NCBI GenBank assembly: GCA_023935145.1
Contig: CM043699.1
Span: 58,296,638-58,360,637, forward strand
Source of the DNA: Bretschneidera sinensis
Taxonomy: Eukaryota; Streptophyta; Magnoliopsida; Brassicales; Akaniaceae
DNA length: 64,000 nucleotides
Direction: 5' to 3'
The notes below the pieces were generated by a model. That model was not told the DNA's origin, did not search any database, and saw only the letters and a program-made list of their open reading frames with translations. Both the position numbers and the translations under genes were made by a program. Of the stretch, positions 1 through 64,000 are shown in pieces (the stretch's first letter is position 1; each line of letters begins with the position of its first letter).

Positions 1-1160
1 GATTTAAAAGTTGACACCACTAGGTTTCAGTAGTGCTGATAACCGCTTGATGAAGAGAAATGGATTAAGAAGATGGAATTCCCTTTTAGAGTATTTTCGG
101 TTATTGAATTACAAAAAGTGGCTTTTGCATCATTCAAATTAGAAGGAGAAGGATCAAATTGGTGGAAAGACATCTTATCTAGGTTGAATGGAGATATGGA
201 TTGACCCTTATGTTGGGAAAGATTTAAACAAGTATTCTTCAAGAAGTATTTCCCTGAAACTATAAAAGCTCAACTAGAGAAGGATTTCATTCACTTGAAG
301 TCATATTGTATATCACTAACTCAGTATGACAGGAGATTTATTGCCTTGTCTAGGTTCACCCTTGAAATGGTGAATATGGAGGAAAAGAAGTGCAAACGAT
401 TTCTTGATCATTTAAATTATGACATTTGCTCTTGACTTTCTTGTTTGAAACTGCCCACTAACGCAAAATTAGTGGATAAAGTGTTATGAGCAGAGAATGA
501 TGTAATGGAGTGGAAATGATGGCATGAAAGGCAAAAGAGAGGTAGGTCGGAGGTGTTAGGGAGAGTGGTTATAGACATGGAATTCAAGGTGGCTATCCTC
601 CTTAGAGAAGTAGATCAGTTATTTAAGGGGGACAAAATGTGGGGAGTAAACCTTTCATGATGAATAAAAATCAATAGAATAGGCTGACAACATCGGCTGT
701 ACAGAGTTCGATAGGAGAAAGTCAAAGAATCATAGAACAGTCCGCACTAGTTGGAGCTCAGAGCAGAGGAGTAGGTACTTAAGGCAAAGGGGGGTAGTGT
801 GGTCTTAGGATCAAGTTATAGGGCTTGTTTTCAACGTGGCTAAGTGGACCATTTTTCTTGAAACTACCCTAATGGGTCATGTCATCATTGTGGTTTGACT
901 AGACATCACCTTGGGGATTATTCTATATTGCAGAGTAGTGTATAATTTTTCTGTGGTCGAAGTGGCCATGTGGGCTCAGAGTGTTGGTCGAAGTTTAAAT
1001 CACTTGGCAATGTGAGCACTACAAGGGGTTCCGGTAGAGGCCAACTGAGTTAAGGCAGTGGATTTGGAGGTGGAAGAAGTGGAACTTAAGGTCGAGGGAC
1101 TGTAGTGGAAGGAGGAAATGGAAGTTAGAGTTAGCAAGGGCAGATTCGTGTTTATACCAT
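1..1160 (+). pseudogene. gag remnant of Tekay-like chromovirus T1
   Basis: This is the decayed capsid gene of a Ty3/gypsy element whose 5' end lies outside the window. Around 60-480 the plus strand reads as a retrotransposon gag domain, with a WW pair near 160, a KYFPE motif near 245 and an SLTQYDRRF-like stretch near 315-340. It is broken by in-frame stops near 203, 433 and 487. A zinc-knuckle remnant lies at about 938-982; it keeps the last Cys, the His and the final Cys, but the first Cys position is a stop codon. A low-complexity Gly/Arg-rich linker follows to protease. No functional protein is possible. The class call rests on the order gag, protease, RT, RNase H, integrase, chromodomain downstream. 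Confidence 0.75.
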
Positions 1161-1506
1161 TACCTAACAAGATGCACAAGCTACACCCGATGTTGTTACT
1201 GGTATGGTTTCTATTTTCGATAGAAATGCTAGAATATTAATTGATCTCAGAGGATCTCATTATTTTGTATCTACTTCTTTTATGCTATTTGTTGATGCAT
1301 CTAAAATACATTTGGAAAACAGCTTTGTTGTTGAGACTCCTAATGGAGAAAGAGTAAAAATTAAATGGGTGTATTGGGATTGTACCTTGAATATTGGAGA
1401 TAGAGAATTTATGATAAATTTCTTGCTCTGGGAGATAAAATACTTTGAATTGATTTTGGGTATAGATTGGTTAGTCGCATATCAAGCTTGGGTAAGAAGA
1501 TGGTGA
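1150..1506 (+). pseudogene. Aspartic protease remnant of T1
   Basis: An open stretch with the pepsin-like retroelement protease fold signature: an LID start to the active-site loop near 1236, and an LGIDWL motif near 1455 that is typical of Tekay-type polyproteins. The catalytic D-S/T-G triad is not intact, since the loop reads IDLRGSHYFV, so activity is unlikely. In a live element this enzyme cuts the Gag-Pol polyprotein. It is followed by a stop at 1504 and a frame change before RT. Confidence 0.75.
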
Positions 1507-1689
1507 TCTTTCGAATTACAGGAGAAGAGAAGTTTAATTTTCAAGGGGAGTGTAAAATACTTTCTCATTGTATTATCTCTGTTATTTCAGCTAGAAAGTA
1601 ATTGAAGAAAGGGTGTGAAGGTAATCTAGCTTATATAATCAATTCTATTGAGAAAAGTGTGAAGATAGATAACGTGGATGTAGTCAAAA

Positions 1690-2560
1690 ACTTCTTAGAT
1701 GTTTTTCCTGAGGAATTACCTGGTTTGCCACCCAGTAGAGAAGTTGAGTTCTTTATTGATCTAGTTCTAGTTCCACTCCTATTTCGATGGCCTCTTATCG
1801 AATGGCACCGGCAAAATTGAAGGAACTTAAAATTCAACTGCAGGAGTTATTAGATAAGTAATTCTTTCATCCTAGTATGTCGCTTTGGGGAGCCCTAATT
1901 TTGTTTGTTAAGAATAAGGACGAGACTTTGAGGTTATGTATTGATTATAGACAATTGAACAAGATTATAATTCGTGACAAGTACCATTTTTTAAGGATTA
2001 ATGATTTATTTAAACAACTGCAAGGAGAAAAAGTGTTTTCCATGATAGACCCGAGGTTAGGATACCATCAGTTGCGAATCAAGGATCCAAATGTACCAAA
2101 AATGCATTTCGAACACGGTATGGTCATTATGAGTCTTTAGTTATGTCGTTTGGTCTGAAAAATTCCCCCGCAACTTTTATGGACTTGATGAATAAGGTGT
2201 TCAACCCCTTATTGGATAAATTTGTCATGGTTTTCATCGATGATATTCTAGTGTATTCAAAGAGTGAAGAAGAACATGCTAGATATTTGGAAGTTGTATT
2301 GGGGATTCTTAAAAAGGAGAAGCTTTATGCCAAGTTTAGTAAGTGTGAGATTTGGCTTAATGAAGTGATATTTTTTAGACATGTAGTGTCAGAAGCAGGT
2401 GTGGATGTAGATCCCCAAAAGGTCAAAGCAGTTTTCAATTGGGAGAGACCTACGAATGTGACTAAAGTCAGGAGTTCTTGGGGTTGGCAGGGTATTATCG
2501 GAGATTCATTAAAGACTTTTCACTCATTGCAATTCCTTTGACTAAGTTGACAAGAAAGTG
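1690..2560 (+). pseudogene. Reverse transcriptase remnant of T1
   Basis: Ty3/gypsy RT in at least three open pieces (1690-1820, 1877-2140, 2143-2541) separated by stops and frameshifts. Visible motifs are VFPEELPGLPP at the N-terminus, [10 protein letters not shown] near 1935, [15 protein letters not shown] near 2037, [10 protein letters not shown] near 2150, the catalytic [11 protein letters not shown] near 2233 and [11 protein letters not shown] near 2327. The motif wording is that of chromoviruses rather than Athila or Tat. The catalytic aspartates survive, but the frame does not. Confidence 0.9.
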
Positions 2561-2599
2561 ATAGAAGTTTATATGGTCGGATGATTGTGAAAGGAGCTT

Positions 2600-3010
2600 C
2601 CTACTGTTGAAGGAAAATTTGACGACGACACTAGTGTTAATTCTTCTATTGAGTAATGAGGGGTTTGTGGTCTATAGTGATGCATCACATTAGGGTTTAG
2701 GCTATGTCTTTATGCAAAATGGGAAGGTCGTGGCTTATGTATCTTGGCAGTTAAAGAATCACGAGAAGAATTACCCTACCTATGATATGGAGTTAGCAAC
2801 AATAGTTTTTGCACTAAAAATTTGGAGACACCATCTATATAGAGCTTGTTGTGAGATATTCATGGATGACAAGAGCCTTAAGTACTTACCTACCCAAAAA
2901 GAGTTAAACTTAAGATAGAGATGATGGATAAAGCTAATCAATGATTATGATTGTACTATAAATTATAATCCTAGGAAGGCTAATATGGTGGTAGATGCTT
3001 TAAGTCGCAA
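2600..3010 (+). pseudogene. RNase H remnant of T1
   Basis: RNase H domain of the T1 polyprotein, following RT without a gap. A YSDASH start is seen near 2675 (followed by a stop), then an open stretch with [17 protein letters not shown] near 2772, and a connection-like NYNPRKANMVVDALSRK stretch at 2960-3012, which marks the RNase H/integrase border in Ty3/gypsy elements. Stops lie near 2692 and 2916. Confidence 0.85.
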
Positions 3011-3229
3011 GTCTAGTAGTAAGATGGCAACTTTGAAGACTTATAGTTTGGAATTTATAAAGAAATTAAGGAATTTGGAAGTGAAACTCGAAGTGAATGC
3101 CGATGGAGGACTAATAGCTAATATGGTAGTGGAATCACCTATGGTGGATCATATCCTAGATTCTAAAAGTAGAGATGAGGCATTAGTGTCAATAAAGAAG
3201 GAAGTTTTAGGGGATCAATAAACAAAATT

Positions 3230-4480
3230 CTTGGTGAGAGAAGACATCATGCTAATGATGGAAAACCAGATTTGTGTACGTAATGATTTGGAGTTGAGGA
3301 AGGAAATTCTGAAGGAAGCTCATGATACTATCTATTCCATGCATCCAAGGAACAACAACATGTGTAGGGGACTCAGATAAAATTTTTAGTGGTCAGGACT
3401 AAAGAAGGAGGTGACAGAGTACGTGTCTTGTTGTCTAGTATGTCAACAAGTGAAGACTGAACATAAACACCCAGCAGGATTGTTACAACCTCTTCCTATA
3501 CTAGAGTGGTCGTGGGAAAGAGTAACAATGGACTTTATTACCGGAATTCCTCGTACACAAAGAAATTTTAATTCCATTTGGCTTATCGTTGATCGATTAT
3601 CAAAGTCAACACACTTTCTCCCAATTAAGATAACATTGTCTCTTGAGAGATTAGCATAAATTGTGAAAGGATGCCAACAAGCTATGGGTACCAAGCTGCA
3701 TTTCAGCACCGCTTTTAATCCTCAAATGGATGGTTAATCTGGAAGGAAAATTCAAACATTAGAAGATATGCTACGAGCTTGTGTTATGAGTTTTACGGGT
3801 ACTTGGGATGCATACTTACCCCTTATGGAATTTGCTTACAAATATAACTTTCATTCCAGTATTGGAATGGCCCTCTTTAAGGTGCTTTATGGTAGAAGAT
3901 GTAGAACTTTGAAATGTTGGGAAGAAATAGGCGAGAGTAAGGTCTTTGGCCCAGAAATAGTGAAGTTGACTACAGAAAGGATCAAACGAATACGGGAACA
4001 CTTGAAGACAACTTAAAGTAGGCAGAAGAGTTATGCAGATAAGAGAAGAAGATCGTTAGAGTTCTAAGTGAGTGATCGAGTCCATTTTAAAGTTTCTCCA
4101 TGGAAAAGAATGTTGAGTTTTGGGAGAAAATTGAAGTTGAGGCCTCGCTACATCAGACCTTATGAAATCTTTGAAAGAATTGGAATCGTGGTATATCGAT
4201 CAGCCTTACCCTCAAAACTTGCTCAGTTACATGATGTCTTCTATGTGCCGACTTTTCACAAGTACATACCGGATGAATTGCATGTTATTCTATCCTAATC
4301 CATGGAAGTCCAAAAGGATCTTTCTTATGTAGAGGCACGATAAAAAATTTAGACACTAAGAAGCGAGCCTTACGTAACAAAGTCATACCATTGATGAAAG
4401 TACTTTTGAGAAAAAGAGAAGTTGAAGAGGCTACTTGGGAAAGTGAAACATATATGAAAAGTTAGTACCCCTTCTTATTC
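3230..4480 (+). pseudogene. Integrase and chromodomain remnant of T1
   Basis: Integrase in pieces: a zinc-binding CCLVCQQVK at 3427-3453, catalytic core with the first Asp in VTMDFITGIP near 3525, then a core-to-C-terminal part from 3768. The stretch that should carry the second catalytic Asp is missing: the sequence passes from the SLERLA motif (ending 3657) straight to TKLHFSTAFNPQ near 3690. The catalytic Glu position after the DG motif (near 3733) reads Gly. After the integrase C-terminal domain (HDVFYVPTFHKYIPD near 4230) a chromodomain-like tail is readable at about 4340-4475, with RNKVIPLMKV and EEATWE motifs. This tail places T1 in the Tekay/Del-type chromoviruses. It is catalytically dead. 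Confidence 0.85.
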
Positions 4481-4738
4481 ATGAGCTTAGGTTAGTTAAA
4501 TTTTGAGGGCAAAATTTTTGTTAGGAAAGGAGAATTCCAGATTCTATCTCCTTTTAATTTAATTATTTAGTGGCCTAGTAAATTTAAATGTGTGTTGCTA
4601 TCTTGAGACATTAATAATTAAATGATGAGTTAATTATTTAGGGACCTTGTGAGAATAAGTTTTAACTTAGGGTCTAATTAGAATATTAAGGGATTTCAAG
4701 AGCAAGGTCTAACCTAGCCATTTTATTTTGGTAAGTAG

Positions 4739-4746
4739 TATAAATA
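4739..4746 (+). promoter_or_regulatory. TATA box of T1 LTR
   Basis: TATAAATA at 4739-4746, followed within 30 bases by a pyrimidine-rich run, is the only strong TATA box in the T1 LTR. No TCCCACATCG-like box lies upstream, unlike the Athila-like LTRs in this window. Confidence 0.5.
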
Positions 4747-5192
4747 GATAAAGGAGAGGAGAGTTCTTCATTTTTTTAGCTCTTCCTTTTTCTTTATCAA
4801 GAAAACACTTAAAATTTTCTTTGTTTTTTCTTTCCCCTTTGGTTTTTGGTGAGTTTTAAGTGCAAGGATCTCAAGTAAGTTGTCTCTCTTTCATTTCTAT
4901 ACTACATTAGCCAAGATCCATTAGGTTTTGTTTCAAGATTTTTGAATTTAAATTGTATTTAAGAAAGAATTGAAGAAAAGTTAGGTTTTTGGTTTGAAGA
5001 AAAGAGTTTTATACTTGGTTGTGGATTTAAAGACTTTAACTTGAAAATTTTCTCATGGGTAATAAATAAAATTGATTCAAGGTCTTGAAAAACTTGTATC
5101 TCAAAAGGTTTTTAGGTTTTATGAAGGATTGATTTGGTTTTCGAAACGAAAAATTAAAGATTTCACGCATTTCTGGGTTTCAGACCTTAGGA

Positions 5193-5372
5193 AAGTCGAC
5201 TGTGCAATTGCACAGTCGACTGTGAAAGAGGCAGAGTTATAGTCCTTAACACAGTCAAATGTGCTTTTCTTCTAAGAATCCATAGTCGACTGTGGAGTTA
5301 AACAGTCGACTGTGAAACTCTCTGGAAGTCTCATAGTCGACTTTGCAAGTAGGACAGTCAACTGTGTAACCC
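5193..5372. repeat. GTCGAC palindrome array in T1 LTR
   Basis: Six to seven copies of a word close to CACAGTCGACTGTG. The first two copies are arranged head to head about CAATTG and form a perfect 28-bp palindrome at 5194-5221. Later copies near 5240, 5284, 5301, 5335 and 5354 are spaced irregularly by 16 to 45 bases; some have decayed by single changes (GTCGAC to GTCAAC or GTCAAA). Confidence 0.85.
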
Positions 5373-6099
5373 TTTTCAGATTTTTATACCAATTTCTTCC
5401 TCTTCTTTCAAATCACAAATCCTTAGGAATAACTAAACGAAATAAATAGTTGATCTTGATTTCTTGACTTGAATAATTAATGTGTAATTGGATGTACTTT
5501 GGTGGTTGATTGTAATCGATGAATTCTTTAGGTGTTTTTTTAAGAATTGTCTAAGGGAAATGAGGTTATTCGAGAGTAAAAGCTTAGTCTCCAAGGTGAG
5601 TATCGCCTTACTCCTAGTAAGCGTGAGAATCTTAAATGAAATTAAAAGCTTAGGTTATACATGATTATGAGGATTTAAGTATTTTACATATTATAGATTT
5701 AAAGATTGAAATAATATGAGATATTTATAAATATACTTGTATATTTGACATCTATATGTTTGGGGGATGCTGAATGTAATTAGTTCATTGAATACGTATT
5801 GAAAAATTATATTACCAAGAATGCTTTGTAGTTGTTATATTACTTTTGTTGTTATTGTGTAATGTGAAATGAATGGATTAACTCAATGGTTATGTAAATT
5901 CCATCTTGTAAGGGTAGAGAGGAATTCCTAGTATCTTAAGTAGTAAAATTACACCCGATAAGGGGTAGGGGGAGATCCTTGTTGTCGAAAAGTAATGTGA
6001 CGTCCCATCGCGGGTTGGCCACCCCCGAGACGGTGTCGTCACGTTTTGAAATCCCAGCATGACACATATACACAACAATATAAAAAAACATACATCGAC

Positions 6100-6101
<2 letters not shown>

Positions 6102-6166
<65 letters not shown>
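6102..6166. repeat. (AT)n microsatellite
   Basis: About 65 bases of uninterrupted AT dinucleotides inside the T2 LTR, likely length-polymorphic. Confidence 0.97.
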
Positions 6167-6168
<2 letters not shown>

Positions 6169-7783
6169 AGCCTCAACCCTCAACTCTCAACAGGGAAACT
6201 ACATTATCAATATTCTGTCTGAAACAATATATACAACATATTAAAGATGCATGAATATTTACAAATTTTTTTCTTCTTCTTCTTCCATTAATCTGAAGAT
6301 GTGGACCACGAGACTTACATATAATAACTCAGTCTGAATCTCAGCTCACAAATTATTTGTCCTGCCTGCTACTTGAAATTATTTAACAATGAGGAGTGAG
6401 CTTCACAAACTCAGTGAATTAAATTTACTAGAAGTACTCGATTTGTATATTTCTAGTTATATTCAATCATTGTTAAATCAACATATAATCAACTATCTCT
6501 TCTGACATACTAATTCAATCATTTATCAATCTCTTAATAAATAAATTATCAGGCTATCATCTTTCAACACATATATCTCATATATTTTATCAATTTAATA
6601 TCATCATTTACCTCATCATAAGGTTCACATCATACAAACAATCGATCATATAATTCTTTATTATATCATCCTTTCAATTTATTTATCATCAAAGTTGTCT
6701 CACTATGAGACTCTTCTGTCTACCAATCATTTCATAATCAAGATTGATTCTTTAGTATCTCAGCCAACAATAATAAATATTTAAAAAAATATATAATGCA
6801 TGAATTTAAATTGTCTTTCTTTCTTCTCATCAGATCATTTCATACTATCATTTGGGAACGTCTTCTCACATGTCGACATGTTTCAGCTACCTTCCTGGTC
6901 TTCTCAACCAGACAAGCTGCCTTCCTGGTCCTCCCTTTTATGCATATGAGCAATAATATGCAAGCAAACATACATCAAAGCATTCAATTCAACTATCTCT
7001 TTCTCAAAATTATTTTTTTTATCGTATATATTAAATTGTCCCCTCATATATCATATCAATTTTTTTACAATCATATCTTTCAAGAATTTCATATATCTTT
7101 TCAGCATATTTTTCATTAATCCATCCTTTTAAAAATATATCTTCTTATATAATTAATATTCAACATATCATTTAATCTTTAATCAATCAATCAACCAATT
7201 ATCATACATAAAAGAAAATACATCATCCAATCATTATAATTCTACAATTTATTCAAATATAATAAATTCATATTTTTGTTGGCCTCGATTACTAGAAGTA
7301 AATCTAACTCACCGTTTAGCACTTAAAGCTACACGTGGATCACCTCCTTGCCTTTCCTGCTCCTTTCAGCAATTTCTTGGGATTGCTGATCACCAATACC
7401 TAATCATAAACTTTCATAAATCTTACTATTTCATAACTTAATTTAAACAATTTAATCATTTAGTTGTGAGTCTTATTGAAAATTTACCTCAAATGTGATA
7501 AAATCTTGCTATTGTAATTAGATGACTATAATTATCTAAATCCTTTGGAGAAATTATTTCTAAATTTTTGCTAAAAGAAACAGAGTTGGAGAAAGGAGAG
7601 AAACTAAAGAAAAATACCATTTAGGCATAAAAATGAACTCTTTGATGGTTTCAGAGAATTTTAAAGCTTTGTTGATTTTTTTTAATAAATAAATTAAAAA
7701 AAATGAAAGACTAATGATTATGTTCACATGAACATGATCAATCTCCAAAGTCCAAACTCTTCCTTCACCATTTGCCCTTTTTT

Positions 7784-7789
<6 letters not shown>

Positions 7790-7862
<73 letters not shown>
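7790..7862. repeat. (TA)n microsatellite
   Basis: About 73 bases of uninterrupted TA dinucleotides inside the T2 LTR. Confidence 0.97.
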
Positions 7863-7863
<1 letters not shown>

Positions 7864-8349
7864 CTTACCTTCTCATGAACATTCTTGATGTTCACCGCCT
7901 GCCCTTTTTTTAAATTTATATATTTGTCATTGATTATTTACAATTTCGCTATCGTTTAAAATTTATCGTTTTGCCATTATATAATTATAGTTTTGTCATT
8001 TTCCCTTTAAAAATCAATTTTTCATCTTTTCTTCCTTCTAAAAATTTTATAAAACTTATAAAAAAATATAAATATTTAGATATTTATATATTTTTCTACC
8101 AACTGTTCTAATTATTTTTCTCTACCCCATTCCATATTTTTCTTCAAATTTCTTTCATTCCAACTTCAAATTTCAAAAAATTTCAGTACTTTCTTCTTCA
8201 AAAATTTCTAACTTTTTTCAACAAAATTTTCAATATTACCTTTCAAACATTATTTCAAGTCAATACTAAATCTTTCAGCTATGAATTATTTAATTCATAT
8301 AATATTTAAAATTACTTTTATACCTTTATTTATGAACATGAATATTACA

Positions 8350-8723
8350 ATTCTACCTACCTTATAAAAATTTCATCTCCGAAATTTCCTTACTTAACTC
8401 ATGAAAAAGCTAGGGGTACTATTTCATCATTCTTGCCTCATGCTCCCAAGTAATTTCTTCAACATATTTGTTCTACCATAACAATTGAACTAAAGGAATA
8501 ACTTTATTACACAAGACTTGTTCCTTTCTATCTAGAATTCTAAATGGTACTTGCATAAAGGTCAAATCTTCCTGAAGTTCTACAGTCTGACCCGGAATAC
8601 TATGGGATTTATCATGTAAACACTTTCTCAAAAGTGAAACAAGAAACACATTGTGTAGTTTCTTTAACTCACAAGCAAAAAGCAAAGAATAATAAGAAGT
8701 CACTTGGTGGATCTATTTGCTGG
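8350..8723 (-). pseudogene. Integrase C-terminus and chromodomain of T2
   Basis: On the minus strand, 8703-8473 reads the end of a Ty3/gypsy integrase (KKLHNVFLVSLLRKCLHD) followed by the chromodomain-type motif ILDRKEQVLCNKVIPLVQLLW. A frame change then leads to EEITWEHEARMMK near 8460-8420. The same region is present on the plus strand in T3 (28902-29087) and, more decayed, in T1. The rest of T2 pol is absent: the copy is cut at 8723 where the 3' LTR of element A begins. Confidence 0.85.
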
Positions 8724-10132
8724 TGTTGTGAGTTTTAAATTACTCGCAAGCGCACGAGTCGTCTGCAATATAGTGTGTGCAAGTGGGAGGTCAAATCCAC
8801 AGGGAATTGCGTTGTGAAAATATATTTTTATCTAAACTAAGTCTATTTTAACCTAGTTCCAAATTTGTAATTGTATGTTGCAAACAAAATAAACTAAACT
8901 AAATTGATTTAAAAACAAATGATAAAGATACTAAGGTTTCTGAATCCACCTCACCAAAGTAAAGCATATATTTTCATGTTCTATATAAAAATAATCAAAA
9001 AATTCCATGAATCCACCATTATACAAATCACGGCGAATACCCAAATTAAACCAAAACCATCTAATGTATCCGTTTAATTTACAAATCACAAAGGAAATCC
9101 AATCTAATTTGAATGATCCGTCGTATCTGGTAGATGAAACACAATGAATATCTAATTTAACAATTTAAAAACAATCAATCATAAGGTTTTTCTCAAATAA
9201 TTGAACAGAAAATTTATACTAAAAATATCATAATTGTATAAACAAATCTGAAAATATTATGTCAAACAATGGCGAGGCTTCATCTTCAACCTTAGATGAA
9301 GATTTTAGCCTCTCATAATTATGAAACTAAAGTTCACAATAAAAGTGCTAAACATTAAACTTTAAAACTTAAAAAAGAAATAAATTAAAAATGACTATAC
9401 ATTTGGAGAAATTTCACTCGCTGTTGGATGGCACTTCCTCTCATGGTAGCAAAGCCTTAGAGATCCACCAGAATGCTAGTAGAAGTCCTCCAGATTGCGC
9501 CCCAATTGCTTCAGTGAGGTGGGGATTTTATAGGGAAACTCAAGATTGCAATGTATTTCAAATTCGATATGGGATACTGCCCGAGTGCGCTCGATCATAG
9601 TCTTGTGCGCTCGAGCGCAGCATGGTGCACTTCCTGACCTTTGTCTACTAAAACTGCCATAACTTTCTCTAGAAAAATCATTTTTATGAGCCGTAAAATT
9701 CCTCAGAAAATAGACATCTGGATCTTTCCAAGAATATATGGCTCATTTCCTAGTTCTTCCTGAATCAATACAGTAAAATCCACAAAAATGACTAATCTGC
9801 CACACTGAAATCACACACAGCCTGACCTTTGTCTACTAAAACTGCTATAACTTTCTCTAGAAAAATTATTTTTATGAGCCGTAAAATTCCTCAGAAAATA
9901 AACATCTAGATCTTTTAAAGCATATATGTCTCATCTCCTGATTCTTCCTAAATCAATACAGTAAAATCCACAAAAATGACTGATCTGTACAGGCAATTCT
10001 GGCAATTTTAGTGAAACTCCTTTTCAAGTGCTTGTAAACCTGTAAAACAACGAAAACAACTCAAAGTAACAAATTTCTAAGCTAACAAATGTAAATTAAG
10101 GGGCCAAAATATGCAATATTTGGAACTCATCA
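8724..10132 (-). repeat. 3' LTR of Athila-like element A
   Basis: On the minus strand the LTR runs from TGATGAGTTCC (10132) to CTCACAACA (8724), 1409 bases. Order inside: two tandem copies of a block of about 189 bases (about 9640-10020), a short CGATC/CTCGAG palindrome array (9580-9635), a TCCCATATCG box (9565-9574), a TATA box (9526-9532) and a U5 with the TCCCTGTGGATTTGACC motif near 8800. The polypurine tract normally next to this end is missing: the LTR joins a small duplication of ATGCACTCATCAA at 10133-10152. Confidence 0.85.
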
Positions 10133-11420
10133 AATGCACTCATCAAATGCACTCAAAACCATGATATTCATTCATGAGCAAGCATAAAAAAGACATATCC
10201 CATCTTCGCAATGAATAGCAATTTTAAAACCTAATTACTTACAAGAGGCAGGCTAAGACATCATAAGTTTGAATCAGTGTATAGTGAATTAGCATATACA
10301 GATGAGGTTTCCAAATAACTTCAATGTACAATGTCTCCATGTCTCAAGATTCACAGAATTTCTCATCAGAATGAACAACAATGGCATAGTTTTATTTTAT
10401 TTTTTTATAAGGCTCTGCTATGTTTAGTTCCCTTAAGCTTTCTAATTGACCCATGTATCAAGTGTTGAGTCAACGACTCCCAAACCAGATGGTTTTAGGG
10501 CATTAGGTGTAAAGACACCCTTAAGGACTTACTAACTCGAGTCAAAAAGGCTACGAAACTAAACTGGCCTTAATGCTACCAAGCAAAATTCCCACCTTTT
10601 GACGTGTACACTCACTGCTTACTGAGGCAAAAGGTCCAGTTACTCAGCGAAAAGTTTCGCAATGATCATTATGAATAAAATTCTCACCTTTTGATGTGAA
10701 CACTCACTGTTTACTGAGGCAAAAGGTCCAGTTACTCAGTGGAAAGTTTATTGATGATCATTATAAATATTTTTTTTTTGCGTTTCTATGCCAAAGTGTT
10801 TATCCTACAAGTCATTCAGTTTCAGTTAAGTTAAGGAAACATATACATTGAAATTGCATGTCATACCTCACACAATTTTGTGCTAATGTGCTCGTGTCAG
10901 ATTAGATCAAACATGTGAATTCTCAAATGCCTAAAGTAACAAAGTTTTAAAACTCTATCATCAAATCATGTGTTCACAATTTTAACCTCACTAATGACAT
11001 CACATCACAGTATTTGTTTAGATCAACTAAAATTTCAAAATAACATGAGCATACATTTACCTTCTTTCTTTTTCTTTTTTTTTTAAATGAAGAAAAACAA
11101 CAACAAATTAGGACAAAGTGTGTGCAATGTGTCTCCCATACCCCCAAACTTAAATTACACATTGACCCCAATGTGTGAATAATATAGAAAGAGCTGACCT
11201 GGGATATGGAGAACTATTTGGACTGGTACGACTTATAGTATACCCCCAAACTTGATCTGAAGTACGCTTTGTCCCTGAAAAATAAAGACTGGAAAACAAA
11301 AAACACTAGAGAAAAATAGTAACAAGAAATATGTAAAATAATAAACAAACAAAAAGGATCTGTTGTGGGGTACCTCCCATGAGCGTTAAGTTTAACGTCT
11401 TCAGCCAGACCCAACATTAG
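10133..11420 (-). other. 3' noncoding region of element A
   Basis: No coding sequence was found. On the minus strand it keeps elements shared with B, C, F and H: the post-pol motif GGCTGAAGACGTT followed by GGGAGGTACCCC (about 11410-11368), two PPT-like AAGTTTGGGGGTAT tracts (near 11240 and 11143), the duplicated GAGTAACTGGACC segment (10600-10760), and hairpins at 10503-10524 and 10467-10479. Confidence 0.75.
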
Positions 11421-13135
11421 TAATCGTGGCCAGCTAAATGCTCTACCATCTGATCAATAAATAGGAGTGGAAAATGATCATTCCTTGTGGCAGCATTCAA
11501 CTTACAGTAGTCTATACTCACTCTCCATCTTGATTGCACATGAGTTGGAACCAACTCGTCATGTTTATTCATCATTATAGCTAATCCAGCTCACTTTGGT
11601 ACGACATGAATCGAGCTCACCCACTTACTATCAAAGATTGGATAAATGATCCCTACATCAAACAGCTTAATCACTTCAGTCCTCACAACCTCTTGCATAG
11701 CTGGGTTGAGCCTTCTTTGTGGCTCCCTCGATGGCTTGGCATTCTCCTCCAAATATATCTTGTACATCACCACCGAGGGGCTGATTCCCTTGATATCCTC
11801 AATAGTCCAGCCGATAGCTTCCTTGTGCTCTCTTAAGATGTTCACTAATTTCTCCTCTTGAGCCTCAAGCAAATTTGAAGCTATAATCATAGGCAAAAAA
11901 TCTGCTGAACCTAAGAACTTATACTTAAGATTGTCCGGTAAAGGCTTAAGTTCCTTCTTGGGGGGTTCAGGTGCTGTGGTCTCCTCTGTCTCATTGTTCT
12001 TCTGAGGAGCAAACTTCAAAATAGCATTTGCTTGCTCAAGCAACTTATCCAAATCCAAATCCTCTCCAAACTGAGCAAAGCATGCCTCCAGGGGGTCCTC
12101 AATGCTTGATTCACCCACAGTCTCCTCCGTTTTACTGCTTTCCCAAGGAGCAGACTCCAAGATAGAATTTGCTTGCTTAAGTAGCTTATCCAAATCTAAA
12201 TCCTCTCCAAACTGAGCAAAGCATGCCTCCACAATGTCCTCAGACTGTCCTCCTTTCTTGGGCACTTGTAATCTCTCAGGGTAAGGCACTTTAGGTACAA
12301 ACGACGCAGCAAGATCCTTAATAGTAGGTGTGGCTGTAGATGGCTCAGTATCTCTCTTCTCCTTGTTGCCACTTTCTTGCCCTTGTTGTATAGCAGAGTT
12401 CTCTTCCACTTGATTGTCCACTTGTCTCCCAGACCTCAATGTGGCAATCGACTGCACTTGTTCCTATCCGTGCGTAGGAGTCAATGAATTTCCCACTGCA
12501 AACTGTTCCTTCGGGTTGGGCACAGGTTGACTGGGGAACTTTCCCTTCTCTCCTTCACCCACGTGACTTGTGATTTGATCCATTTGACTCTCTAGCTTGG
12601 CAATCGCTTGGGTGTTTACTACTTGCGCACTCCTTACTTCGTTGATGGAGTGGCCAGTCATCTTCATGAAATCCTTGAAGGTGTCCTCCAATGACTGTGA
12701 AACCAACGCTGGCACTTGAGTGGGAGCTTGGTAAGCTAGTGATGGTGCTGGATAGGCTGAGCGACCATAACTTGGAACTGGTGAAGGAAATTCGGGAGGG
12801 TATTGATTGTGAGCATGATGAGGGGCTCTTCCCTGATTTATCAGTTGGTTCTGTTTCCATGAAAAATTATGGTGGTTCTGCCACCCTGGATTGTACGTCT
12901 CGGAGTAAGATCCATTTGATTGTCATCGATAGTCATTGAAAGCGTTCATTTGTTCCATGGAATACTCGGCAAAAGCCGGGGTAGATGGAAAATTTTGTGC
13001 TAAATGTATAAGACTAGCACAGATGGAACAACTATCAACATTGAATGTATTGGCTGTATTGATGGACTGGCCGATCATCTTCATGAAATCCTTGAGGGTG
13101 TCCTCTAAAGACTGTGAAACCGGTGCTGGATTCAT
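11420..13135 (-). pseudogene. Deleted gag-pol of element A
   Basis: Minus-strand remains of an Athila-like polyprotein with three internal deletions. It starts at 13135 with a short copy of a segment that is normally found later in gag (VSQSLEDTLKDFMKM), then the zinc-finger region around CSICASLIHLAQNF (final Cys lost). The proline/glutamine-rich gag end follows, with a TAG at 12464. From 12457 the frame runs through KKGGQSEDI directly to an acidic duplicated region (EACFAQFGEDLDLDKLL twice) and on to the RT start (REPQRRLNPAMQEVVRTEV), ending near 11420 after FIDQMVEHLAGHDY. Absent are the gag N-terminus, protease, and RT core to integrase. Element H has the same set of deletions. Confidence 0.85.
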
Positions 13136-13314
13136 CCATATTTTTTAAAATTTTATTTTATTTTACTTTATTTTATTTTATTTTTTATGGGCAATTGCCA
13201 ATAGAAACAAATAAACTAAAATAAAATTGCAAAAGAAAAATAAAACAAAAATGATAACTAAACTAGTATAAAAATAAAATCAGTTTAAACAAAAATTTCA
13301 CAAACAAAACAAAT

Positions 13315-13331
13315 CTCCGGCAATGGCGCCA
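13315..13331 (-). other. Primer-binding site of element A
   Basis: On the minus strand TGGCGCCATTGCCGGAG, 15 of 17 bases matching the site in B that pairs with the 3' end of tRNA-Asp. It lies a few bases inside the 5' LTR remnant, as expected. Confidence 0.8.
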
Positions 13332-13337
13332 AAAACT

Positions 13338-13490
13338 TTTTGTGATTTTTAAATTACTCGCAAGCGCACGAGTCGTCTGCAATATAGTGTGTGCAAGTGC
13401 GAGGTCAAATCCACAGGGAATTGTTTTGTGAAAAATATATTTTTATCTAAACTAAGTCTATTTTAACCTAGTTCCAAATTTGTAATTGTA
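13338..13490 (-). repeat. Truncated 5' LTR of element A
   Basis: The last 150 or so bases of the LTR (U5 end with GCGCACGAGTCGTCTGCAAT and the CCCTGTGG motif), matching 8724-8876 closely. It stops abruptly at 13490, where plus-strand gag of element C begins. The 5' part of the LTR and any target duplication are lost. Confidence 0.85.
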
Positions 13491-14263
13491 TCAGGGGTAC
13501 ACTTGTTAAGGATCCACACTTGCATATTTGGGAATTCTTTGATCTCTGCAAGTTCCAGCACATCCGGGGCCTAGATCAAGATGGAATTAAGTTAATTCTT
13601 TTCCATTTTTCATTAAAAGATAATGCTAAGTTGTGGTACAATTCATTACCTGCAGTGTCTATCCATACTTGGGAAGAGCTATCCAGTAGGTTCCTAAAGA
13701 AGTTTTTCCCAGCATAAAAGAAAAGGCAGATGAGGAATGAGATTTAATCTTTCCAATAGAAGGATGAAAACCTTTTCTTTGAAGCAAGGGGACACTTCAA
13801 TGAGCTGCTTCTCAAGTGTCCACATCATAGTCTACCTCAAGATGAGCTGGTACAAGCTTTCTATGAAGGTCTAAGTGACATAAATAAAGGTATTGTAGAT
13901 TCAGGTTGTGGAGGTGTGCTGATGGAAAAGAGCAATGAAGAAGCTATGGAGCTTTTTGAGACATTAAGTGAGCACACCCAATAATTCTTATCCAGAGGAA
14001 GACCATGAGTAAAGAGCAAGGGTATGTATGAAGTAACCTTAAATGGTGGCTCTCCAAATTAGATGGCTGCTGTGGAAAAAAAAAAAACTAGATATGCTTG
14101 TAAAAGCCATGACTGCTCAGAACATCCCACCTAGTCCACAAGCCACACAACTCCAGGCATGTGCTATATGTTCTTATTTTGATCACACTACTGAATCTTG
14201 CCCTTTGCATTCATCTGCAGATCAAGAGCAAGCAAACTATGTGGGATCGAACAACTATCCTCC
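13491..14263 (+). pseudogene. gag of Athila-like element C, left part
   Basis: Plus-strand gag beginning abruptly at the junction with A. 13520-13717 reads a retrotransposon gag domain (LFHFSLKDNAKLWYNSLP, then WEELSSRFLKKFF), followed by stops and shifts, then CPHHSLPQDELVQAFYEGL near 13820, and a zinc-finger-like CAICSYFDHTTESC at 14161-14202. The frame is cut at 14263 by insertion of element B and resumes at 21860. The gag is from a different family to that of B and D. Confidence 0.85.
14259..14263. repeat. Target site duplication CCTCC (left) of element B
   Basis: CCTCC directly left of the TGTTGTGAG end of element B. The same five bases follow its other end at 21855-21859. A 5-bp duplication is usual for Ty3/gypsy integration. 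Confidence 0.9.
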
Positions 14264-15657
14264 TGTTGTGAGTTTTAAATTAGTCGCAAGCGTACGTGTC
14301 GTTTGCAATATAGTGTTGTGCAAGTGCGAGGTCGAATCCACAGAGAATTGCGTTGTGAAAATATTTTTTATCTAAACTAAGCCTATTTTAACCTAGTTCC
14401 AAGTTTTGAATTGTCTTTTGCAAAACAAATATAAACTAAACTAAATTGATTTAAAGACTAATGATAAAAACACTAAGGTTTCTGAATCCACCCCACCAAA
14501 GTAAAGCATATATCTTCATATTCTATATAAAAATAATCTATCAAAACATTCCATGAATCCAACATTAAACAAATCACAACAAATATCTCAATTAAACCAA
14601 AACAATCCAATGTATCCGCTTTTAACAAATCACAAAGGATATCCAATTTAATCAAAAACGATTCGATGTATCCATCAGATGAAACACATGGAATATCCAA
14701 CAGAACAATTTAAACTCAATCAATCATAAGATTTTACTCAAATAATTGAACATAACATTTATATTAAAAAACATCATAATTGTATAAACAAATCTGAAAA
14801 TATTATGCCAAACAATGGCGAGGCTTCATCTTCAACCTTAGCTGAAGATTTTAGCCACTCATAATCATGAAACTAAAGTTCACAATAACAGTACTAAACA
14901 TTAAACTAAAAAAAAGCAGTAAATTAAAACTGACTATACATGGGAGAAATTCCACTCGCTGTTGGGCGGCGCTTCCCCTCGTGATAGCAAAGCCTTCGGA
15001 GATCCACCAGAATGCTAGTAGAAGTCCTCCAAATTGCACCAAAATGGCATTTGGATTGCTTACTAAAGATGAAGTGAAGAGGGGCTTATATAGGGAAACA
15101 TAACAAGTGCAATATGCTTCCAATCCGATGTGGGATACTGCAAATTCCAGCTTTTGCTCTTTGACCTTTGTCTACTAAAATTGCCATAACGTTCTCTAGA
15201 AAAATCATTTTATTGATCCGAAAAATTTCCCAGAAAATAGACATCGAGATATTTCCAAGCATATATGGCTCATCTCCTGGTTCTTCCTAAATCAATACAG
15301 TTTAATCCTAAAAAATGGCTGATCTGTCACGCTGAAATCATGCACAGCCTGACCTTTGTCTACTAAAACTGCCATAATGTTTTCTAGAAAAATCATTTTA
15401 TTGATCCGTAAAATTCCCAAGAAACTAGACATTCGGATCTTTCCAAGCATATATGGCTCATCTCCTGGTTCTTCCTGAATCAATATAGTTTAATCTTCAA
15501 AAATGGCTGATCTGTACGAGCAATTCTGGCAATTTAGTGAAACTCCTTTACAAGCTTGTAAACCTGTAAAACAACGAAAAACAACTCAAGGTAACAAATT
15601 CCTAAGCTAACAAACGTAAATTAAGAGGCCAAAATATGCAATATTTGGCACTCATTA
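14264..15657 (-). repeat. 3' LTR of element B
   Basis: 1394 bases. On the minus strand: TAATGAGTGCC start, two tandem copies of the 189-base U3 block (about 15160-15540), a TCCCACATCG box (15126-15135), a TATA box TATATAAG (15085-15092) and a U5 ending CTCACAACA. A polypurine tract GTTTGGGGGTATT lies directly next to it at 15658-15672. Confidence 0.92.
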
Positions 15658-16960
15658 AATACCCCCAAACTTACATTTTGCTAGTCCTTTAGCAAAACAA
15701 AATAAAAGACTAAATGAAAAATAAAGAACATAAAGATAAGTTCATCACTCATGGTATCCAAAAATTTAAGGAGCACACATCACCATGATATTCATTCATA
15801 AGAGAGCTTAAAAAGATAAACCCATCTTCGCAATGAATAGAAATGTTAAAATCTAATTACTTACAAAAGGCAGGTTAAGGCATCACAAGTCTGACACTGT
15901 GTAAAGTGAATTAGCATATAAAAATGAAGCTTCCAAATAACTCCAATGTGTAAGGTCTCCATGTCTCAAGATTCACCAAATTTCCCATCAGAATGAACGA
16001 AAATGGCATAGTTTTTATTTTCTTCTCTCTCTTTCTCTCTTTTTTTTTAATAATAAAGCTCTGCTATGTTTAGTTCCCTTAAGCTTTCTAATTGACCCAT
16101 GTAGCGAGTGTTGAGTCAATGACTCCCAAACCAGATGGTTTTAGGGCATTAAGTGTAAAGGCACCCCTAAGGACTTACTAACTCTAGTAAAAAAGGCTAC
16201 GAAATTAAACTGGCCTTAATACTACCAAGCAAAATTCCCACCTTTTGACGTGAACACTCACTGCTTACTGAGGCAAGAGGTTCAGTTACTCAGTGGAAAG
16301 TTTATTTATGATCATCAAATTTTTTTATATTTTTTTTGGGTACTTTTTTATGCCAAAGTGTTTATCCAACAAGTCATCCAGTTTTGGTTAAGACAAGGAA
16401 ACGTCACATTAAAATCACATGTCATACCTCACACAATTTGTGCTAATGTGCTCGTGTTAGATTAGATCAAACCCATGTGAATTCTCAAATGCCTAAAGTA
16501 AGTAACTAAATTTTAAAAATTTATCACCAGATCATGTGTTCAAAATTTTAAGCTCACCAATAACATCACATCACAGAAATTGTTTAGATCAACCAAAATT
16601 TCAAAATAACATGAGCATGCATTTACCTTCTTTCTTTTTCCATTTTTTTTAAATGAAGAAAAACAACAACAAATTATGACAAAGTGTGTGTAATGTGTCT
16701 CTTATACCCCCAAACTTAAATTACACATTGACCCTAATGTGTGAATAATATAGAAAGAGCTTACTTGGGATATTAAGAACTATCTGGACTGGTATGGCTC
16801 ATAGTATACCCCCAAACTTGATCTGAAGTACGCTTTGTCCTTGAAAAATAAAGACTGGAAAAAAAAACAGTAACAAGAAATATGTAAAATAATAAACAAA
16901 CAGAAAGGATATGTTGTGGGGTGCCTTCCATGAGCGCTAAGTTTTACGTCTTCAGCCAGA
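15658..16960 (-). other. 3' noncoding region of element B
   Basis: No coding sequence was seen. Read on the minus strand from pol: post-pol motif GGCTGAAGACGTAAAACTTA with GGAAGGCACCCC (about 16960-16917), PPT-like G-tracts (near 16805 and 16708), one copy of the GAGTAACTGAACC segment (about 16255-16310; other copies have two), hairpin segments 16149-16170 and 16113-16125, a GGACTAGCAAAATG stretch and the true polypurine tract. Confidence 0.75.
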
Positions 16961-17690
16961 CCTAGCATTAGTAATCGTGCCCAGCTAAGTGCTCCACCAT
17001 CTGATCAACAAATGGGAGTGGAAAATGATCCTTCCTTGTGGCATCATTTAACTTACAGTAGTCTAGACACACTCTCTATCCTGACTGAACACGAGTTGGC
17101 ACCAACTCGTCGTCCTTATGCTTCACTACCATCAATCTAGCCCGCTTTAGCACGACATGAATCGAGCTCACCCACTTGCTATCAAAGATTGGATAAATGA
17201 TCCCTGCATCCCACAACTTTATCACTTCAGTCCTCACAACCTCTTGTATAGCTGGGTGGAGCCTTCTCTGTGGCTCCCTCGATGACTTGAAGTTTTCCTC
17301 CAAATGTATCTTATGCATCACCACTGAGGGGCTGATCTCTTTCATATCCTCAATAGTCCAGCCGATAGCTTCCTTGTGCTATCTTAAAATGTCCACTAAT
17401 TTCTCCTCTTGAGCCTCAACCAAATCTAAAGCTATAATCACAGGCAAAGAATCTACTGGACCTAGGAACTTATACTTAAGATTATTCGGTAAAGGCTTAA
17501 GTTCCTTCTTGGGGGGTTTAGGTGTTGTGGTCTCCTCCGTCTCACTGCTCTTCTGAGGAGCAGACTCCAAAGTAGCATTTGCTTGCTCAAGCAACTAATC
17601 CAAATCCAAATCCTCTCCAAACTAAGCAAAGCATGCCTCCAGGGGGTCCTCAATGCTTGATTCACCTATAGTCTCCTCCGTCTTACTGCT
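16960..17690 (-). pseudogene. RT N-terminal stub of element B
   Basis: Minus-strand frames at 17594-17379 and 17345-17076 carry the spacer before RT (KKELKPLPNNLKYKFLG) and the first RT residues (REPQRRLHPAIQEVVRTEVI, then WDAGIIYPIFDSKWVS). The RT stops after FVDQMVEHLAGHDY near 16985, where sequence jumps to the post-pol motif. The catalytic YxDD region, RNase H and integrase are not there. The same junction is found in A (near 11430) and H (near 54100). Confidence 0.85.
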
Positions 17691-18410
17691 CTCCTAAAGA
17701 GCAGACTCTAAAATGGTATTTGCTTGCTTAAGTAACTTATTCAAATCCAGATCCTCTCCAAACTGAGCAAAGCATGCCTCCAAGGGGTTCTCATTGCTTG
17801 ATTCATCCACAATCTCCTCAATAATCTCTTCTATCAAGCATACATTTCTCACTTCATCAAATTCCAGTGGTTGCTTAGTGATATCAAAGATATTCAACTC
17901 CACTGTCATATTTCCAAAGGAAATCTTCATCACTCCTGTCCTACAATTTATCAGGGCATTAGCTGTGGCTAAGAATGGTTGCCCTAGAATCACCGGTATC
18001 TAAATCCCTACATTCTGAATCGGCTTTGTGTCTAGCACAATAAAATCCACAGGGAAATAAAACTTATCCACCTTTATCAAAACGTCCTCAACTACTGCCC
18101 GTGGTGTTTTCACTGACCTGTCAGCCAATTGAAGTGTCGTGTTTGTGGGCTTTAGTTCTCCTAACCCTAACTATAGATAGACTGAGTAAGGTAGAAGGTT
18201 CACACGTGCTCCTAAATCTAAGAGAGCCCTCTCAATCTGGCTGACTCCTATCATGCAAAAGATGGTAGGACACCCTGGGTCCTTATACTTGATGGGGAGC
18301 TTGCACTGAAGGATTGAGCTAACCTGCTCGGTCAAAAATGCCTTCTTTGGGACATTCGTCCTCCTCTTGATAGTGATCAAGTCTTTTAAGAACTTGGCAT
18401 ATGACGGCAC
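17690..18410 (-). pseudogene. Aspartic protease region of element B
   Basis: Minus-strand protease, in frames 18410-18171 and 17993-17694. The active-site loop reads ERALLDLGARVNLLPYSVYL; DLGA is the form present in F and D as well, so it is probably the functional form in this lineage. A C-terminal MILGQPFLATANALI flap/psi-loop motif follows at 17993. A stop lies near 18170. The acidic EACFAQFGEDLDLNKLL module follows and leads to the RT stub. Confidence 0.85.
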
Positions 18411-18449
18411 TTACTGGATGGCGTCCAAAAGTGGGATATTGATTTGGAC

Positions 18450-20273
18450 TTACTTGAACACCTCCAGAATTTTCTCAAACTTCCCTCCTTTCTTGGGCGC
18501 TTGTAATCTCTCAGGGTAATGCACTTTAGGTACAAATGACCTAGGAGGATCCTTAACAGTGGGTGTGGTTGTAGATGGCTCAGCATCTCTCTTTTTCTTG
18601 TTGCCACTTTCTTGTCCTGGCTGCATAGCAGGGTTCTCTTCCAATTGATTGTCCACTTGTCTCCCAGACCTTAATATGACAATCGATTGCACTTGTTCCT
18701 GCTCGTGCGTAGGATTTGATGAATTTCCAACCGCAAACTGTCCTTTCAGGTTAGGCACAGGTTGACTAGGGAACGTTCCCTTATCTCTTTCACCCAAGTG
18801 ACTTGCGATTTGACCTATTTGACTCTCTAGCTTGGCAATCGCTTGGGTGTTTACTATTGTTGCGCTCCTCACTTCACTGATGGATTGGCCGTGCATCTTC
18901 ATGAACTCCTTAAGGGTGTCCTCTAGTGACTGTGAAATCGGCGCTGGTGCTTGAGTGAGAGCTTGGTAAGTAGGTGATGGTGTTGGATGGGCTGAGCGAC
19001 CATGACTTGGAATTGGTGGAGAAAATCCGGGAGGGTATTGATTGTGAGCATGATGAGGGGCTCCTCCCTGATTCATCGATTGGTTCTGCTTCCACGAAAA
19101 ATTAGGGTGGTTCCACCACCCTGGATTGTAAGTCTCGAAGTAAGATCCATTTGATTGCCTCCGATAGTCATTGAAAGCGTTCACTTGGTCCATAGGATAC
19201 TCGACAAAAGCTGGCATAGATGGACAATTCTGTGCTAAATGCATAGGACTAGCACAGATGGAACAACTATCAATATTAAATGTATTGGCAGCATTGATGG
19301 ACTTGCCCACAGCGAGAGCGTCAATCTTCTTGGTGAGAACATCTATCATTATCTTCAAGTCAGTATCCTCCTTAATCTCATAGATGCCTCCTTTCCTAAG
19401 AGCACGACTGGACTTGTCCCGACAGCTTGAAAAATCCCACTGCTGCGAGTTGTCGGACAACTTGTCCAAAGCCTTGTATGCTTCATCCCCCGTCAGACTT
19501 AAGAATGCCCCCCCATTCATAGACTCGATCATGCTACGGTTGGGTTGAGTCGACCCTTGGTAGAAGAACTGAACGAGTCTCCATTTTTCATATCCATGCG
19601 GAAGGCATCTGATCAGTAACTCCCTGAAGCGCTCCCAGATCTCAAAAAACTTTTCATCCTCATTCTGAGTGAAAGAACTAATCTCCTTTCGGCACTCATT
19701 CACTCTAGACATTGGGAAAAACTTATGATAAAATTTGCTAAGCAGATTTTCCCAAGATGTAATAGACCCGGGCATGTTGGAATCCAACCATGCCCTAGCT
19801 CTATCGTGAAGAGAAAAAGGGAAAATTCGAAGATGGACTGACTCCTCAGAGAAATTCTGAAACTTGAATGTGGCACAAATGTCTTTGAACTTCTTTACAT
19901 GACTATAAGGATTTTCAAGATCTAAGCCATAAAATGAGGGTAAGAGTTGGATGACATGTGGCTTTAAGTCAAAATGGGTGGCATTGGTAGGTGGCAACAC
20001 TATGCAAGAAGATGAATTAGTCGCAACGGGTGCGAACAATTCCCTAAGGGATGTAGTGGAGTCCACGTTCCAAGCTATAGGTTGCTCTACATGCTCCGGA
20101 TGATTTGCATTCCTAAAATTTTCTCCCATCTCAACTGTCTCTCTTTCAACTAGTGTTCTTTTCTGTCTCCTAAGAGTTCTTTCTAAGTCGGGATCTAAAG
20201 GTGTCAAATCTAAATTCAGGGATCTCCGACCAAGCATACACCACAAAAAAAATAAACTAACTAGTAGAAACAA
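18450..20273 (-). CDS. Gag polyprotein of element B (607 aa, open)
   Basis: The longest open frame of any mobile element here. N-terminal basic region (LDPDLERTLRRQKR), then the capsid-like retrotransposon gag domain at about residues 100-260 (HVIQLLPSFYGLDLENPYSH, FPFSLHDRARAWLDS, CLPHGYEKWRLVQFFYQG). A CCHC zinc knuckle CSICASPMHLAQNC lies near residue 340, then a Pro/Gln/Asn-rich tail with a second SQSLEDTLKEFMKMHGQS segment and LRSGRQVDNQ. Gag forms the virus-like particle. This is the only full-length gag of the A/B/F/H group, and its uninterrupted frame suggests recent activity or use in trans. The stop lies in the gag-protease spacer, at 18450. Confidence 0.88.
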   Translation of the reverse strand: MFLLVSLFFLWCMLGRRSLNLDLTPLDPDLERTLRRQKRTLVERETVEMGENFRNANHPEHVEQPIAWNVDSTTSLRELFAPVATNSSSCIVLPPTNATHFDLKPHVIQLLPSFYGLDLENPYSHVKKFKDICATFKFQNFSEESVHLRIFPFSLHDRARAWLDSNMPGSITSWENLLSKFYHKFFPMSRVNECRKEISSFTQNEDEKFFEIWERFRELLIRCLPHGYEKWRLVQFFYQGSTQPNRSMIESMNGGAFLSLTGDEAYKALDKLSDNSQQWDFSSCRDKSSRALRKGGIYEIKEDTDLKIMIDVLTKKIDALAVGKSINAANTFNIDSCSICASPMHLAQNCPSMPAFVEYPMDQVNAFNDYRRQSNGSYFETYNPGWWNHPNFSWKQNQSMNQGGAPHHAHNQYPPGFSPPIPSHGRSAHPTPSPTYQALTQAPAPISQSLEDTLKEFMKMHGQSISEVRSATIVNTQAIAKLESQIGQIASHLGERDKGTFPSQPVPNLKGQFAVGNSSNPTHEQEQVQSIVILRSGRQVDNQLEENPAMQPGQESGNKKKRDAEPSTTTPTVKDPPRSFVPKVHYPERLQAPKKGGKFEKILEVFK

Positions 20274-20439
20274 AACAAAATAAAATACAAATACAAACTA
20301 AAAATTAAAAATTAAAATTAAAATTAAAATTAAAAATAATTAAATTAAAATTAAATAAAATAAAATAAAACAAAAATGCTAACTAAACTAGTAGAAAAAT
20401 AAAATTAATTCTGACATAAATTTCACAAACAAAACAAAT

Positions 20440-20456
20440 CCCCGGCAACGGCGCCA
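20440..20456 (-). other. Primer-binding site of element B (tRNA-Asp)
   Basis: On the minus strand TGGCGCCGTTGCCGGGG, six bases from the 5' LTR end. It is the complement of the 3' end of plant tRNA-Asp(GUC), including CCA, as I know it. Athila-type elements commonly use this primer. Confidence 0.85.
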
Positions 20457-20462
20457 AAAACT

Positions 20463-21854
20463 TGTTGTGAGTTTTAAATTACTCGCAAGTGCACGAGTCG
20501 TTTGCAATATAGTGTTGTGCAAGTGCGAGGTCGAATCCACAGAGAATTGCGTTGTAAAAATATTTTTATCTAAACTAAGCCTATTTTAACCTAGTTCCAA
20601 GTTTTGAATTGTCTTTTGCAAAACAAATATAAACTAAACTGAATTGATTTAAAAACTAATGATAAAAACACTAAGGTTTTTGAATCCACCCCACCAAAGT
20701 AAAACATATATCTTCATGTTCTATATAAAAATAATCTATCAAAACATTCCATGAATCCAACATTAAACAAATCACAACAAATATCCCAATTAAACCAAAA
20801 CAATCCAATGTATCCGATTTTAACAAATCACAAAGGATATCCAATTTAATAAAAAATGATTCGATGTATCCATCAGATGAAACACACAGAATATCCAACA
20901 GAACAATTTAAACTCAATCAATCATAATATTTTACTCAAATAATTGAACAGAACATTTATATTAAAAAACATCATAATTGTATAAACAAATCTGAATATA
21001 TTATGCCAAACAACGGCGAGGCTTCATCTTCAACCTTAGCTGAAGATTCTAACCACTCATAATCATGAAAATAAAGTTCACAATAACACTGCTAAACATT
21101 AAACTAAAAAAAACAGTAAATTAAAACTGATTATACATGGGAGAAATTTCACTCTCTGTTGAACGGCGCTTCCCTTCGTGATAGCAAAGCCTTCGGAGAT
21201 CCACCAGAATGCTAGTAGAAGTCCTCCAAATTGCACCAAAATGGCACTTGGATTGCTTACTAAAGATGAAGTGAAGAGAGGCTTATATAGGGAAACATCA
21301 CAAGTGCAATATGCTTCCAATCCGATGTGGGATACTGCAAATTCCAGCTTTTGCTCTTTGACCTTTGTCTACTAAAACTGTCATAACTTTCTCTAGAAAA
21401 ATAATTTTATTGATCCGTAAAATCTCCCAGAAAATAGACATCGGTATCTTTCGAAGCATATATGGCTTATCTCCTGGTTATTCCTGAATCAATACAGTTT
21501 AATCCTAAAAAATGGCTGATCTGTTACGCTGAAATCATGCACAGCCTGACCTTTGTCTATTAAAACTGCCATAACTTTCTCTAGAAAAATCATTTTATTG
21601 ATCCATAAAATTTCTCAGAAACTAGACATTCGGATATTTCCAAGCATATATGGCTTATCTCCTGGTTCTTCTTTAATCAATACAGTTTAATCTTCAAAAA
21701 TGGCTGATCTATACGAGCAATTCTGGCAATTTAGTGAAACTCTTTTCCAAGCTTGTAAACCTGTAAAAAAACGAAAAACAACTCAAGGTAACAAATTTCT
21801 AAGCTAACAAATATAAATTAAGAGGCCAAAATATGCAATATTTGGCACTCATCA
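20463..21854 (-). repeat. 5' LTR of element B
   Basis: 1392 bases, minus strand, TGATGAGTGCC to CTCACAACA. It contains the duplicated U3 block (about 21365-21740), a TCCCACATCG box (21323-21332), a TATA box TATATAAG (21282-21289) and the U5 motif TCTCTGTGGATTCGACC near 20545. It is followed by the CCTCC duplication. Confidence 0.92.
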
Positions 21855-22530
21855 CCTCCTAAGAACAATCCATATGCCAATACCTACAATCCAGGATGGC
21901 GAAACCACCCTAACTTCTCATGGAATAATAATCAGAATGCCTTGAACCTGCAAGGGCAACAAATGAACTCCCAACTAGTGACCCAATCAATTCCAGAATC
22001 AAAGAATAGTGACCTAAAGAGTCTTGTAAGGCAATTTGCAACTCAACAACAACAGCTAGTGACTTCACAAGATCAGTTTATGGCAGAAAAAGACAATTTT
22101 GGACTGAACAAAGACAAATCAATGCAAAGGATGAGCAAGCTATTCAAAGACTCGAAGTACAAGTGGGGTAATTGGCTAAGAAGCTGAGTGGAAGAAAGCA
22201 AGGTGAATTTTCAACCCAAACGCTACCTAATCCAGGAGGATACCAGCAACTGAAGGCCGTTACAACTCTCAGAAATGGTAAGATTATAGGAACCGATAAG
22301 CCTGCACAAGCATCTCAAATTAAAACATCCACATCAAAGGTAAGTGAAATGGAAAAGGTGAATGCACCACCCTTCCCTCAAAGGTTAGTAAAGCCAAAGA
22401 AAGAAAGTAAATTGCATGATATTTTTGAAACTTTGAGAAAAGTAAAAATTAACATTCCTTTATTAGACGCAATTCAACAAATTCCTGCTTATATTAAATT
22501 TTTGAAAGATTGTTGAACTCATAAAAGGAA
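21855..22530 (+). pseudogene. gag C-terminal part of element C, right of B
   Basis: Resumes the gag cut at 14263. It begins in the duplicated CCTCC and reads NTYNPGWRNHPNFSW near 21875, a conserved gag motif also present in D and G. Then a Gln-rich tail (21942-22187), and 22172-22516 with TLRNGKIIG and the protease-leading VNAPPFPQRLVKPKKESKL. Overlapping frames show at least one frameshift near 22180 and a stop at 22514. Confidence 0.8.
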
Positions 22531-22549
22531 GTTTCAGGAGTATGAAATT

Positions 22550-23194
22550 GTGGCTTTAATTGAAGAGGTAAGTGCGGTGTTATTAAGGAAACTACCACCA
22601 AAGCTAAAAGATCCAGGTAGTTTTACCATTCCTTGTAGGATAGGTGACCAGCTTTTTGAGTGTGCACTACTGGATCTAGAGGCGGGTGTCAATTTGCTGC
22701 CATACACTGTATTTGAAACACTAGGTTTAGGGGAGCTTCAACCAACGTCCATCACCTTGCAATTGGCAGACAGAAGCATCAAAAGACCAAGAGGTATTCT
22801 TGAGGATGTCTTGGTAAAGATATGTGAATTTATTTTACCTACTGATTTTATTGTATTAGATATGGAAGAATCTCCCATGCCATTACCTTTACCCATCATC
22901 TTAGGAAGACCCTTTATGAGAACTGCTAATACAAAAATTTGTGTGAAAAAGGGTATTGTAAGTATGAAGGTAAATGGTGAGAAGATAGAATTCAAAATAT
23001 TTGATGCATTAAAATTACCTCAAGATGATATTAATGTATGCATGATGCAAGGTATTGTTGAGCAAGCTTTTCAGGTCCATCACATTGATCTATTGGAGAC
23101 CACCCTCAACCATAGCTTCACAAGATCGAATATTGAGCCTGAATCTGAAGATGTTACTGATGACATCATTAAAGTGGTTGCACCATCTGGCTGA
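22550..23194 (+). pseudogene. Aspartic protease of element C, pol deleted behind it
   Basis: Open frame of 214 residues. Motifs are KLKDPGSFTIPCRIGDQLF, the active-site loop CALLDLEAGVNLLPYTVF (Gly of DLGA changed to Glu, so probably inactive), ADRSIKRPRGILEDVLVK and IILGRPFMRTA. It ends KVVAPSG then stop, in the post-pol motif GGCTGAAGACGTAAAACTTA: RT, RNase H and integrase have been lost between protease and the 3' noncoding region. This is a different deletion from that in B, but the same downstream landmark. Confidence 0.85.
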
Positions 23195-24588
23195 AGACGT
23201 AAAACTTAACGCTCATGGGAGGCACCCCACAACGTATCCTTTATGTTTTTATTATTTTTTTTTTCATTTCTTTTTGTTTTTTATTTTTAGTTTCTTTTTG
23301 TTTTCCAGTATTACTTTAGTTTTTGTTTTTCAGGGACAATGTGTACTTCAGTTCAAGTTTAGGGGTGTGCTATGAGCCATGCAAAACCAGCCAGTTCTCC
23401 GTCTCCCAGATCAGCTCTTTCCATGTTATTCACACATTGGGGACTGTGTAATTTAGGTTTGGGGGTATGGAAGACACATTTACACATACTTTGTCCCAGT
23501 TTATTGTTATTTTTCGTTTTAAAATAGGCCATAGAATAAAATAAATGCATGTTCATGTTCATCTTGAAATTTTAGTTGACTTAAAAAATTATGATGTGAT
23601 TTCATTAGTGAGCTTAAAATCTTGAACACATGATCTAATGATAGAGTTTTAAACTTTAGTTACTTACTTTAAGCATTTGAGAATTCACATGTTTGATCTA
23701 CTCTGACACAAGCACATTAGCACATAACTGTGTGAGGTATGACATGTGAATTTAATGTCTATGTTTCTATGGCTTAGCTGATACCGAATGACTTGTTGGA
23801 TGGACACTTTGGCATAGAAAAGTAGAAAAAAAAAATTGTACAAAAATAGAAAAAAAAATGTTCATAATGATCATTGATAAACTTTTCATTGAGTAATTGG
23901 ACCTCTTGCCTTAGTAAGTAGTGAATGCTCACGTCAAAAGATGAGAATTTTACTCATAATAATCATTGATAAACTTTTCGCTGAGTAACTGGACCTCTTG
24001 CCTCAGTAAGCAGTGAGTGTTCACGTCAAAATGTGGGAATTTTTCTTGGTTGCATTAAGGCCAGTTTAGTTTCGTAGCCTTTTTTACTCGAGTTAGTAAG
24101 TCCTTAGGGGTGTCTTTACACCTAATGCCCTAAAACCATCTGGTTTGGAAGTCATTGACTCAACACTCTTTACATGGGTCAATTAGAAAGCTTAAGAGAA
24201 CTAAACATGGCAGAGTATCATAATAAAAGAAATAAGGAAATAAAACTATGCCATTGTTGTTCTTTCTGATGGGAAATTCGGTGAATCTTGAGACATTACA
24301 CATTGGAGTTATTTGGAAGCTTCATTTTTATGTGCTAGTTCATTTTACACTAATTCGGACTTATGATGCCTTAGCTAGCTTCTTGTAAGTAATTAGATTT
24401 TAAAATTCCTATTCATTGCGAAGATTGGTTTATATTTTAAGCTTGCTCATGAATGAATATCATAATTTTGTGTGAGACTTAAATTTTTGGATACCATGAA
24501 TGATGGAATTATCTTTGTGTTCTTTGTTTTCCATTTAGCTTTTAGTTTTGTATTGCTAAGGGACTAACAATATGTAAGTTTAGGGATG
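23195..24588 (+). other. 3' noncoding region of element C
   Basis: No gene seen. From left: GGGAGGCACCCC hairpin (23218-23232), PPT-like G-tracts near 23360 (TTTAGGGGTGTG) and 23456, two copies of the GAGTAATTGGACC/GAGTAACTGGACC segment (23875-24040), hairpin 24104-24125, a GAAGTCATTGACTC palindrome near 24149, GGACTAACAAT and the polypurine tract AAGTTTAGGGATG directly before the LTR. Confidence 0.75.
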
Positions 24589-26329
24589 TGATTAGTGCTT
24601 AAATATTCATATTTAAGCTCCTTAATTTACATTTGTTAAGTTCCTAGTTTGTGTTATTTCATCCTATTTTATTTCCTTTCTGTGCTTTCTGTGTTTTTCT
24701 AGGTTTTTTGGAGCACTATGGAATTATCTGGCTTAAAGAGCAAACTTGGGAAAAAGCTGGAATCTGCTGTTGCGATCGAGCGCAACAACGCTCAAGTATT
24801 TATTTATATGTTCAGCTTAGGAATGTTACTTTGAGTTGTTTTTTTTCATTATTTTACAGGTTTACAAGCACTTGGAAAAGAGTTTCACTAAATTGCCAGA
24901 ATTGCCAGTATAGATCAATCATTTTTGTGGATTAAAATATATTGATTTAGGAAGAACAAGGAGATAAGCCATATATGCTTGGAAAAATCCAGATGTTTAT
25001 TTTCTAGAGAATTTTACAGCTCATAAATATGATTTTTCTAGAGAAAGTTATGGCAGTTTTAGTAGATAAAGGTCAGGCTATGCGTGATTTCAGCGTGACA
25101 GAAGTGATTTTTGCATATTAAACTATAATGATTAGGAAGAAATAGGAGATGAACCATATATGCTTGGAAATATCCAGATGTCTATTTTTTGGAGAATTTT
25201 ACGGCTCATAAATATGATTTTTCTAGAGAAAGTTATGACAATTTTAGTAGACAAAGGTCAGGCTGTGCTTGATTTTAGTGTGGGCAGAAGTTTTGAAGGG
25301 CATGTGAAGGCTTAAATCTCTCATCCCAAATCGGTTGGAAACACATTCTACATCCCATATCCCACATCGAATTGGAAACACATTGCACTTATGGAGTTCC
25401 CTTATAAAAGCCCTATTTCACTTCATCAAAGGTGTGCAATCTCGAAACCTTTGCTACCAAGGGGTGCAATCTGGAGGATTTTGCTACCAATCGGGGGAAG
25501 CATCGCACAGCAGCTACGGGTGGAATTTCTCTCTCCATGTATTGTTAGTTTTAATTTATTTCTTTTAAGTTTTAAAGTTTAATGTTTATCACTTTAATGT
25601 TTGCTCTAATTTTTCTCTTGAGATTTTTGTTGTCCATTATATTTATGAGTAACTAAATTCTCAAGTGGGCTAGAGATGAACTTGCACAGTAGATGGTATT
25701 TTTGTTTATTTTTTAATTTATATATTTGATTTTCAATTACTAAAACTCTTTTGCTTTATCATTCTCAATTTATTGGTGATGTTTTCTTCTCCGAATAATC
25801 TTAGAACTTATTTTGTTTATGGATTCAGTCATGCTTTCTCTATTGAATGGATTAGCTCTTTGATTATGTTTGAATCAATTATTTATCTATATTGATTTAA
25901 TTCTTTGCTGCAATATCGCTTCCTGAGTATATTTTCGTCGTTGGATTTTCTCAATAGTGATAATAATGCACGTATTTTAAAAGTGGTGAATTTGGTTTAA
26001 TCTTGGTTTATAAATCTATACCTTCCGATTGAGAATTTTAGGAAATGAGTTCCCAATTGAGTTTTTCAATGAATTAAGAATAATTAAAATACCAGATTTG
26101 TGCAAGGGATTCCCGACGCTTTACTATTTGTCAAATTTGAGTACTTTCTCCGTTAGTCACTTTGCTTCACTTTAATTTGCATTTAAAATTAATCTTTGTT
26201 CTCCATTCATCATTTAATATTTTTCTTTAGTTTCTTTGTTCCTTCTACTATTCTTTAAATTTGTCTCTCTGTGGAATCGATACCCTAAAGCTGTGTTACA
26301 ACTATCACATTATTCTTTAGGCATAATCA
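24589..26329 (+). repeat. LTR shared by elements C (3') and D (5')
   Basis: TGATTAGTGCTTAAATATTC at the left, ATAATCA at the right, 1741 bases. The left side has C's polypurine tract and the right side has D's primer site. Inside are a CGATCGAGCGCAAC palindrome remnant (24770-24790), two tandem copies of the 189-base U3 block (about 24885-25270), a degenerate TCCCAAATCGG (25324) and an exact TCCCACATCG (25360-25369), a TATA box TATAAAAG (25403-25410) and CTCTGTGGAATCGATACC near 26268. Confidence 0.85.
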
Positions 26330-26334
26330 AATTT

Positions 26335-26351
26335 TGGCGTCGTTGCCTAGG
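26335..26351 (+). other. Primer-binding site of element D (decayed)
   Basis: TGGCGTCGTTGCCTAGG, 15 of 17 bases matching the tRNA-Asp-type site of B; one change is C to T at a CpG. It lies five bases after the LTR end. Confidence 0.75.
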
Positions 26352-26486
26352 AGACGGTAGAAGAATTGATAGATAGTTTTTCTTTTCAGCAGTTTGTAAA
26401 TGCGGTAACTTCGTTCCTTATTTTAACTTGCTGTATTATTTTTTTTTTCTTTTTCTCTTCTTCCTTTTTATAGTATTTTTTTTATT

Positions 26487-27860
26487 TTGTTACCTTGCAT
26501 GCACATATATAGAGACGCCTTAGGTAGATTTGCTTGTAAGCCTGTGCTAGAGTCAGAATCAAAATTTTTAAATCCTTTATTTAACAATCCATCTAGTCTT
26601 GAAGAAATGAGTGAACACAGAGATAAACCCACTAGGACCCTTCAGGATTACCTCCACCCTACACGCATAGCCATATCATCTTGCATCATGTTTCCAGCTA
26701 ATACTCGCCAGCTGGATTTTAAAACAGGGATGATATAGTTACTCCCTACGTTCCATGGCTTGGAAAATGAAAACCCATATGTGCACATTAGGAAGTTTGA
26801 GGAAGTAGTTGCGACTTTTCATAGTCAAAATGCAACTGATGACATTGTAAGACTTAAGTTCTTTCCTTTTTCTTTGAAGAATAGAGCTAAGAGTTGGCTA
26901 TACTCACTGAGACCATGACCTATTAGGTTGTGGAATGAGATGGCTCAGGTTTTCTTTAATAAATACTTTCCCTAACATAAGACCAACGCTTTAAAAAGGC
27001 AAATCTCCACCTTTGCACAAAAGAACAGTGAAACTTTGGATCAGTCATGGGAGAGATTTAAGGAGTTGTTAAGTATGTGTCCTCACCATGGGTATGAGAA
27101 TTGGCGCTTAGTGAGCTATTTTTATGAGGGACTTACACCTAGAGATCTCCAATTTGTGGAGATAATGTGTAATGGTGAGTTCTTACAAAAAGATCCTGAT
27201 GAGGCCATAGAATACCTCAATGAGCTTGCGGAAAAAGCTCACAGTTGGACTAGACCTAGTGCTACTGAGAGCACAAATAGGTCACGCCCTGCAGTAAACC
27301 CAAATGGTGGTGGAATTTACCATCTCAGGGAAGAGGATAACCTAAAGGCTAAGGTCGAGATGCTCACTAGGGAGCTAGATGTGTTAAAGACTAAGGACTT
27401 AAAGCCAACACACATGGCTAATCATGCAGAATCTTTTGGACCATGTTTTGTGTGTGGCAGAGTAGATCATCTCACTCAAGAGTGTCCCACATTTGCTGAA
27501 ATGAGAGGGATGTATGAGGAACAATGTAATGCTTTAGGTATGTACAAGAAGCCTTTTTCACCTTTCTCTGATATCTATAATCCGGGGTGGCGCAATCACC
27601 CCAATTTTAGCTAAAAGTCTAAAAACCAGTCGCTTACACAACCCCTTAGATCATATCCTACACCATATCATGCACCTTCATCTTCTAGGAGTCCTTTAGA
27701 AGATACTTTGCATGCTTTTATTGAGGCACAAGGTAAGACTAACCAAAAATATGAATATTTGATTACGCAGGTTGTTGAAGAAAATAAGGAGATAAAGAGC
27801 CAAGTGTCCAAATTGATGAGCTCTTTGAGTGTGAATGAGCGAGGTAAGTTCCCTTCTCAA
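26487..27860 (+). pseudogene. gag of Athila-like element D
   Basis: Plus-strand gag of the same family as G. 26487-26738 holds the N-terminal part (RTLQDYLHPTR, FPANTRQLDFKTGMI). After a stop at 26737 the capsid continues (LLPTFHGLENENPYVHIRKF), is broken near 26917, and resumes openly at 27036-27614 with MCPHHGYENWRLVSYFYEGL, the zinc knuckle CFVCGRVDHLTQEC (27447-27488) and NPGWRNHPNFS. It is interrupted by only a few stops, and similarity to G is high by eye. Confidence 0.87.
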
Positions 27861-27879
27861 GCCTAGTCCACACCCCATA

Positions 27880-28464
27880 GTCAACATATGGCACAAAAGA
27901 ATCTAAAGGATGTGAATACCATTGTGACACGAAGTGGTAAGTCATTACACATCCCAACAACGAACAAATCAGAGGATGTGGAAAAGGGTCAGGATAGTAG
28001 TGATGCCGAGCTGCCCAAGGAACCTGAGGTGATAAAGAGTCTATTAAGGTACCATTCCCTCAAGCTTTAAAATCAAGCAAGCGAACTCTGGATCCAAACA
28101 ATGAAATCCTAGAGAATCTAAGGCAAGTAAAAATCAATCTTCCTCTTTTGTAGGTGATTAAACAAGTTCCTACTTATGCAAAAGTTCTCAAGGATTTGTG
28201 TACAGTTAAGAGGAAGCACCATGTGAAGAAGATAACATTTCTGACAGAGCAAGTTAGTGCTTTAATTGAGCAGTGGATTCCTCCCAAGTATAAGGATCCT
28301 AGTTGTCCAACCATTGCATGCAGTATCGGAAATCATGAGGTTGGGCAAGCTTTGCTAGATTTAGGAGCTAGCGTGAATCTAATACCATATTCTATTTATT
28401 TGCAGTTGGGGTTGGGAGAAATCAGACCAACCACTATGGTATTGTAATTGGCTGACCGTTTAGT
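27880..28464 (+). pseudogene. gag tail and protease of element D, truncated
   Basis: 27888-28070 reads the gag-protease spacer (VTRSGKSLHIPTTNK). 28154-28447 is protease with YAKVLKDLCTVKRK, IPPKYKDPSCPTIACSIG, the DLGASVNLIPYSIYL loop and GLGEIRPTTM, then a stop. Near 28464 the sequence switches to integrase of a chromovirus (T3); the rest of D, including a 3' LTR, is missing. Confidence 0.85.
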
Positions 28465-29183
28465 CAAGCTTTTCTGTACCCAGACAAGTTTTAATGTTGT
28501 GTGGGTGATTGTAGATAGATTATCTAAATCATCTCATTTTCTTCCTATTAATACTACTTGAAGTCTTGATAGTTAGTTGAACTATATGTAGCTGAGATAA
28601 TAAGATTGCATAGGGTACCTTTGAGTATGGTATAGGATAGAAATTCTAGATTCTGAGAGGCTTTCAGAGAAGTGTGTGTACACAGTTGCAGTTTAGTACA
28701 ACTTTTCATCCTCAAACAGATGAGCAGATATAAAAGATTATTAAAGTACTAAAAGAGATGTTGAGGGTAAAAAAGAAAGGAAAGTTGAGTCCGAGGTATG
28801 TGGGACCCTATGAGGTTATTGCGAAAGTTGGGCTAGTTGTGAATAACCTAGATTGGCCTCCAGAGTTGAAGCAGTGACATAATGTATTCCACGTTTCATT
28901 TTTGCGAAAGCACTTACATGATGAATCTCATAATATTTCGAGCCAAACTATAGAAATTCAGGAAGATTTGACTTTTATACAAATACCAATGAGAATTTTA
29001 GATAGAAAAGAACAAGTCTTGTGTAATAAAGTAATTCCATTAGTTCAAGTTCTGTGGCGGAATAAAGATGTTGAAGAGATTACGTGAGAACATGGGGCAA
29101 CTATGACGAAATATTATTCACTATTGTTTCTTGAGTTAGGTAAGGAAATTTTGGGAAATTTTTTTTTATAAGGTGAGTAGAAT
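28465..29183 (+). pseudogene. Integrase and chromodomain fragment of chromovirus T3
   Basis: Starts abruptly within the integrase core (VWVIVDRLSKSSHFLPINTT near 28500), then decays with many stops. 28902-29087 is open and reads the C-terminal part with QEDLTFIQIPMRILDRKEQV and NKVIPLVQVLWRNKDVEE, the chromodomain-like tail. A purine-rich AAGGTGAGTAGAA precedes the LTR. It is close in sequence to T2 but in the opposite orientation. Confidence 0.85.
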
Positions 29184-29520
29184 TGTAATACCCGTGTTCT
29201 TAAAGTAAGGGTAAAGAAGTAATTTGATAAATATTATATGGAAATAAAATAATATATACATGAAAGTTTTATTATTGAATAAAATAATTCTTTAGAAAAA
29301 TAAAAAAAATATTTGTAAATATTCATGCATCATATGTTGTATATATTATTTCAGTTGAAATTTTAATAATATAACTCCCATGTTAAAGGTTAAGGATCGA
29401 TGTATAGATATATATCATTTCAGTTGATGTTTTTATATTGTTGCATATATGTGTCATGTTAGGATTTCAAAACATGACGACACCGTCTCAGGGGTGACCA
29501 ACCCGGGATCGGTCGTTACA
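29184..29520 (+). repeat. Short 3' LTR of T3 (internally deleted)
   Basis: TGTAATACCCG at the left and GGTCGTTACA at the right, only 337 bases, although both ends match the 2.35-kb T2 LTR. The last 200 bases, with ATTCATGCATC, TTTCAGTTGATG and GACGACACCGTCTC, align to the minus strand of 5996-6270. About 2 kb between them is absent. Confidence 0.8.
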
Positions 29521-30151
29521 GCAAACCTCTCCCAACTTTGGCCATGAAGTCAGCACACAAGTTACCCTCTTTAAAAGCATGCAACACAAATTATTTCCTC
29601 AAAGCAGCTAATAGTAGACTTGCATTCATCCAACACATTTCTAAACATAATGTTATCCCAACCTCTACCTAACAATGCTTCTACACATTCCCATTATCAA
29701 CTTATTAAAGCCCATTGAAAAATCATAGTGCAAATTCTAATAATCTCAACCTAAAAAATATCCTAAGTGTAGATCTTAGAAGAAAAACCAACTAATTCAC
29801 CACTATCCCTTGTCTTTATTAAAGAGACCTCATGCATTACCACCACTTGTTAAGACCCACCCACTACTTCCAATAAGCATGTGACGCTAATATCTCACTA
29901 AAGTTTGTAAAATCTTAGAATAAAGCTTGTTGCCTCAGTCAAGTATTTAATGTGATATCATTTAGAATCAGTGCTAATTGAAGTTCGTTCCTTGTTATGC
30001 GAACACCAAATCACTCGCAAATGAACCAAAAAAAAACACCCAATTAAGTAGTACTAGCCATATTTTAAAGGAGAGACAACATACTCCATTTTAACTAATT
30101 ATGCAGATTAGGATTGAAAAATATTTATTTGTAATAACAATATGCACTAAT
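29521..30151 (-). pseudogene. RNase H-like end of a LINE-type remnant
   Basis: On the minus strand 29700-29521 reads, with one shift, GWDNIMFRNVLDECKSTIS and then KEGNLCADFMAKVGRGLL. That is the C-terminal signature of the plant non-LTR-type RNase H domain, in which an E-G-N-x-x-A-D motif is usual. Further up (30000-29800) only short decayed pieces are readable. It lies directly left of element E. The matching upstream half (RT end and zinc-binding region) lies directly right of E at 58034-58620, so E seems to have landed inside it. It could also be a host RNase H-like gene relic. Confidence 0.55.
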
Positions 30152-30503
30152 TGTTGATGCCAAAAATAAGTCGGGTGTATTAGGGTCTGATCGGTTCTGC
30201 TACCGGTTAGGTCTAAGTCGGTCCAAAGAAGGTCGTACGTTGACTAACACTCGTTTGGTTTAAGTTGGTTTGATGGTACCTAAAAAGGAAGCCGACCCAG
30301 AGTGGTTGACTTTGGGAAGAACTCTTCGCAATTTGACTCAGAGTATGAATTAGTGGAAAGCAAAAGTAAAAATGAAAATAGTGTCTTGGTTATTGTTTGG
30401 GGATGCCCTATTTATAGGGTCCAATTGGGGTAGAGATTGACATTTTCCCCTTGTGGTTGGCAAGTGTCATCTTCTGGTTTGAGGATATATTTGTCCTATA
30501 TCA
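30152..30503 (-). repeat. 3' LTR of element E
   Basis: 352 bases. On the minus strand TGATATAGGAC at 30503, TATTTATAGGGT region near 30410, GGCATCAACA at 30152. A polypurine tract (AAAAAGGGGAAGGGCATG) lies directly next to it at 30504-30521. It matches 57680-58033 along its whole length. Confidence 0.9.
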
Positions 30504-30599
30504 CATGCCCTTCCCCTTTTTCCACTCCTTAACTAAAGGAATGGTGGTTTTCGAACTTCATCTTCTCACTGATGTCTGAAAGCATTTTTTTAGTTAGCC

Positions 30600-31650
30600 T
30601 TCTTTAGGGCTAATTCGGTGGGTCCTAGTGAATTGAGATCACCCAATTTAGTACTTAAATTTTTTTAAGGGCCTAGTTGGTGGGTCTTAGTGAATTAGGC
30701 ACACACAACTCGGTACTCGATTGGCCTTTGGGTTGAGTTGATGGTCTTATTGAAATTAAGCATACCCAATTCAGTACTCGGTTGGTCTTTAGGCCGAGTT
30801 GATGGGTCTTAATGAGATTAGAATACCCAATTCAGTGCTCGGTTGGTCCTTGGGCCGAGTTGGTGGGTCTCATTGAAATTGAGCACACCCAACTCATTGA
30901 GCACATCCAACTCGGTGCTCAGTTGCTTCTTGAGTTGAGTTGATGGGTTCTAGTGAAATGAGACACCCGATTGTGTACTCGGTTGGTCCTTGGGTTAAGT
31001 CGGTGGGTCCTATTGAAATTGGACACACTTAACTGGTACTCGACTGGTCCTTAAGTTGAGTAGGCGGGTCCCGTTGAAATTGAACACACCCAACTTGGTA
31101 CTCAGTTGCTCTTTGGTTAAAGTTAATAGGTCTTAGTGAATTAGGCACACCCAACTCGATTCTTAGTTGCTCTTTGGATTGAGGTTATGGGTCCTACTGA
31201 GATTAGGGCACCTAACTCGATACTCGGTTGGTCCTTGGGGTGAGTTAGTAGGTCCCATTGAAATTGAGCATACCCAATTTGGTACTAAACTGGTCTTTGG
31301 GCCGAGTTGGTCGGTTCTAGTGAAATTAAGACACCCAACTCAGTACTTAGTTGCTCTTTGGACCGAGTTAATGGGCCTTAGTGAAATTGGGACACCCAAC
31401 TCGATACTCGACTTCTCCTTGAGCCTAGTTGGTGGGTCCCATTGTAATTAGGCACATCCAACTCTATACTCGGCAGTTCCTTGGGCCAAGTTGGTGAGTC
31501 CTAGGGAAATTGGGACACCCAACTTGGTGTTCGGTTGGTCTTTGAGCTATGTTGGTAGGTCTTAATGAAATTGGAACACCAAACTCGGTGGTTGTTCTGT
31601 TTTGGTTGGTGTGCCTCTTGTAAAATTATGGCACCCAACTCGGTGGTCGG
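30600..31650. repeat. Tandem repeat, about 62-base units, 3' region of E
   Basis: Sixteen to seventeen diverged copies of a unit containing GTTGGTGGGTC, GAAATTGAG and CACCCAACTCGGTACTCGG. Units differ from each other at many places, so the array is old. It lies between the antisense ORF region and the 3' LTR. A tandem repeat in the 3' region is a described trait of Retand-type elements. Confidence 0.9.
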
Positions 31651-31805
31651 TTACTCTTAAGAGTCAAGTATCGACCTGGTTAGCTTCCTATGGTTGCGTT
31701 TTTCGACAAGTCTTTTACACTTCTCCATGTGGCCGTTGATGCGATTGAAGTGATTGTTGCACTACTCTAGGTTTGCTTTTAAATTTTTCTAAACACTCCA
31801 AGTTC

Positions 31806-31813
31806 TATATAAG
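31806..31813 (+). promoter_or_regulatory. TATA box in front of the antisense ORF of E
   Basis: TATATAAG on the plus strand, 15 bases before a run of G and about 110 bases before the open frame at 31917. Its strand is opposite to E's own transcription and fits a separate promoter for the antisense ORF. Confidence 0.45.
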
Positions 31814-31916
31814 AGAGGTTTGGGGGGGGGGGGTTTCCCTACACTTTTTATTTGCAAAATTACTTCAATTTTAAGATATTATAGCACAATTCGGCCTCGT
31901 CTAGCCCTAATCGGTC

Positions 31917-32940
31917 TTGACTTCTTTTCTCCCGTATTCTTTCTTAGCTTTGTTCATTCTTTCTTGTCAGTTTCGTCTATTGCCTCTTAATCAGCTTCGT
32001 CCGACTTTATACTTTGTTTCTTGTTCCGGTAAGAAATTTTACCTCATCCTTTTTTTTTACATAACAATATCTTCATTTCGTGAGGGTAAGGGTACTAGCC
32101 ATTGTTCTAGGTCTGATTCTTCCTATTCTGAGAGGACTTTACATGATCCAAACCCTAGGTTTGAGAAGGATCAAGTAGATCCTGAGCTAGAGGGAGTGGT
32201 TCCTCCTTTAGAGAATGTGTGTCTTAAGATGTCTCGGGATCATGATCGTTTTCATTACGTAGCTGAGTTGATCACTTGCTCAATTTCTAAGAAGTTATTT
32301 TCGACTTTTTATCGAAAATATTGTATTTTAGAGGAGTGCGAGATACATCTCATTACTCTTAAGGAGAGGGCATGTAGCCCTATCCATGGAGAATCCCCTT
32401 ATGAGATGTGTGTCTATAAGGCTTTTTTAAAAGGGGTTCTGATCTTCTTATAGATCTGTAGATGGTTGAGGTCTTCAATTTCTTTAGCATTGCTCTTAAC
32501 TAACTACATCCGAATTCTATGATAATGGTCATAAGTTTCTTTATTAGCCTTATAAGGTATGGCCGACGTATACCTTTTACTATGAACCTCTTCCATAATG
32601 TTTACATCATCAAGAAACTTCATAACAGTGATTGATACAATATATCCATGAGGACTAATGGGAAAATAGTGATTGAGAACTCATCATCAGTCCATGATTG
32701 GAAGAAAAGGTTTTTCTTCATCCGACATAGATATCATTTTCCTGTCAGTTGGGAATGAGAGTATGGTATTTTTGACTCTTAGAAAGATCTTCCTCCACTG
32801 AGTGAGATGGAAGAGGATATTCTTGGTAGGATGTGTTCCAAGCCTGTTTTTGCTAGAGTTGTTAAAAAAAGACGTTTTTGTCTATTATAAGTTGAGTCGG
32901 GCTACTCTCGGTAATTTACCTTAACTTAGAAAATTTTTAA
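31917..32940 (+). pseudogene. Antisense ORF of E, first part (plant transposon-domain protein)
   Basis: Plus-strand reading, opposite to E's gag and pol. 31917-32453 is open, with GERACSPIHG-like wording (ERACSPIHGESPYEMCVYKAF near 32360). After frame changes, short pieces resembling a conserved ALYGMADVY stretch and the motif WKKRFFFIRHRYHFP (near 32700) follow. From memory of the family, this resembles the domain Pfam calls putative gypsy-type transposon (PF04195). Such proteins are known from antisense extra ORFs of Tat-lineage elements. Splice sites cannot be fixed by eye, and several stops mark it as decayed. Confidence 0.6.
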
Positions 32941-33009
32941 CTTTATTTTCCTTGATTGCTTGCTCCTTTATTTTCTTTCTTATATTAATTTTCCTTCTTC
33001 TTTTTGTAG

Positions 33010-34060
33010 CCATGGTTGCTGATAGGTCTCGTCTTCTTCGCTTGGTTGTGAACAAGAAAAATCAACCTCCTTCAACTGCTTCCCCCGTCGGTTCTCCTCA
33101 TACTATTGAATAGAGGAAGAGGCATCTTGCTAGCAGTGGTACAGGCTTAGGAGAACATCCATCTACTAACTTTTCCCCTGGGAAGAATGAGCCTTTTTTC
33201 TTACCTAACACTTAGCGATCGCAGTTCGGGTTTGACTCTTGATGTATTTCGAGGTTGCTGGTTTGTGCAGCATACAAATTCGACATTTATTGAGTTGAAG
33301 ATAGTTCACCATCTCATCCGGGGATCCATCTTTCCCAAGGATGAAGCTCACATCGTGAGCTACCCTCCCAAGGTTATGGCCAGGATCATGAGCTAGTCTG
33401 CCCAAAAGGTATACCTTTTCATACTCAGTGATTTATCTTTGAATTTTTATTTGGTGGTCTCTGATCGGTCCTTTGGTCTTTTTCAGGTTGGGGTGTTTTA
33501 CGCCATGGTCGTTGAGAAGTATCCTTAGGTTGTTACTGAGGTTGGCTGTCTGCCCAAAGAAAAGGATGATCTCTAGTCTCAAGTACATGGTTGAGATGAG
33601 TAGGGTGCTGGTTTGAGGGAGGATTGCTGCACTTTGAGGGTAGAGGTCCAATTAGCGATTACCTAGGTAGAAGAGGCTAATGCCGAGGTAGAGAAACTTA
33701 GGCTCGAGGTAGAAAGGCTTAAGGTAGAGTAAAAGATGTCTTTTGAGGAGATCATTAAGGTGTTCAAGAAAACCAGTGCCTTCGAGGACTTGCTCTACGA
33801 GAAGGCTATTGTGGAGTTCCTTGCGAGCTTCAATAATGCAAAAGGTAAGGTGGTCACGGTTGCTTCCGACCATAGCCTTGACCAGATACATGTTGAGCTC
33901 TAGAAGTTAACATTGTCTAGAGATAGAACCCCTCTAGGAGACGATGGTGCTCAATTTTGTGCTGGAGATGCTTAAGTTGTGCTTAGTGATTCAGAAGGGC
34001 AGATCGTCACAGGGTATGTTAGAAACCTTAGTGACCAGCAAGGGGATTAGGCTTAGGCTT
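33010..34060 (+). pseudogene. Antisense ORF of E, second part (coiled coil)
   Basis: Plus strand. It starts near 33012 with a basic, proline-containing segment (MVADRSRLLRLVVNKKNQPP). Later, a charged heptad-like stretch VEEANAEVEKLRLEVERLKVE (33670-33735) predicts a coiled coil, followed by FLASFNNAKGKVVTVASDHSLD near 33820. Stops and shifts break it. The long AG/GT-flanked gap from 32940 to 33010 may be an intron. No catalytic motif is visible and its function is not known. Confidence 0.55.
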
Positions 34061-34249
34061 CAGATTTATTTATATTTTTCTTTGTATTCGGCGTTAGTCG
34101 CTTGTTTTAGTACTCTTATCTTTTCATAAACCTGTTTTGGTACTCTTATTGTTGTAGAATGGATTATGTTATGTTATTTCCCTCTATTGCTTTTATCTTT
34201 GTCATTTTTTATGTTTGTGAATCAAAGCTTTTCTTTTTAAGCCCTCCAT

Positions 34250-34740
34250 TTAGTTTTGTGCCCATGTTGGAGTTTCCTTTGTAGGACCCGAAGTTCTATT
34301 CAGGTCTTATTTGCACGAGTTAGGGTTTACTTTTGCAGAACCCCAAGTTCTTTTTGGATCTTATTTACCATTGTTTGGGATTTTCTTTGTGGAACCCCAA
34401 GTTCTTTTCGGGTCTTTTTTGCATGAATTAGGGTTTTCTTTTGTGGAACTCCAAGTTCTCTTTTAGTCTTCTTTGCCTAAGGTTGGGTTTTCCTTTGTAG
34501 AACCCTAAGTTCTAGGCGATCGACTTCAGTCCTTGGTTGTGGAGAATGTTCGAGGTGGGTGCTATTTTGGGCATCTCATTTTGGTCCTCAGCTATGGAGG
34601 ATGTCCGAGATGGATACTATTTTGTGCACCTTACTTCGGTCCTTGGCTGTGGAGGATGTTCAAGATTAGATGCTATTTTTGGTATCTCGCTTCGATCCTT
34701 GACTACGGAGGATGTCCGAGGTGGATGCTGGAAAGTAAAT
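34250..34740. repeat. Two short tandem arrays in E
   Basis: 34250-34515 holds about five copies of a 60-base unit with TTTGTGGAACCCCAAGTTCTT. 34520-34735 holds between three and four copies of a unit of about 66 bases with GTGGAGGATGTCCGAGGTGGATGCTATTTT. The two units are unrelated to each other and to the 62-base array at 30600-31650. Confidence 0.85.
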
Positions 34741-34844
34741 ATACATAAATTTTTGACAAAATCCATTTAATTTGATGAAGTTGAGGTGCTGACATAAATT
34801 GTTTGGCTCTTATGCTATTTTACACTTGTAATCTACTAATAAAA

Positions 34845-35900
34845 CTTTCTCAAGTTCTCTGAGTTCAATCTTCATGGTAACGGTGTACCATCTAACCTTT
34901 CCAGCTCAAAGGTTATTGTCTTGATCACCCTCCTGATATGGTACGGGCTTTCCTAATTTGCGGAGAGCTTCCTTATGTTGCGAAGGTTGGAGATTATTTT
35001 CTTTCAAAAGACCAGTTCTCCGAGTCTGAAGGTTCTTTGCTTTACTCTAGAGTTGTAATACTTGGTTGTCCTTTGCTGATACATAGTGAGTTTCAACAAA
35101 GCTTCATCTTTAGTCTTTTTGATTAGGTCTTGGTTTTTTCTGACCCTCATCGTTGTTTCTTAAATTGAAGAGTTGAATTTTAAGGGAAGGTTCTCCCACC
35201 TCAACGGGGACCATAACTTTGAATCCGAAAGCTATGAAGAAATGTGTTTCTTCTATTGACGACTGAGGCGTGATCTTGTAGACCCATAGCGCATGTGATA
35301 ACTCTTTGACCCACAGTCCTTGGGCGTCTTCAAGGTTTGCAGTATCATTTTATTTGTGACCTCAGCTTGACTGTTGGCTTGTAGGTACCCCACTAAAGTG
35401 AACCATTGGTTGATTTTTAAGTCTTGGCAGAATCTTTTGAACTGTGCTACATCGAATTGTTTCCCATTGTCCATCACCAGTACCCTTGGGATTCCGTAGC
35501 AGCAGATTATCGACTTCCAAATAAAACCTTTGGTTTTATCTTCTGTTATCAATGCAAGCGGTTCTGCTTCCATCCATTTGGCGAAGTAGTCGATTGCCAT
35601 GATTAGGAACTTAAGTTGTCCGGGTGCTCTTGAAAATGGGTCGAGTATGTCTACACCCCACATCGCAAATGGGATCGAGTTGGTTACAATGATCAACAGG
35701 TTTGCTAGAAAGTGAGGGATTGGTGCGAATTTCTGACACTTGGAATATTTTTTAAAAAACTTTGTGGCTTCTTTCTATAGTATAGGCCAGTAGTAGCATT
35801 TCCTTAGTATTTTATGGGCTAGAGCTCATCCATCCAAGTGGTTCCCGCAGATTCTCTCATGTATCTCCCTTAGGGCATAGTTGGCTTCCCTAAATTTGAG
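34845..35900 (-). pseudogene. Integrase of element E
   Basis: Minus-strand integrase: HHCC zinc region near 35890-35700 (HERICGNHLDG, CYYWPI, SKCQKFAPIP), then the core at 35696-35253 with the first Asp in WGVDILDPFSRAPG, the second in VLVMDNGKQFD, and Glu in NSQAEVTNKMILQ. A C-terminal part continues with shifts to about 34845 (WVYKITPQSSIEETHF, VPVEVGEPSLK). The DDE triad is present, but stops break the frame. Wording such as AIDYFAKWMEAEPLA is Tat-type. Confidence 0.88.
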
Positions 35901-35989
35901 GCACTTGAGTTAAGACTATGCGAGAGATCATTGGTATAACTAGTCTCCGATCATATAGTAAAGGGCTACCTTAGACATGAGTTTTCTTG

Positions 35990-36890
35990 TTTCTACTCTT
36001 TTCTTTGGGAGTTCACCATTTCTTAGGTACTTGACAATTGGGTCCATTTAGCTTGATTCATCATCAATGTGGATGAATTCCATTTTATCTATAGTTGGTT
36101 TTAGTAGGATCTTAATATATGTGACTCTCAAGAGGTATGAAGTCTTAGAAGATGCTAGCTGTGCTAGGGCATCGGCCTTAGCATTTTCTGCCCTTGGTAC
36201 TCGATTCACACTGACCTCTTTAAACTTGCTATTAGTTTCTTTGCTCTGGCTAAGTATTGGATCATCCGCGCTCTTTTTGCTTTGTATTCTCTAGTCACAT
36301 AGCTTACCACTAGCTAAGAATCGTTGAATACTTCTAGATTCTCCACGACCAAATATTGGTCTAGTTTTAACCCGGCCAGGAGTGCCTCTTACTCTGCTTC
36401 ATTGTTTGATGCTCTGAAGTTAAATTGCAGGGCGTATTCTATTGTGAATTCTTCAAGGTTGACAAAAATGAGTCATGTGCCACTTCATCGATCATTAGAG
36501 GAACCATCCACAAAGAATTTCCAAGTCTACTATTTTTGTTCTCTTTCTCCTTGTTCTTTCAATGTCCTTTTAGAAAACTTGCACTTGAAGATAAAGTTGC
36601 CTAGTGCTTGCACTTTGATCGCTGGTATTAGTTTGAACCTGATTTCAAATTCTCCCAACTCAATAGAACACTTCACAAGTCATCCTAAGAGGTCAGGTTT
36701 TTGAACTATTGTTCTCAAACGGTGGTCTGTTAGTAAATTGATAGGATGTGACTGGAAGTAGAGTCATAGCTTTCGGGTCAAGATGACTACTGCAAATGAT
36801 AATTTTCCAAGGGTTTGGTACTGTGTTTCCACGTCTTGAAGTACTCTGCTCACGTAGTAAATCGACCTTCCATGTTCTTTCCAATTTGGT
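35990..36890 (-). pseudogene. RNase H region of element E
   Basis: Minus strand, stop-ridden. From 36860 down it reads YYVSRVLQDVETQYQTLGK, FQSHPINLLTDHRL, and LGEFEIRFKLIPAIKVQALGNFI, the RNase H end of a Tat-type polymerase. A further RNase H-like stretch with a second domain follows to about 36000, as expected for the dual RNase H of this lineage, but it is too decayed to assign with care. Confidence 0.65.
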
Positions 36891-36892
36891 CT

Positions 36893-37138
36893 TTGAATAG
36901 CTTGTTGACTAGTTTTTAGTATGTTGCTCTGGTATTCTTCAACCCGAACGACATTACATTATAGCAGTAAAGGAATCTTTCTGTCATAAAGGCGGTATTT
37001 AGCTGGTCCGGCTTATACATTCGGATTTGGTTGTAGCCCGAATATGCACCTATGAAACTCAACATCTCGTAGCCCAAGGTTGCATCGGCTAGCTGGTCGA
37101 TTCTTGGTAGAGGAAAGTTATCTTTTAGACATTCTTTA
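36893..37138 (-). pseudogene. RT fragment of element E, both sides deleted
   Basis: Minus strand 37138-36893: KDNFPLPRIDQLADATLGYEM, SFIGAYSGYNQIRMYKPDQL, and [13 protein letters not shown], Tat-type RT. Upstream it is cut in the middle of an Asn codon by the LTR remnant of F at 37139. Downstream it jumps near 36880 to the RNase H region, so the catalytic YxDD motif is missing. Confidence 0.85.
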
Positions 37139-37858
37139 GTGCGCCAGTATGCGCTCGAGCGCACCAGACTGCGATCGATCGCACTCGGGTAGTATCTCAC
37201 ATCGAATTTGAAACATATTGTACTTCGGGAATTCCCCTATAAAAGCCCCATCTCCCTTCATCATTCGGTGTGCAATCCGATGGATGTCTACTACCATTCT
37301 GGTAGATCCCGAAGGCTTTGCTACCACGAGGGAAAGCACCGCCCAACAGCGAGTGGAATTTATCCTATGTATAGCCAGTTTTAATTTACTGTTTTTTTTT
37401 TAGTTTAATGTTTAGCACTGTTATTGTGAACTTTAGTTTCAAGATTATGAGTGGCTAAAATCTTCAACTAAGGTTAAAGATGAAGCCTCGCCGTTGTTTG
37501 GCATAAGATTTTCAGATTTGTTTCTACAATTCTGATGTTTTTTTTAGTATAAATGTTCTAGTCAATTGTTTGAGTAAATTCTTACGATGGATAGTTTTTA
37601 AATTGTTCTGTTGGATATTTAGTGTGTTTCATCTGATGGATACATCGAATCATTTTTGATTAAATTGGATATCCTTTGTGATTTGTTAAAAGTGGATACA
37701 TTTGATTGTTTTGGTTAAATTGGGATATTTGTTATGACTTGTTTAAAGTTGGATTCATGGAATGTTTTGATAGATTATTTTTATAGAACATAAAAATATA
37801 TGCTTTGCTTTGGTGGGGTGGATTCAGAAACCTTAGTGTTTTTATCATTTATTTTAAT
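37139..37858 (+). repeat. 5' LTR of element F, both ends truncated
   Basis: Starts inside a palindrome array (GCGCTCGAGCGC and GCGATCGATCGC at 37150-37182), then a TCTCACATCG box (37195-37204), a TATA box (37238-37244) and R/U5 sequence that matches 51457-52130. Near 37858 it jumps over the last 180 bases of U5 and the primer site into the leader. F therefore lacks its PBS. Confidence 0.85.
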
Positions 37859-37944
37859 TTTTTTGCAATTTTATTTTATTTTATTTTATTTGTTTCTATT
37901 TGCATTGTCTTATAAAAAAATTATAGATATATAAAAAAATGTAG

Positions 37945-39063
37945 ATGAATCCAGTACCGGTTTCACAGTCTTTAGAGGACGCCCTCAAGGATTTAATGAA
38001 GATGACCGGCCAGTCCATCAATACAACTAATACATTCAATGTTGATAGTTGTTCTATCTGTGCTAGTCCTATGCATTTAGCACAGAATTGTCTATCTACG
38101 CCGGCTATTGTCGAGCATCCCATTGAACAAACGAACACTTTCAATGATTATTGGTGGCAATCAAATGGATCTTACTCCGAGACGTACAATCCAAGGTGGT
38201 GGAACCACCCTGATTTTTCATAGACGCAGAACCAACTGATGAATAAGGGAGGAGCCCCTTATCATGCTCACAATCAATACCCTCTCGAATTTCCTCCACC
38301 AGTTCTAAGTTATGGTCGCTCAGCCTATCCAGCATCATCACCCGCTTACCAAACTCCCATTCAAGCGCCAGCGTCGGTTTCACAGTCATTGGAGGATGCC
38401 CTCAATGATTTGAGGAAGATGACCGACCAATCTATAAGCAAAGTAAGGAATGCAACAATAGTAAACACCCAAGCGATTGCCAAGCTAGAGAGTCAAATGG
38501 GTCAAATCGCAAATCACTTGGGTGAAGGAGAGAAGGGAAGGTTCCCCAGTCAACCTGAGCCTAACCCAAAGGAACAGTTTGCGGTGGGAAATTCATCAAC
38601 TCCTATGCACGGGTAGGAACAAGTGCAATTGATTATCCCATTGAGGTCTGGGAGACAAGTGGACAATCAAGTGGAAGAGAACCCAGTTATGCAACAAGGG
38701 CAAGAAAGTAGCAACAAGGAAAAGAGAGATGCTGAGCCATCTACAGCCACACCTATTATTAAGGATCTCCCTAGGTCGTTTGTACCTAAAGCCCCTTACC
38801 CTGAGAGATTACAAGCGCCCAAGAAAGGAGGGGAATCTGAGGACATTCTGGAGGCATGCTTTGCTCAGTTTGAAGAGGATTTGGATTTGGATAAGTTGTT
38901 TGAGCAAGTAAATGCTACTTTGGAGTCTGCTCTTCAGAAGGGCAGTGAGATGGAGGAGACCACAACACCTGAATTTTTCAGATCAACCAAAATTTTTCAA
39001 ATGAATAGGTCGTTTGTACCTAAAGTGCCTTACCCTAAGAGATTACATGTGCCTAAGAAATGA
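37945..39063 (+). pseudogene. N-terminally deleted gag of element F
   Basis: Starts with VSQSLEDALKDLMKM, a segment normally late in gag, then the zinc knuckle CSICASPMHLAQNC (38056-38097). Stops at 38221 and at 38614 (TAG, shared with A and H; B has CAG there). 38623-39063 continues with LRSGRQVDNQ, through KKGGESEDILEACFAQF, the protease-deleted junction of A and H, then after EFF jumps back to a second copy of RSFVPKVPYPKRLHVPKK. So F's front half comes from an A/H-type copy and the rest from a complete one. Confidence 0.85.
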
Positions 39064-39065
39064 GG

Positions 39066-40054
39066 GAAGTATGAGGAAATTTTGGAGCTATTCAAGCAGG
39101 TCCAAATCAATATCCCATTTTTGGACGTCATCCATCAAGTGCCAGCTTAATCCTTCAGTGCAAGCTACCCATCAAGTATAAAGACCCGGGATGTCCTACC
39201 ATCTCTTGCACGATAGGAGTCAGCCATATTGAGAGGGTTATTTTGGATCTAGGGGCGAGTGTGAATCTTCTACCCTACTCAGTTTATTTGCAGTTGGGGT
39301 TAGGAGAATTGAAGCCCACATCCACGACGCTTCAATTGGCTGGTAGGTTAGCGAAAAGACCACGGGGAATAGTTGAGGACGTCCTGATAAAAGTGGATAA
39401 ATTCTATTCCCAGTGGATTTTATTGTGCTTGACACAGAGCCGGTCCAGAATGTAGGGATTCAAATACCAGTGATTCTAGGGCGACCATTCTTAGCCACGG
39501 CTAATGCCCTAATTAATTGTAGGACAGGGGTGATGAAGATCTCCTTCGAAAATATGACAGTAGAGTTAAACATCTTTGATATCACTAGGCAACCACTGGA
39601 GTATGATGAAGTGAGAAATGTATGCTTGATAAAGGAGATTCTTAAGGAGACTGTGGACGAATCAAGTATTGAGGATCCCCTAGAGGCGTGTTTTGCTCAC
39701 TTTGGAGAGGACTTGGGCTTAGATAAGCTACTCGAAGAAGTGAATGCCATTTTGGAGTCTGATCCTCAAGAAAACAATGAGACAGAGGAGACCGTCGAAC
39801 CTGAAACCCCCAAGAAGGAACTTAAGCCTTTACCAGATAATCTTAAGTATAAGTTCCTAGGTTCAGCCGATAGTTTGCCTGTGATTATAGCTTCAGATTT
39901 GGGTGAAGCTCAAGAGGAGAAATTATTAGATGTCTTAAGAGAGCACAAGGAAGCTATCGGGTGGACCATTGAGGATATCAGGGGAATCAGCCCCTCGATG
40001 GTGATGCATAAGATACATTTGGAGGAGGATGCTAAGCCATCGAGGGAGCCATAA
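39066..40054 (+). pseudogene. Protease and pre-RT spacer of element F
   Basis: ILELFKQVQINIPFLDV near 39080, a shift near 39150, then the active-site loop with DLGASVNLLPYSVYLQLG (39243-39298), AGRLAKRPRGIVEDVLIK, and from 39413 FIVLDTE and VILGRPFLATANALI. The acidic EDPLEACFAHFGEDL module leads on to RT. One frameshift near 39410 joins the two open frames. Confidence 0.87.
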
Positions 40055-40072
40055 AGAAGGCTCAAGCCAGCT

Positions 40073-40972
40073 ATGCAAGAGGTTGTGAGGGCAGAAATAA
40101 TTAAGCTGTTAGATGCAGGGATCATTTGTCCCATTTCTGATAGCAAGCGGGTGAGCCCGATTAATGTCGTGCCCAAGCGAGCGAGATTGACAGTAGTAAA
40201 GAATAAGGACGACAAGTTGGTGCCAACTCATATTCAGTCAGGGTGGAGAGTGTGTATAGACTACCGTAAGCTGAACGTTGCCACAAGGAAGGATCACTTT
40301 CCACTGCCATTTATTGATCAGATGGTGGAGTGTTTGCCTGGGCACGAGTATTATTGTTTTTTGGATGGTTATTCTGGATATAACCAAGTCCCCGTGGACC
40401 CCGAAGATCAGGAGAAGACGACGTTTACCTGTCCTTTTGGGACTTTCGCCTACCGTCTCATACCCTTTGGGTTATGCAATGCACCCGCTACTTTTCAGCG
40501 ATCTATGGTCAGTATATTCTCTGACATGGTAGAGCGGTTCTTAGAGATTTTCATGGATGACTTCTCCGTCTTCGGTTCAACCTTTGAAGAGTGCCTGCAC
40601 CGTCTCGCTTTGGTTTTAGTGCGGTGCAAGGAGAAGAACCTAGTGCTTAATTGGGAGAAGTGCCATTTTATGGTTAAGCAAGGCATTGTACTGGGGTATG
40701 TCATATCTCATCAGGGGATTGAGGTCAACAAAGCGAAGGTGGACCTAATTTCCAACCTCCCACCCCTACGTACAGTGAAGGAGGTTCGATCTTTTCTGGG
40801 CTATACAGGTTTCTACAGGCGATTTATCCATAATTTCAGCAAAATTGCCAGGCCCTTATGCCAGTTAATACAAAAGGATGCTCCATTTATATTTGATGAG
40901 GACTGTAAGAAAGCATTTGGGGATCTGAAGAATATTTTGACGTCCGCACCCATTATTCAGCCACCCAACTAA
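40073..40972 (+). CDS. Reverse transcriptase of element F (open, 299 codons)
   Basis: Athila-type RT in one open frame. MQEVVRAEIIKLLDAGI, GWRVCIDYRKLNVATRKDHF near 40240, FLDGYSGYNQVPV near 40360, PFGLCNAPATFQRSM near 40462, the catalytic FMDDFSVFG near 40551 and LGYVISHQGIEVNKAKVDLI near 40690. It makes cDNA from the element RNA in the particle. A TAA at 40053 cuts it off from the upstream spacer, but all catalytic motifs look whole. Confidence 0.92.
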   Translation: MQEVVRAEIIKLLDAGIICPISDSKRVSPINVVPKRARLTVVKNKDDKLVPTHIQSGWRVCIDYRKLNVATRKDHFPLPFIDQMVECLPGHEYYCFLDGYSGYNQVPVDPEDQEKTTFTCPFGTFAYRLIPFGLCNAPATFQRSMVSIFSDMVERFLEIFMDDFSVFGSTFEECLHRLALVLVRCKEKNLVLNWEKCHFMVKQGIVLGYVISHQGIEVNKAKVDLISNLPPLRTVKEVRSFLGYTGFYRRFIHNFSKIARPLCQLIQKDAPFIFDEDCKKAFGDLKNILTSAPIIQPPN

Positions 40973-41345
40973 GGTGTGCCCTTTGAGATTATGTGTGACG
41001 CATCAGACTATGCTGTTGGAGCTGTTTTGGGGTAGTGTGTTGATAAACTTCCCCATGTTATCTACTATGCAAGTCGAACTCTAAACGACGCACAACTTAA
41101 TTACTCTACCACTGAGAAGGAGTTGCTTGCAGTTGTTTTTGAATTAGACAAGTTCAGATCCTACTTGTTAGGATCTAAGGTCATTATCTACTCGGATCAT
41201 GCAGCCTTGAAGTATCTTTTCTCTAAAAAGATGCTAAATCTCGTCTTATCCAATGGATCTTGCTACTTCAAGAGTTCGACATCGAGATTCGGGATAAGAA
41301 AGGTTCTGAAAATGTGGTGGCAGACCATTTATCTAGATTGATTGT
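40973..41345 (+). pseudogene. RNase H of element F
   Basis: Begins after a TAA at 40970: MCDASDYAVGAVLG near 40991, followed by a TAG. The open frame 41123-41341 has YSTTEKELLAVVFELDKFRSYL (from 41102) and YSDHAALKYL near 41190. A one-base shift near 41235 moves the end ([26 protein letters not shown]) to the frame of 41260. Confidence 0.88.
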
Positions 41346-42447
41346 GGATTTCATTGAGGCCGCCACTCCCATTTCTGAGACCTTTCCTGATGAGCAGCTA
41401 ATGCTTATTGCTCAAAATCCCGCTCCATGGTTTGCTGATATAGTGAACTATCTTGTCACCGGACACATGCCTTTGCATTGGGGTCGACAAGATAAATCAA
41501 AGTTTTTAGCTATGGTAAAACATTTTTTCTGGGATGATCCTTATCTGTTTAAGTATTGTCCCGATCAGATCATCAGAAGGTGTATTCCTGAGCATGATCA
41601 ATCTAACGTCATCGCCTTTTGTCATGATCATGCTTGTGGAGGCCATTTCAGTGCTAAAAAGACCGCTGCAAAGATTTTGTAGTGTGGATTTTATTGGCCT
41701 ACCATGTTCCGAGACTCTCACACCTACTGTGTATCTTGTGAGAGTTGCCAAAAGCTAAGGAGTCTTTCTAGGAGGAATATGATGCCCCTCAACCCTATTC
41801 TAGTTGTTGAGATTTTTGACGTATAGGGCATTGATTTTATGGGACCGTTCCCAAACTCCTTTGGCAACTTGTACATTATAGTTGCTGTGGACTATCTGTC
41901 CAAGTGGGTGGAGACCGATGCATGCAAGACCAATGACCACAGAGTCGTGGTCCAGTTTTTGAAGGACACTATTTTTGCTCGATTTGGTATGCCTCGAGCA
42001 ATCATAAGTGATGGAGGTAAGCACTTTTGTAACCGGATTTTTGAGCAGTTGATGAAGAAGTATTTTATCACACACAAGGTTGCCACCCCATATCACCCGC
42101 AGACGAGTGGACAAGTAGAAATTTCTAATCGCGAGATTAAACACATTTTAGAGAAAACTGTGAACCCTAGTAGAAAGGATTGGTCTCTGCGATTAACTGA
42201 TGCACTGTGGGCATATCGGACAGCCTTCAAGACGCCAATTGGCATGTCTCCCTATTGTATTATGTACGGAAAGGCATGTCACCTTCCGGTTGATTTAGAG
42301 CATAGAGCCTATTGGGCTATCAAGCAGTTGAACTTCAATATTTCGAAGGCTGGCACACAAAGGAAGCTCCAACTCAAAGAATTAGAGGAGCTATGAAATG
42401 ATGCATACGATTGTGCACGGTCCTACAAGGCACAAATGAAGAAGACT
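41260..42447 (+). pseudogene. Integrase of element F, part before G
   Basis: HHCC zinc domain at 41560-41760 ([31 protein letters not shown]), with a TAG at 41680. The core, at 41839-42396, is open: first Asp in [12 protein letters not shown] near 41829, second in [12 protein letters not shown] near 42000, Glu in [15 protein letters not shown] near 42110. Then [16 protein letters not shown] and [20 protein letters not shown], typical of Athila. A stop lies at 42394, and at 42447 insertion of G splits the gene. Confidence 0.92.
42443..42447. repeat. Target site duplication AGACT (left) of element G
   Basis: AGACT directly before TGATTACGCCC. The same five bases follow the other end of G at 48585-48589. 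Confidence 0.92.
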
Positions 42448-43597
42448 TGATTACGCCCAAAACATAACCCGGTTATTGTAGTATAGTTTTGGGTGTCGAT
42501 TCCACAGGGAAACAAGTTAAGTACAACAGAAGGTGTAAACCTCAACACAAACGATAAAATATTAAAAGAATCTGAGTTGTTTGAGAAAAAGGGTAATTGT
42601 GTAAATAAGTTTAAAAGCCTGACTGAACTTATATGGAAAAGAAGCATGCAACCACCGGAGTTATAATAAATCTACTAATTAAATTAAAGAATAAAGCATA
42701 ACAATATTTAACGAAAATAATTCCAACTACAACCGAATCAAATAAAGGAAAAATAAGAGCAACTACACCTAGGGATTCATCCCTTCGCCTTGCTTGGAGA
42801 CTAGCCGGCCATGGGGCATATGCGTCCTCGAGTTGTCTCCGGCCTCCCGACGATCATCTCTCCCAACCTTCAAACTTTAAACTTTGGGTTCCTCCTAAAG
42901 GCCCTCTGGATTGCTCCTAAAGGCCCTCTAGATTCATCCCCGATTTATTTCCAAAGCTAAAGTGGAGTGGGTCTTATATAGGCAAATACCAAGAGTGCAA
43001 TGTGTTTTCCATCCGATGTGGGATGTGAGATATAGAAATATGTTTTCCAACTGCTGTGGGATGTGGGATGTGGGATTTAAGCCCAAAATCACGCTGAAAT
43101 CCCACACAGCCCGCACAGCCTGACCTTTGTCTACTAAAACTGCCATAACTTTCTCTAGAAAAATCCTTTTGACGAACCGTAAAATTCTCCAGAAAAAAGA
43201 CTTCTGGATCTTTCTAAGCATATATGGTTCATCTCTTGGTTATTTTTGTATCAATACATTTTAATTTTCAAAGATGATTGATCTGTACGGGCAATTCTTG
43301 CAATTTAGTGAAACTCTTTTCCAATGCGGGCAGCAGCTGTTGCTCTTCTAAGCCCTCTATCTTGTCCTTCCGGAAGTATTCCTTCACTCCAGTATGCCTC
43401 GAGTCTTTGTGCTTCAAGAAATGATAACTTTTCCTCCTCTTTTGAGCTTAAAGTACCTGAAAATGCACCGAAGTAGATCAATGATCCAAGAATGATACTT
43501 TAGAATTGTTAACATATAAAAGTGCAATTAAAACCTAGATCAACCCTAAAATGCTAACAATTAAGTACTGATAACAGGCATTTTATGACTCTCATCA
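42448..43597 (-). repeat. 3' LTR of element G
   Basis: 1150 bases, minus strand, TGATGAGAGTC (43597) to GGGCGTAATCA (42448). One 189-base U3 block (about 43100-43320), several tandem GATGTGGG words (43014-43078 plus strand), a TCCCACATCG box (43014-43023), a TATA box (42973-42980) and TCCCTGTGGAATCGACACC near 42500. It lacks about 300 bases present in the 5' LTR, between GTTTAAA and AGCCTGACTG near 42616. Confidence 0.92.
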
Positions 43598-45250
43598 CAA
43601 CCCCCAACTAGCTTATTGCTAGTCTCTAGCAATTCAAGCGAAATTAAGAGATGAATTCTATGATGGGAATCAAAGTAAATGAAAAGCAATATTAGTGTTA
43701 ACCAAGAGTAATTCACATTTTGTCTCAAAGATTGCACATACCACACGGCACAAAGAATCATTAGATTTCACCCAAATCCAAAAGTAATTCAAACATCAAT
43801 CTTAAAATCGTTATTGACTTTTAACATCTATCTTACCACAATCCATTAATCCAAACATTCGGATGATTTTATGCATAACATTCATGAATACAAATCTTGG
43901 TCTCTAAAAATATAATAAATAGTGTGACGTCAATCACAAAAACAAGCTCCATATGCTTACATTTCAAACCACTCTCCACTATTGTAGAAAAATCACACTA
44001 CATTGGATCAAAAGGTCTTTAATAAGCTTGTAACGTTAGGCAAAGGTAAAGGCTAAGGAAGAATGGGAAAGATTCACAAGTAAAAGAACTCAATCTCTTA
44101 GCTTTAAACATAATCACTTTAAGCACTTGATAACCTTTACTTCCACACCCAACTCTTTCAACCATTTTTCGAGCATTTCTTTTAACAAATCACCATTTTT
44201 TTTTTCTTTTCTTTTTTTTTCTTTCTTCTTTCTTTCTTCTTTCTTTGCCATAATTCATTTTTTTTTATTTTGGCACATAACCATTCACCTTCTTTTTCAT
44301 CATTTTTTTTTCTTATCTTTTCCACAACCCCCAATTTATCTCCTTTAATGTACTTGGGTTGTGGTAGTGATATTTTTTCATATTTCCACCCTTACTCCTT
44401 TTAAGTGCTTCTCACAACATGTGTATAACTAAGTTCTTTTAAAAGAAAGGTAAGGATAAAATATTTTTTGGCTCATAAAAGTAAGTAAATGGTTTATCCA
44501 AAGAAACAAGGCTCAATTTTTTCTTTTCAAGAAAAAGGCTCAAATAGGTGACTAGTGATAAATATAGCAATGGTAGGTTTGAAAGGCTCAAACGGTTCAA
44601 AAATGGCCTATATCATATCCTAAGTAGTATGCATTCTAGGAATTCGCCTCAAGTGGTTATCAAGTAAGTTCTAGAGCTTGTCGAGACTGCAAAAATATTC
44701 ACAAAATAATCATACATAAAACTTTTCTAAATGTTTAAGACTAATCATACAATCTTACCACAAACTAGAGTCTCAAACCAGATCAAGATTGATACTTAAA
44801 TTAATTTCAAACCGAAGCAAGATTTAACTACTTATGAATGTTATATGCTATCTCAATTAAGTTTTATATCATTGACATGTAAATTGAATCTAAAGCTAAC
44901 ACGAAGCATGCTAAACACAAAAAAAAGATAGCACCAAGCAGTTCAATGATATGCAATAAGAAATATATATCTTCTACCCCCAACTTAAGATAAGCATTGT
45001 CCTCAATGAAAAAGCAAAAGTTAAAGAAACTCCATTTTTAACCAACGGTGCATGGAGTTGAAAGTTGTGCATGATCATTTGAACTGCTTCGTTTATTTAT
45101 CCCTGAAAAATAAATACTAAAATAAAACTGGAAAACAGCAAAACAATTATAATAAACAAGAAAAAAGAAATATAGAAAACAATAAAAATAAAAGGATACG
45201 TTGTGGGCTGCCTTCCACGAGCGCTAAGTTTTACGTCTTCAGCCAGACAC
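43598..45250 (-). other. 3' noncoding region of element G
   Basis: No gene seen. On the minus strand the polypurine tract GTTGGGGGTTGTG lies against the LTR, preceded by GACTAGCAATAAGCTAGT, a small hairpin. A long purine stretch (minus strand) covers 44190-44240. A second G-tract (AAGTTGGGGGTAG) is near 44975. The post-pol motif is at 45247-45206. The sequence differs from the 3' region of B, F and H, apart from these landmarks. Confidence 0.7.
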
Positions 45251-45252
45251 TC

Positions 45253-46860
45253 TTATTCTCTCCTCGAAAAGCATAGGTTGAATGCATCCGCCGCTGTTGC
45301 ACTGCCAAATTCGATGCCTCTATGCTTTTGGGGGGCCTTAAGGATGTCATCAGTAATATCCGCAAATGTTGGCTCGATATATGCTTTGGTGAAGCCATGG
45401 GTGAAGGTGGACTCTAATGGATTAAGGTGCTGGACCTTTTCCATGAACGAGTCCATCATGTATGCTTGTACTTGATGGCTTTCAGCCACATTCTCTTATT
45501 TTTTCGTCGTTGGGATGTGTACTGATTTACCACCAAGTGTCTCAATGGCATTCACCTCCTCTAAATTCTTTTGTGCTAGGTGTTGACCATGGGGTGTGGA
45601 CTGAGCTTGAGAAGGGAACTTACCTTGCTCAGTCACACTCAAGTAGCTCATCAACTTGGACACTTGGCTCCTAGTTTCTTTACCCTCTTCCATCACCAGC
45701 GTAATTAGTGCCTCAAACCTTTGGTTTGTTCTACCTTGTGCCTCTATAAAAGCCTGTAAGGTGTCTTCTAGAGAGTTCTTAGAGGCTGAGGGTGCGTGAT
45801 AAGGTGCAGGGGATGATCGAGGGGGCTGTGCATGCTGGTTTTCAGATTTCTAGCTGAAGTTGGGGTGATTTCGCCACCCCGGGTTATAAGTGTTAGAGAA
45901 AGGTACAAGAGGCCTCTTGTACATGCCTAAGGCATTACATTGTTCCTCATATGCCCCTCTCATATCAAAAAATATGGGGCACTCTTTGGCGAGATGATCT
46001 ACCCTGCCACACACAAAGCACGGCTCTAAAGACTCGGCATGATTAGCCACATGTGTTTGCTTTGAGCCCTTAGTTTTAAATGCATCAAACTCTCTAGTGA
46101 GCATCTCGACCTTGACTCTAAGGTTATCCTCTTCCCTAAGATGGTAAATTCCACCACCATTTAGGTGCCCTGTAGGTCGTGACCTATTTGTGCTTTCAGT
46201 AGCACTAGGTCCAGTCCAAGTGTGAGCTTTTTCAGCAAGCTCATTGAGGTACTCTATGGCCTCATCAGGATCTTTCTCTAAAAACTCACCATTACACATC
46301 ATCTCTACAAATTGGCGCTCTCTATATGTAAGTCCCTCATAAAAATAGCTCACTAAGCGCCAACTCTCAGACCCATGGTGAGGGCACATACTCAATAACT
46401 CTTTAAATCTCTCCCAAGACTGATACAAAGTCTCGCTGTCCTTTTATGCAAAGGTGGAGACTTGCCTTTTTAAAACATTGGTCTTATGTTGGGGAAAGTA
46501 TTTATTAAAAAAAATCTGAGTCATCTTAGTCTACGACCCAATAGATCATGGTCTAAGTGAGTATAGCCAACTCTTAGCTCTATCCTTCAAAGCGAAAGGA
46601 AAGAACTTAAGCCTCACAATGTCATCGATTTCGTCTTGACTATGAAAAGTCGCGACTACTTCCTCAAACTCTCTAATGTGCACATATGGGTTTTCATTAT
46701 CCAAGCCATGAAATGTAGGGAGTAAATGTATCATCCCTGTTTTAAACTCTAATGGGCGAGTATTGGCTGGAAATATGATCCATGATGGTGTGGTTGTGCA
46801 TGTAGGGTTGAGGTAATCCTGAAGTGTCCTAGCAACATTCTCATTATGTTTATCGGTCAT
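45253..46860 (-). pseudogene. gag of element G
   Basis: Minus strand. 46860-46546 N-terminal part (RTLQDYLNPTC, FPANTRPLEFKTGMIHLLP, FHGLDNENPYVHI, RLKFFPFALKDRAKSWLYSL). 46428-45850 capsid end with MCPHHGSESWRLVSYFYEGL, a zinc knuckle CFVCGRVDHLAKEC near 46020 and NPGWRNHPNFS. Then a tail in 45696-45496 and 45489-45253. Breaks near 46540, 46440 and 45850. It is close to the gag of D and from a different gag family to B and F. Confidence 0.88.
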
Positions 46861-47110
46861 GTTAACAAAATCCTCTAGATTCTCACATGGGTTTTCTCTA
46901 TGGGTTTATCTAGGCGAGGTTTCACTATCAGACTCGGAAGGAGAGGGTAATTCTAGCTCAGGTCCTCTAATGAATCTACCTCGCAGATCTCTTGTCTAAG
47001 CATGCACCAAATGAATCAGAGAGGAAATAAAATAAATAAAAAAAGAATTTTTTTTTTTTTTTTACCATCACACTCAAAGTTGACAAGCTTCCTTGTACTT
47101 AAGTACGTTT

Positions 47111-47127
47111 CCCCGGCAATGGCGCCA
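47111..47127 (-). other. Primer-binding site of element G
   Basis: On the minus strand TGGCGCCATTGCCGGGG, 16 of 17 bases as in B (tRNA-Asp type), five bases from the 5' LTR end. Confidence 0.85.
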
Positions 47128-47132
47128 AAATT

Positions 47133-48584
47133 TGATTACACCCAAAACATAACGTGGTTATTGTAGTATAGTTTTGGGGTGTCGATTCCACAGGGAAACA
47201 AGTTAAGTACAACAGAAGGTGTAAACCTCAACACAAACGATAAAAGATTAAAAGAATCTGAGTTGTTTGAGAAAAAGAGTAATTGTGTAAATAAGTTTAA
47301 AATAAAAATGACAAGGTTCCAGAAATCCTCCCTAGGTTCGTTGCTCTAATCCTAACTTGATTAAGTTGTTTTTATCTCGATTGCAAGTTTCACATCCCAA
47401 ACAGGCAATCGAAAAATATTCAATTAAAGTGCATTTATAAATCCTAATGTAATTGTTATGAAATCTTCTTTACTTTCAAGCACACATGACCTAACTTATA
47501 AATTATCAAGAGACGACGATATATCTAAATGATGATACCGCAGCAATGGACAAATCTATAAAAGAGATCTACCGGACTCAATCACACCCAAACAGGTACA
47601 CATAAGAAAAGCCTGACTGAACTTATATGGAAAAGAAGCATGCAACTACCGGAGTTATAATAAATCTACTAATTAAATTAAAGAATAAAACATAACAATA
47701 TTTAACAAAAATAATTCCAACTACAACCGAATCAAATAAAGGAAAAATAAGAGCAACTACACCTAGGGATTCATCCCTTCGCCCTGCTTGGAGACTAGCC
47801 GGCCATGGGGCTCATGCGTCCTCGAGTTGCCTCCGGCCTCCCGACAATCATCTCTCCCGACTTTCAAACTTTAAACTTCGGGTTCCTCCTAAAGGCCCTC
47901 TGGATTGCTCCTAAAGGCCCTCTGGATTCATCCCCGATTTATTTCCAAAGCTAAAGTGGAGTGGGTCTTATATAGGCAAATACCAAGAGTGCAATGTGTT
48001 TTCTATCCGATGTGGGATGTAAGATATAGAAATATGTTTTCCAATCGATGTGGGATGTGGGATTTAAGCCCAAAATCACGCTGAAATCACGCACAGCCCA
48101 CACAGCTTGACCTTTGTCTACTAAAACTGCTATAACTTTCTCTAGAAAAATCCTTTTGATGAACCATAAAATTCTCCAGAATATAGACTTCCGGATCTTT
48201 CTAAGCATATATGGTTCATCTCCTGGTTCTTCTTGTATCAATACAGTTTAATTTTCAAAGATGATTGATCTGTACGGGCAATTCTCTCAATTTAGTGAAA
48301 CTCTTTTCCAATGCGGGCAGCAGTTGTTGCTCTTTTAAGCCCTTCATCTTGTCTTTTCGGAAGTATTCCTTCACTCCAGTATGCCGCGAGTCTTTGTGCT
48401 TCAAGCAATAATAACTTTTCCTCCTCTTTTGAGCTTAAAGTACCTGAAAATGCACCGAAGTAGATCAATGATCCAAGAATGATACTTTAGAGTTGTTAAC
48501 ATATAAAAGTGCAATTAAAACCTAGATCAACCCTAAAATGATAACAATTAAGTACTGATAACAGGCATTTTATGACTCTCATCA
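47133..48584 (-). repeat. 5' LTR of element G
   Basis: 1452 bases. Two TCCCACATCG boxes (48008-48017, and plus-strand CGATGTGGGA near 48047), a TATA box (47967-47974), one U3 block (about 48105-48310). The extra 300 bases relative to the 3' LTR lie at about 47302-47608 and resemble the interior of other U5 regions (AATCGAGATAAAAACAA). AGACT follows at 48585-48589. Confidence 0.92.
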
Positions 48585-48585
48585 A

Positions 48586-48862
48586 GACTCATGACCAACA
48601 CATTTTGAGACGAGCTTTTGAGCCGAGTCAAAAAGTTCTTCTTTACAATTCACGCTTGCATCTTTTTCCAGGCAAGCTCAAATCTCGTTGGACAGACCAA
48701 TTTATTATTCGGTCAGTTTTTCTTCATGGGGCCATTGAGATTAAGGATCCAAAGAATGGTAACATTTTTAAGGTAAATGGACAAAGGCTAAAACCATTCT
48801 TGGAGTTGAAGAGTCCGGACATAGAGACGATATTATTGGAGGATCCTAGTTACTCTGATTGA
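48586..48862 (+). pseudogene. Integrase C-terminus of element F, right of G
   Basis: Resumes the reading broken at 42447. LLYNSRLHLFPGKLKSRW near 48633 and FIIRSVFLHGAIEIKDP near 48700, then VNGQRLKPFLE and a stop at 48860. This is the SH3-like C-terminal domain of Athila-type integrase. It is followed 25 bases later by the post-pol motif GGCTGAAGACTTTAAACTTA. Confidence 0.9.
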
Positions 48863-50263
48863 GTGTCGTCTACTAAGGGGAGTCTGGCTGAAGACTTTAA
48901 ACTTAGCGCTCATGGGAGGCACCCCACAGCTTATCTTTTCTATTTGTTTATTTTTTTTATTTTTTTTTACATATTTATGATTAATGTGTGCTTCTAATAT
49001 TTTTTGTTTTCCAGTATTTATTTTTCAGGGACAATGCGTACTTCAGTTCAAGTTTGGGGGTATACTATGAGCCATACCAGTCCAGATAATTCTCCATATC
49101 TCAGGTCAGCTCTTTTCATATTAGTCATACATTGGGGTCAATGTGTAATTTAAGTTTTGGGGTATGGGAAACACATCACACACTTTGTCCTAATTTGTTG
49201 TATTTTCGTCGTAAAGATAAATGCATGTTCATGTTCTTCTAAAAATTTTGGTTGTTCTGAAAAATTATGACGTGATTTCATTAGTAGTTTAAAACTTTGA
49301 ACACATGATCTGATGATAGAGTTTAAACTTTAGTTACTTACTTTAAGCATTTTCGAGAATTCACATGTTTGATCTAATCTCACACGAGCACATTAGCACA
49401 TATTTGTGTGAGGTATGACATGTGAGTTGAATGTATACGTTTCCTTGTCTTAACTGAAACCGGATGACTTGTTGGATAAACACTTGGGCATATATAAAAA
49501 AAACTACTAATATTTATAATGATCATCATCAATAAACTTTCCACTGAGTAACTGGACCTCTTGCCTCAGTAAGCAGTGAGTGTTCACGTCAAAAGGTGAA
49601 AATTTTATTCATAATGATCATTGTGAAACTTTCTGCTGAGTAACTGGACCTCTTGCCTCAGTAAGCAGTGAGTGTTCACGTCAAAAGGTGGAAATTTTGC
49701 TTGGTAGTATTAAGGCCAGTTTAATTTCGTAGCATTTTTTACTCGAGTTAGTAAGTCCTTAGGGGTGCCTTTACACCTAATGCCCTAAAACCATCTGGTT
49801 TGAGAGTCATTGACTCAATACTCGTTACATGGGTCAATTAGAAAGCTTAAGGGAACTAAACATAGCAGAGCCTTATATATATATATAAAAATAAAAAAAA
49901 ATAAAAAACTATGTCATCGTTGTTCTTTCCAATGAGAAATTTTGTGGATCTTGAGACTTGAATTACCTTGTACATTGAAGTTATTTGGAAACATCATCTG
50001 TATATGTTAATTCACTTTACACTGATTCAAGCTTGTGATGTCTTACCATGCCTCTTGTAAGTAATTAGGTTTTAAATTCTTATTCATTGTGAAGATGGGT
50101 TCAACTTATTTAAGCTTGCTCATGAATGAATCTCATGATTTTGTATGCTCCTTAAATTTTTGGATACCATGAATACTGAACTTATCTTTATAATCTTTGT
50201 TGTTCATTTAGTTTTTTATTTTGTTTTGCTAAGGGACTAGCAAAATATAATTTTGGGGGTATT
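48863..50263 (+). other. 3' noncoding region of element F
   Basis: No gene seen. Landmarks: post-pol motif with GGGAGGCACCCC (48888-48928), PPT-like G-tracts (49058-49071 and 49151-49165), a segment of about 92 bases in tandem duplicate with GAGTAACTGGACCTCTTGCC (49533-49715), hairpins 49759-49780 and 49804-49816, GGGACTAGCAAAATAT and the polypurine tract ending 50263. Confidence 0.8.
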
Positions 50264-51456
50264 TGATGAGTCTTAAATATTGCATATTTAAGACCCTTAA
50301 CTTATATTTGTTATGCTCTTAGTTTGTAGTATTTCACTTTATTTTATGTCTTTTTTGTGTTTTGTGTATTTCTATAGGTTTGTGGAGAAAATGAGGCATT
50401 TCAGGAGATGTGAAGCTTCAGGAGCAATAGCGATCGATCGCACTATTCTGCGATTGAGCGCATGGTCAACAATCCCACATCGAAATGTTTACAGTAAAAC
50501 GCACCTACGATCGAGCGCACCAGACATGCGATCGTGCGCACAAGACATACGATCGATCGCACCATACTGCGATCGAGCGCACCCAGGCAGTATCCCACAT
50601 CGAATTTGTAACCCTTTATACTCCGAGACTCCCCCTATATAAACACCATCTGGCCTCATCATTCAGTGTGCAATTCCTGAGCCACTTTGGTGTTAACCGG
50701 TGGACGTCTGCTAGCATTCTGGTGGATCCTGAAGGCTTTGTTACCACGAGGGGAAGTACCACCCATCAGCGAGTGGAATTTCTCCCATGTAAAGTTATTT
50801 ATTTCTTTTTAGTTGTTTTAGTTTAATCTTTAGCACTTTTATTATGAATTGTAGTTTCATAGTTATGAGTGGCTAGAATCTTCAGCTAAGGTTGAAGATG
50901 AAGCCTCACCGTTGTTTGACATAGTAGTTCAGATTTGCTTGTACAAATCTGACAATTTTTTAGTATAAATGTTTTGTCAATTATTTGATTTAATCTTGTG
51001 AGTGATTGAGTTTAAATTGTTCTGTTGGATATTCCTTGTGTTTTATCTGATGGATACATCGAATTGTTTTCGATTAAATTGGATTTCTTTTGTGATTTGT
51101 TAAAAGCGGATACATTGGATGCTTTTGGTTTAATTGGGATATTCTTTGTTTTTTGTCTTAAGTTGGATTCATGAAATTTTTTGATAGGCTATCTTTAGAA
51201 CATTGAGATATATGCTTAACTTTGGCGGGGTGGATTTAGAAATCTTAGTCCTTTTATTAGTTTTTAAAATCAATTTAGTTTAGCTTTTATTTATTTTGCA
51301 ACATATAATACAAAACTCACAACTAGGTTAAGATAAGATTAGTTTAGATAAATTTATATTTTCACAACGCAATTCCCTGTGGATTCGACCTCGCACTTGT
51401 GCAACACTATATTACAAATGACTCGTGCGCTTGCGAGTAATTTAAAACTCACAACA
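50264..51456 (+). repeat. 3' LTR of element F
   Basis: TGATGAGTCTT to CTCACAACA, 1193 bases. It lacks the 189-base U3 block. Instead it has the longest palindrome array of the window (50427-50590, six units of about 20 bases around CGATCG), a TCCCACATCG box (50593-50602), a TATA box TATATAAA (50636-50643), and U5 with TTCCCTGTGGATTCGACC near 51372. Confidence 0.9.
50427..50590. repeat. CGATCG palindrome array in F LTR
   Basis: Units such as GCGATCGATCGCAC, GCGATTGAGCGCA, ACGATCGAGCGCACCAGACA and GCGATCGTGCGCACAAGACA, each about 20 bases, ending in CACCAGACAT-like spacers. All are rich in CpG. Related shorter arrays are in the LTRs of A (9580-9635), C/D (24770-24795), F 5' (37140-37182) and H 3' (55828-55910). 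Confidence 0.88.
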
Positions 51457-52319
51457 ATCGCACTCGGACAGTTTCCCACATCGAATTTGAAACACATTAT
51501 ACTCCGGGAATTCCCCTATAAAAGCCCTATCTCCCTTCATCATTCGGTGTGAAATCCGGTGGACGTCTGCTAGCACTCTGGTGGATCCCGAAGGCTTTGC
51601 TACCACGAGGGGAAGCGCCGCCCAACAGCGAGTGGAATTTCTCCCATGTATAGTCAGTTTTAATTTACTGTTTTTTTTAGTTTAATGTTTAGCACTGTTA
51701 TTGTGAACTTTAGTTTCATGATTATGAGTGGCTAAAATCTTCAACTAAGGTTAAAGATGAAGTCTCGCCGTTGTTTGGCATAAGATTTTCATATTTGTTT
51801 ATACAATTCTGATTTTTTTTTAGTATAAATGTTCTGGTCAATTGTTTGAGTAAATTCTTACGATCGATAGTTTTTAAATTGTTCTGTTGGATATTCCATG
51901 TGTTACATCTGATGGATACATCGAATCGTTTTTGATTAAATTGGATATTCTTTGTGATTTGTTAAAAGCGGATACATTGGATTATTTTGGTTTAATTGGG
52001 ATATTTGTTGTGATTTGTTTAAAGTTGGATTCATGGAATGTTTTGATAGATTATTTTTATAGAACATAAAAATATATGCTTTACTTTGGTGGGGTGGATT
52101 CAGAAACCTTAATGTTTTTATCATTAGTTTTTAAATCAGTTTAGTTTAGTTTATATTTGTTTTGCAAAAGACAATTCAAAACTTGGAACCAAGTTAAAAT
52201 AGACTTAGTTTAGATAAAAATATTTTCACAACACAATTCCCTGTGGATTTGACCTCGCACTTGCACAACACTATATTGCAAACGACTCGTGCGTTTGTGA
52301 GTAATTTAAAACTCACAAC
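51457..52319 (+). repeat. 5' LTR of element H, truncated at its left
   Basis: Starts at ATCGCACTCGG, inside the palindrome array, directly after the complete 3' LTR of F. It continues with a TCCCACATCG box (51474-51483), a TATA box (51517-51523) and R/U5 to CTCACAACA. It matches F's 5' LTR closely. U3 upstream of the array is absent. Confidence 0.88.
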
Positions 52320-52326
52320 AAGTTTT

Positions 52327-52343
52327 TGGTGTCCTTGCCGGGG
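52327..52343 (+). other. Primer-binding site of element H
   Basis: TGGTGTCCTTGCCGGGG, 14 of 17 as in B (tRNA-Asp type), seven bases after the LTR end. Confidence 0.75.
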
Positions 52344-52520
52344 AGTTGTTTGGTTTGTGAAAATTAAAGTTTTGTCTGAATTAATTTTATTTTTCTACTA
52401 GTTAATTACCAATTTTTTTTTATTTTTTTCTTCTTTTTGCAATTTTATTTTATTTTATTTGTTTCTATTTGCATTGGCCTATAAAAAATAAAAATAAAAA
52501 ATTATAGATATATAAAAAAA

Positions 52521-54112
52521 ATGTGGATGAATCCAGCACCGGTTTCACAGTCTTTAGAGGATGCTCTCAAGGATTTAATGAAGATGATCGGCCAGTCCAT
52601 CAATACAACCAATACATTCGATGTTGATAGTTGTTCCATCTGTGCTAGTCCTATGCATTTAGCACAGAATTGTCCATCTACGCCGACTTTTGTCGAGTAT
52701 CCCATGGAACAAATGAACGCTTTCAATGACTATTGGTGGCAATCAAATGGATCTTACTCCGAGACGTACAATCTAGAGTGGCGGAACCACCCTGATTTTT
52801 CATGGACGCAGAACCAACTAATGAATCAAGGAGGAGCCCCTTATCATGCTCACAATCAATACCCTCCCGAATTTCCTCCACCAGTTCCAAGTTATGGTCG
52901 CTCAAGCTATCCAGCACCATTACCCGCTTACCAAGCTCCCATTCAAGCGCCAGTGTCGGTTTCACAGTCATTGGAGGATGCCCTCAATGATTTCAGGAAG
53001 ATGACCGGCCAATCTATAAGCGAAGTAAAGAGTGCAACAATAGTAAACACCCAAGCGATTGCCAAGCTAGAGAATCAAATGGGTCAAATCGCAAGTCACT
53101 TGGGTGAAGGAGAGAAGGGAAGGTTCCCTAGTCAACCTGAGCCTAACCCGAAGGAACAGTTTGCGGCGGAAAATTCATCAATTTCTATGCACGGGTAGGA
53201 ACAAGTGCAATTGATTATCCCATTGAGGTCTGGGAGACAAGTGGACAATCAAGTGGAAGAGAACCCAGCTATGCAACAAGGGCAAAAAAGTAGCAACAAG
53301 GAAAAGAGAGATGCTGAGCCATCTACAGCTACACTTATTATTAAGGATCTCCCTAGGTCGTTTGTACCTAAAGTGCCTTAACATGAGAGATTACAAGCGC
53401 CCAAGAAAGGAGGGGAGTCTGAGGACATTCTGGAGGCATGCTTTGCTCAGTTTGAAGAGGATTTGGATTTTGATAAGTTGTTTGAGCAAGCAAATGCTAC
53501 TTTGGAGTCTGCTCCTCAAAAGAGCAGTGAGATGGAGGAGACCACAACACCTGAACCCCTCAAGAAGGAACTTAAGCCTTTACCGGACAATCTTAAGTAT
53601 AAGTTCCTAGGTCCAGCTGATTCCTTGCCTTTCACTATAGGTTCAGATTTGGTTGATGCTCAAGTGGATAAATTATTGGACGTTTTAAGAGAGCACAATG
53701 AAGCTATCGACTGGACTATTGAGGATATCAATGGGATCAGCCCCTTGGTGGTGATGCACAAGTTACATTTGGAGGAGAATGCCAAGCCATCGAGGGAGCC
53801 ACAAAGAAGGCTCAACCCAACTATACAAGAGGTTGTGAGGACTGAAGTGATAAAGCTGTTGGATGTAGGGATCATTTATCCAATCTTTGATAGTGAGTGG
53901 GTGAGCCCGATTCATGTCGTGCCAAAGCAGGCTAGATTAACGGTAGTGATAAATAAAGACGATGAGTTGGTTCCAACTCGTGTGCAATCAGGATGGAGAG
54001 TGTGTCTAGACTACCGTAAGTGGAATGCTACCACAATGAATGATCATTTTCCACTCTCATTTATTGATCAGATGATAAAGTGTTTAGCTGGGCGATTACT
54101 AATATTGGGTCT
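52521..54112 (+). pseudogene. Deleted gag-pol of element H
   Basis: 52521-53198 is open and starts with VSQSLEDALKDLMKM, then the zinc knuckle CSICASPMHLAQNC, NHPDFSWTQNQ and a Pro-rich tail, ending in the TAG shared with A and F. From 53205 the frame goes on through LRSGRQVDNQ to a TAA at 53381. 53463-54200 joins the acidic module (LDFDKLFEQANATLESAP) to the RT start (REPQRRLNPTIQEVVRTEV, GWRVCLDYRKWNATTMNDHF) and ends after FIDQMIKCLAG in the post-pol motif. There is no protease, RT core or integrase. Confidence 0.88.
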
Positions 54113-55486
54113 GGCAGAAGACGTTAAACTTAGCGCTCATGAGAGGCACCCCACATCATATCCTTTCTGTATATTTATTATTTTACATATTTATGATTAA
54201 TGTTTGTTTCCAGTATTTTTTGTTTTTCAGTATTTATTTTTTAGGGACAACGCGTAGTTCAGTTCAAGTTTGGGGGTATGCTATGAGCTATACCAAGTCC
54301 AGATAGTTCTTCATATCCCAGGTTGGCTTTTTCCATATTATTCACACATTGGGGTCAATGTGTAATTTTAGTTTGGGGGTATGGGAGACACATTACACAC
54401 ATATTTGTCCTATTTTGTTGTTGTTTTTCTTAATGAAGATAAATGCATGTTCATGTTGGTCTGAAAATTTTGGTTGATCTGAAAAATTGTGATGTGATTT
54501 CGTTGGTGAGCTTAAAATTTTGAACACATGATCTGATGATAGAGTTTTAAAACTTTGTTACTTACTTTAGGCATTCGAGAATTCACATGTTTGAGTCAAT
54601 CTAACACGAGCACATTAGCACATATTTGTGTGAGGTATGACATGTGATTTTAATGTATATGTTTCCTTATCTTAACTGAAACTGGATTACTTGTTGGATA
54701 AACACTTGGACGTAAAAAAAAATAACACTACTAATATTTATAATGATCATCATCAATAAACATTCCACTGAGTAACTGGACCTCTTGCCTCAGTAAGCAA
54801 TAAATGTTCACGTCAAAATGTGGGAATTTTATTCATAGTGATCATTGCGAAATTTTCTACTAAGTAACTGGACCTCTTACCTCAGTAAGCAGTGAGTGTT
54901 CACGTCAAAAGGTGAAAATTTTGCTTGGTAGCATTAAGGCCAGGTTAGTTTCATAGCTTTTTTACTCGAGTTAGTAAGTCCTTAGGGGTGTCTTTACACC
55001 TAATGCTCTAAAACTATATGGTTTGGGAGTCATTGACTCAACACTCGCTACGTGGGTCAATTAGAAAGCTTAAGGGAACAAATCATAGCAGAGCCTTATA
55101 TATAAAAAATAAATAAATAAAACTGTGCCATCGTTGTTCATTCTGACGAGAAATTTTGTGAATCTTGAGACATGGAGACATTGTACATTGAAGTTATTTG
55201 GAAACCTCATCTGTATATGCTAATTCACTTTACACTGATTCAAGCTTGTGATGTCTTAGCCTGCCTCTTGTAAGTAACTAGGTTTTAAAATTCCTATTCA
55301 TTGCGAAGATGGGTTATATTTTTTAAGCTTGCTCATGAATGAATATCATGATTTTGAGTGCTCCTTAAATTTTTTGATACCATGAGTGATGAACTTATCT
55401 TTATGTTCTTTGTTTTCCATTTAGTTTTTTTATTTATTTAATTTTGTTTTGCTAAGGGACTAGCAAAATATAAGTTTAGGGGTATT
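54113..55486 (+). other. 3' noncoding region of element H
   Basis: No gene. Landmarks as in F: post-pol motif (54113-54153), G-tracts (54267-54280 and 54374-54386), a tandem duplicate of the GAGTAACTGGACC segment (54755-54935), hairpins 54982-55003 and 55027-55039, GGGACTAGCAAAATAT and polypurine tract AAGTTTAGGGGTATT. Confidence 0.8.
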
Positions 55487-55918
55487 TGATGAGTGAAAAA
55501 TATTGCATATTTTGGACACTTAATTTACATTTGTTAGCATAAGAATTTGTTACTTTGAGTTGTTTTCATCGTTTTTCAGGTTTACAAGCACTGGGAAAGA
55601 AGTTTCACTAAAATTGTCAGAATTGCCTATACAGATCAATCATTTTTGTGGATTTTACTGCGTTGATTCAGGAAGAACTAGGAGATGAACCGTATATGCT
55701 TGGAAAGATCCGGAAGTCTATTTTCTGAGGGATTTTACGGCTTGTAAAAATGATTTTTCTAGAGAAAGTTATGGCAGTTTTAGTAGACAAGGGTCAAGCT
55801 GAAGATGTCTAGTGCGCTCGATCACACCAGACTTGCGATCGATCGCAAGTGCGCACTCGCACATCCCACATCGGTTAAAAATGCTTTGTAGTGCACCAGT
55901 ATACACTCGAGTGCACCA
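55487..55918 (+). repeat. 3' LTR of element H, truncated at its right
   Basis: TGATGAGTGAAAAAT start, one U3 block (about 55560-55800), a palindrome array (GCGATCGATCGC at 55839-55850) and a TCCCACATCG box (55864-55873). It stops about 45 bases later, before any TATA box. The last 30 bases repeat the first bases of F's 5' LTR at 37139, with changes only at CpG sites. Confidence 0.82.
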
Positions 55919-57633
55919 ACTTCTTTTTGGGGGTCGGTCGTATTTTTAATTTTCTCTCTTGGTCGGGCTTTGCCTCGTTCTGTTCCTTTCTCTAGGATTT
56001 GAACTTCTTTGGCCCGAGCTTTTATGACTTGGGCTCCTCCGACTTTGGCTTATTCTTGACTATATATTTACATATTTCTTTAAGTATGCTCTTTGTATTA
56101 GGCTTTCGATTTCATCCTTCAAATGTCTGCACTCATCTGTATCATGGTCGTGGTCCTTGTGGAAGAGACAAAAAGGCTCATGTCTCTTTTTGTGGCTAGG
56201 GTCCTGATCTTGGGAGGCCATATGATGATGTCTTGGTTGGTTATCTCCATTAGGAAGTTCATCCTCGAGGTGTTGAGGAGGGGTATAAGTCTTGTATCCT
56301 CGATGAACTTATGATTTTTCATTCTTTCGAGCATCGTTTTATCCTCCATTTTTTTGTTCTCTTTTGGGCATGTGTTGTTTGAGCTCTTTTCTTTTCCTGC
56401 TTGTTAGGGCATCTTCTCTTCTTTTGCAGATGGCTTGGTCTTTTTTCGTAATCACAAACTTGTCTGCTTTGGCCAGAAGGGCCGACATGATTTGTAATGG
56501 ATTTATGGAGAGGTAATGGTGAAAGTCGGAAGCTTTGAGGCCGCTAGTGAAGGCCATGAACGCCATTTTCTGATAAACTCCCTTACTTGTACTATACCCG
56601 AGCTGAATCGTGTGATGTAATCGTAGAGGCTTTCTTCAACTTGTTAAGTTATACTTAGCAAAATTTCAGGGGTCTTTTTAGGGCCTCGGCTGTTAAAGAA
56701 GTGTGTTGCAAACATTTCCCTGAGTTCATCAAATGATTATATCGACCCTGCAGCCAGTTTAGAGAACCATGTCCTCGCTGTACTTTGAAGAGTTATTGAG
56801 AACGCAAAACACATCGTTGCTTCTGAGTGGCTAAGGACTTGAAAGTTTCCAAATGGTCTATAGGACACATTTTCCCCGTGTATAGCTCTATGGAGGCATT
56901 TTGAAGTTCGAAGGCATCATCTCATCCATGAGCTTCTAGGAGAAGGGATTGTCCACGACTTTGATTTCGTCGAGGATGTTTCCTTAAGTGGCTTTGATGG
57001 CGAGTCCGATATGTTCATTCATTTCTTTCAAGTGCTTGCTCACCTCAGACTTGTGTTATTCCTGTTGCTTCTTGGAAGGATGTGAGTTTGAGACAGATCT
57101 GTTATCTCGAATCAAACGTCGGGGACTGTGCCGGGAGCTTTGTCTACTTGGCTCTCCTCTATCTCGAGGACACCCTTGGCTTTTGTCCCAAGCTGAGGGT
57201 TCACGCATTCTTCTCGAATTCACCTCTCAGGGTCAGACATTTTGATGAGGAAGTACTAGCTCGGTAGTGCTTCGGGTGGTGTAGGCGATTCAGATTGTGG
57301 ATTGGTGGTTTCGAGTTCTGCTCGGCTCAGGTTGTCCGAGACGTGCGATGACTTCCTCAAGTCTGTGCTAAAGAGCGTCGTACTCGGCTTTATTGGTAGG
57401 TTCATTGAGATCCATCTCTCGGGTTTCTCGTTGGACTACTTGGTTCGAGTATGAAATGGTTGTTGGTCAAGTGGGGCCCACTATTCATTTACCTTAGTTG
57501 GGTTATTACTCGCCGAGGCATGATGAGGGTTCTGCCCTTCCATCAAAGGCGAAGGTGGTGGTAATTCGAACAGGTTGACCTCCGAGGTCGTTTGGGTGGT
57601 GTTTCATGTCGGGATTTTCTTAGGCGACATTTT
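55919..57633 (-). pseudogene. gag of element E
   Basis: Minus strand, stop-ridden. It begins about 20 bases inside the primer site. A capsid-like stretch FTSGLKASDFHHYLSINPLQIMSALLAKADKF (56560-56460) is followed by a Lys/Arg-rich linker and the CxxH-type end FCLFHKDHDHDTDEC (near 56170-56125) with RHLKDEIESLI, typical of Tat-lineage gag. The reading then breaks off at the H LTR; protease and the RT start of E are lost between 55919 and 37138. Confidence 0.8.
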
Positions 57634-57655
57634 CAACAGAGGTAAGTTTTGCTCT

Positions 57656-57675
57656 CGTTCCCACGGACGGTGCCA
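57656..57675 (-). other. Primer-binding site of element E
   Basis: On the minus strand TGGCACCGTCCGTGGGAAC, four bases from the 5' LTR end. The form differs from the tRNA-Asp type of the Athila-like elements. The primer tRNA is not assigned here. Confidence 0.7.
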
Positions 57676-57679
57676 ATTC

Positions 57680-58033
57680 TGTTGATGCCGAAAATAGGTC
57701 AGGTGTATTAGGGTCTGATCGGTTCTACTACTGGGGTCAAGTTTGAGTCGATCCAAAGAAGGTTGTACGTTGACTAACACTTGTTTGGATCGAGTTGGTT
57801 TGACGGTACTTGAAAAGGAAGCCGACTTGGAGTGGTTGACTCCGTGAAGGACCCTTTGAAGATTAAGTTAGAGTACGAATTAGAGGAGAGCAACAACAAG
57901 AGTAAAAATAGTGTCTTGCTTACTGTTTAAGGTACCCCTTATTTATAGGATCCAACTTGGTAGAAATTACCATTTTGCTCTTATAGTTGACAAGTGTCAT
58001 CTTCTAGTTTGAGGATATATTTATCCTATATCA
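57680..58033 (-). repeat. 5' LTR of element E
   Basis: 354 bases, minus strand, TGATATAGGAT (58033) to GGCATCAACA (57680). TATA-like CCTATAAATAAGG near 57950. It pairs with 30152-30503. The next bases, CCAAT, are the probable target duplication. Confidence 0.9.
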
Positions 58034-58620
58034 CCAATGATGGCTAGCTCTTGGGTAGTCTTGCAACAAGCGAAGAAAGTTTTTGTCACTGCTCCATAGT
58101 GAAGAACACATAGAAATATTCCTACGACACCACAAAGAGTTTGTATGCACTTCATCTTGATAGGCCAACCTTAAAAAAACTCATAATTTTTTAGGACACC
58201 GGAGTTTCCATAGTCATTTGAAATCCAAAGAGGAAGTAGAGTCCAAAAGAGGTCTACTCACAATTTGATAAGCGTTGCTGGTGCTGAACTCCCCATTTTT
58301 AATACCCGCCCATAGTCAAGCATCTTATCCTCTAGAAGTTGGGATTTTAAAATGCTCAACAAGCTTGACAACTTTCTTAGGAAACTCAGTAACAAAAGAA
58401 TCAAGTTACCATTCCCATGTTCTCCTATGATGTCACCCACACTCAAGTAACCTTCAATGGGATGGATGTGATAATTAATCATTTCTGTAATACTTTGCTC
58501 TGCTGTCCACCTACCAAACCATAATGATATGCATTTCAATCCTCCAGTTGCCAGTGTAAACCATGATTCAAACATTTAACCATTCGAAGGGATGCAAACT
58601 GTGTTGAAGATCATTTTTCT
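58034..58620 (-). pseudogene. RT-end and zinc-binding part of a LINE-type remnant
   Basis: Minus strand. 58575-58258 is open by chance of decay (HIHPIEGYLSVGDIIGEHGN). In other frames there is a tryptophan-containing stretch, a DKMLDYGRV segment near 58310 and, near 58180, words resembling the LWKLRCPKKI motif of the zinc-binding region behind LINE reverse transcriptases. Together with the RNase H end at 29521-29700 on the other side of E, this suggests one element split by E. The assignment rests on short motifs. Confidence 0.5.
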
Positions 58621-59640
58621 CATATTCACTTTTTTTCTTGATGCAACATATGTTCTATTCGTTGTCAATTTAGATGAAATGTGAACAAAAGAAAGACTGC
58701 ATTGATTTTGAAACATCAAGTGTCAATGGATTATAATTAAAACGTTATGGCTCAAAGTATAAAGAGCTTCAAACTTTGGGGTTTAAAGTGCATTTAATCT
58801 AAAAAGGAATAGAGGTCCTAAGGTTCATACATAATTTGCTCAAATCACATAGATACTTCATGCAATTTAGTTGAACAATATAAATTAGAGGTGACAAAAT
58901 CTGATCCGACTCGAAAACTCGATTAAGTCTAAACTCGAAACTACATTAAAATAATAAGATCCAAACCCGACCCGACCCTAAAATGAGGGACCCAAAACTC
59001 GAAATGACTCGAAATCAAAATGACTCGATCTCGACCCGACCCAAAATGATTTGAAAATATAATTTTTTCATAAAAAAACAAATTTCTTTCTAAAATTGGG
59101 ATAATAATTAATTTACTAGTTGTCAAATAAAATAAATTATATCATAATTAATTATTTATAAATTTACATGTTTTTATATGCATGATTCAACATTCAATTA
59201 ATGTGAGTAATCTCATTAATTTTAAATAAAAAATAATAAATTTTACATCGTTCTTCAAATCATAATAAAATTTTATTTTTAATTATCCTAAAAAAATATA
59301 ATAAAATAAAATAATTATATAAAATTTCATCTTTAAGATTTAACAATGTAACTCGTTTAACCTTATTATATATAAATAAAATATATTTTTAATTAAATAT
59401 AAATATCTATTTTGTCGACTCAACCTGACTCAATCTTAAAATGATTCAAATCTAATCCAATCTAACTTTGACATGACTCAAAACTCAATACAATTTTAAA
59501 ACCTAAGCCGAAACGAGTCGCAAATTTGAATGATCCATACGATTCGAATAGGATTCCACACGAACACAATTGACCTGACACAACCCCACGTCTTTAATAC
59601 CTTCTTATCTGATGTGATAATTTTCATTGAATCATGCATA
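58621..59640. other. AT-rich intergenic DNA with a GACCCG/CTCGA-rich repeat
   Basis: No gene found. At 58890-59050 and again at 59410-59580 there are many GACCCGACCC, ACTCGA and TGACTCGA words around an AT-rich core (59050-59400). The left edge reads GAGGTGACAAAATCTGATCCG and the right edge ACACAATTGACCTGACAC. The look is that of an old non-autonomous DNA transposon, but clear terminal inverted repeats were not found. Confidence 0.4.
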
Positions 59641-59892
59641 AAAAAAATAATTTATGCAGCGGAGTATTATTAATATACAGATGCACACGCACTCACTTTT
59701 CTCGCTCCCGTAAAAGTTTTCGTCCATCTCACCATCTCCGTTCACCGGATCTCCTTGTTTAACCACCGACTTCGCCTTCTTCTACTCCATTAGTCCTTAA
59801 TTTAATACTTAGATCAGATCGTCAGAAGAAACAACCTCAAATTTGTTCAGAACGACCTCAAATGTGAATAATTGTCATTTTTCATCAAGAAA
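59641..59892 (+). promoter_or_regulatory. Promoter and 5' UTR region of the SCAI-family gene
   Basis: A TATA-like TTATTAATATAC at about 59665-59676, then a pyrimidine-rich patch (CACTCACTTTTCTCGCTCCC, near 59690), usual for plant core promoters, and about 190 bases of likely leader up to ATG 59893. No upstream in-frame ATG lies between the nearest stop (59869) and 59893. Confidence 0.45.
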
Positions 59893-60020
59893 ATGTCGCA
59901 GCAAATCAACAGTAACAGTAATAGCAATATTCCGGTGAGTGAAGTGTATTGGTCACTCGTCGATAAAGCCGACAAGAAGTTCTCTAAGATCAGGGACTTG
60001 CCCTATTATGAACGCAACAG
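59893..60020 (+). CDS. SCAI-family protein (DUF3550/UPF0682), exon 1
   Basis: Start ATG at 59893 with A at -3. 42 codons plus two bases: MSQQINSNSNSNIPVSEVYW, then a lysine-rich stretch and LPYYERNR, ending at AACAG/GTACTT. The two left-over bases AG join G of exon 2 to keep Arg. The protein is the plant member of the SCAI family. In animals SCAI limits MRTF/SRF-driven transcription and acts in DNA break repair; the role in plants is not settled as far as I know. This is the only host gene in the window; it lies on the plus strand and runs off the right end. Confidence 0.88.
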
Positions 60021-61985
60021 GTACTTCTCTTTCTCTTTCCCTTTCTTCGTCTGTATTTCATGTAATTTTCTTCTCTTTTTCCTATTTTATAATCTGTTGG
60101 TTGCTGAGAAAAAAAATTATATAAAAATTTTGGTTCTACAGTTTCTTTCTTCCGGTTTTTTGTTGTTAACTGGGGTTACAAGATTAAAGTAGTATCATAA
60201 AGTGAGTTATTTGCATTGTATTATCTACATCCTAAATGATAATGAAAGTAGAAGTAGGTTTGAATTTTTCAGTTTCCTGCTATTTCTCATAGGCCAAACA
60301 GAAGTCATTCTCTATGAATTCGAGTAAATGAATAGTTTTTATTAATTTATTCTATTTCTAGTTATATTTTGCTCAAAAACCAGACAGTGCCGTTCATATT
60401 AGTTTTATCTTAATTTTTGTTATCTTCTGCTTGAATTTGTCAGTTATTCGGTAATTTGGAATTATGCATTACTGTTATTTGTTGCTTATCTGTGCTATTA
60501 CTGTGTGAAATTGGAACCGTGGTGTATATATATGCCTGTGGGTGCAAGCGTATGCATGTGTATGGGTTGAAAACGTGGTTAATCTAGTTTAATCCGAGCA
60601 AAGTAATTGAAAAGTCTAGGGTGCAGCAAAAAAAATGTTGATTTCATTACTCTTGTTGCTTAAGTGCCAAAAGGCAAAAAGGACAGTTAAACTTGGAAAA
60701 AGGTTGCGTTAGGCTGAAAGGGAGCAAAGGATTGCAAATGATCTAAGCCTGTGCTTGGTTGAAGGAAGAAAAAGGAAAATCTAGCAGAAAATGTAGGTTG
60801 TGAAATGTCCTCTGGCTTAAAAAATTGAATTTTAGTCTTTTACTTGAGCTGAGGCTGCATCTTAGGCTCCATTTGGTTTCCAACAATTGGAATAGGTATG
60901 CACTCGTACTGTGTGCAATTTGATTACTTGGAATAAGATGCCAATGTAATTCTATTGTGCTGTTTGGGATCGACAAGGACATAGCATTTGAATAGAATAA
61001 AAACTGACTTAAAATGACGAAAAAATCCCTTTTAGAAGATGTATTTTGTGATTGTATAAAGTGAATCTCCCCAGATTTCATTATGAAAAACCAGTTATAT
61101 GTGAAAATAATAATGGTTTTGAATTACTTATAAAAAATGGTTTTTGAATGAAACTAAGACAGTAAAACAAGTTTATGTAAACATTACAAAATAAATCAGT
61201 TTTAATATATTAAGGTTTCATGAGATAACTAAGCGTGAATCTGGTATTTTAATCTAGCAGAGAAAAAAATAGGGAGAGAGAAAGAGAGAAATAACAAAAA
61301 CGTGTTGGTTGATAGAGCTGAGGGTATATGTGTCATTTGAAAGTAAAGGCAGGGGTATATATGTTACTGTATCACCCTTCATATATTTCAATAGGAACGG
61401 AATGGTACTCACAGTAGCAAAGCAGGTATGAGATTTCAAAATTTTCCTGGCATCCTATTACCACTGGCATGTTATTCCTTCCCTTTTTGGTCTAAAGTTG
61501 TCAACATTGGAATGGAATCGGGTTATTTTTCCGATTCCATTCCATGACCAAACCGATTCTTAGTGCAGTAGTTTAATTCAATAAATCTAATGAGGAAATG
61601 AAGATGAAACTGAGCAATATGGAACTTTCATTCTTCAATTTGAATTATAATTGTGAACATGTTACTGTCAAAACAACTTCAGTTGATCAATACCAATTGA
61701 TTTTAAATGATATATGTACACCAACTGGAGCATGATAGGAGAAACTAAAATTTAAAGTGTTAATTCACTTTTGTTTCTTTCCCTGCATTTCTTTGGCAAT
61801 CAGAGAATAGAGACAAAGAAGGAAGCACTTGAATGGTTGCATAAAATTTTGCAATTGCACAACTATATTCCTGTTCAATATCCTTTACAAACAATTTAAC
61901 TGGTTTCCCATTATCATATGGGAATTATGGTGCATGGGGATTTGCTGCGAGGTGGTAAAATTACTATATTTTGTTTTATTTTCAG
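60021..61985 (+). other. Intron 1 of the SCAI-family gene (1965 bases)
   Basis: GTACTT donor and TTTATTTTCAG acceptor. No exon-like frame continuing the protein was found in it. It contains a MITE-like stretch (60865-61565). Confidence 0.85.
60865..61565. repeat. MITE-like stretch with perfect hairpin in intron 1
   Basis: Left edge GGCTCCATTTGGTTTCC and right edge CATGACCAAACCGATTC recall the TTTGGTT...AACCAAA ends of plant hAT-type miniature elements. Within the right end, 61509-61543 is a perfect 13-bp inverted repeat (GGAATGGAATCGG / CCGATTCCATTCC) with a 9-base loop. Target duplication not found. Confidence 0.4.
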
Positions 61986-62373
61986 GTATGATACATACTT
62001 TTACAAGGTATTCAAGGTGTACACCCAGTTGTGGAAGTTTCAACAAGAAAATCGGCAGAAGCTGGTGGAAGCAGGGCTGAAGAGATGGGAGATTGGCGAG
62101 ATTGCTTCTCGAATTGCTCAGCTTTATTATGGGCAATACATGCAGACAAGTGAGGCGAGTTATTTGTCTGAGTCATACATCTTTTATGAAGCAATATTGA
62201 ATCGCGAGTATTTCAAAGAGGGATTATTTCAGGATCTCAACCTTGCGAATAAACAATTGAGATTTCTTGCTAGGTTTCTGATGGTATGTTTGGTTTTAAA
62301 CCGACGAGATATGGTGTATCAGTTGGTTAATCAGCTCAAACTGTTGCTTGATGAATGCAAGAGGACTTTCCAG
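61986..62373 (+). CDS. SCAI-family protein, exon 2
   Basis: 388 bases, acceptor TTTTCAG/GTATGA and donor TTCCAG/GTCATT, phase kept at both ends. It encodes the helical N-terminal core: YDTYFYKVFKVYTQLWKFQQ, ENRQKLVEAGLKRWEIGEIA, SRIAQLYYGQYMQTSEASYL, SESYIFYEAILNREYF, then QLRFLARFLMVCLVLNRRD. These words are strongly conserved in SCAI proteins from plants to animals. With exon 1 it gives exactly 172 codons. Confidence 0.92.
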
Positions 62374-63313
62374 GTCATTCTTGTCCACTTTTCTTAGACA
62401 TATTTGTCAGTGGCTGTTTCTTTTTTTGTGGATAAATCGTTTTAAGTGGCATGTTTGGTTAACATAAGAAAGCTTAAATGAAGTTCATTCCTCTTCAATT
62501 AATGTGCATGTGTAAATGTTTTTTTTGGGTTTGCACCACCTTGTAGCGCTTTTGAATGCATTTTACTTATAAAAAAAGTATGTGTATTCATGTGCTCTCA
62601 CATGTATTCATATGCATGAACATAATTCAAATTCATCCTTGAGAACTGTCTTGAAAAAAAGGTGATATTGATATATTTATTTGATATGGTTGGGTGCATG
62701 ATTAACAAAGTAAGAGAGAGTCATCATGGTACATGAATAAAAAAAGGGAGGAGAAGATAGTTTACCATGTAAAAACATCTTATATCATTCTCGTTTTACT
62801 GTGTGTTTGGGTTTACCATGATTTTTTTTTCTCGTTCTTTTCTTCTTAAATTAAGTTCTCACAAGTTTTTGATGCCGAATGAAATAATTACCCAAAGTGG
62901 GTGTACTCATCAAGAGAGATGGTAAAACTTCAACATTGTAGCATCCTTTTTTTATAAGTTAAAAGTTGTATAAATAAAATACCAAGGGGGTGCAACTCAA
63001 TTACAAAAACTATATATATGATAGTAAATCCATAAGATCTATGAGGTCTTCCTCATGTACAATATAAGGATCATCATACAAAATCCTAAACTGATTGTAT
63101 ACCATCAGCTCTGGTGATGGTTCTTGTCTTCTGTGATGGTCTTATTCTAGGTTTGGACCTTTTCCCTTAATTGCTATAAATGGCACACCTGAGCATTTCA
63201 CTTTCCATGCAATATGCAAACATGCCAGTTCCTTAATTCACGCGATTTTTTTGGGCATCTTTTCTTACTTGTAGGTAAGTTGAGTAATGACTTTTAATTG
63301 ATCTTGTGTCCAG
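62374..63313 (+). other. Intron 2 of the SCAI-family gene (940 bases)
   Basis: Donor GTCATT, acceptor CTTGTGTCCAG. AT-rich, with no coding signal. Confidence 0.88.
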
Positions 63314-63520
63314 GAAACTGACTTTAAAGAATGGAAGCTGGTGGTTCAGGAAATAGTTAGATTTTTGAAAGCTGACATGGCTTTTATGAATATCAGGCCT
63401 ATAAGATATAGTCTTGTAATGGACCCTCATCCAGATGCTCTGCCACATGTTGTCACATCTGTTGCTAAGCGGAATTTAAGGTTACGAGATGCGATACTGA
63501 GCAGCTACCATCATAATGAG
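63314..63520 (+). CDS. SCAI-family protein, exon 3
   Basis: 207 bases, 69 codons, phase 0 at both ends. ETDFKEWKLVVQEIVRFLKA, DMAFMNIRPIRYSLVMDPHP and NLRLRDAILSSYHHNE; donor GAG/GTTAAG. Confidence 0.92.
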
Positions 63521-63676
63521 GTTAAGTATTAAGGTTTTACTTTTCCTCTTCCCCCCATTAATAGCAAAATTAAATTGAAATTTATCTGTAACTTGTTTTA
63601 TCTGGTATTATTATTCTATATAATGCTTTGAAATGTCTTATAATTTTCCTTTTTTTGACTGTTTATTTCTTGGTAG
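63521..63676 (+). other. Intron 3 of the SCAI-family gene (156 bases)
   Basis: Donor GTTAAG, acceptor TTTCTTGGTAG. Confidence 0.88.
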
Positions 63677-63898
63677 GTCAAGTTTTCAGAGCTCACTCTT
63701 GATGCCTTCAGGATGCTTCAATGCCTGGAGTGGGAACCCAGTGGTTCATTTTACCAGTCAACTAATATTAAAATTGGTCAAAATGGGGCCTCAGCGCCTA
63801 GTCGTGTTAATTCTTTCCAAGATATAACTGATCCTACTTTGCCACCTAACCCACGGAAAGCTGTCTTATATCATCCATCCATGACGCATTTTTTAGCA
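63677..63898 (+). CDS. SCAI-family protein, exon 4
   Basis: 222 bases, 74 codons, phase 0. VKFSELTLDAFRMLQCLEWE, PSGSFYQSTNIKIGQNGA, and PPNPRKAVLYHPSMTHFLA; donor GCA/GTGAGT. Coding total to here is 315 codons. The remaining C-terminal part lies beyond 64000. The AG at 63979-63980 could open a further exon, but the 20 bases after it do not read like the family, so it is left out. Confidence 0.9.
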
Positions 63899-64000
63899 GT
63901 GAGTAGAGTATGACTTATTGTACTAATTTTACTAATCTCTTGCTGCCTCTTGGTTAACTGTTTTCTGTACTGATTATTAGGTTGTTGGGTATGTTTTATA

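Follow-up and report, generated by a model that had tools for sequence, protein, structure and literature searches.

A USE-like box and a TATA box at Pol II snRNA-type spacing in Athila-like LTRs of Bretschneidera sinensis

Results

Athila-like elements in the analyzed window

The window is a stretch of 64,000 nucleotides from Bretschneidera sinensis (assembly GCA_023935145.1, contig CM043699.1), and its elements are referred to by letter. The LTRs described below are carried by Athila-type gypsy elements of a plant, as identified by primer binding sites, gag, reverse transcriptase (RT) and integrase sequences, and LTR pairs with target-site duplications. LTR ends of the form TG...CA together with 5-base duplications were established for B and G, with the exception that B 3' starts with TA and not TG. 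Three primer binding sites (at 13314, 20439, and 47110) were found with up to two mismatches to TGGCGCCRTTGCCGGRGA allowed, all of them at zero mismatches; they read TGGCGCC(G/A)TTGCCGGGGA and are presumably of the tRNA-Asp type. Five of the 10 ORFs scanned gave a Pfam retroelement match, four above the curated cutoff, and the families matched were PF03732 (with one more match below the cutoff), PF00078, PF00665, and PF00098; the gag, RT, and integrase domains are scattered over different elements of the window. Among the 120 RT relatives listed, those with names came from plants, except for records labeled Snodgrassella sp. and Salmonella enterica. For gag, the best 120 of 502 relatives were headed by 17 JGI proteins, and the best named ones were from Alnus, Rhododendron, Lonicera, Citrus, Castanea, and Corylus.

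Other sequence collections were also scanned. One scan of genome contigs found two loci, in contigs filed as Solirubrobacter sp. CPCC 204708 (L073, 1-9848) and Geminicoccus harenae CPCC 101083 (L074, 1-9030). The two share 99.6% identity across 9 kb, code for the internal part of an Athila-like plant element, and probably represent plant DNA contaminating both bacterial assemblies; since neither has a long terminal repeat by self-comparison or a box at up to one mismatch, they are uninformative on the LTR box. Viral contigs, scanned for the pattern as a background, gave 72 loci with 77 pairs of an exact box and a TATA box 20 to 50 bases apart, one of the 77 at 33 bases, where no peak was seen. 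None of these 72 loci matched the window by blastn at 1e-5, and no plant element was seen in locus L003, which was examined at length, the other loci being viewed over about 100 bases. No RT relatives were found in viral contigs with single-protein and alignment queries, a primer-site scan of viral contigs gave four GC-rich loci (64 to 68%), all without the box, and the C/D core had no match in a plasmid search.

A USE-like box precedes the TATA box at a near-constant distance

In plant snRNA genes, a distance of 33 to 34 bases between the upstream sequence element (USE) and the TATA box goes with Pol II, and one of 23 to 24 bases with Pol III. The dicot snRNA promoter is described as the USE RTCCCACATCG plus a TATA box, with four helical turns between the two in Pol II genes and one turn fewer in U6 and U3 (PMC9845283); the consensus and its role with the TATA box in dicots are also given in PMC11961915, and PMC545797 prints it with one C fewer, as RTCCACATCG.

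The initial annotation had reported this type of layout in nine Athila-like LTR cores, and a box followed by a TATA box was recovered in all nine, in position and in strand (Table 1). The TCCCACATCG-like box has 10 letters, as used by plant snRNA genes, and is perfect in seven of the nine LTRs, the exceptions, A and F 5', each having one mismatch. The full 11-mer RTCCCACATCG is exact in six cores and has one mismatch in three; in H 5', a T at the R position stands ahead of an exact 10-mer. From box end to TATA start there are 33 bases in eight cores and 32 in A; a gap of 33 bases corresponds to roughly 42 bases from center to center, or about four helical turns. With up to one mismatch in the box and TATAWA 20 to 50 bases downstream, the window holds 10 pairs, one at 32, eight at 33, and one at 35 bases, the last being a second TATA register in F 3'; no pair lies at 20 to 31 bases. 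When the window was simulated 200 times with a first-order Markov model, the mean was 0.04 pairs and the highest count 2; this comparison treats related LTR copies as if they were independent. Another repeat family in the window (TATA at 30416 and 57947, minus strand) has the TATA box without the box, its best 10-mer within 120 bases upstream having four mismatches. Downstream of the TATA box, the LTR cores carry a pyrimidine-rich stretch that by eye resembles that of ordinary Pol II mRNA promoters.

Table 1. Positions in the window of the box and TATA elements, of further box copies, and of the surrounding LTR features
Feature	Position	TATA	Strand	Distance from TATA (bases)	Remark
C/D, USE-like box	25360..25369	25403..25410	+	33	TCCCACATCG
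B 3', USE-like box	15126..15135	15085..15092	-	33	
B 5', USE-like box	21323..21332	21282..21289	-	33	
F 5', USE-like box	37195..37204	37238..37245	+	33	TCTCACATCG
F 3' (so called), USE-like box	50593..50602	50636..50643	+	33	
H 5', USE-like box	51474..51483	51517..51524	+	33	T at R
G 3', USE-like box	43014..43023	42973..42980	-	33	
G 5', USE-like box	48008..48017	47967..47974	-	33	
A, USE-like box	9565..9574	9525..9532	-	32	TCCCATATCG
G 3', imperfect box copies				40, 71, 78, 85	
G 5', second exact box	48046-48055		-		
G 5', imperfect box copy	48053-48062		-		
U3 tandem units (A, B, C/D)	9633-9987, 15162-15515, 21359-21710, 24921-25291				186-188 bases
21-base tandem CGATCGAGCGCACCAGACATG	50508-50583				3.7 copies; directly upstream of F 3' box
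H 3' LTR remnant, truncated U3	55487-55873				stops just after USE-like box
Box of truncated H 3' U3	55864..55873		+		no TATA within 90 bases
B 5' LTR	20463..21854		-		TG...CA; target-site duplication GGAGG
G 5' LTR	47133..48584		-		TG...CA; target-site duplication AGTCT
B, primer binding site	20439..20456		-		TGGCGCCGTTGCCGGGGA
G, primer binding site	47110..47127		-		TGGCGCCATTGCCGGGGA

The cores are homologous and fall into about three deep lineages

The nine LTR cores can all be aligned and are homologous, which leads us to reject nine independent origins of box plus TATA. They form about three deep lineages, A/B/F/H, C/D, and G. The tree built from the downstream sequence places G and C/D on long branches (0.94 and 0.41), and C/D stands beside A with a support of 0.85; supports in this tree are partly low (0.25 to 1.0). 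B 3' and B 5', like G 3' and G 5', are LTR pairs of single insertions. F 5' is only 79% identical to F 3' but 92% identical to H 5', so the two F LTRs probably do not belong to a single insertion. Because the LTRs are homologous and include pairs of single insertions, a constant spacing by itself proves little, and it has to be judged by divergence rather than by nine counts.

The box is the best conserved part of the LTR core

Conservation of the box greatly exceeds that of the remaining alignable LTR. In an alignment from -60 to +420 around the TATA box, it is the best conserved of 559 ten-column windows (seven representatives). Mean pairwise identity among these seven, with B 3' and G 3' set aside, is 94% for the box, 86% for the TATA box, 69% for the interval between them, 45% for the 14 columns upstream, and 52 to 59% downstream. 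Parsimony counts over all nine LTRs, on a tree built from the sequence after the TATA box, gave 2 changes in 10 columns for the box, 4 in 8 for the TATA box, 40 in 33 for the interval, and 333 in 309 downstream, or 0.2, 0.5, 1.21, and 1.08 changes per column; the downstream columns were limited to the 309 of 891 with no more than one gap, which are the better-aligned part. None of 300 downstream ten-column windows was as low as the box, and random draws reached its value with a frequency of 0.00064. The interval substitutes at an ordinary rate but hardly varies in length, which bears out the earlier remark that the sequence between the two elements is less conserved than their spacing.

Further box copies and a variable U3 lie upstream

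Scanning 200 bases upstream of the TATA box revealed extra copies of the box in C/D, F 3', and G, at variable distances of 40 to 153 bases, unlike the proximal copy, which always lies at 33 or 32. In G and C/D, the distance of these further exact or imperfect boxes (up to two mismatches) to the TATA box is 40 to 85 bases; F 3' has one, at 153 bases. G also carries 7-base TCCCACA repeats upstream of the box.

The extra copies bear on one alternative, in which the box is a selected promoter element bound by another transcription factor and the match to the USE is a coincidence or reflects a shared site preference. Conservation shows function, not which factor is served; the copies 40 to 85 bases from the TATA box in G and C/D resemble an ordinary activator site, and the pattern would look no different if some other factor preferred this site. 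However, the 11-mer USE is matched exactly in six of the nine cores, the proximal copy keeps the Pol II snRNA spacing to within one base in all nine, and a free activator site would have no need of a fixed distance. We therefore regard this account as unlikely, although it deserves to be kept in view.

The sequence that every lineage shares starts only a few bases from the box, and A, F, and H have about 20 more bases in common upstream; the box is therefore close to where the common core begins on its upstream side. Beyond it, the U3 differs among the LTRs: A, B, and C/D contain tandem units, and the U3 of F 3' contains tandem CGATCGAGCGCAC-type repeats. The 21-base tandem CGATCGAGCGCACCAGACATG adjoining the F 3' box was not found upstream of F 5'; motifs related to it were seen by eye in A, F 5', and the H 3' remnant. 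The H 5' LTR starts 17 bases before its own box, and the rest of its U3 is missing. Its start at 51457 lies right where the F 3' LTR ends, forming a head-to-tail LTR-LTR junction. A truncated U3 of an H 3' LTR ends just after its box, and the DNA that follows is without an LTR core.

Length variation between box and TATA

Among cross-lineage pairs without A, eight of nine have no gap between box and TATA and one (F 3'-G 5') has a single gap, where the downstream rate predicts 3.5 to 7.2; these counts use seven representatives (B 3' and G 3' left out) and come from nonindependent pairs. Each of the six pairs that include A has 1 or 2 core gaps, A having lost one base and having a damaged box. 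Within one lineage, the pairs B 5'-F 3' and B 5'-H 5' show 2 and 1 gaps despite a spacing of 33 in each member, and from these pairs and those with A it is evident that the gap counts depend on alignment settings. In the multiple alignment, 1 indel lies between box and TATA versus 2.3 expected, a deficit that is not significant.

Common descent alone, in which an ancestral LTR had the 33-base spacing and too few indels have occurred since, would agree with the homology of the nine cores and with this nonsignificant deficit. It does not account for a box at 0.2 changes per column next to an interval at 1.21 and downstream sequence at 1.08, nor for cross-lineage pairs without A that have many gaps outside the core and, in one pair of nine, one inside. 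We consider descent alone distinctly improbable as the full explanation.

Downstream sequence and the expected transcript

The initial annotation had further proposed that such a promoter could give transcripts with unusual 3' processing, and this part is not supported. In plants, snRNA 3'-end cleavage has been reported to proceed without need for an snRNA promoter (PMC5079582), and an ordinary long RNA is accordingly what one would expect from a USE promoter. The plant 3' box CA(N)3-10AGTNNAA occurs in six of the nine copies, all of them A/B/F/H, with its AGT at TATA+114 or +136, and is absent within 400 bases in C/D and G; given a chance rate of about 0.1 sites per 100 bases, six matches in nine copies of one lineage are not far above chance. 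The first run of at least four T lies 48 to 227 bases past the TATA box.

No spliceosomal snRNA was among the three Rfam matches of the window at gathering scores, all of which were snoR71, and a relaxed scan of 25200-25750 (E up to 1) gave no snRNA and one sub-threshold miRNA match; the LTRs other than C/D were covered at gathering scores only. With no snRNA encoded downstream in these scans, the reading of the locus as an snRNA gene was rejected, as was a Pol III reading on the ground of spacing. A Pol III promoter of type 3 (U6-like), or a short snRNA-like RNA ending at the 3' box, would share its two elements with U6 and could invoke the 3' box in six of the nine copies, but it is scarcely credible, because the spacing is of the Pol II gene type, the T runs would stop Pol III, the 3' box is missing in C/D and G, and the scans above gave no spliceosomal snRNA.

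The snoR71 matches (RF00097) themselves lie at 13728-13833 (-), 19591-19694 (+), and 26987-27094 (-), in retrotransposon-rich DNA. Two of the three overlap gag ORFs on the opposite strand, and the snoR71 family may be partly retroelement derived.

Discussion

The earlier reading of these LTRs as carrying an snRNA-type promoter stands as far as the sequence, the TATA box, the spacing, and the conservation of the box are concerned, and falls with respect to 3' processing. We take the box for a USE because the published USE is RTCCCACATCG, accompanied by a TATA box at four helical turns for Pol II. On these sequence features, we put at roughly 60% the probability that the box is a working USE in a Pol II-spaced core promoter, bound by a SNAPc-like factor; this reading draws on about three deep lineages in one window, and much of their agreement is by descent. 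Also counting against it are the mRNA-promoter-like pyrimidine-rich stretch, the repeat family with a TATA box and no USE-like box, the dependence of the gap counts on alignment settings, and the shorter USE printed in PMC545797.

If the box does work as a USE, box and TATA would together form the core promoter of the Athila-like LTRs. A SNAPc-like complex on the box and TBP on the TATA box four helical turns away would then bring in RNA polymerase II, at a predicted start site, and the product would be the ordinary long, presumably polyadenylated genomic RNA of the element. The upstream U3, whether it carries the roughly 188-base tandem units (A, B, and C/D) or the CGATCGAGCGCAC-type repeats (F 3'), may act as an exchangeable enhancer module. 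More broadly, a whole clade of plant LTR retrotransposons might be transcribed via the host SNAPc, with the USE and its spacing under selection and the U3 modules swapped, a proposal that we make tentatively and at slightly below even odds.

The Arabidopsis telomerase RNA AtR8/AtTR is the product of a USE gene reported to be SNAPc dependent (PMC6765143). Were the box a working USE, LTR retrotransposons would be a further SNAPc-dependent Pol II class in plants, one that makes long RNA, and would help to separate the choice of promoter from the choice of 3' end. Such use of SNAPc would tie retrotransposon expression to an essential factor that is hard for the host to silence, and it would explain why one core is kept by Athila elements with very different U3 modules. 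It would also mean that searches for snRNA genes by USE plus TATA will pick up LTRs.

Compared with the plant Pol II snRNA promoters (U1, U2, U4, and U5), the LTRs share the same box, a TATA box, and a distance of about four turns. Unlike those genes, they drive a retrotransposon, have no snRNA body, and show a 3' box in one lineage only; they also have a pyrimidine-rich stretch after the TATA box and extra boxes upstream. A promoter of the small-RNA-gene type is known in an LTR from the Cassandra TRIM, which carries a 5S rRNA promoter; that one is an internal Pol III promoter of type 1, in a nonautonomous element. Strings like TCCCACATCG are probably frequent in the LTRs and intergenic repeats of plants, which may lower the novelty of finding a USE in an LTR. 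Within the open-licence literature, considered mostly by title and the beginning of the abstract, no account of a plant LTR with a USE was found.

With the Athila clade of Ty3/gypsy, the elements share TG...CA LTRs and 5-base duplications (B and G), primer sites, gag, RT, and integrase. They differ from what is described for that clade in the conserved USE of the LTR core, which was seen here and of which no description was found in the accessible literature. Sirevirus LTRs also have a conserved core promoter, in which repeated boxes precede a conserved TATA box (PMC2829016). Their boxes, however, are CGG-CCG palindromes, the TATA box lies on average 37 bases after a CpG island, and the elements belong to Ty1/copia and not to gypsy; snRNA is not mentioned in the accessible portion of PMC2829016. 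A likeness in terms of factors is offered by the Pr77 promoter of trypanosomatid non-LTR retrotransposons, which is described as bound by TBP and SNAP50 (PMC8190864). Pr77 differs in belonging to non-LTR elements and in being a 77-base promoter with a downstream element, to which direct SNAP50 binding is weak. SNAP50 together with TBP at a retrotransposon promoter is thus already known from these trypanosomatid elements (PMC8190864).
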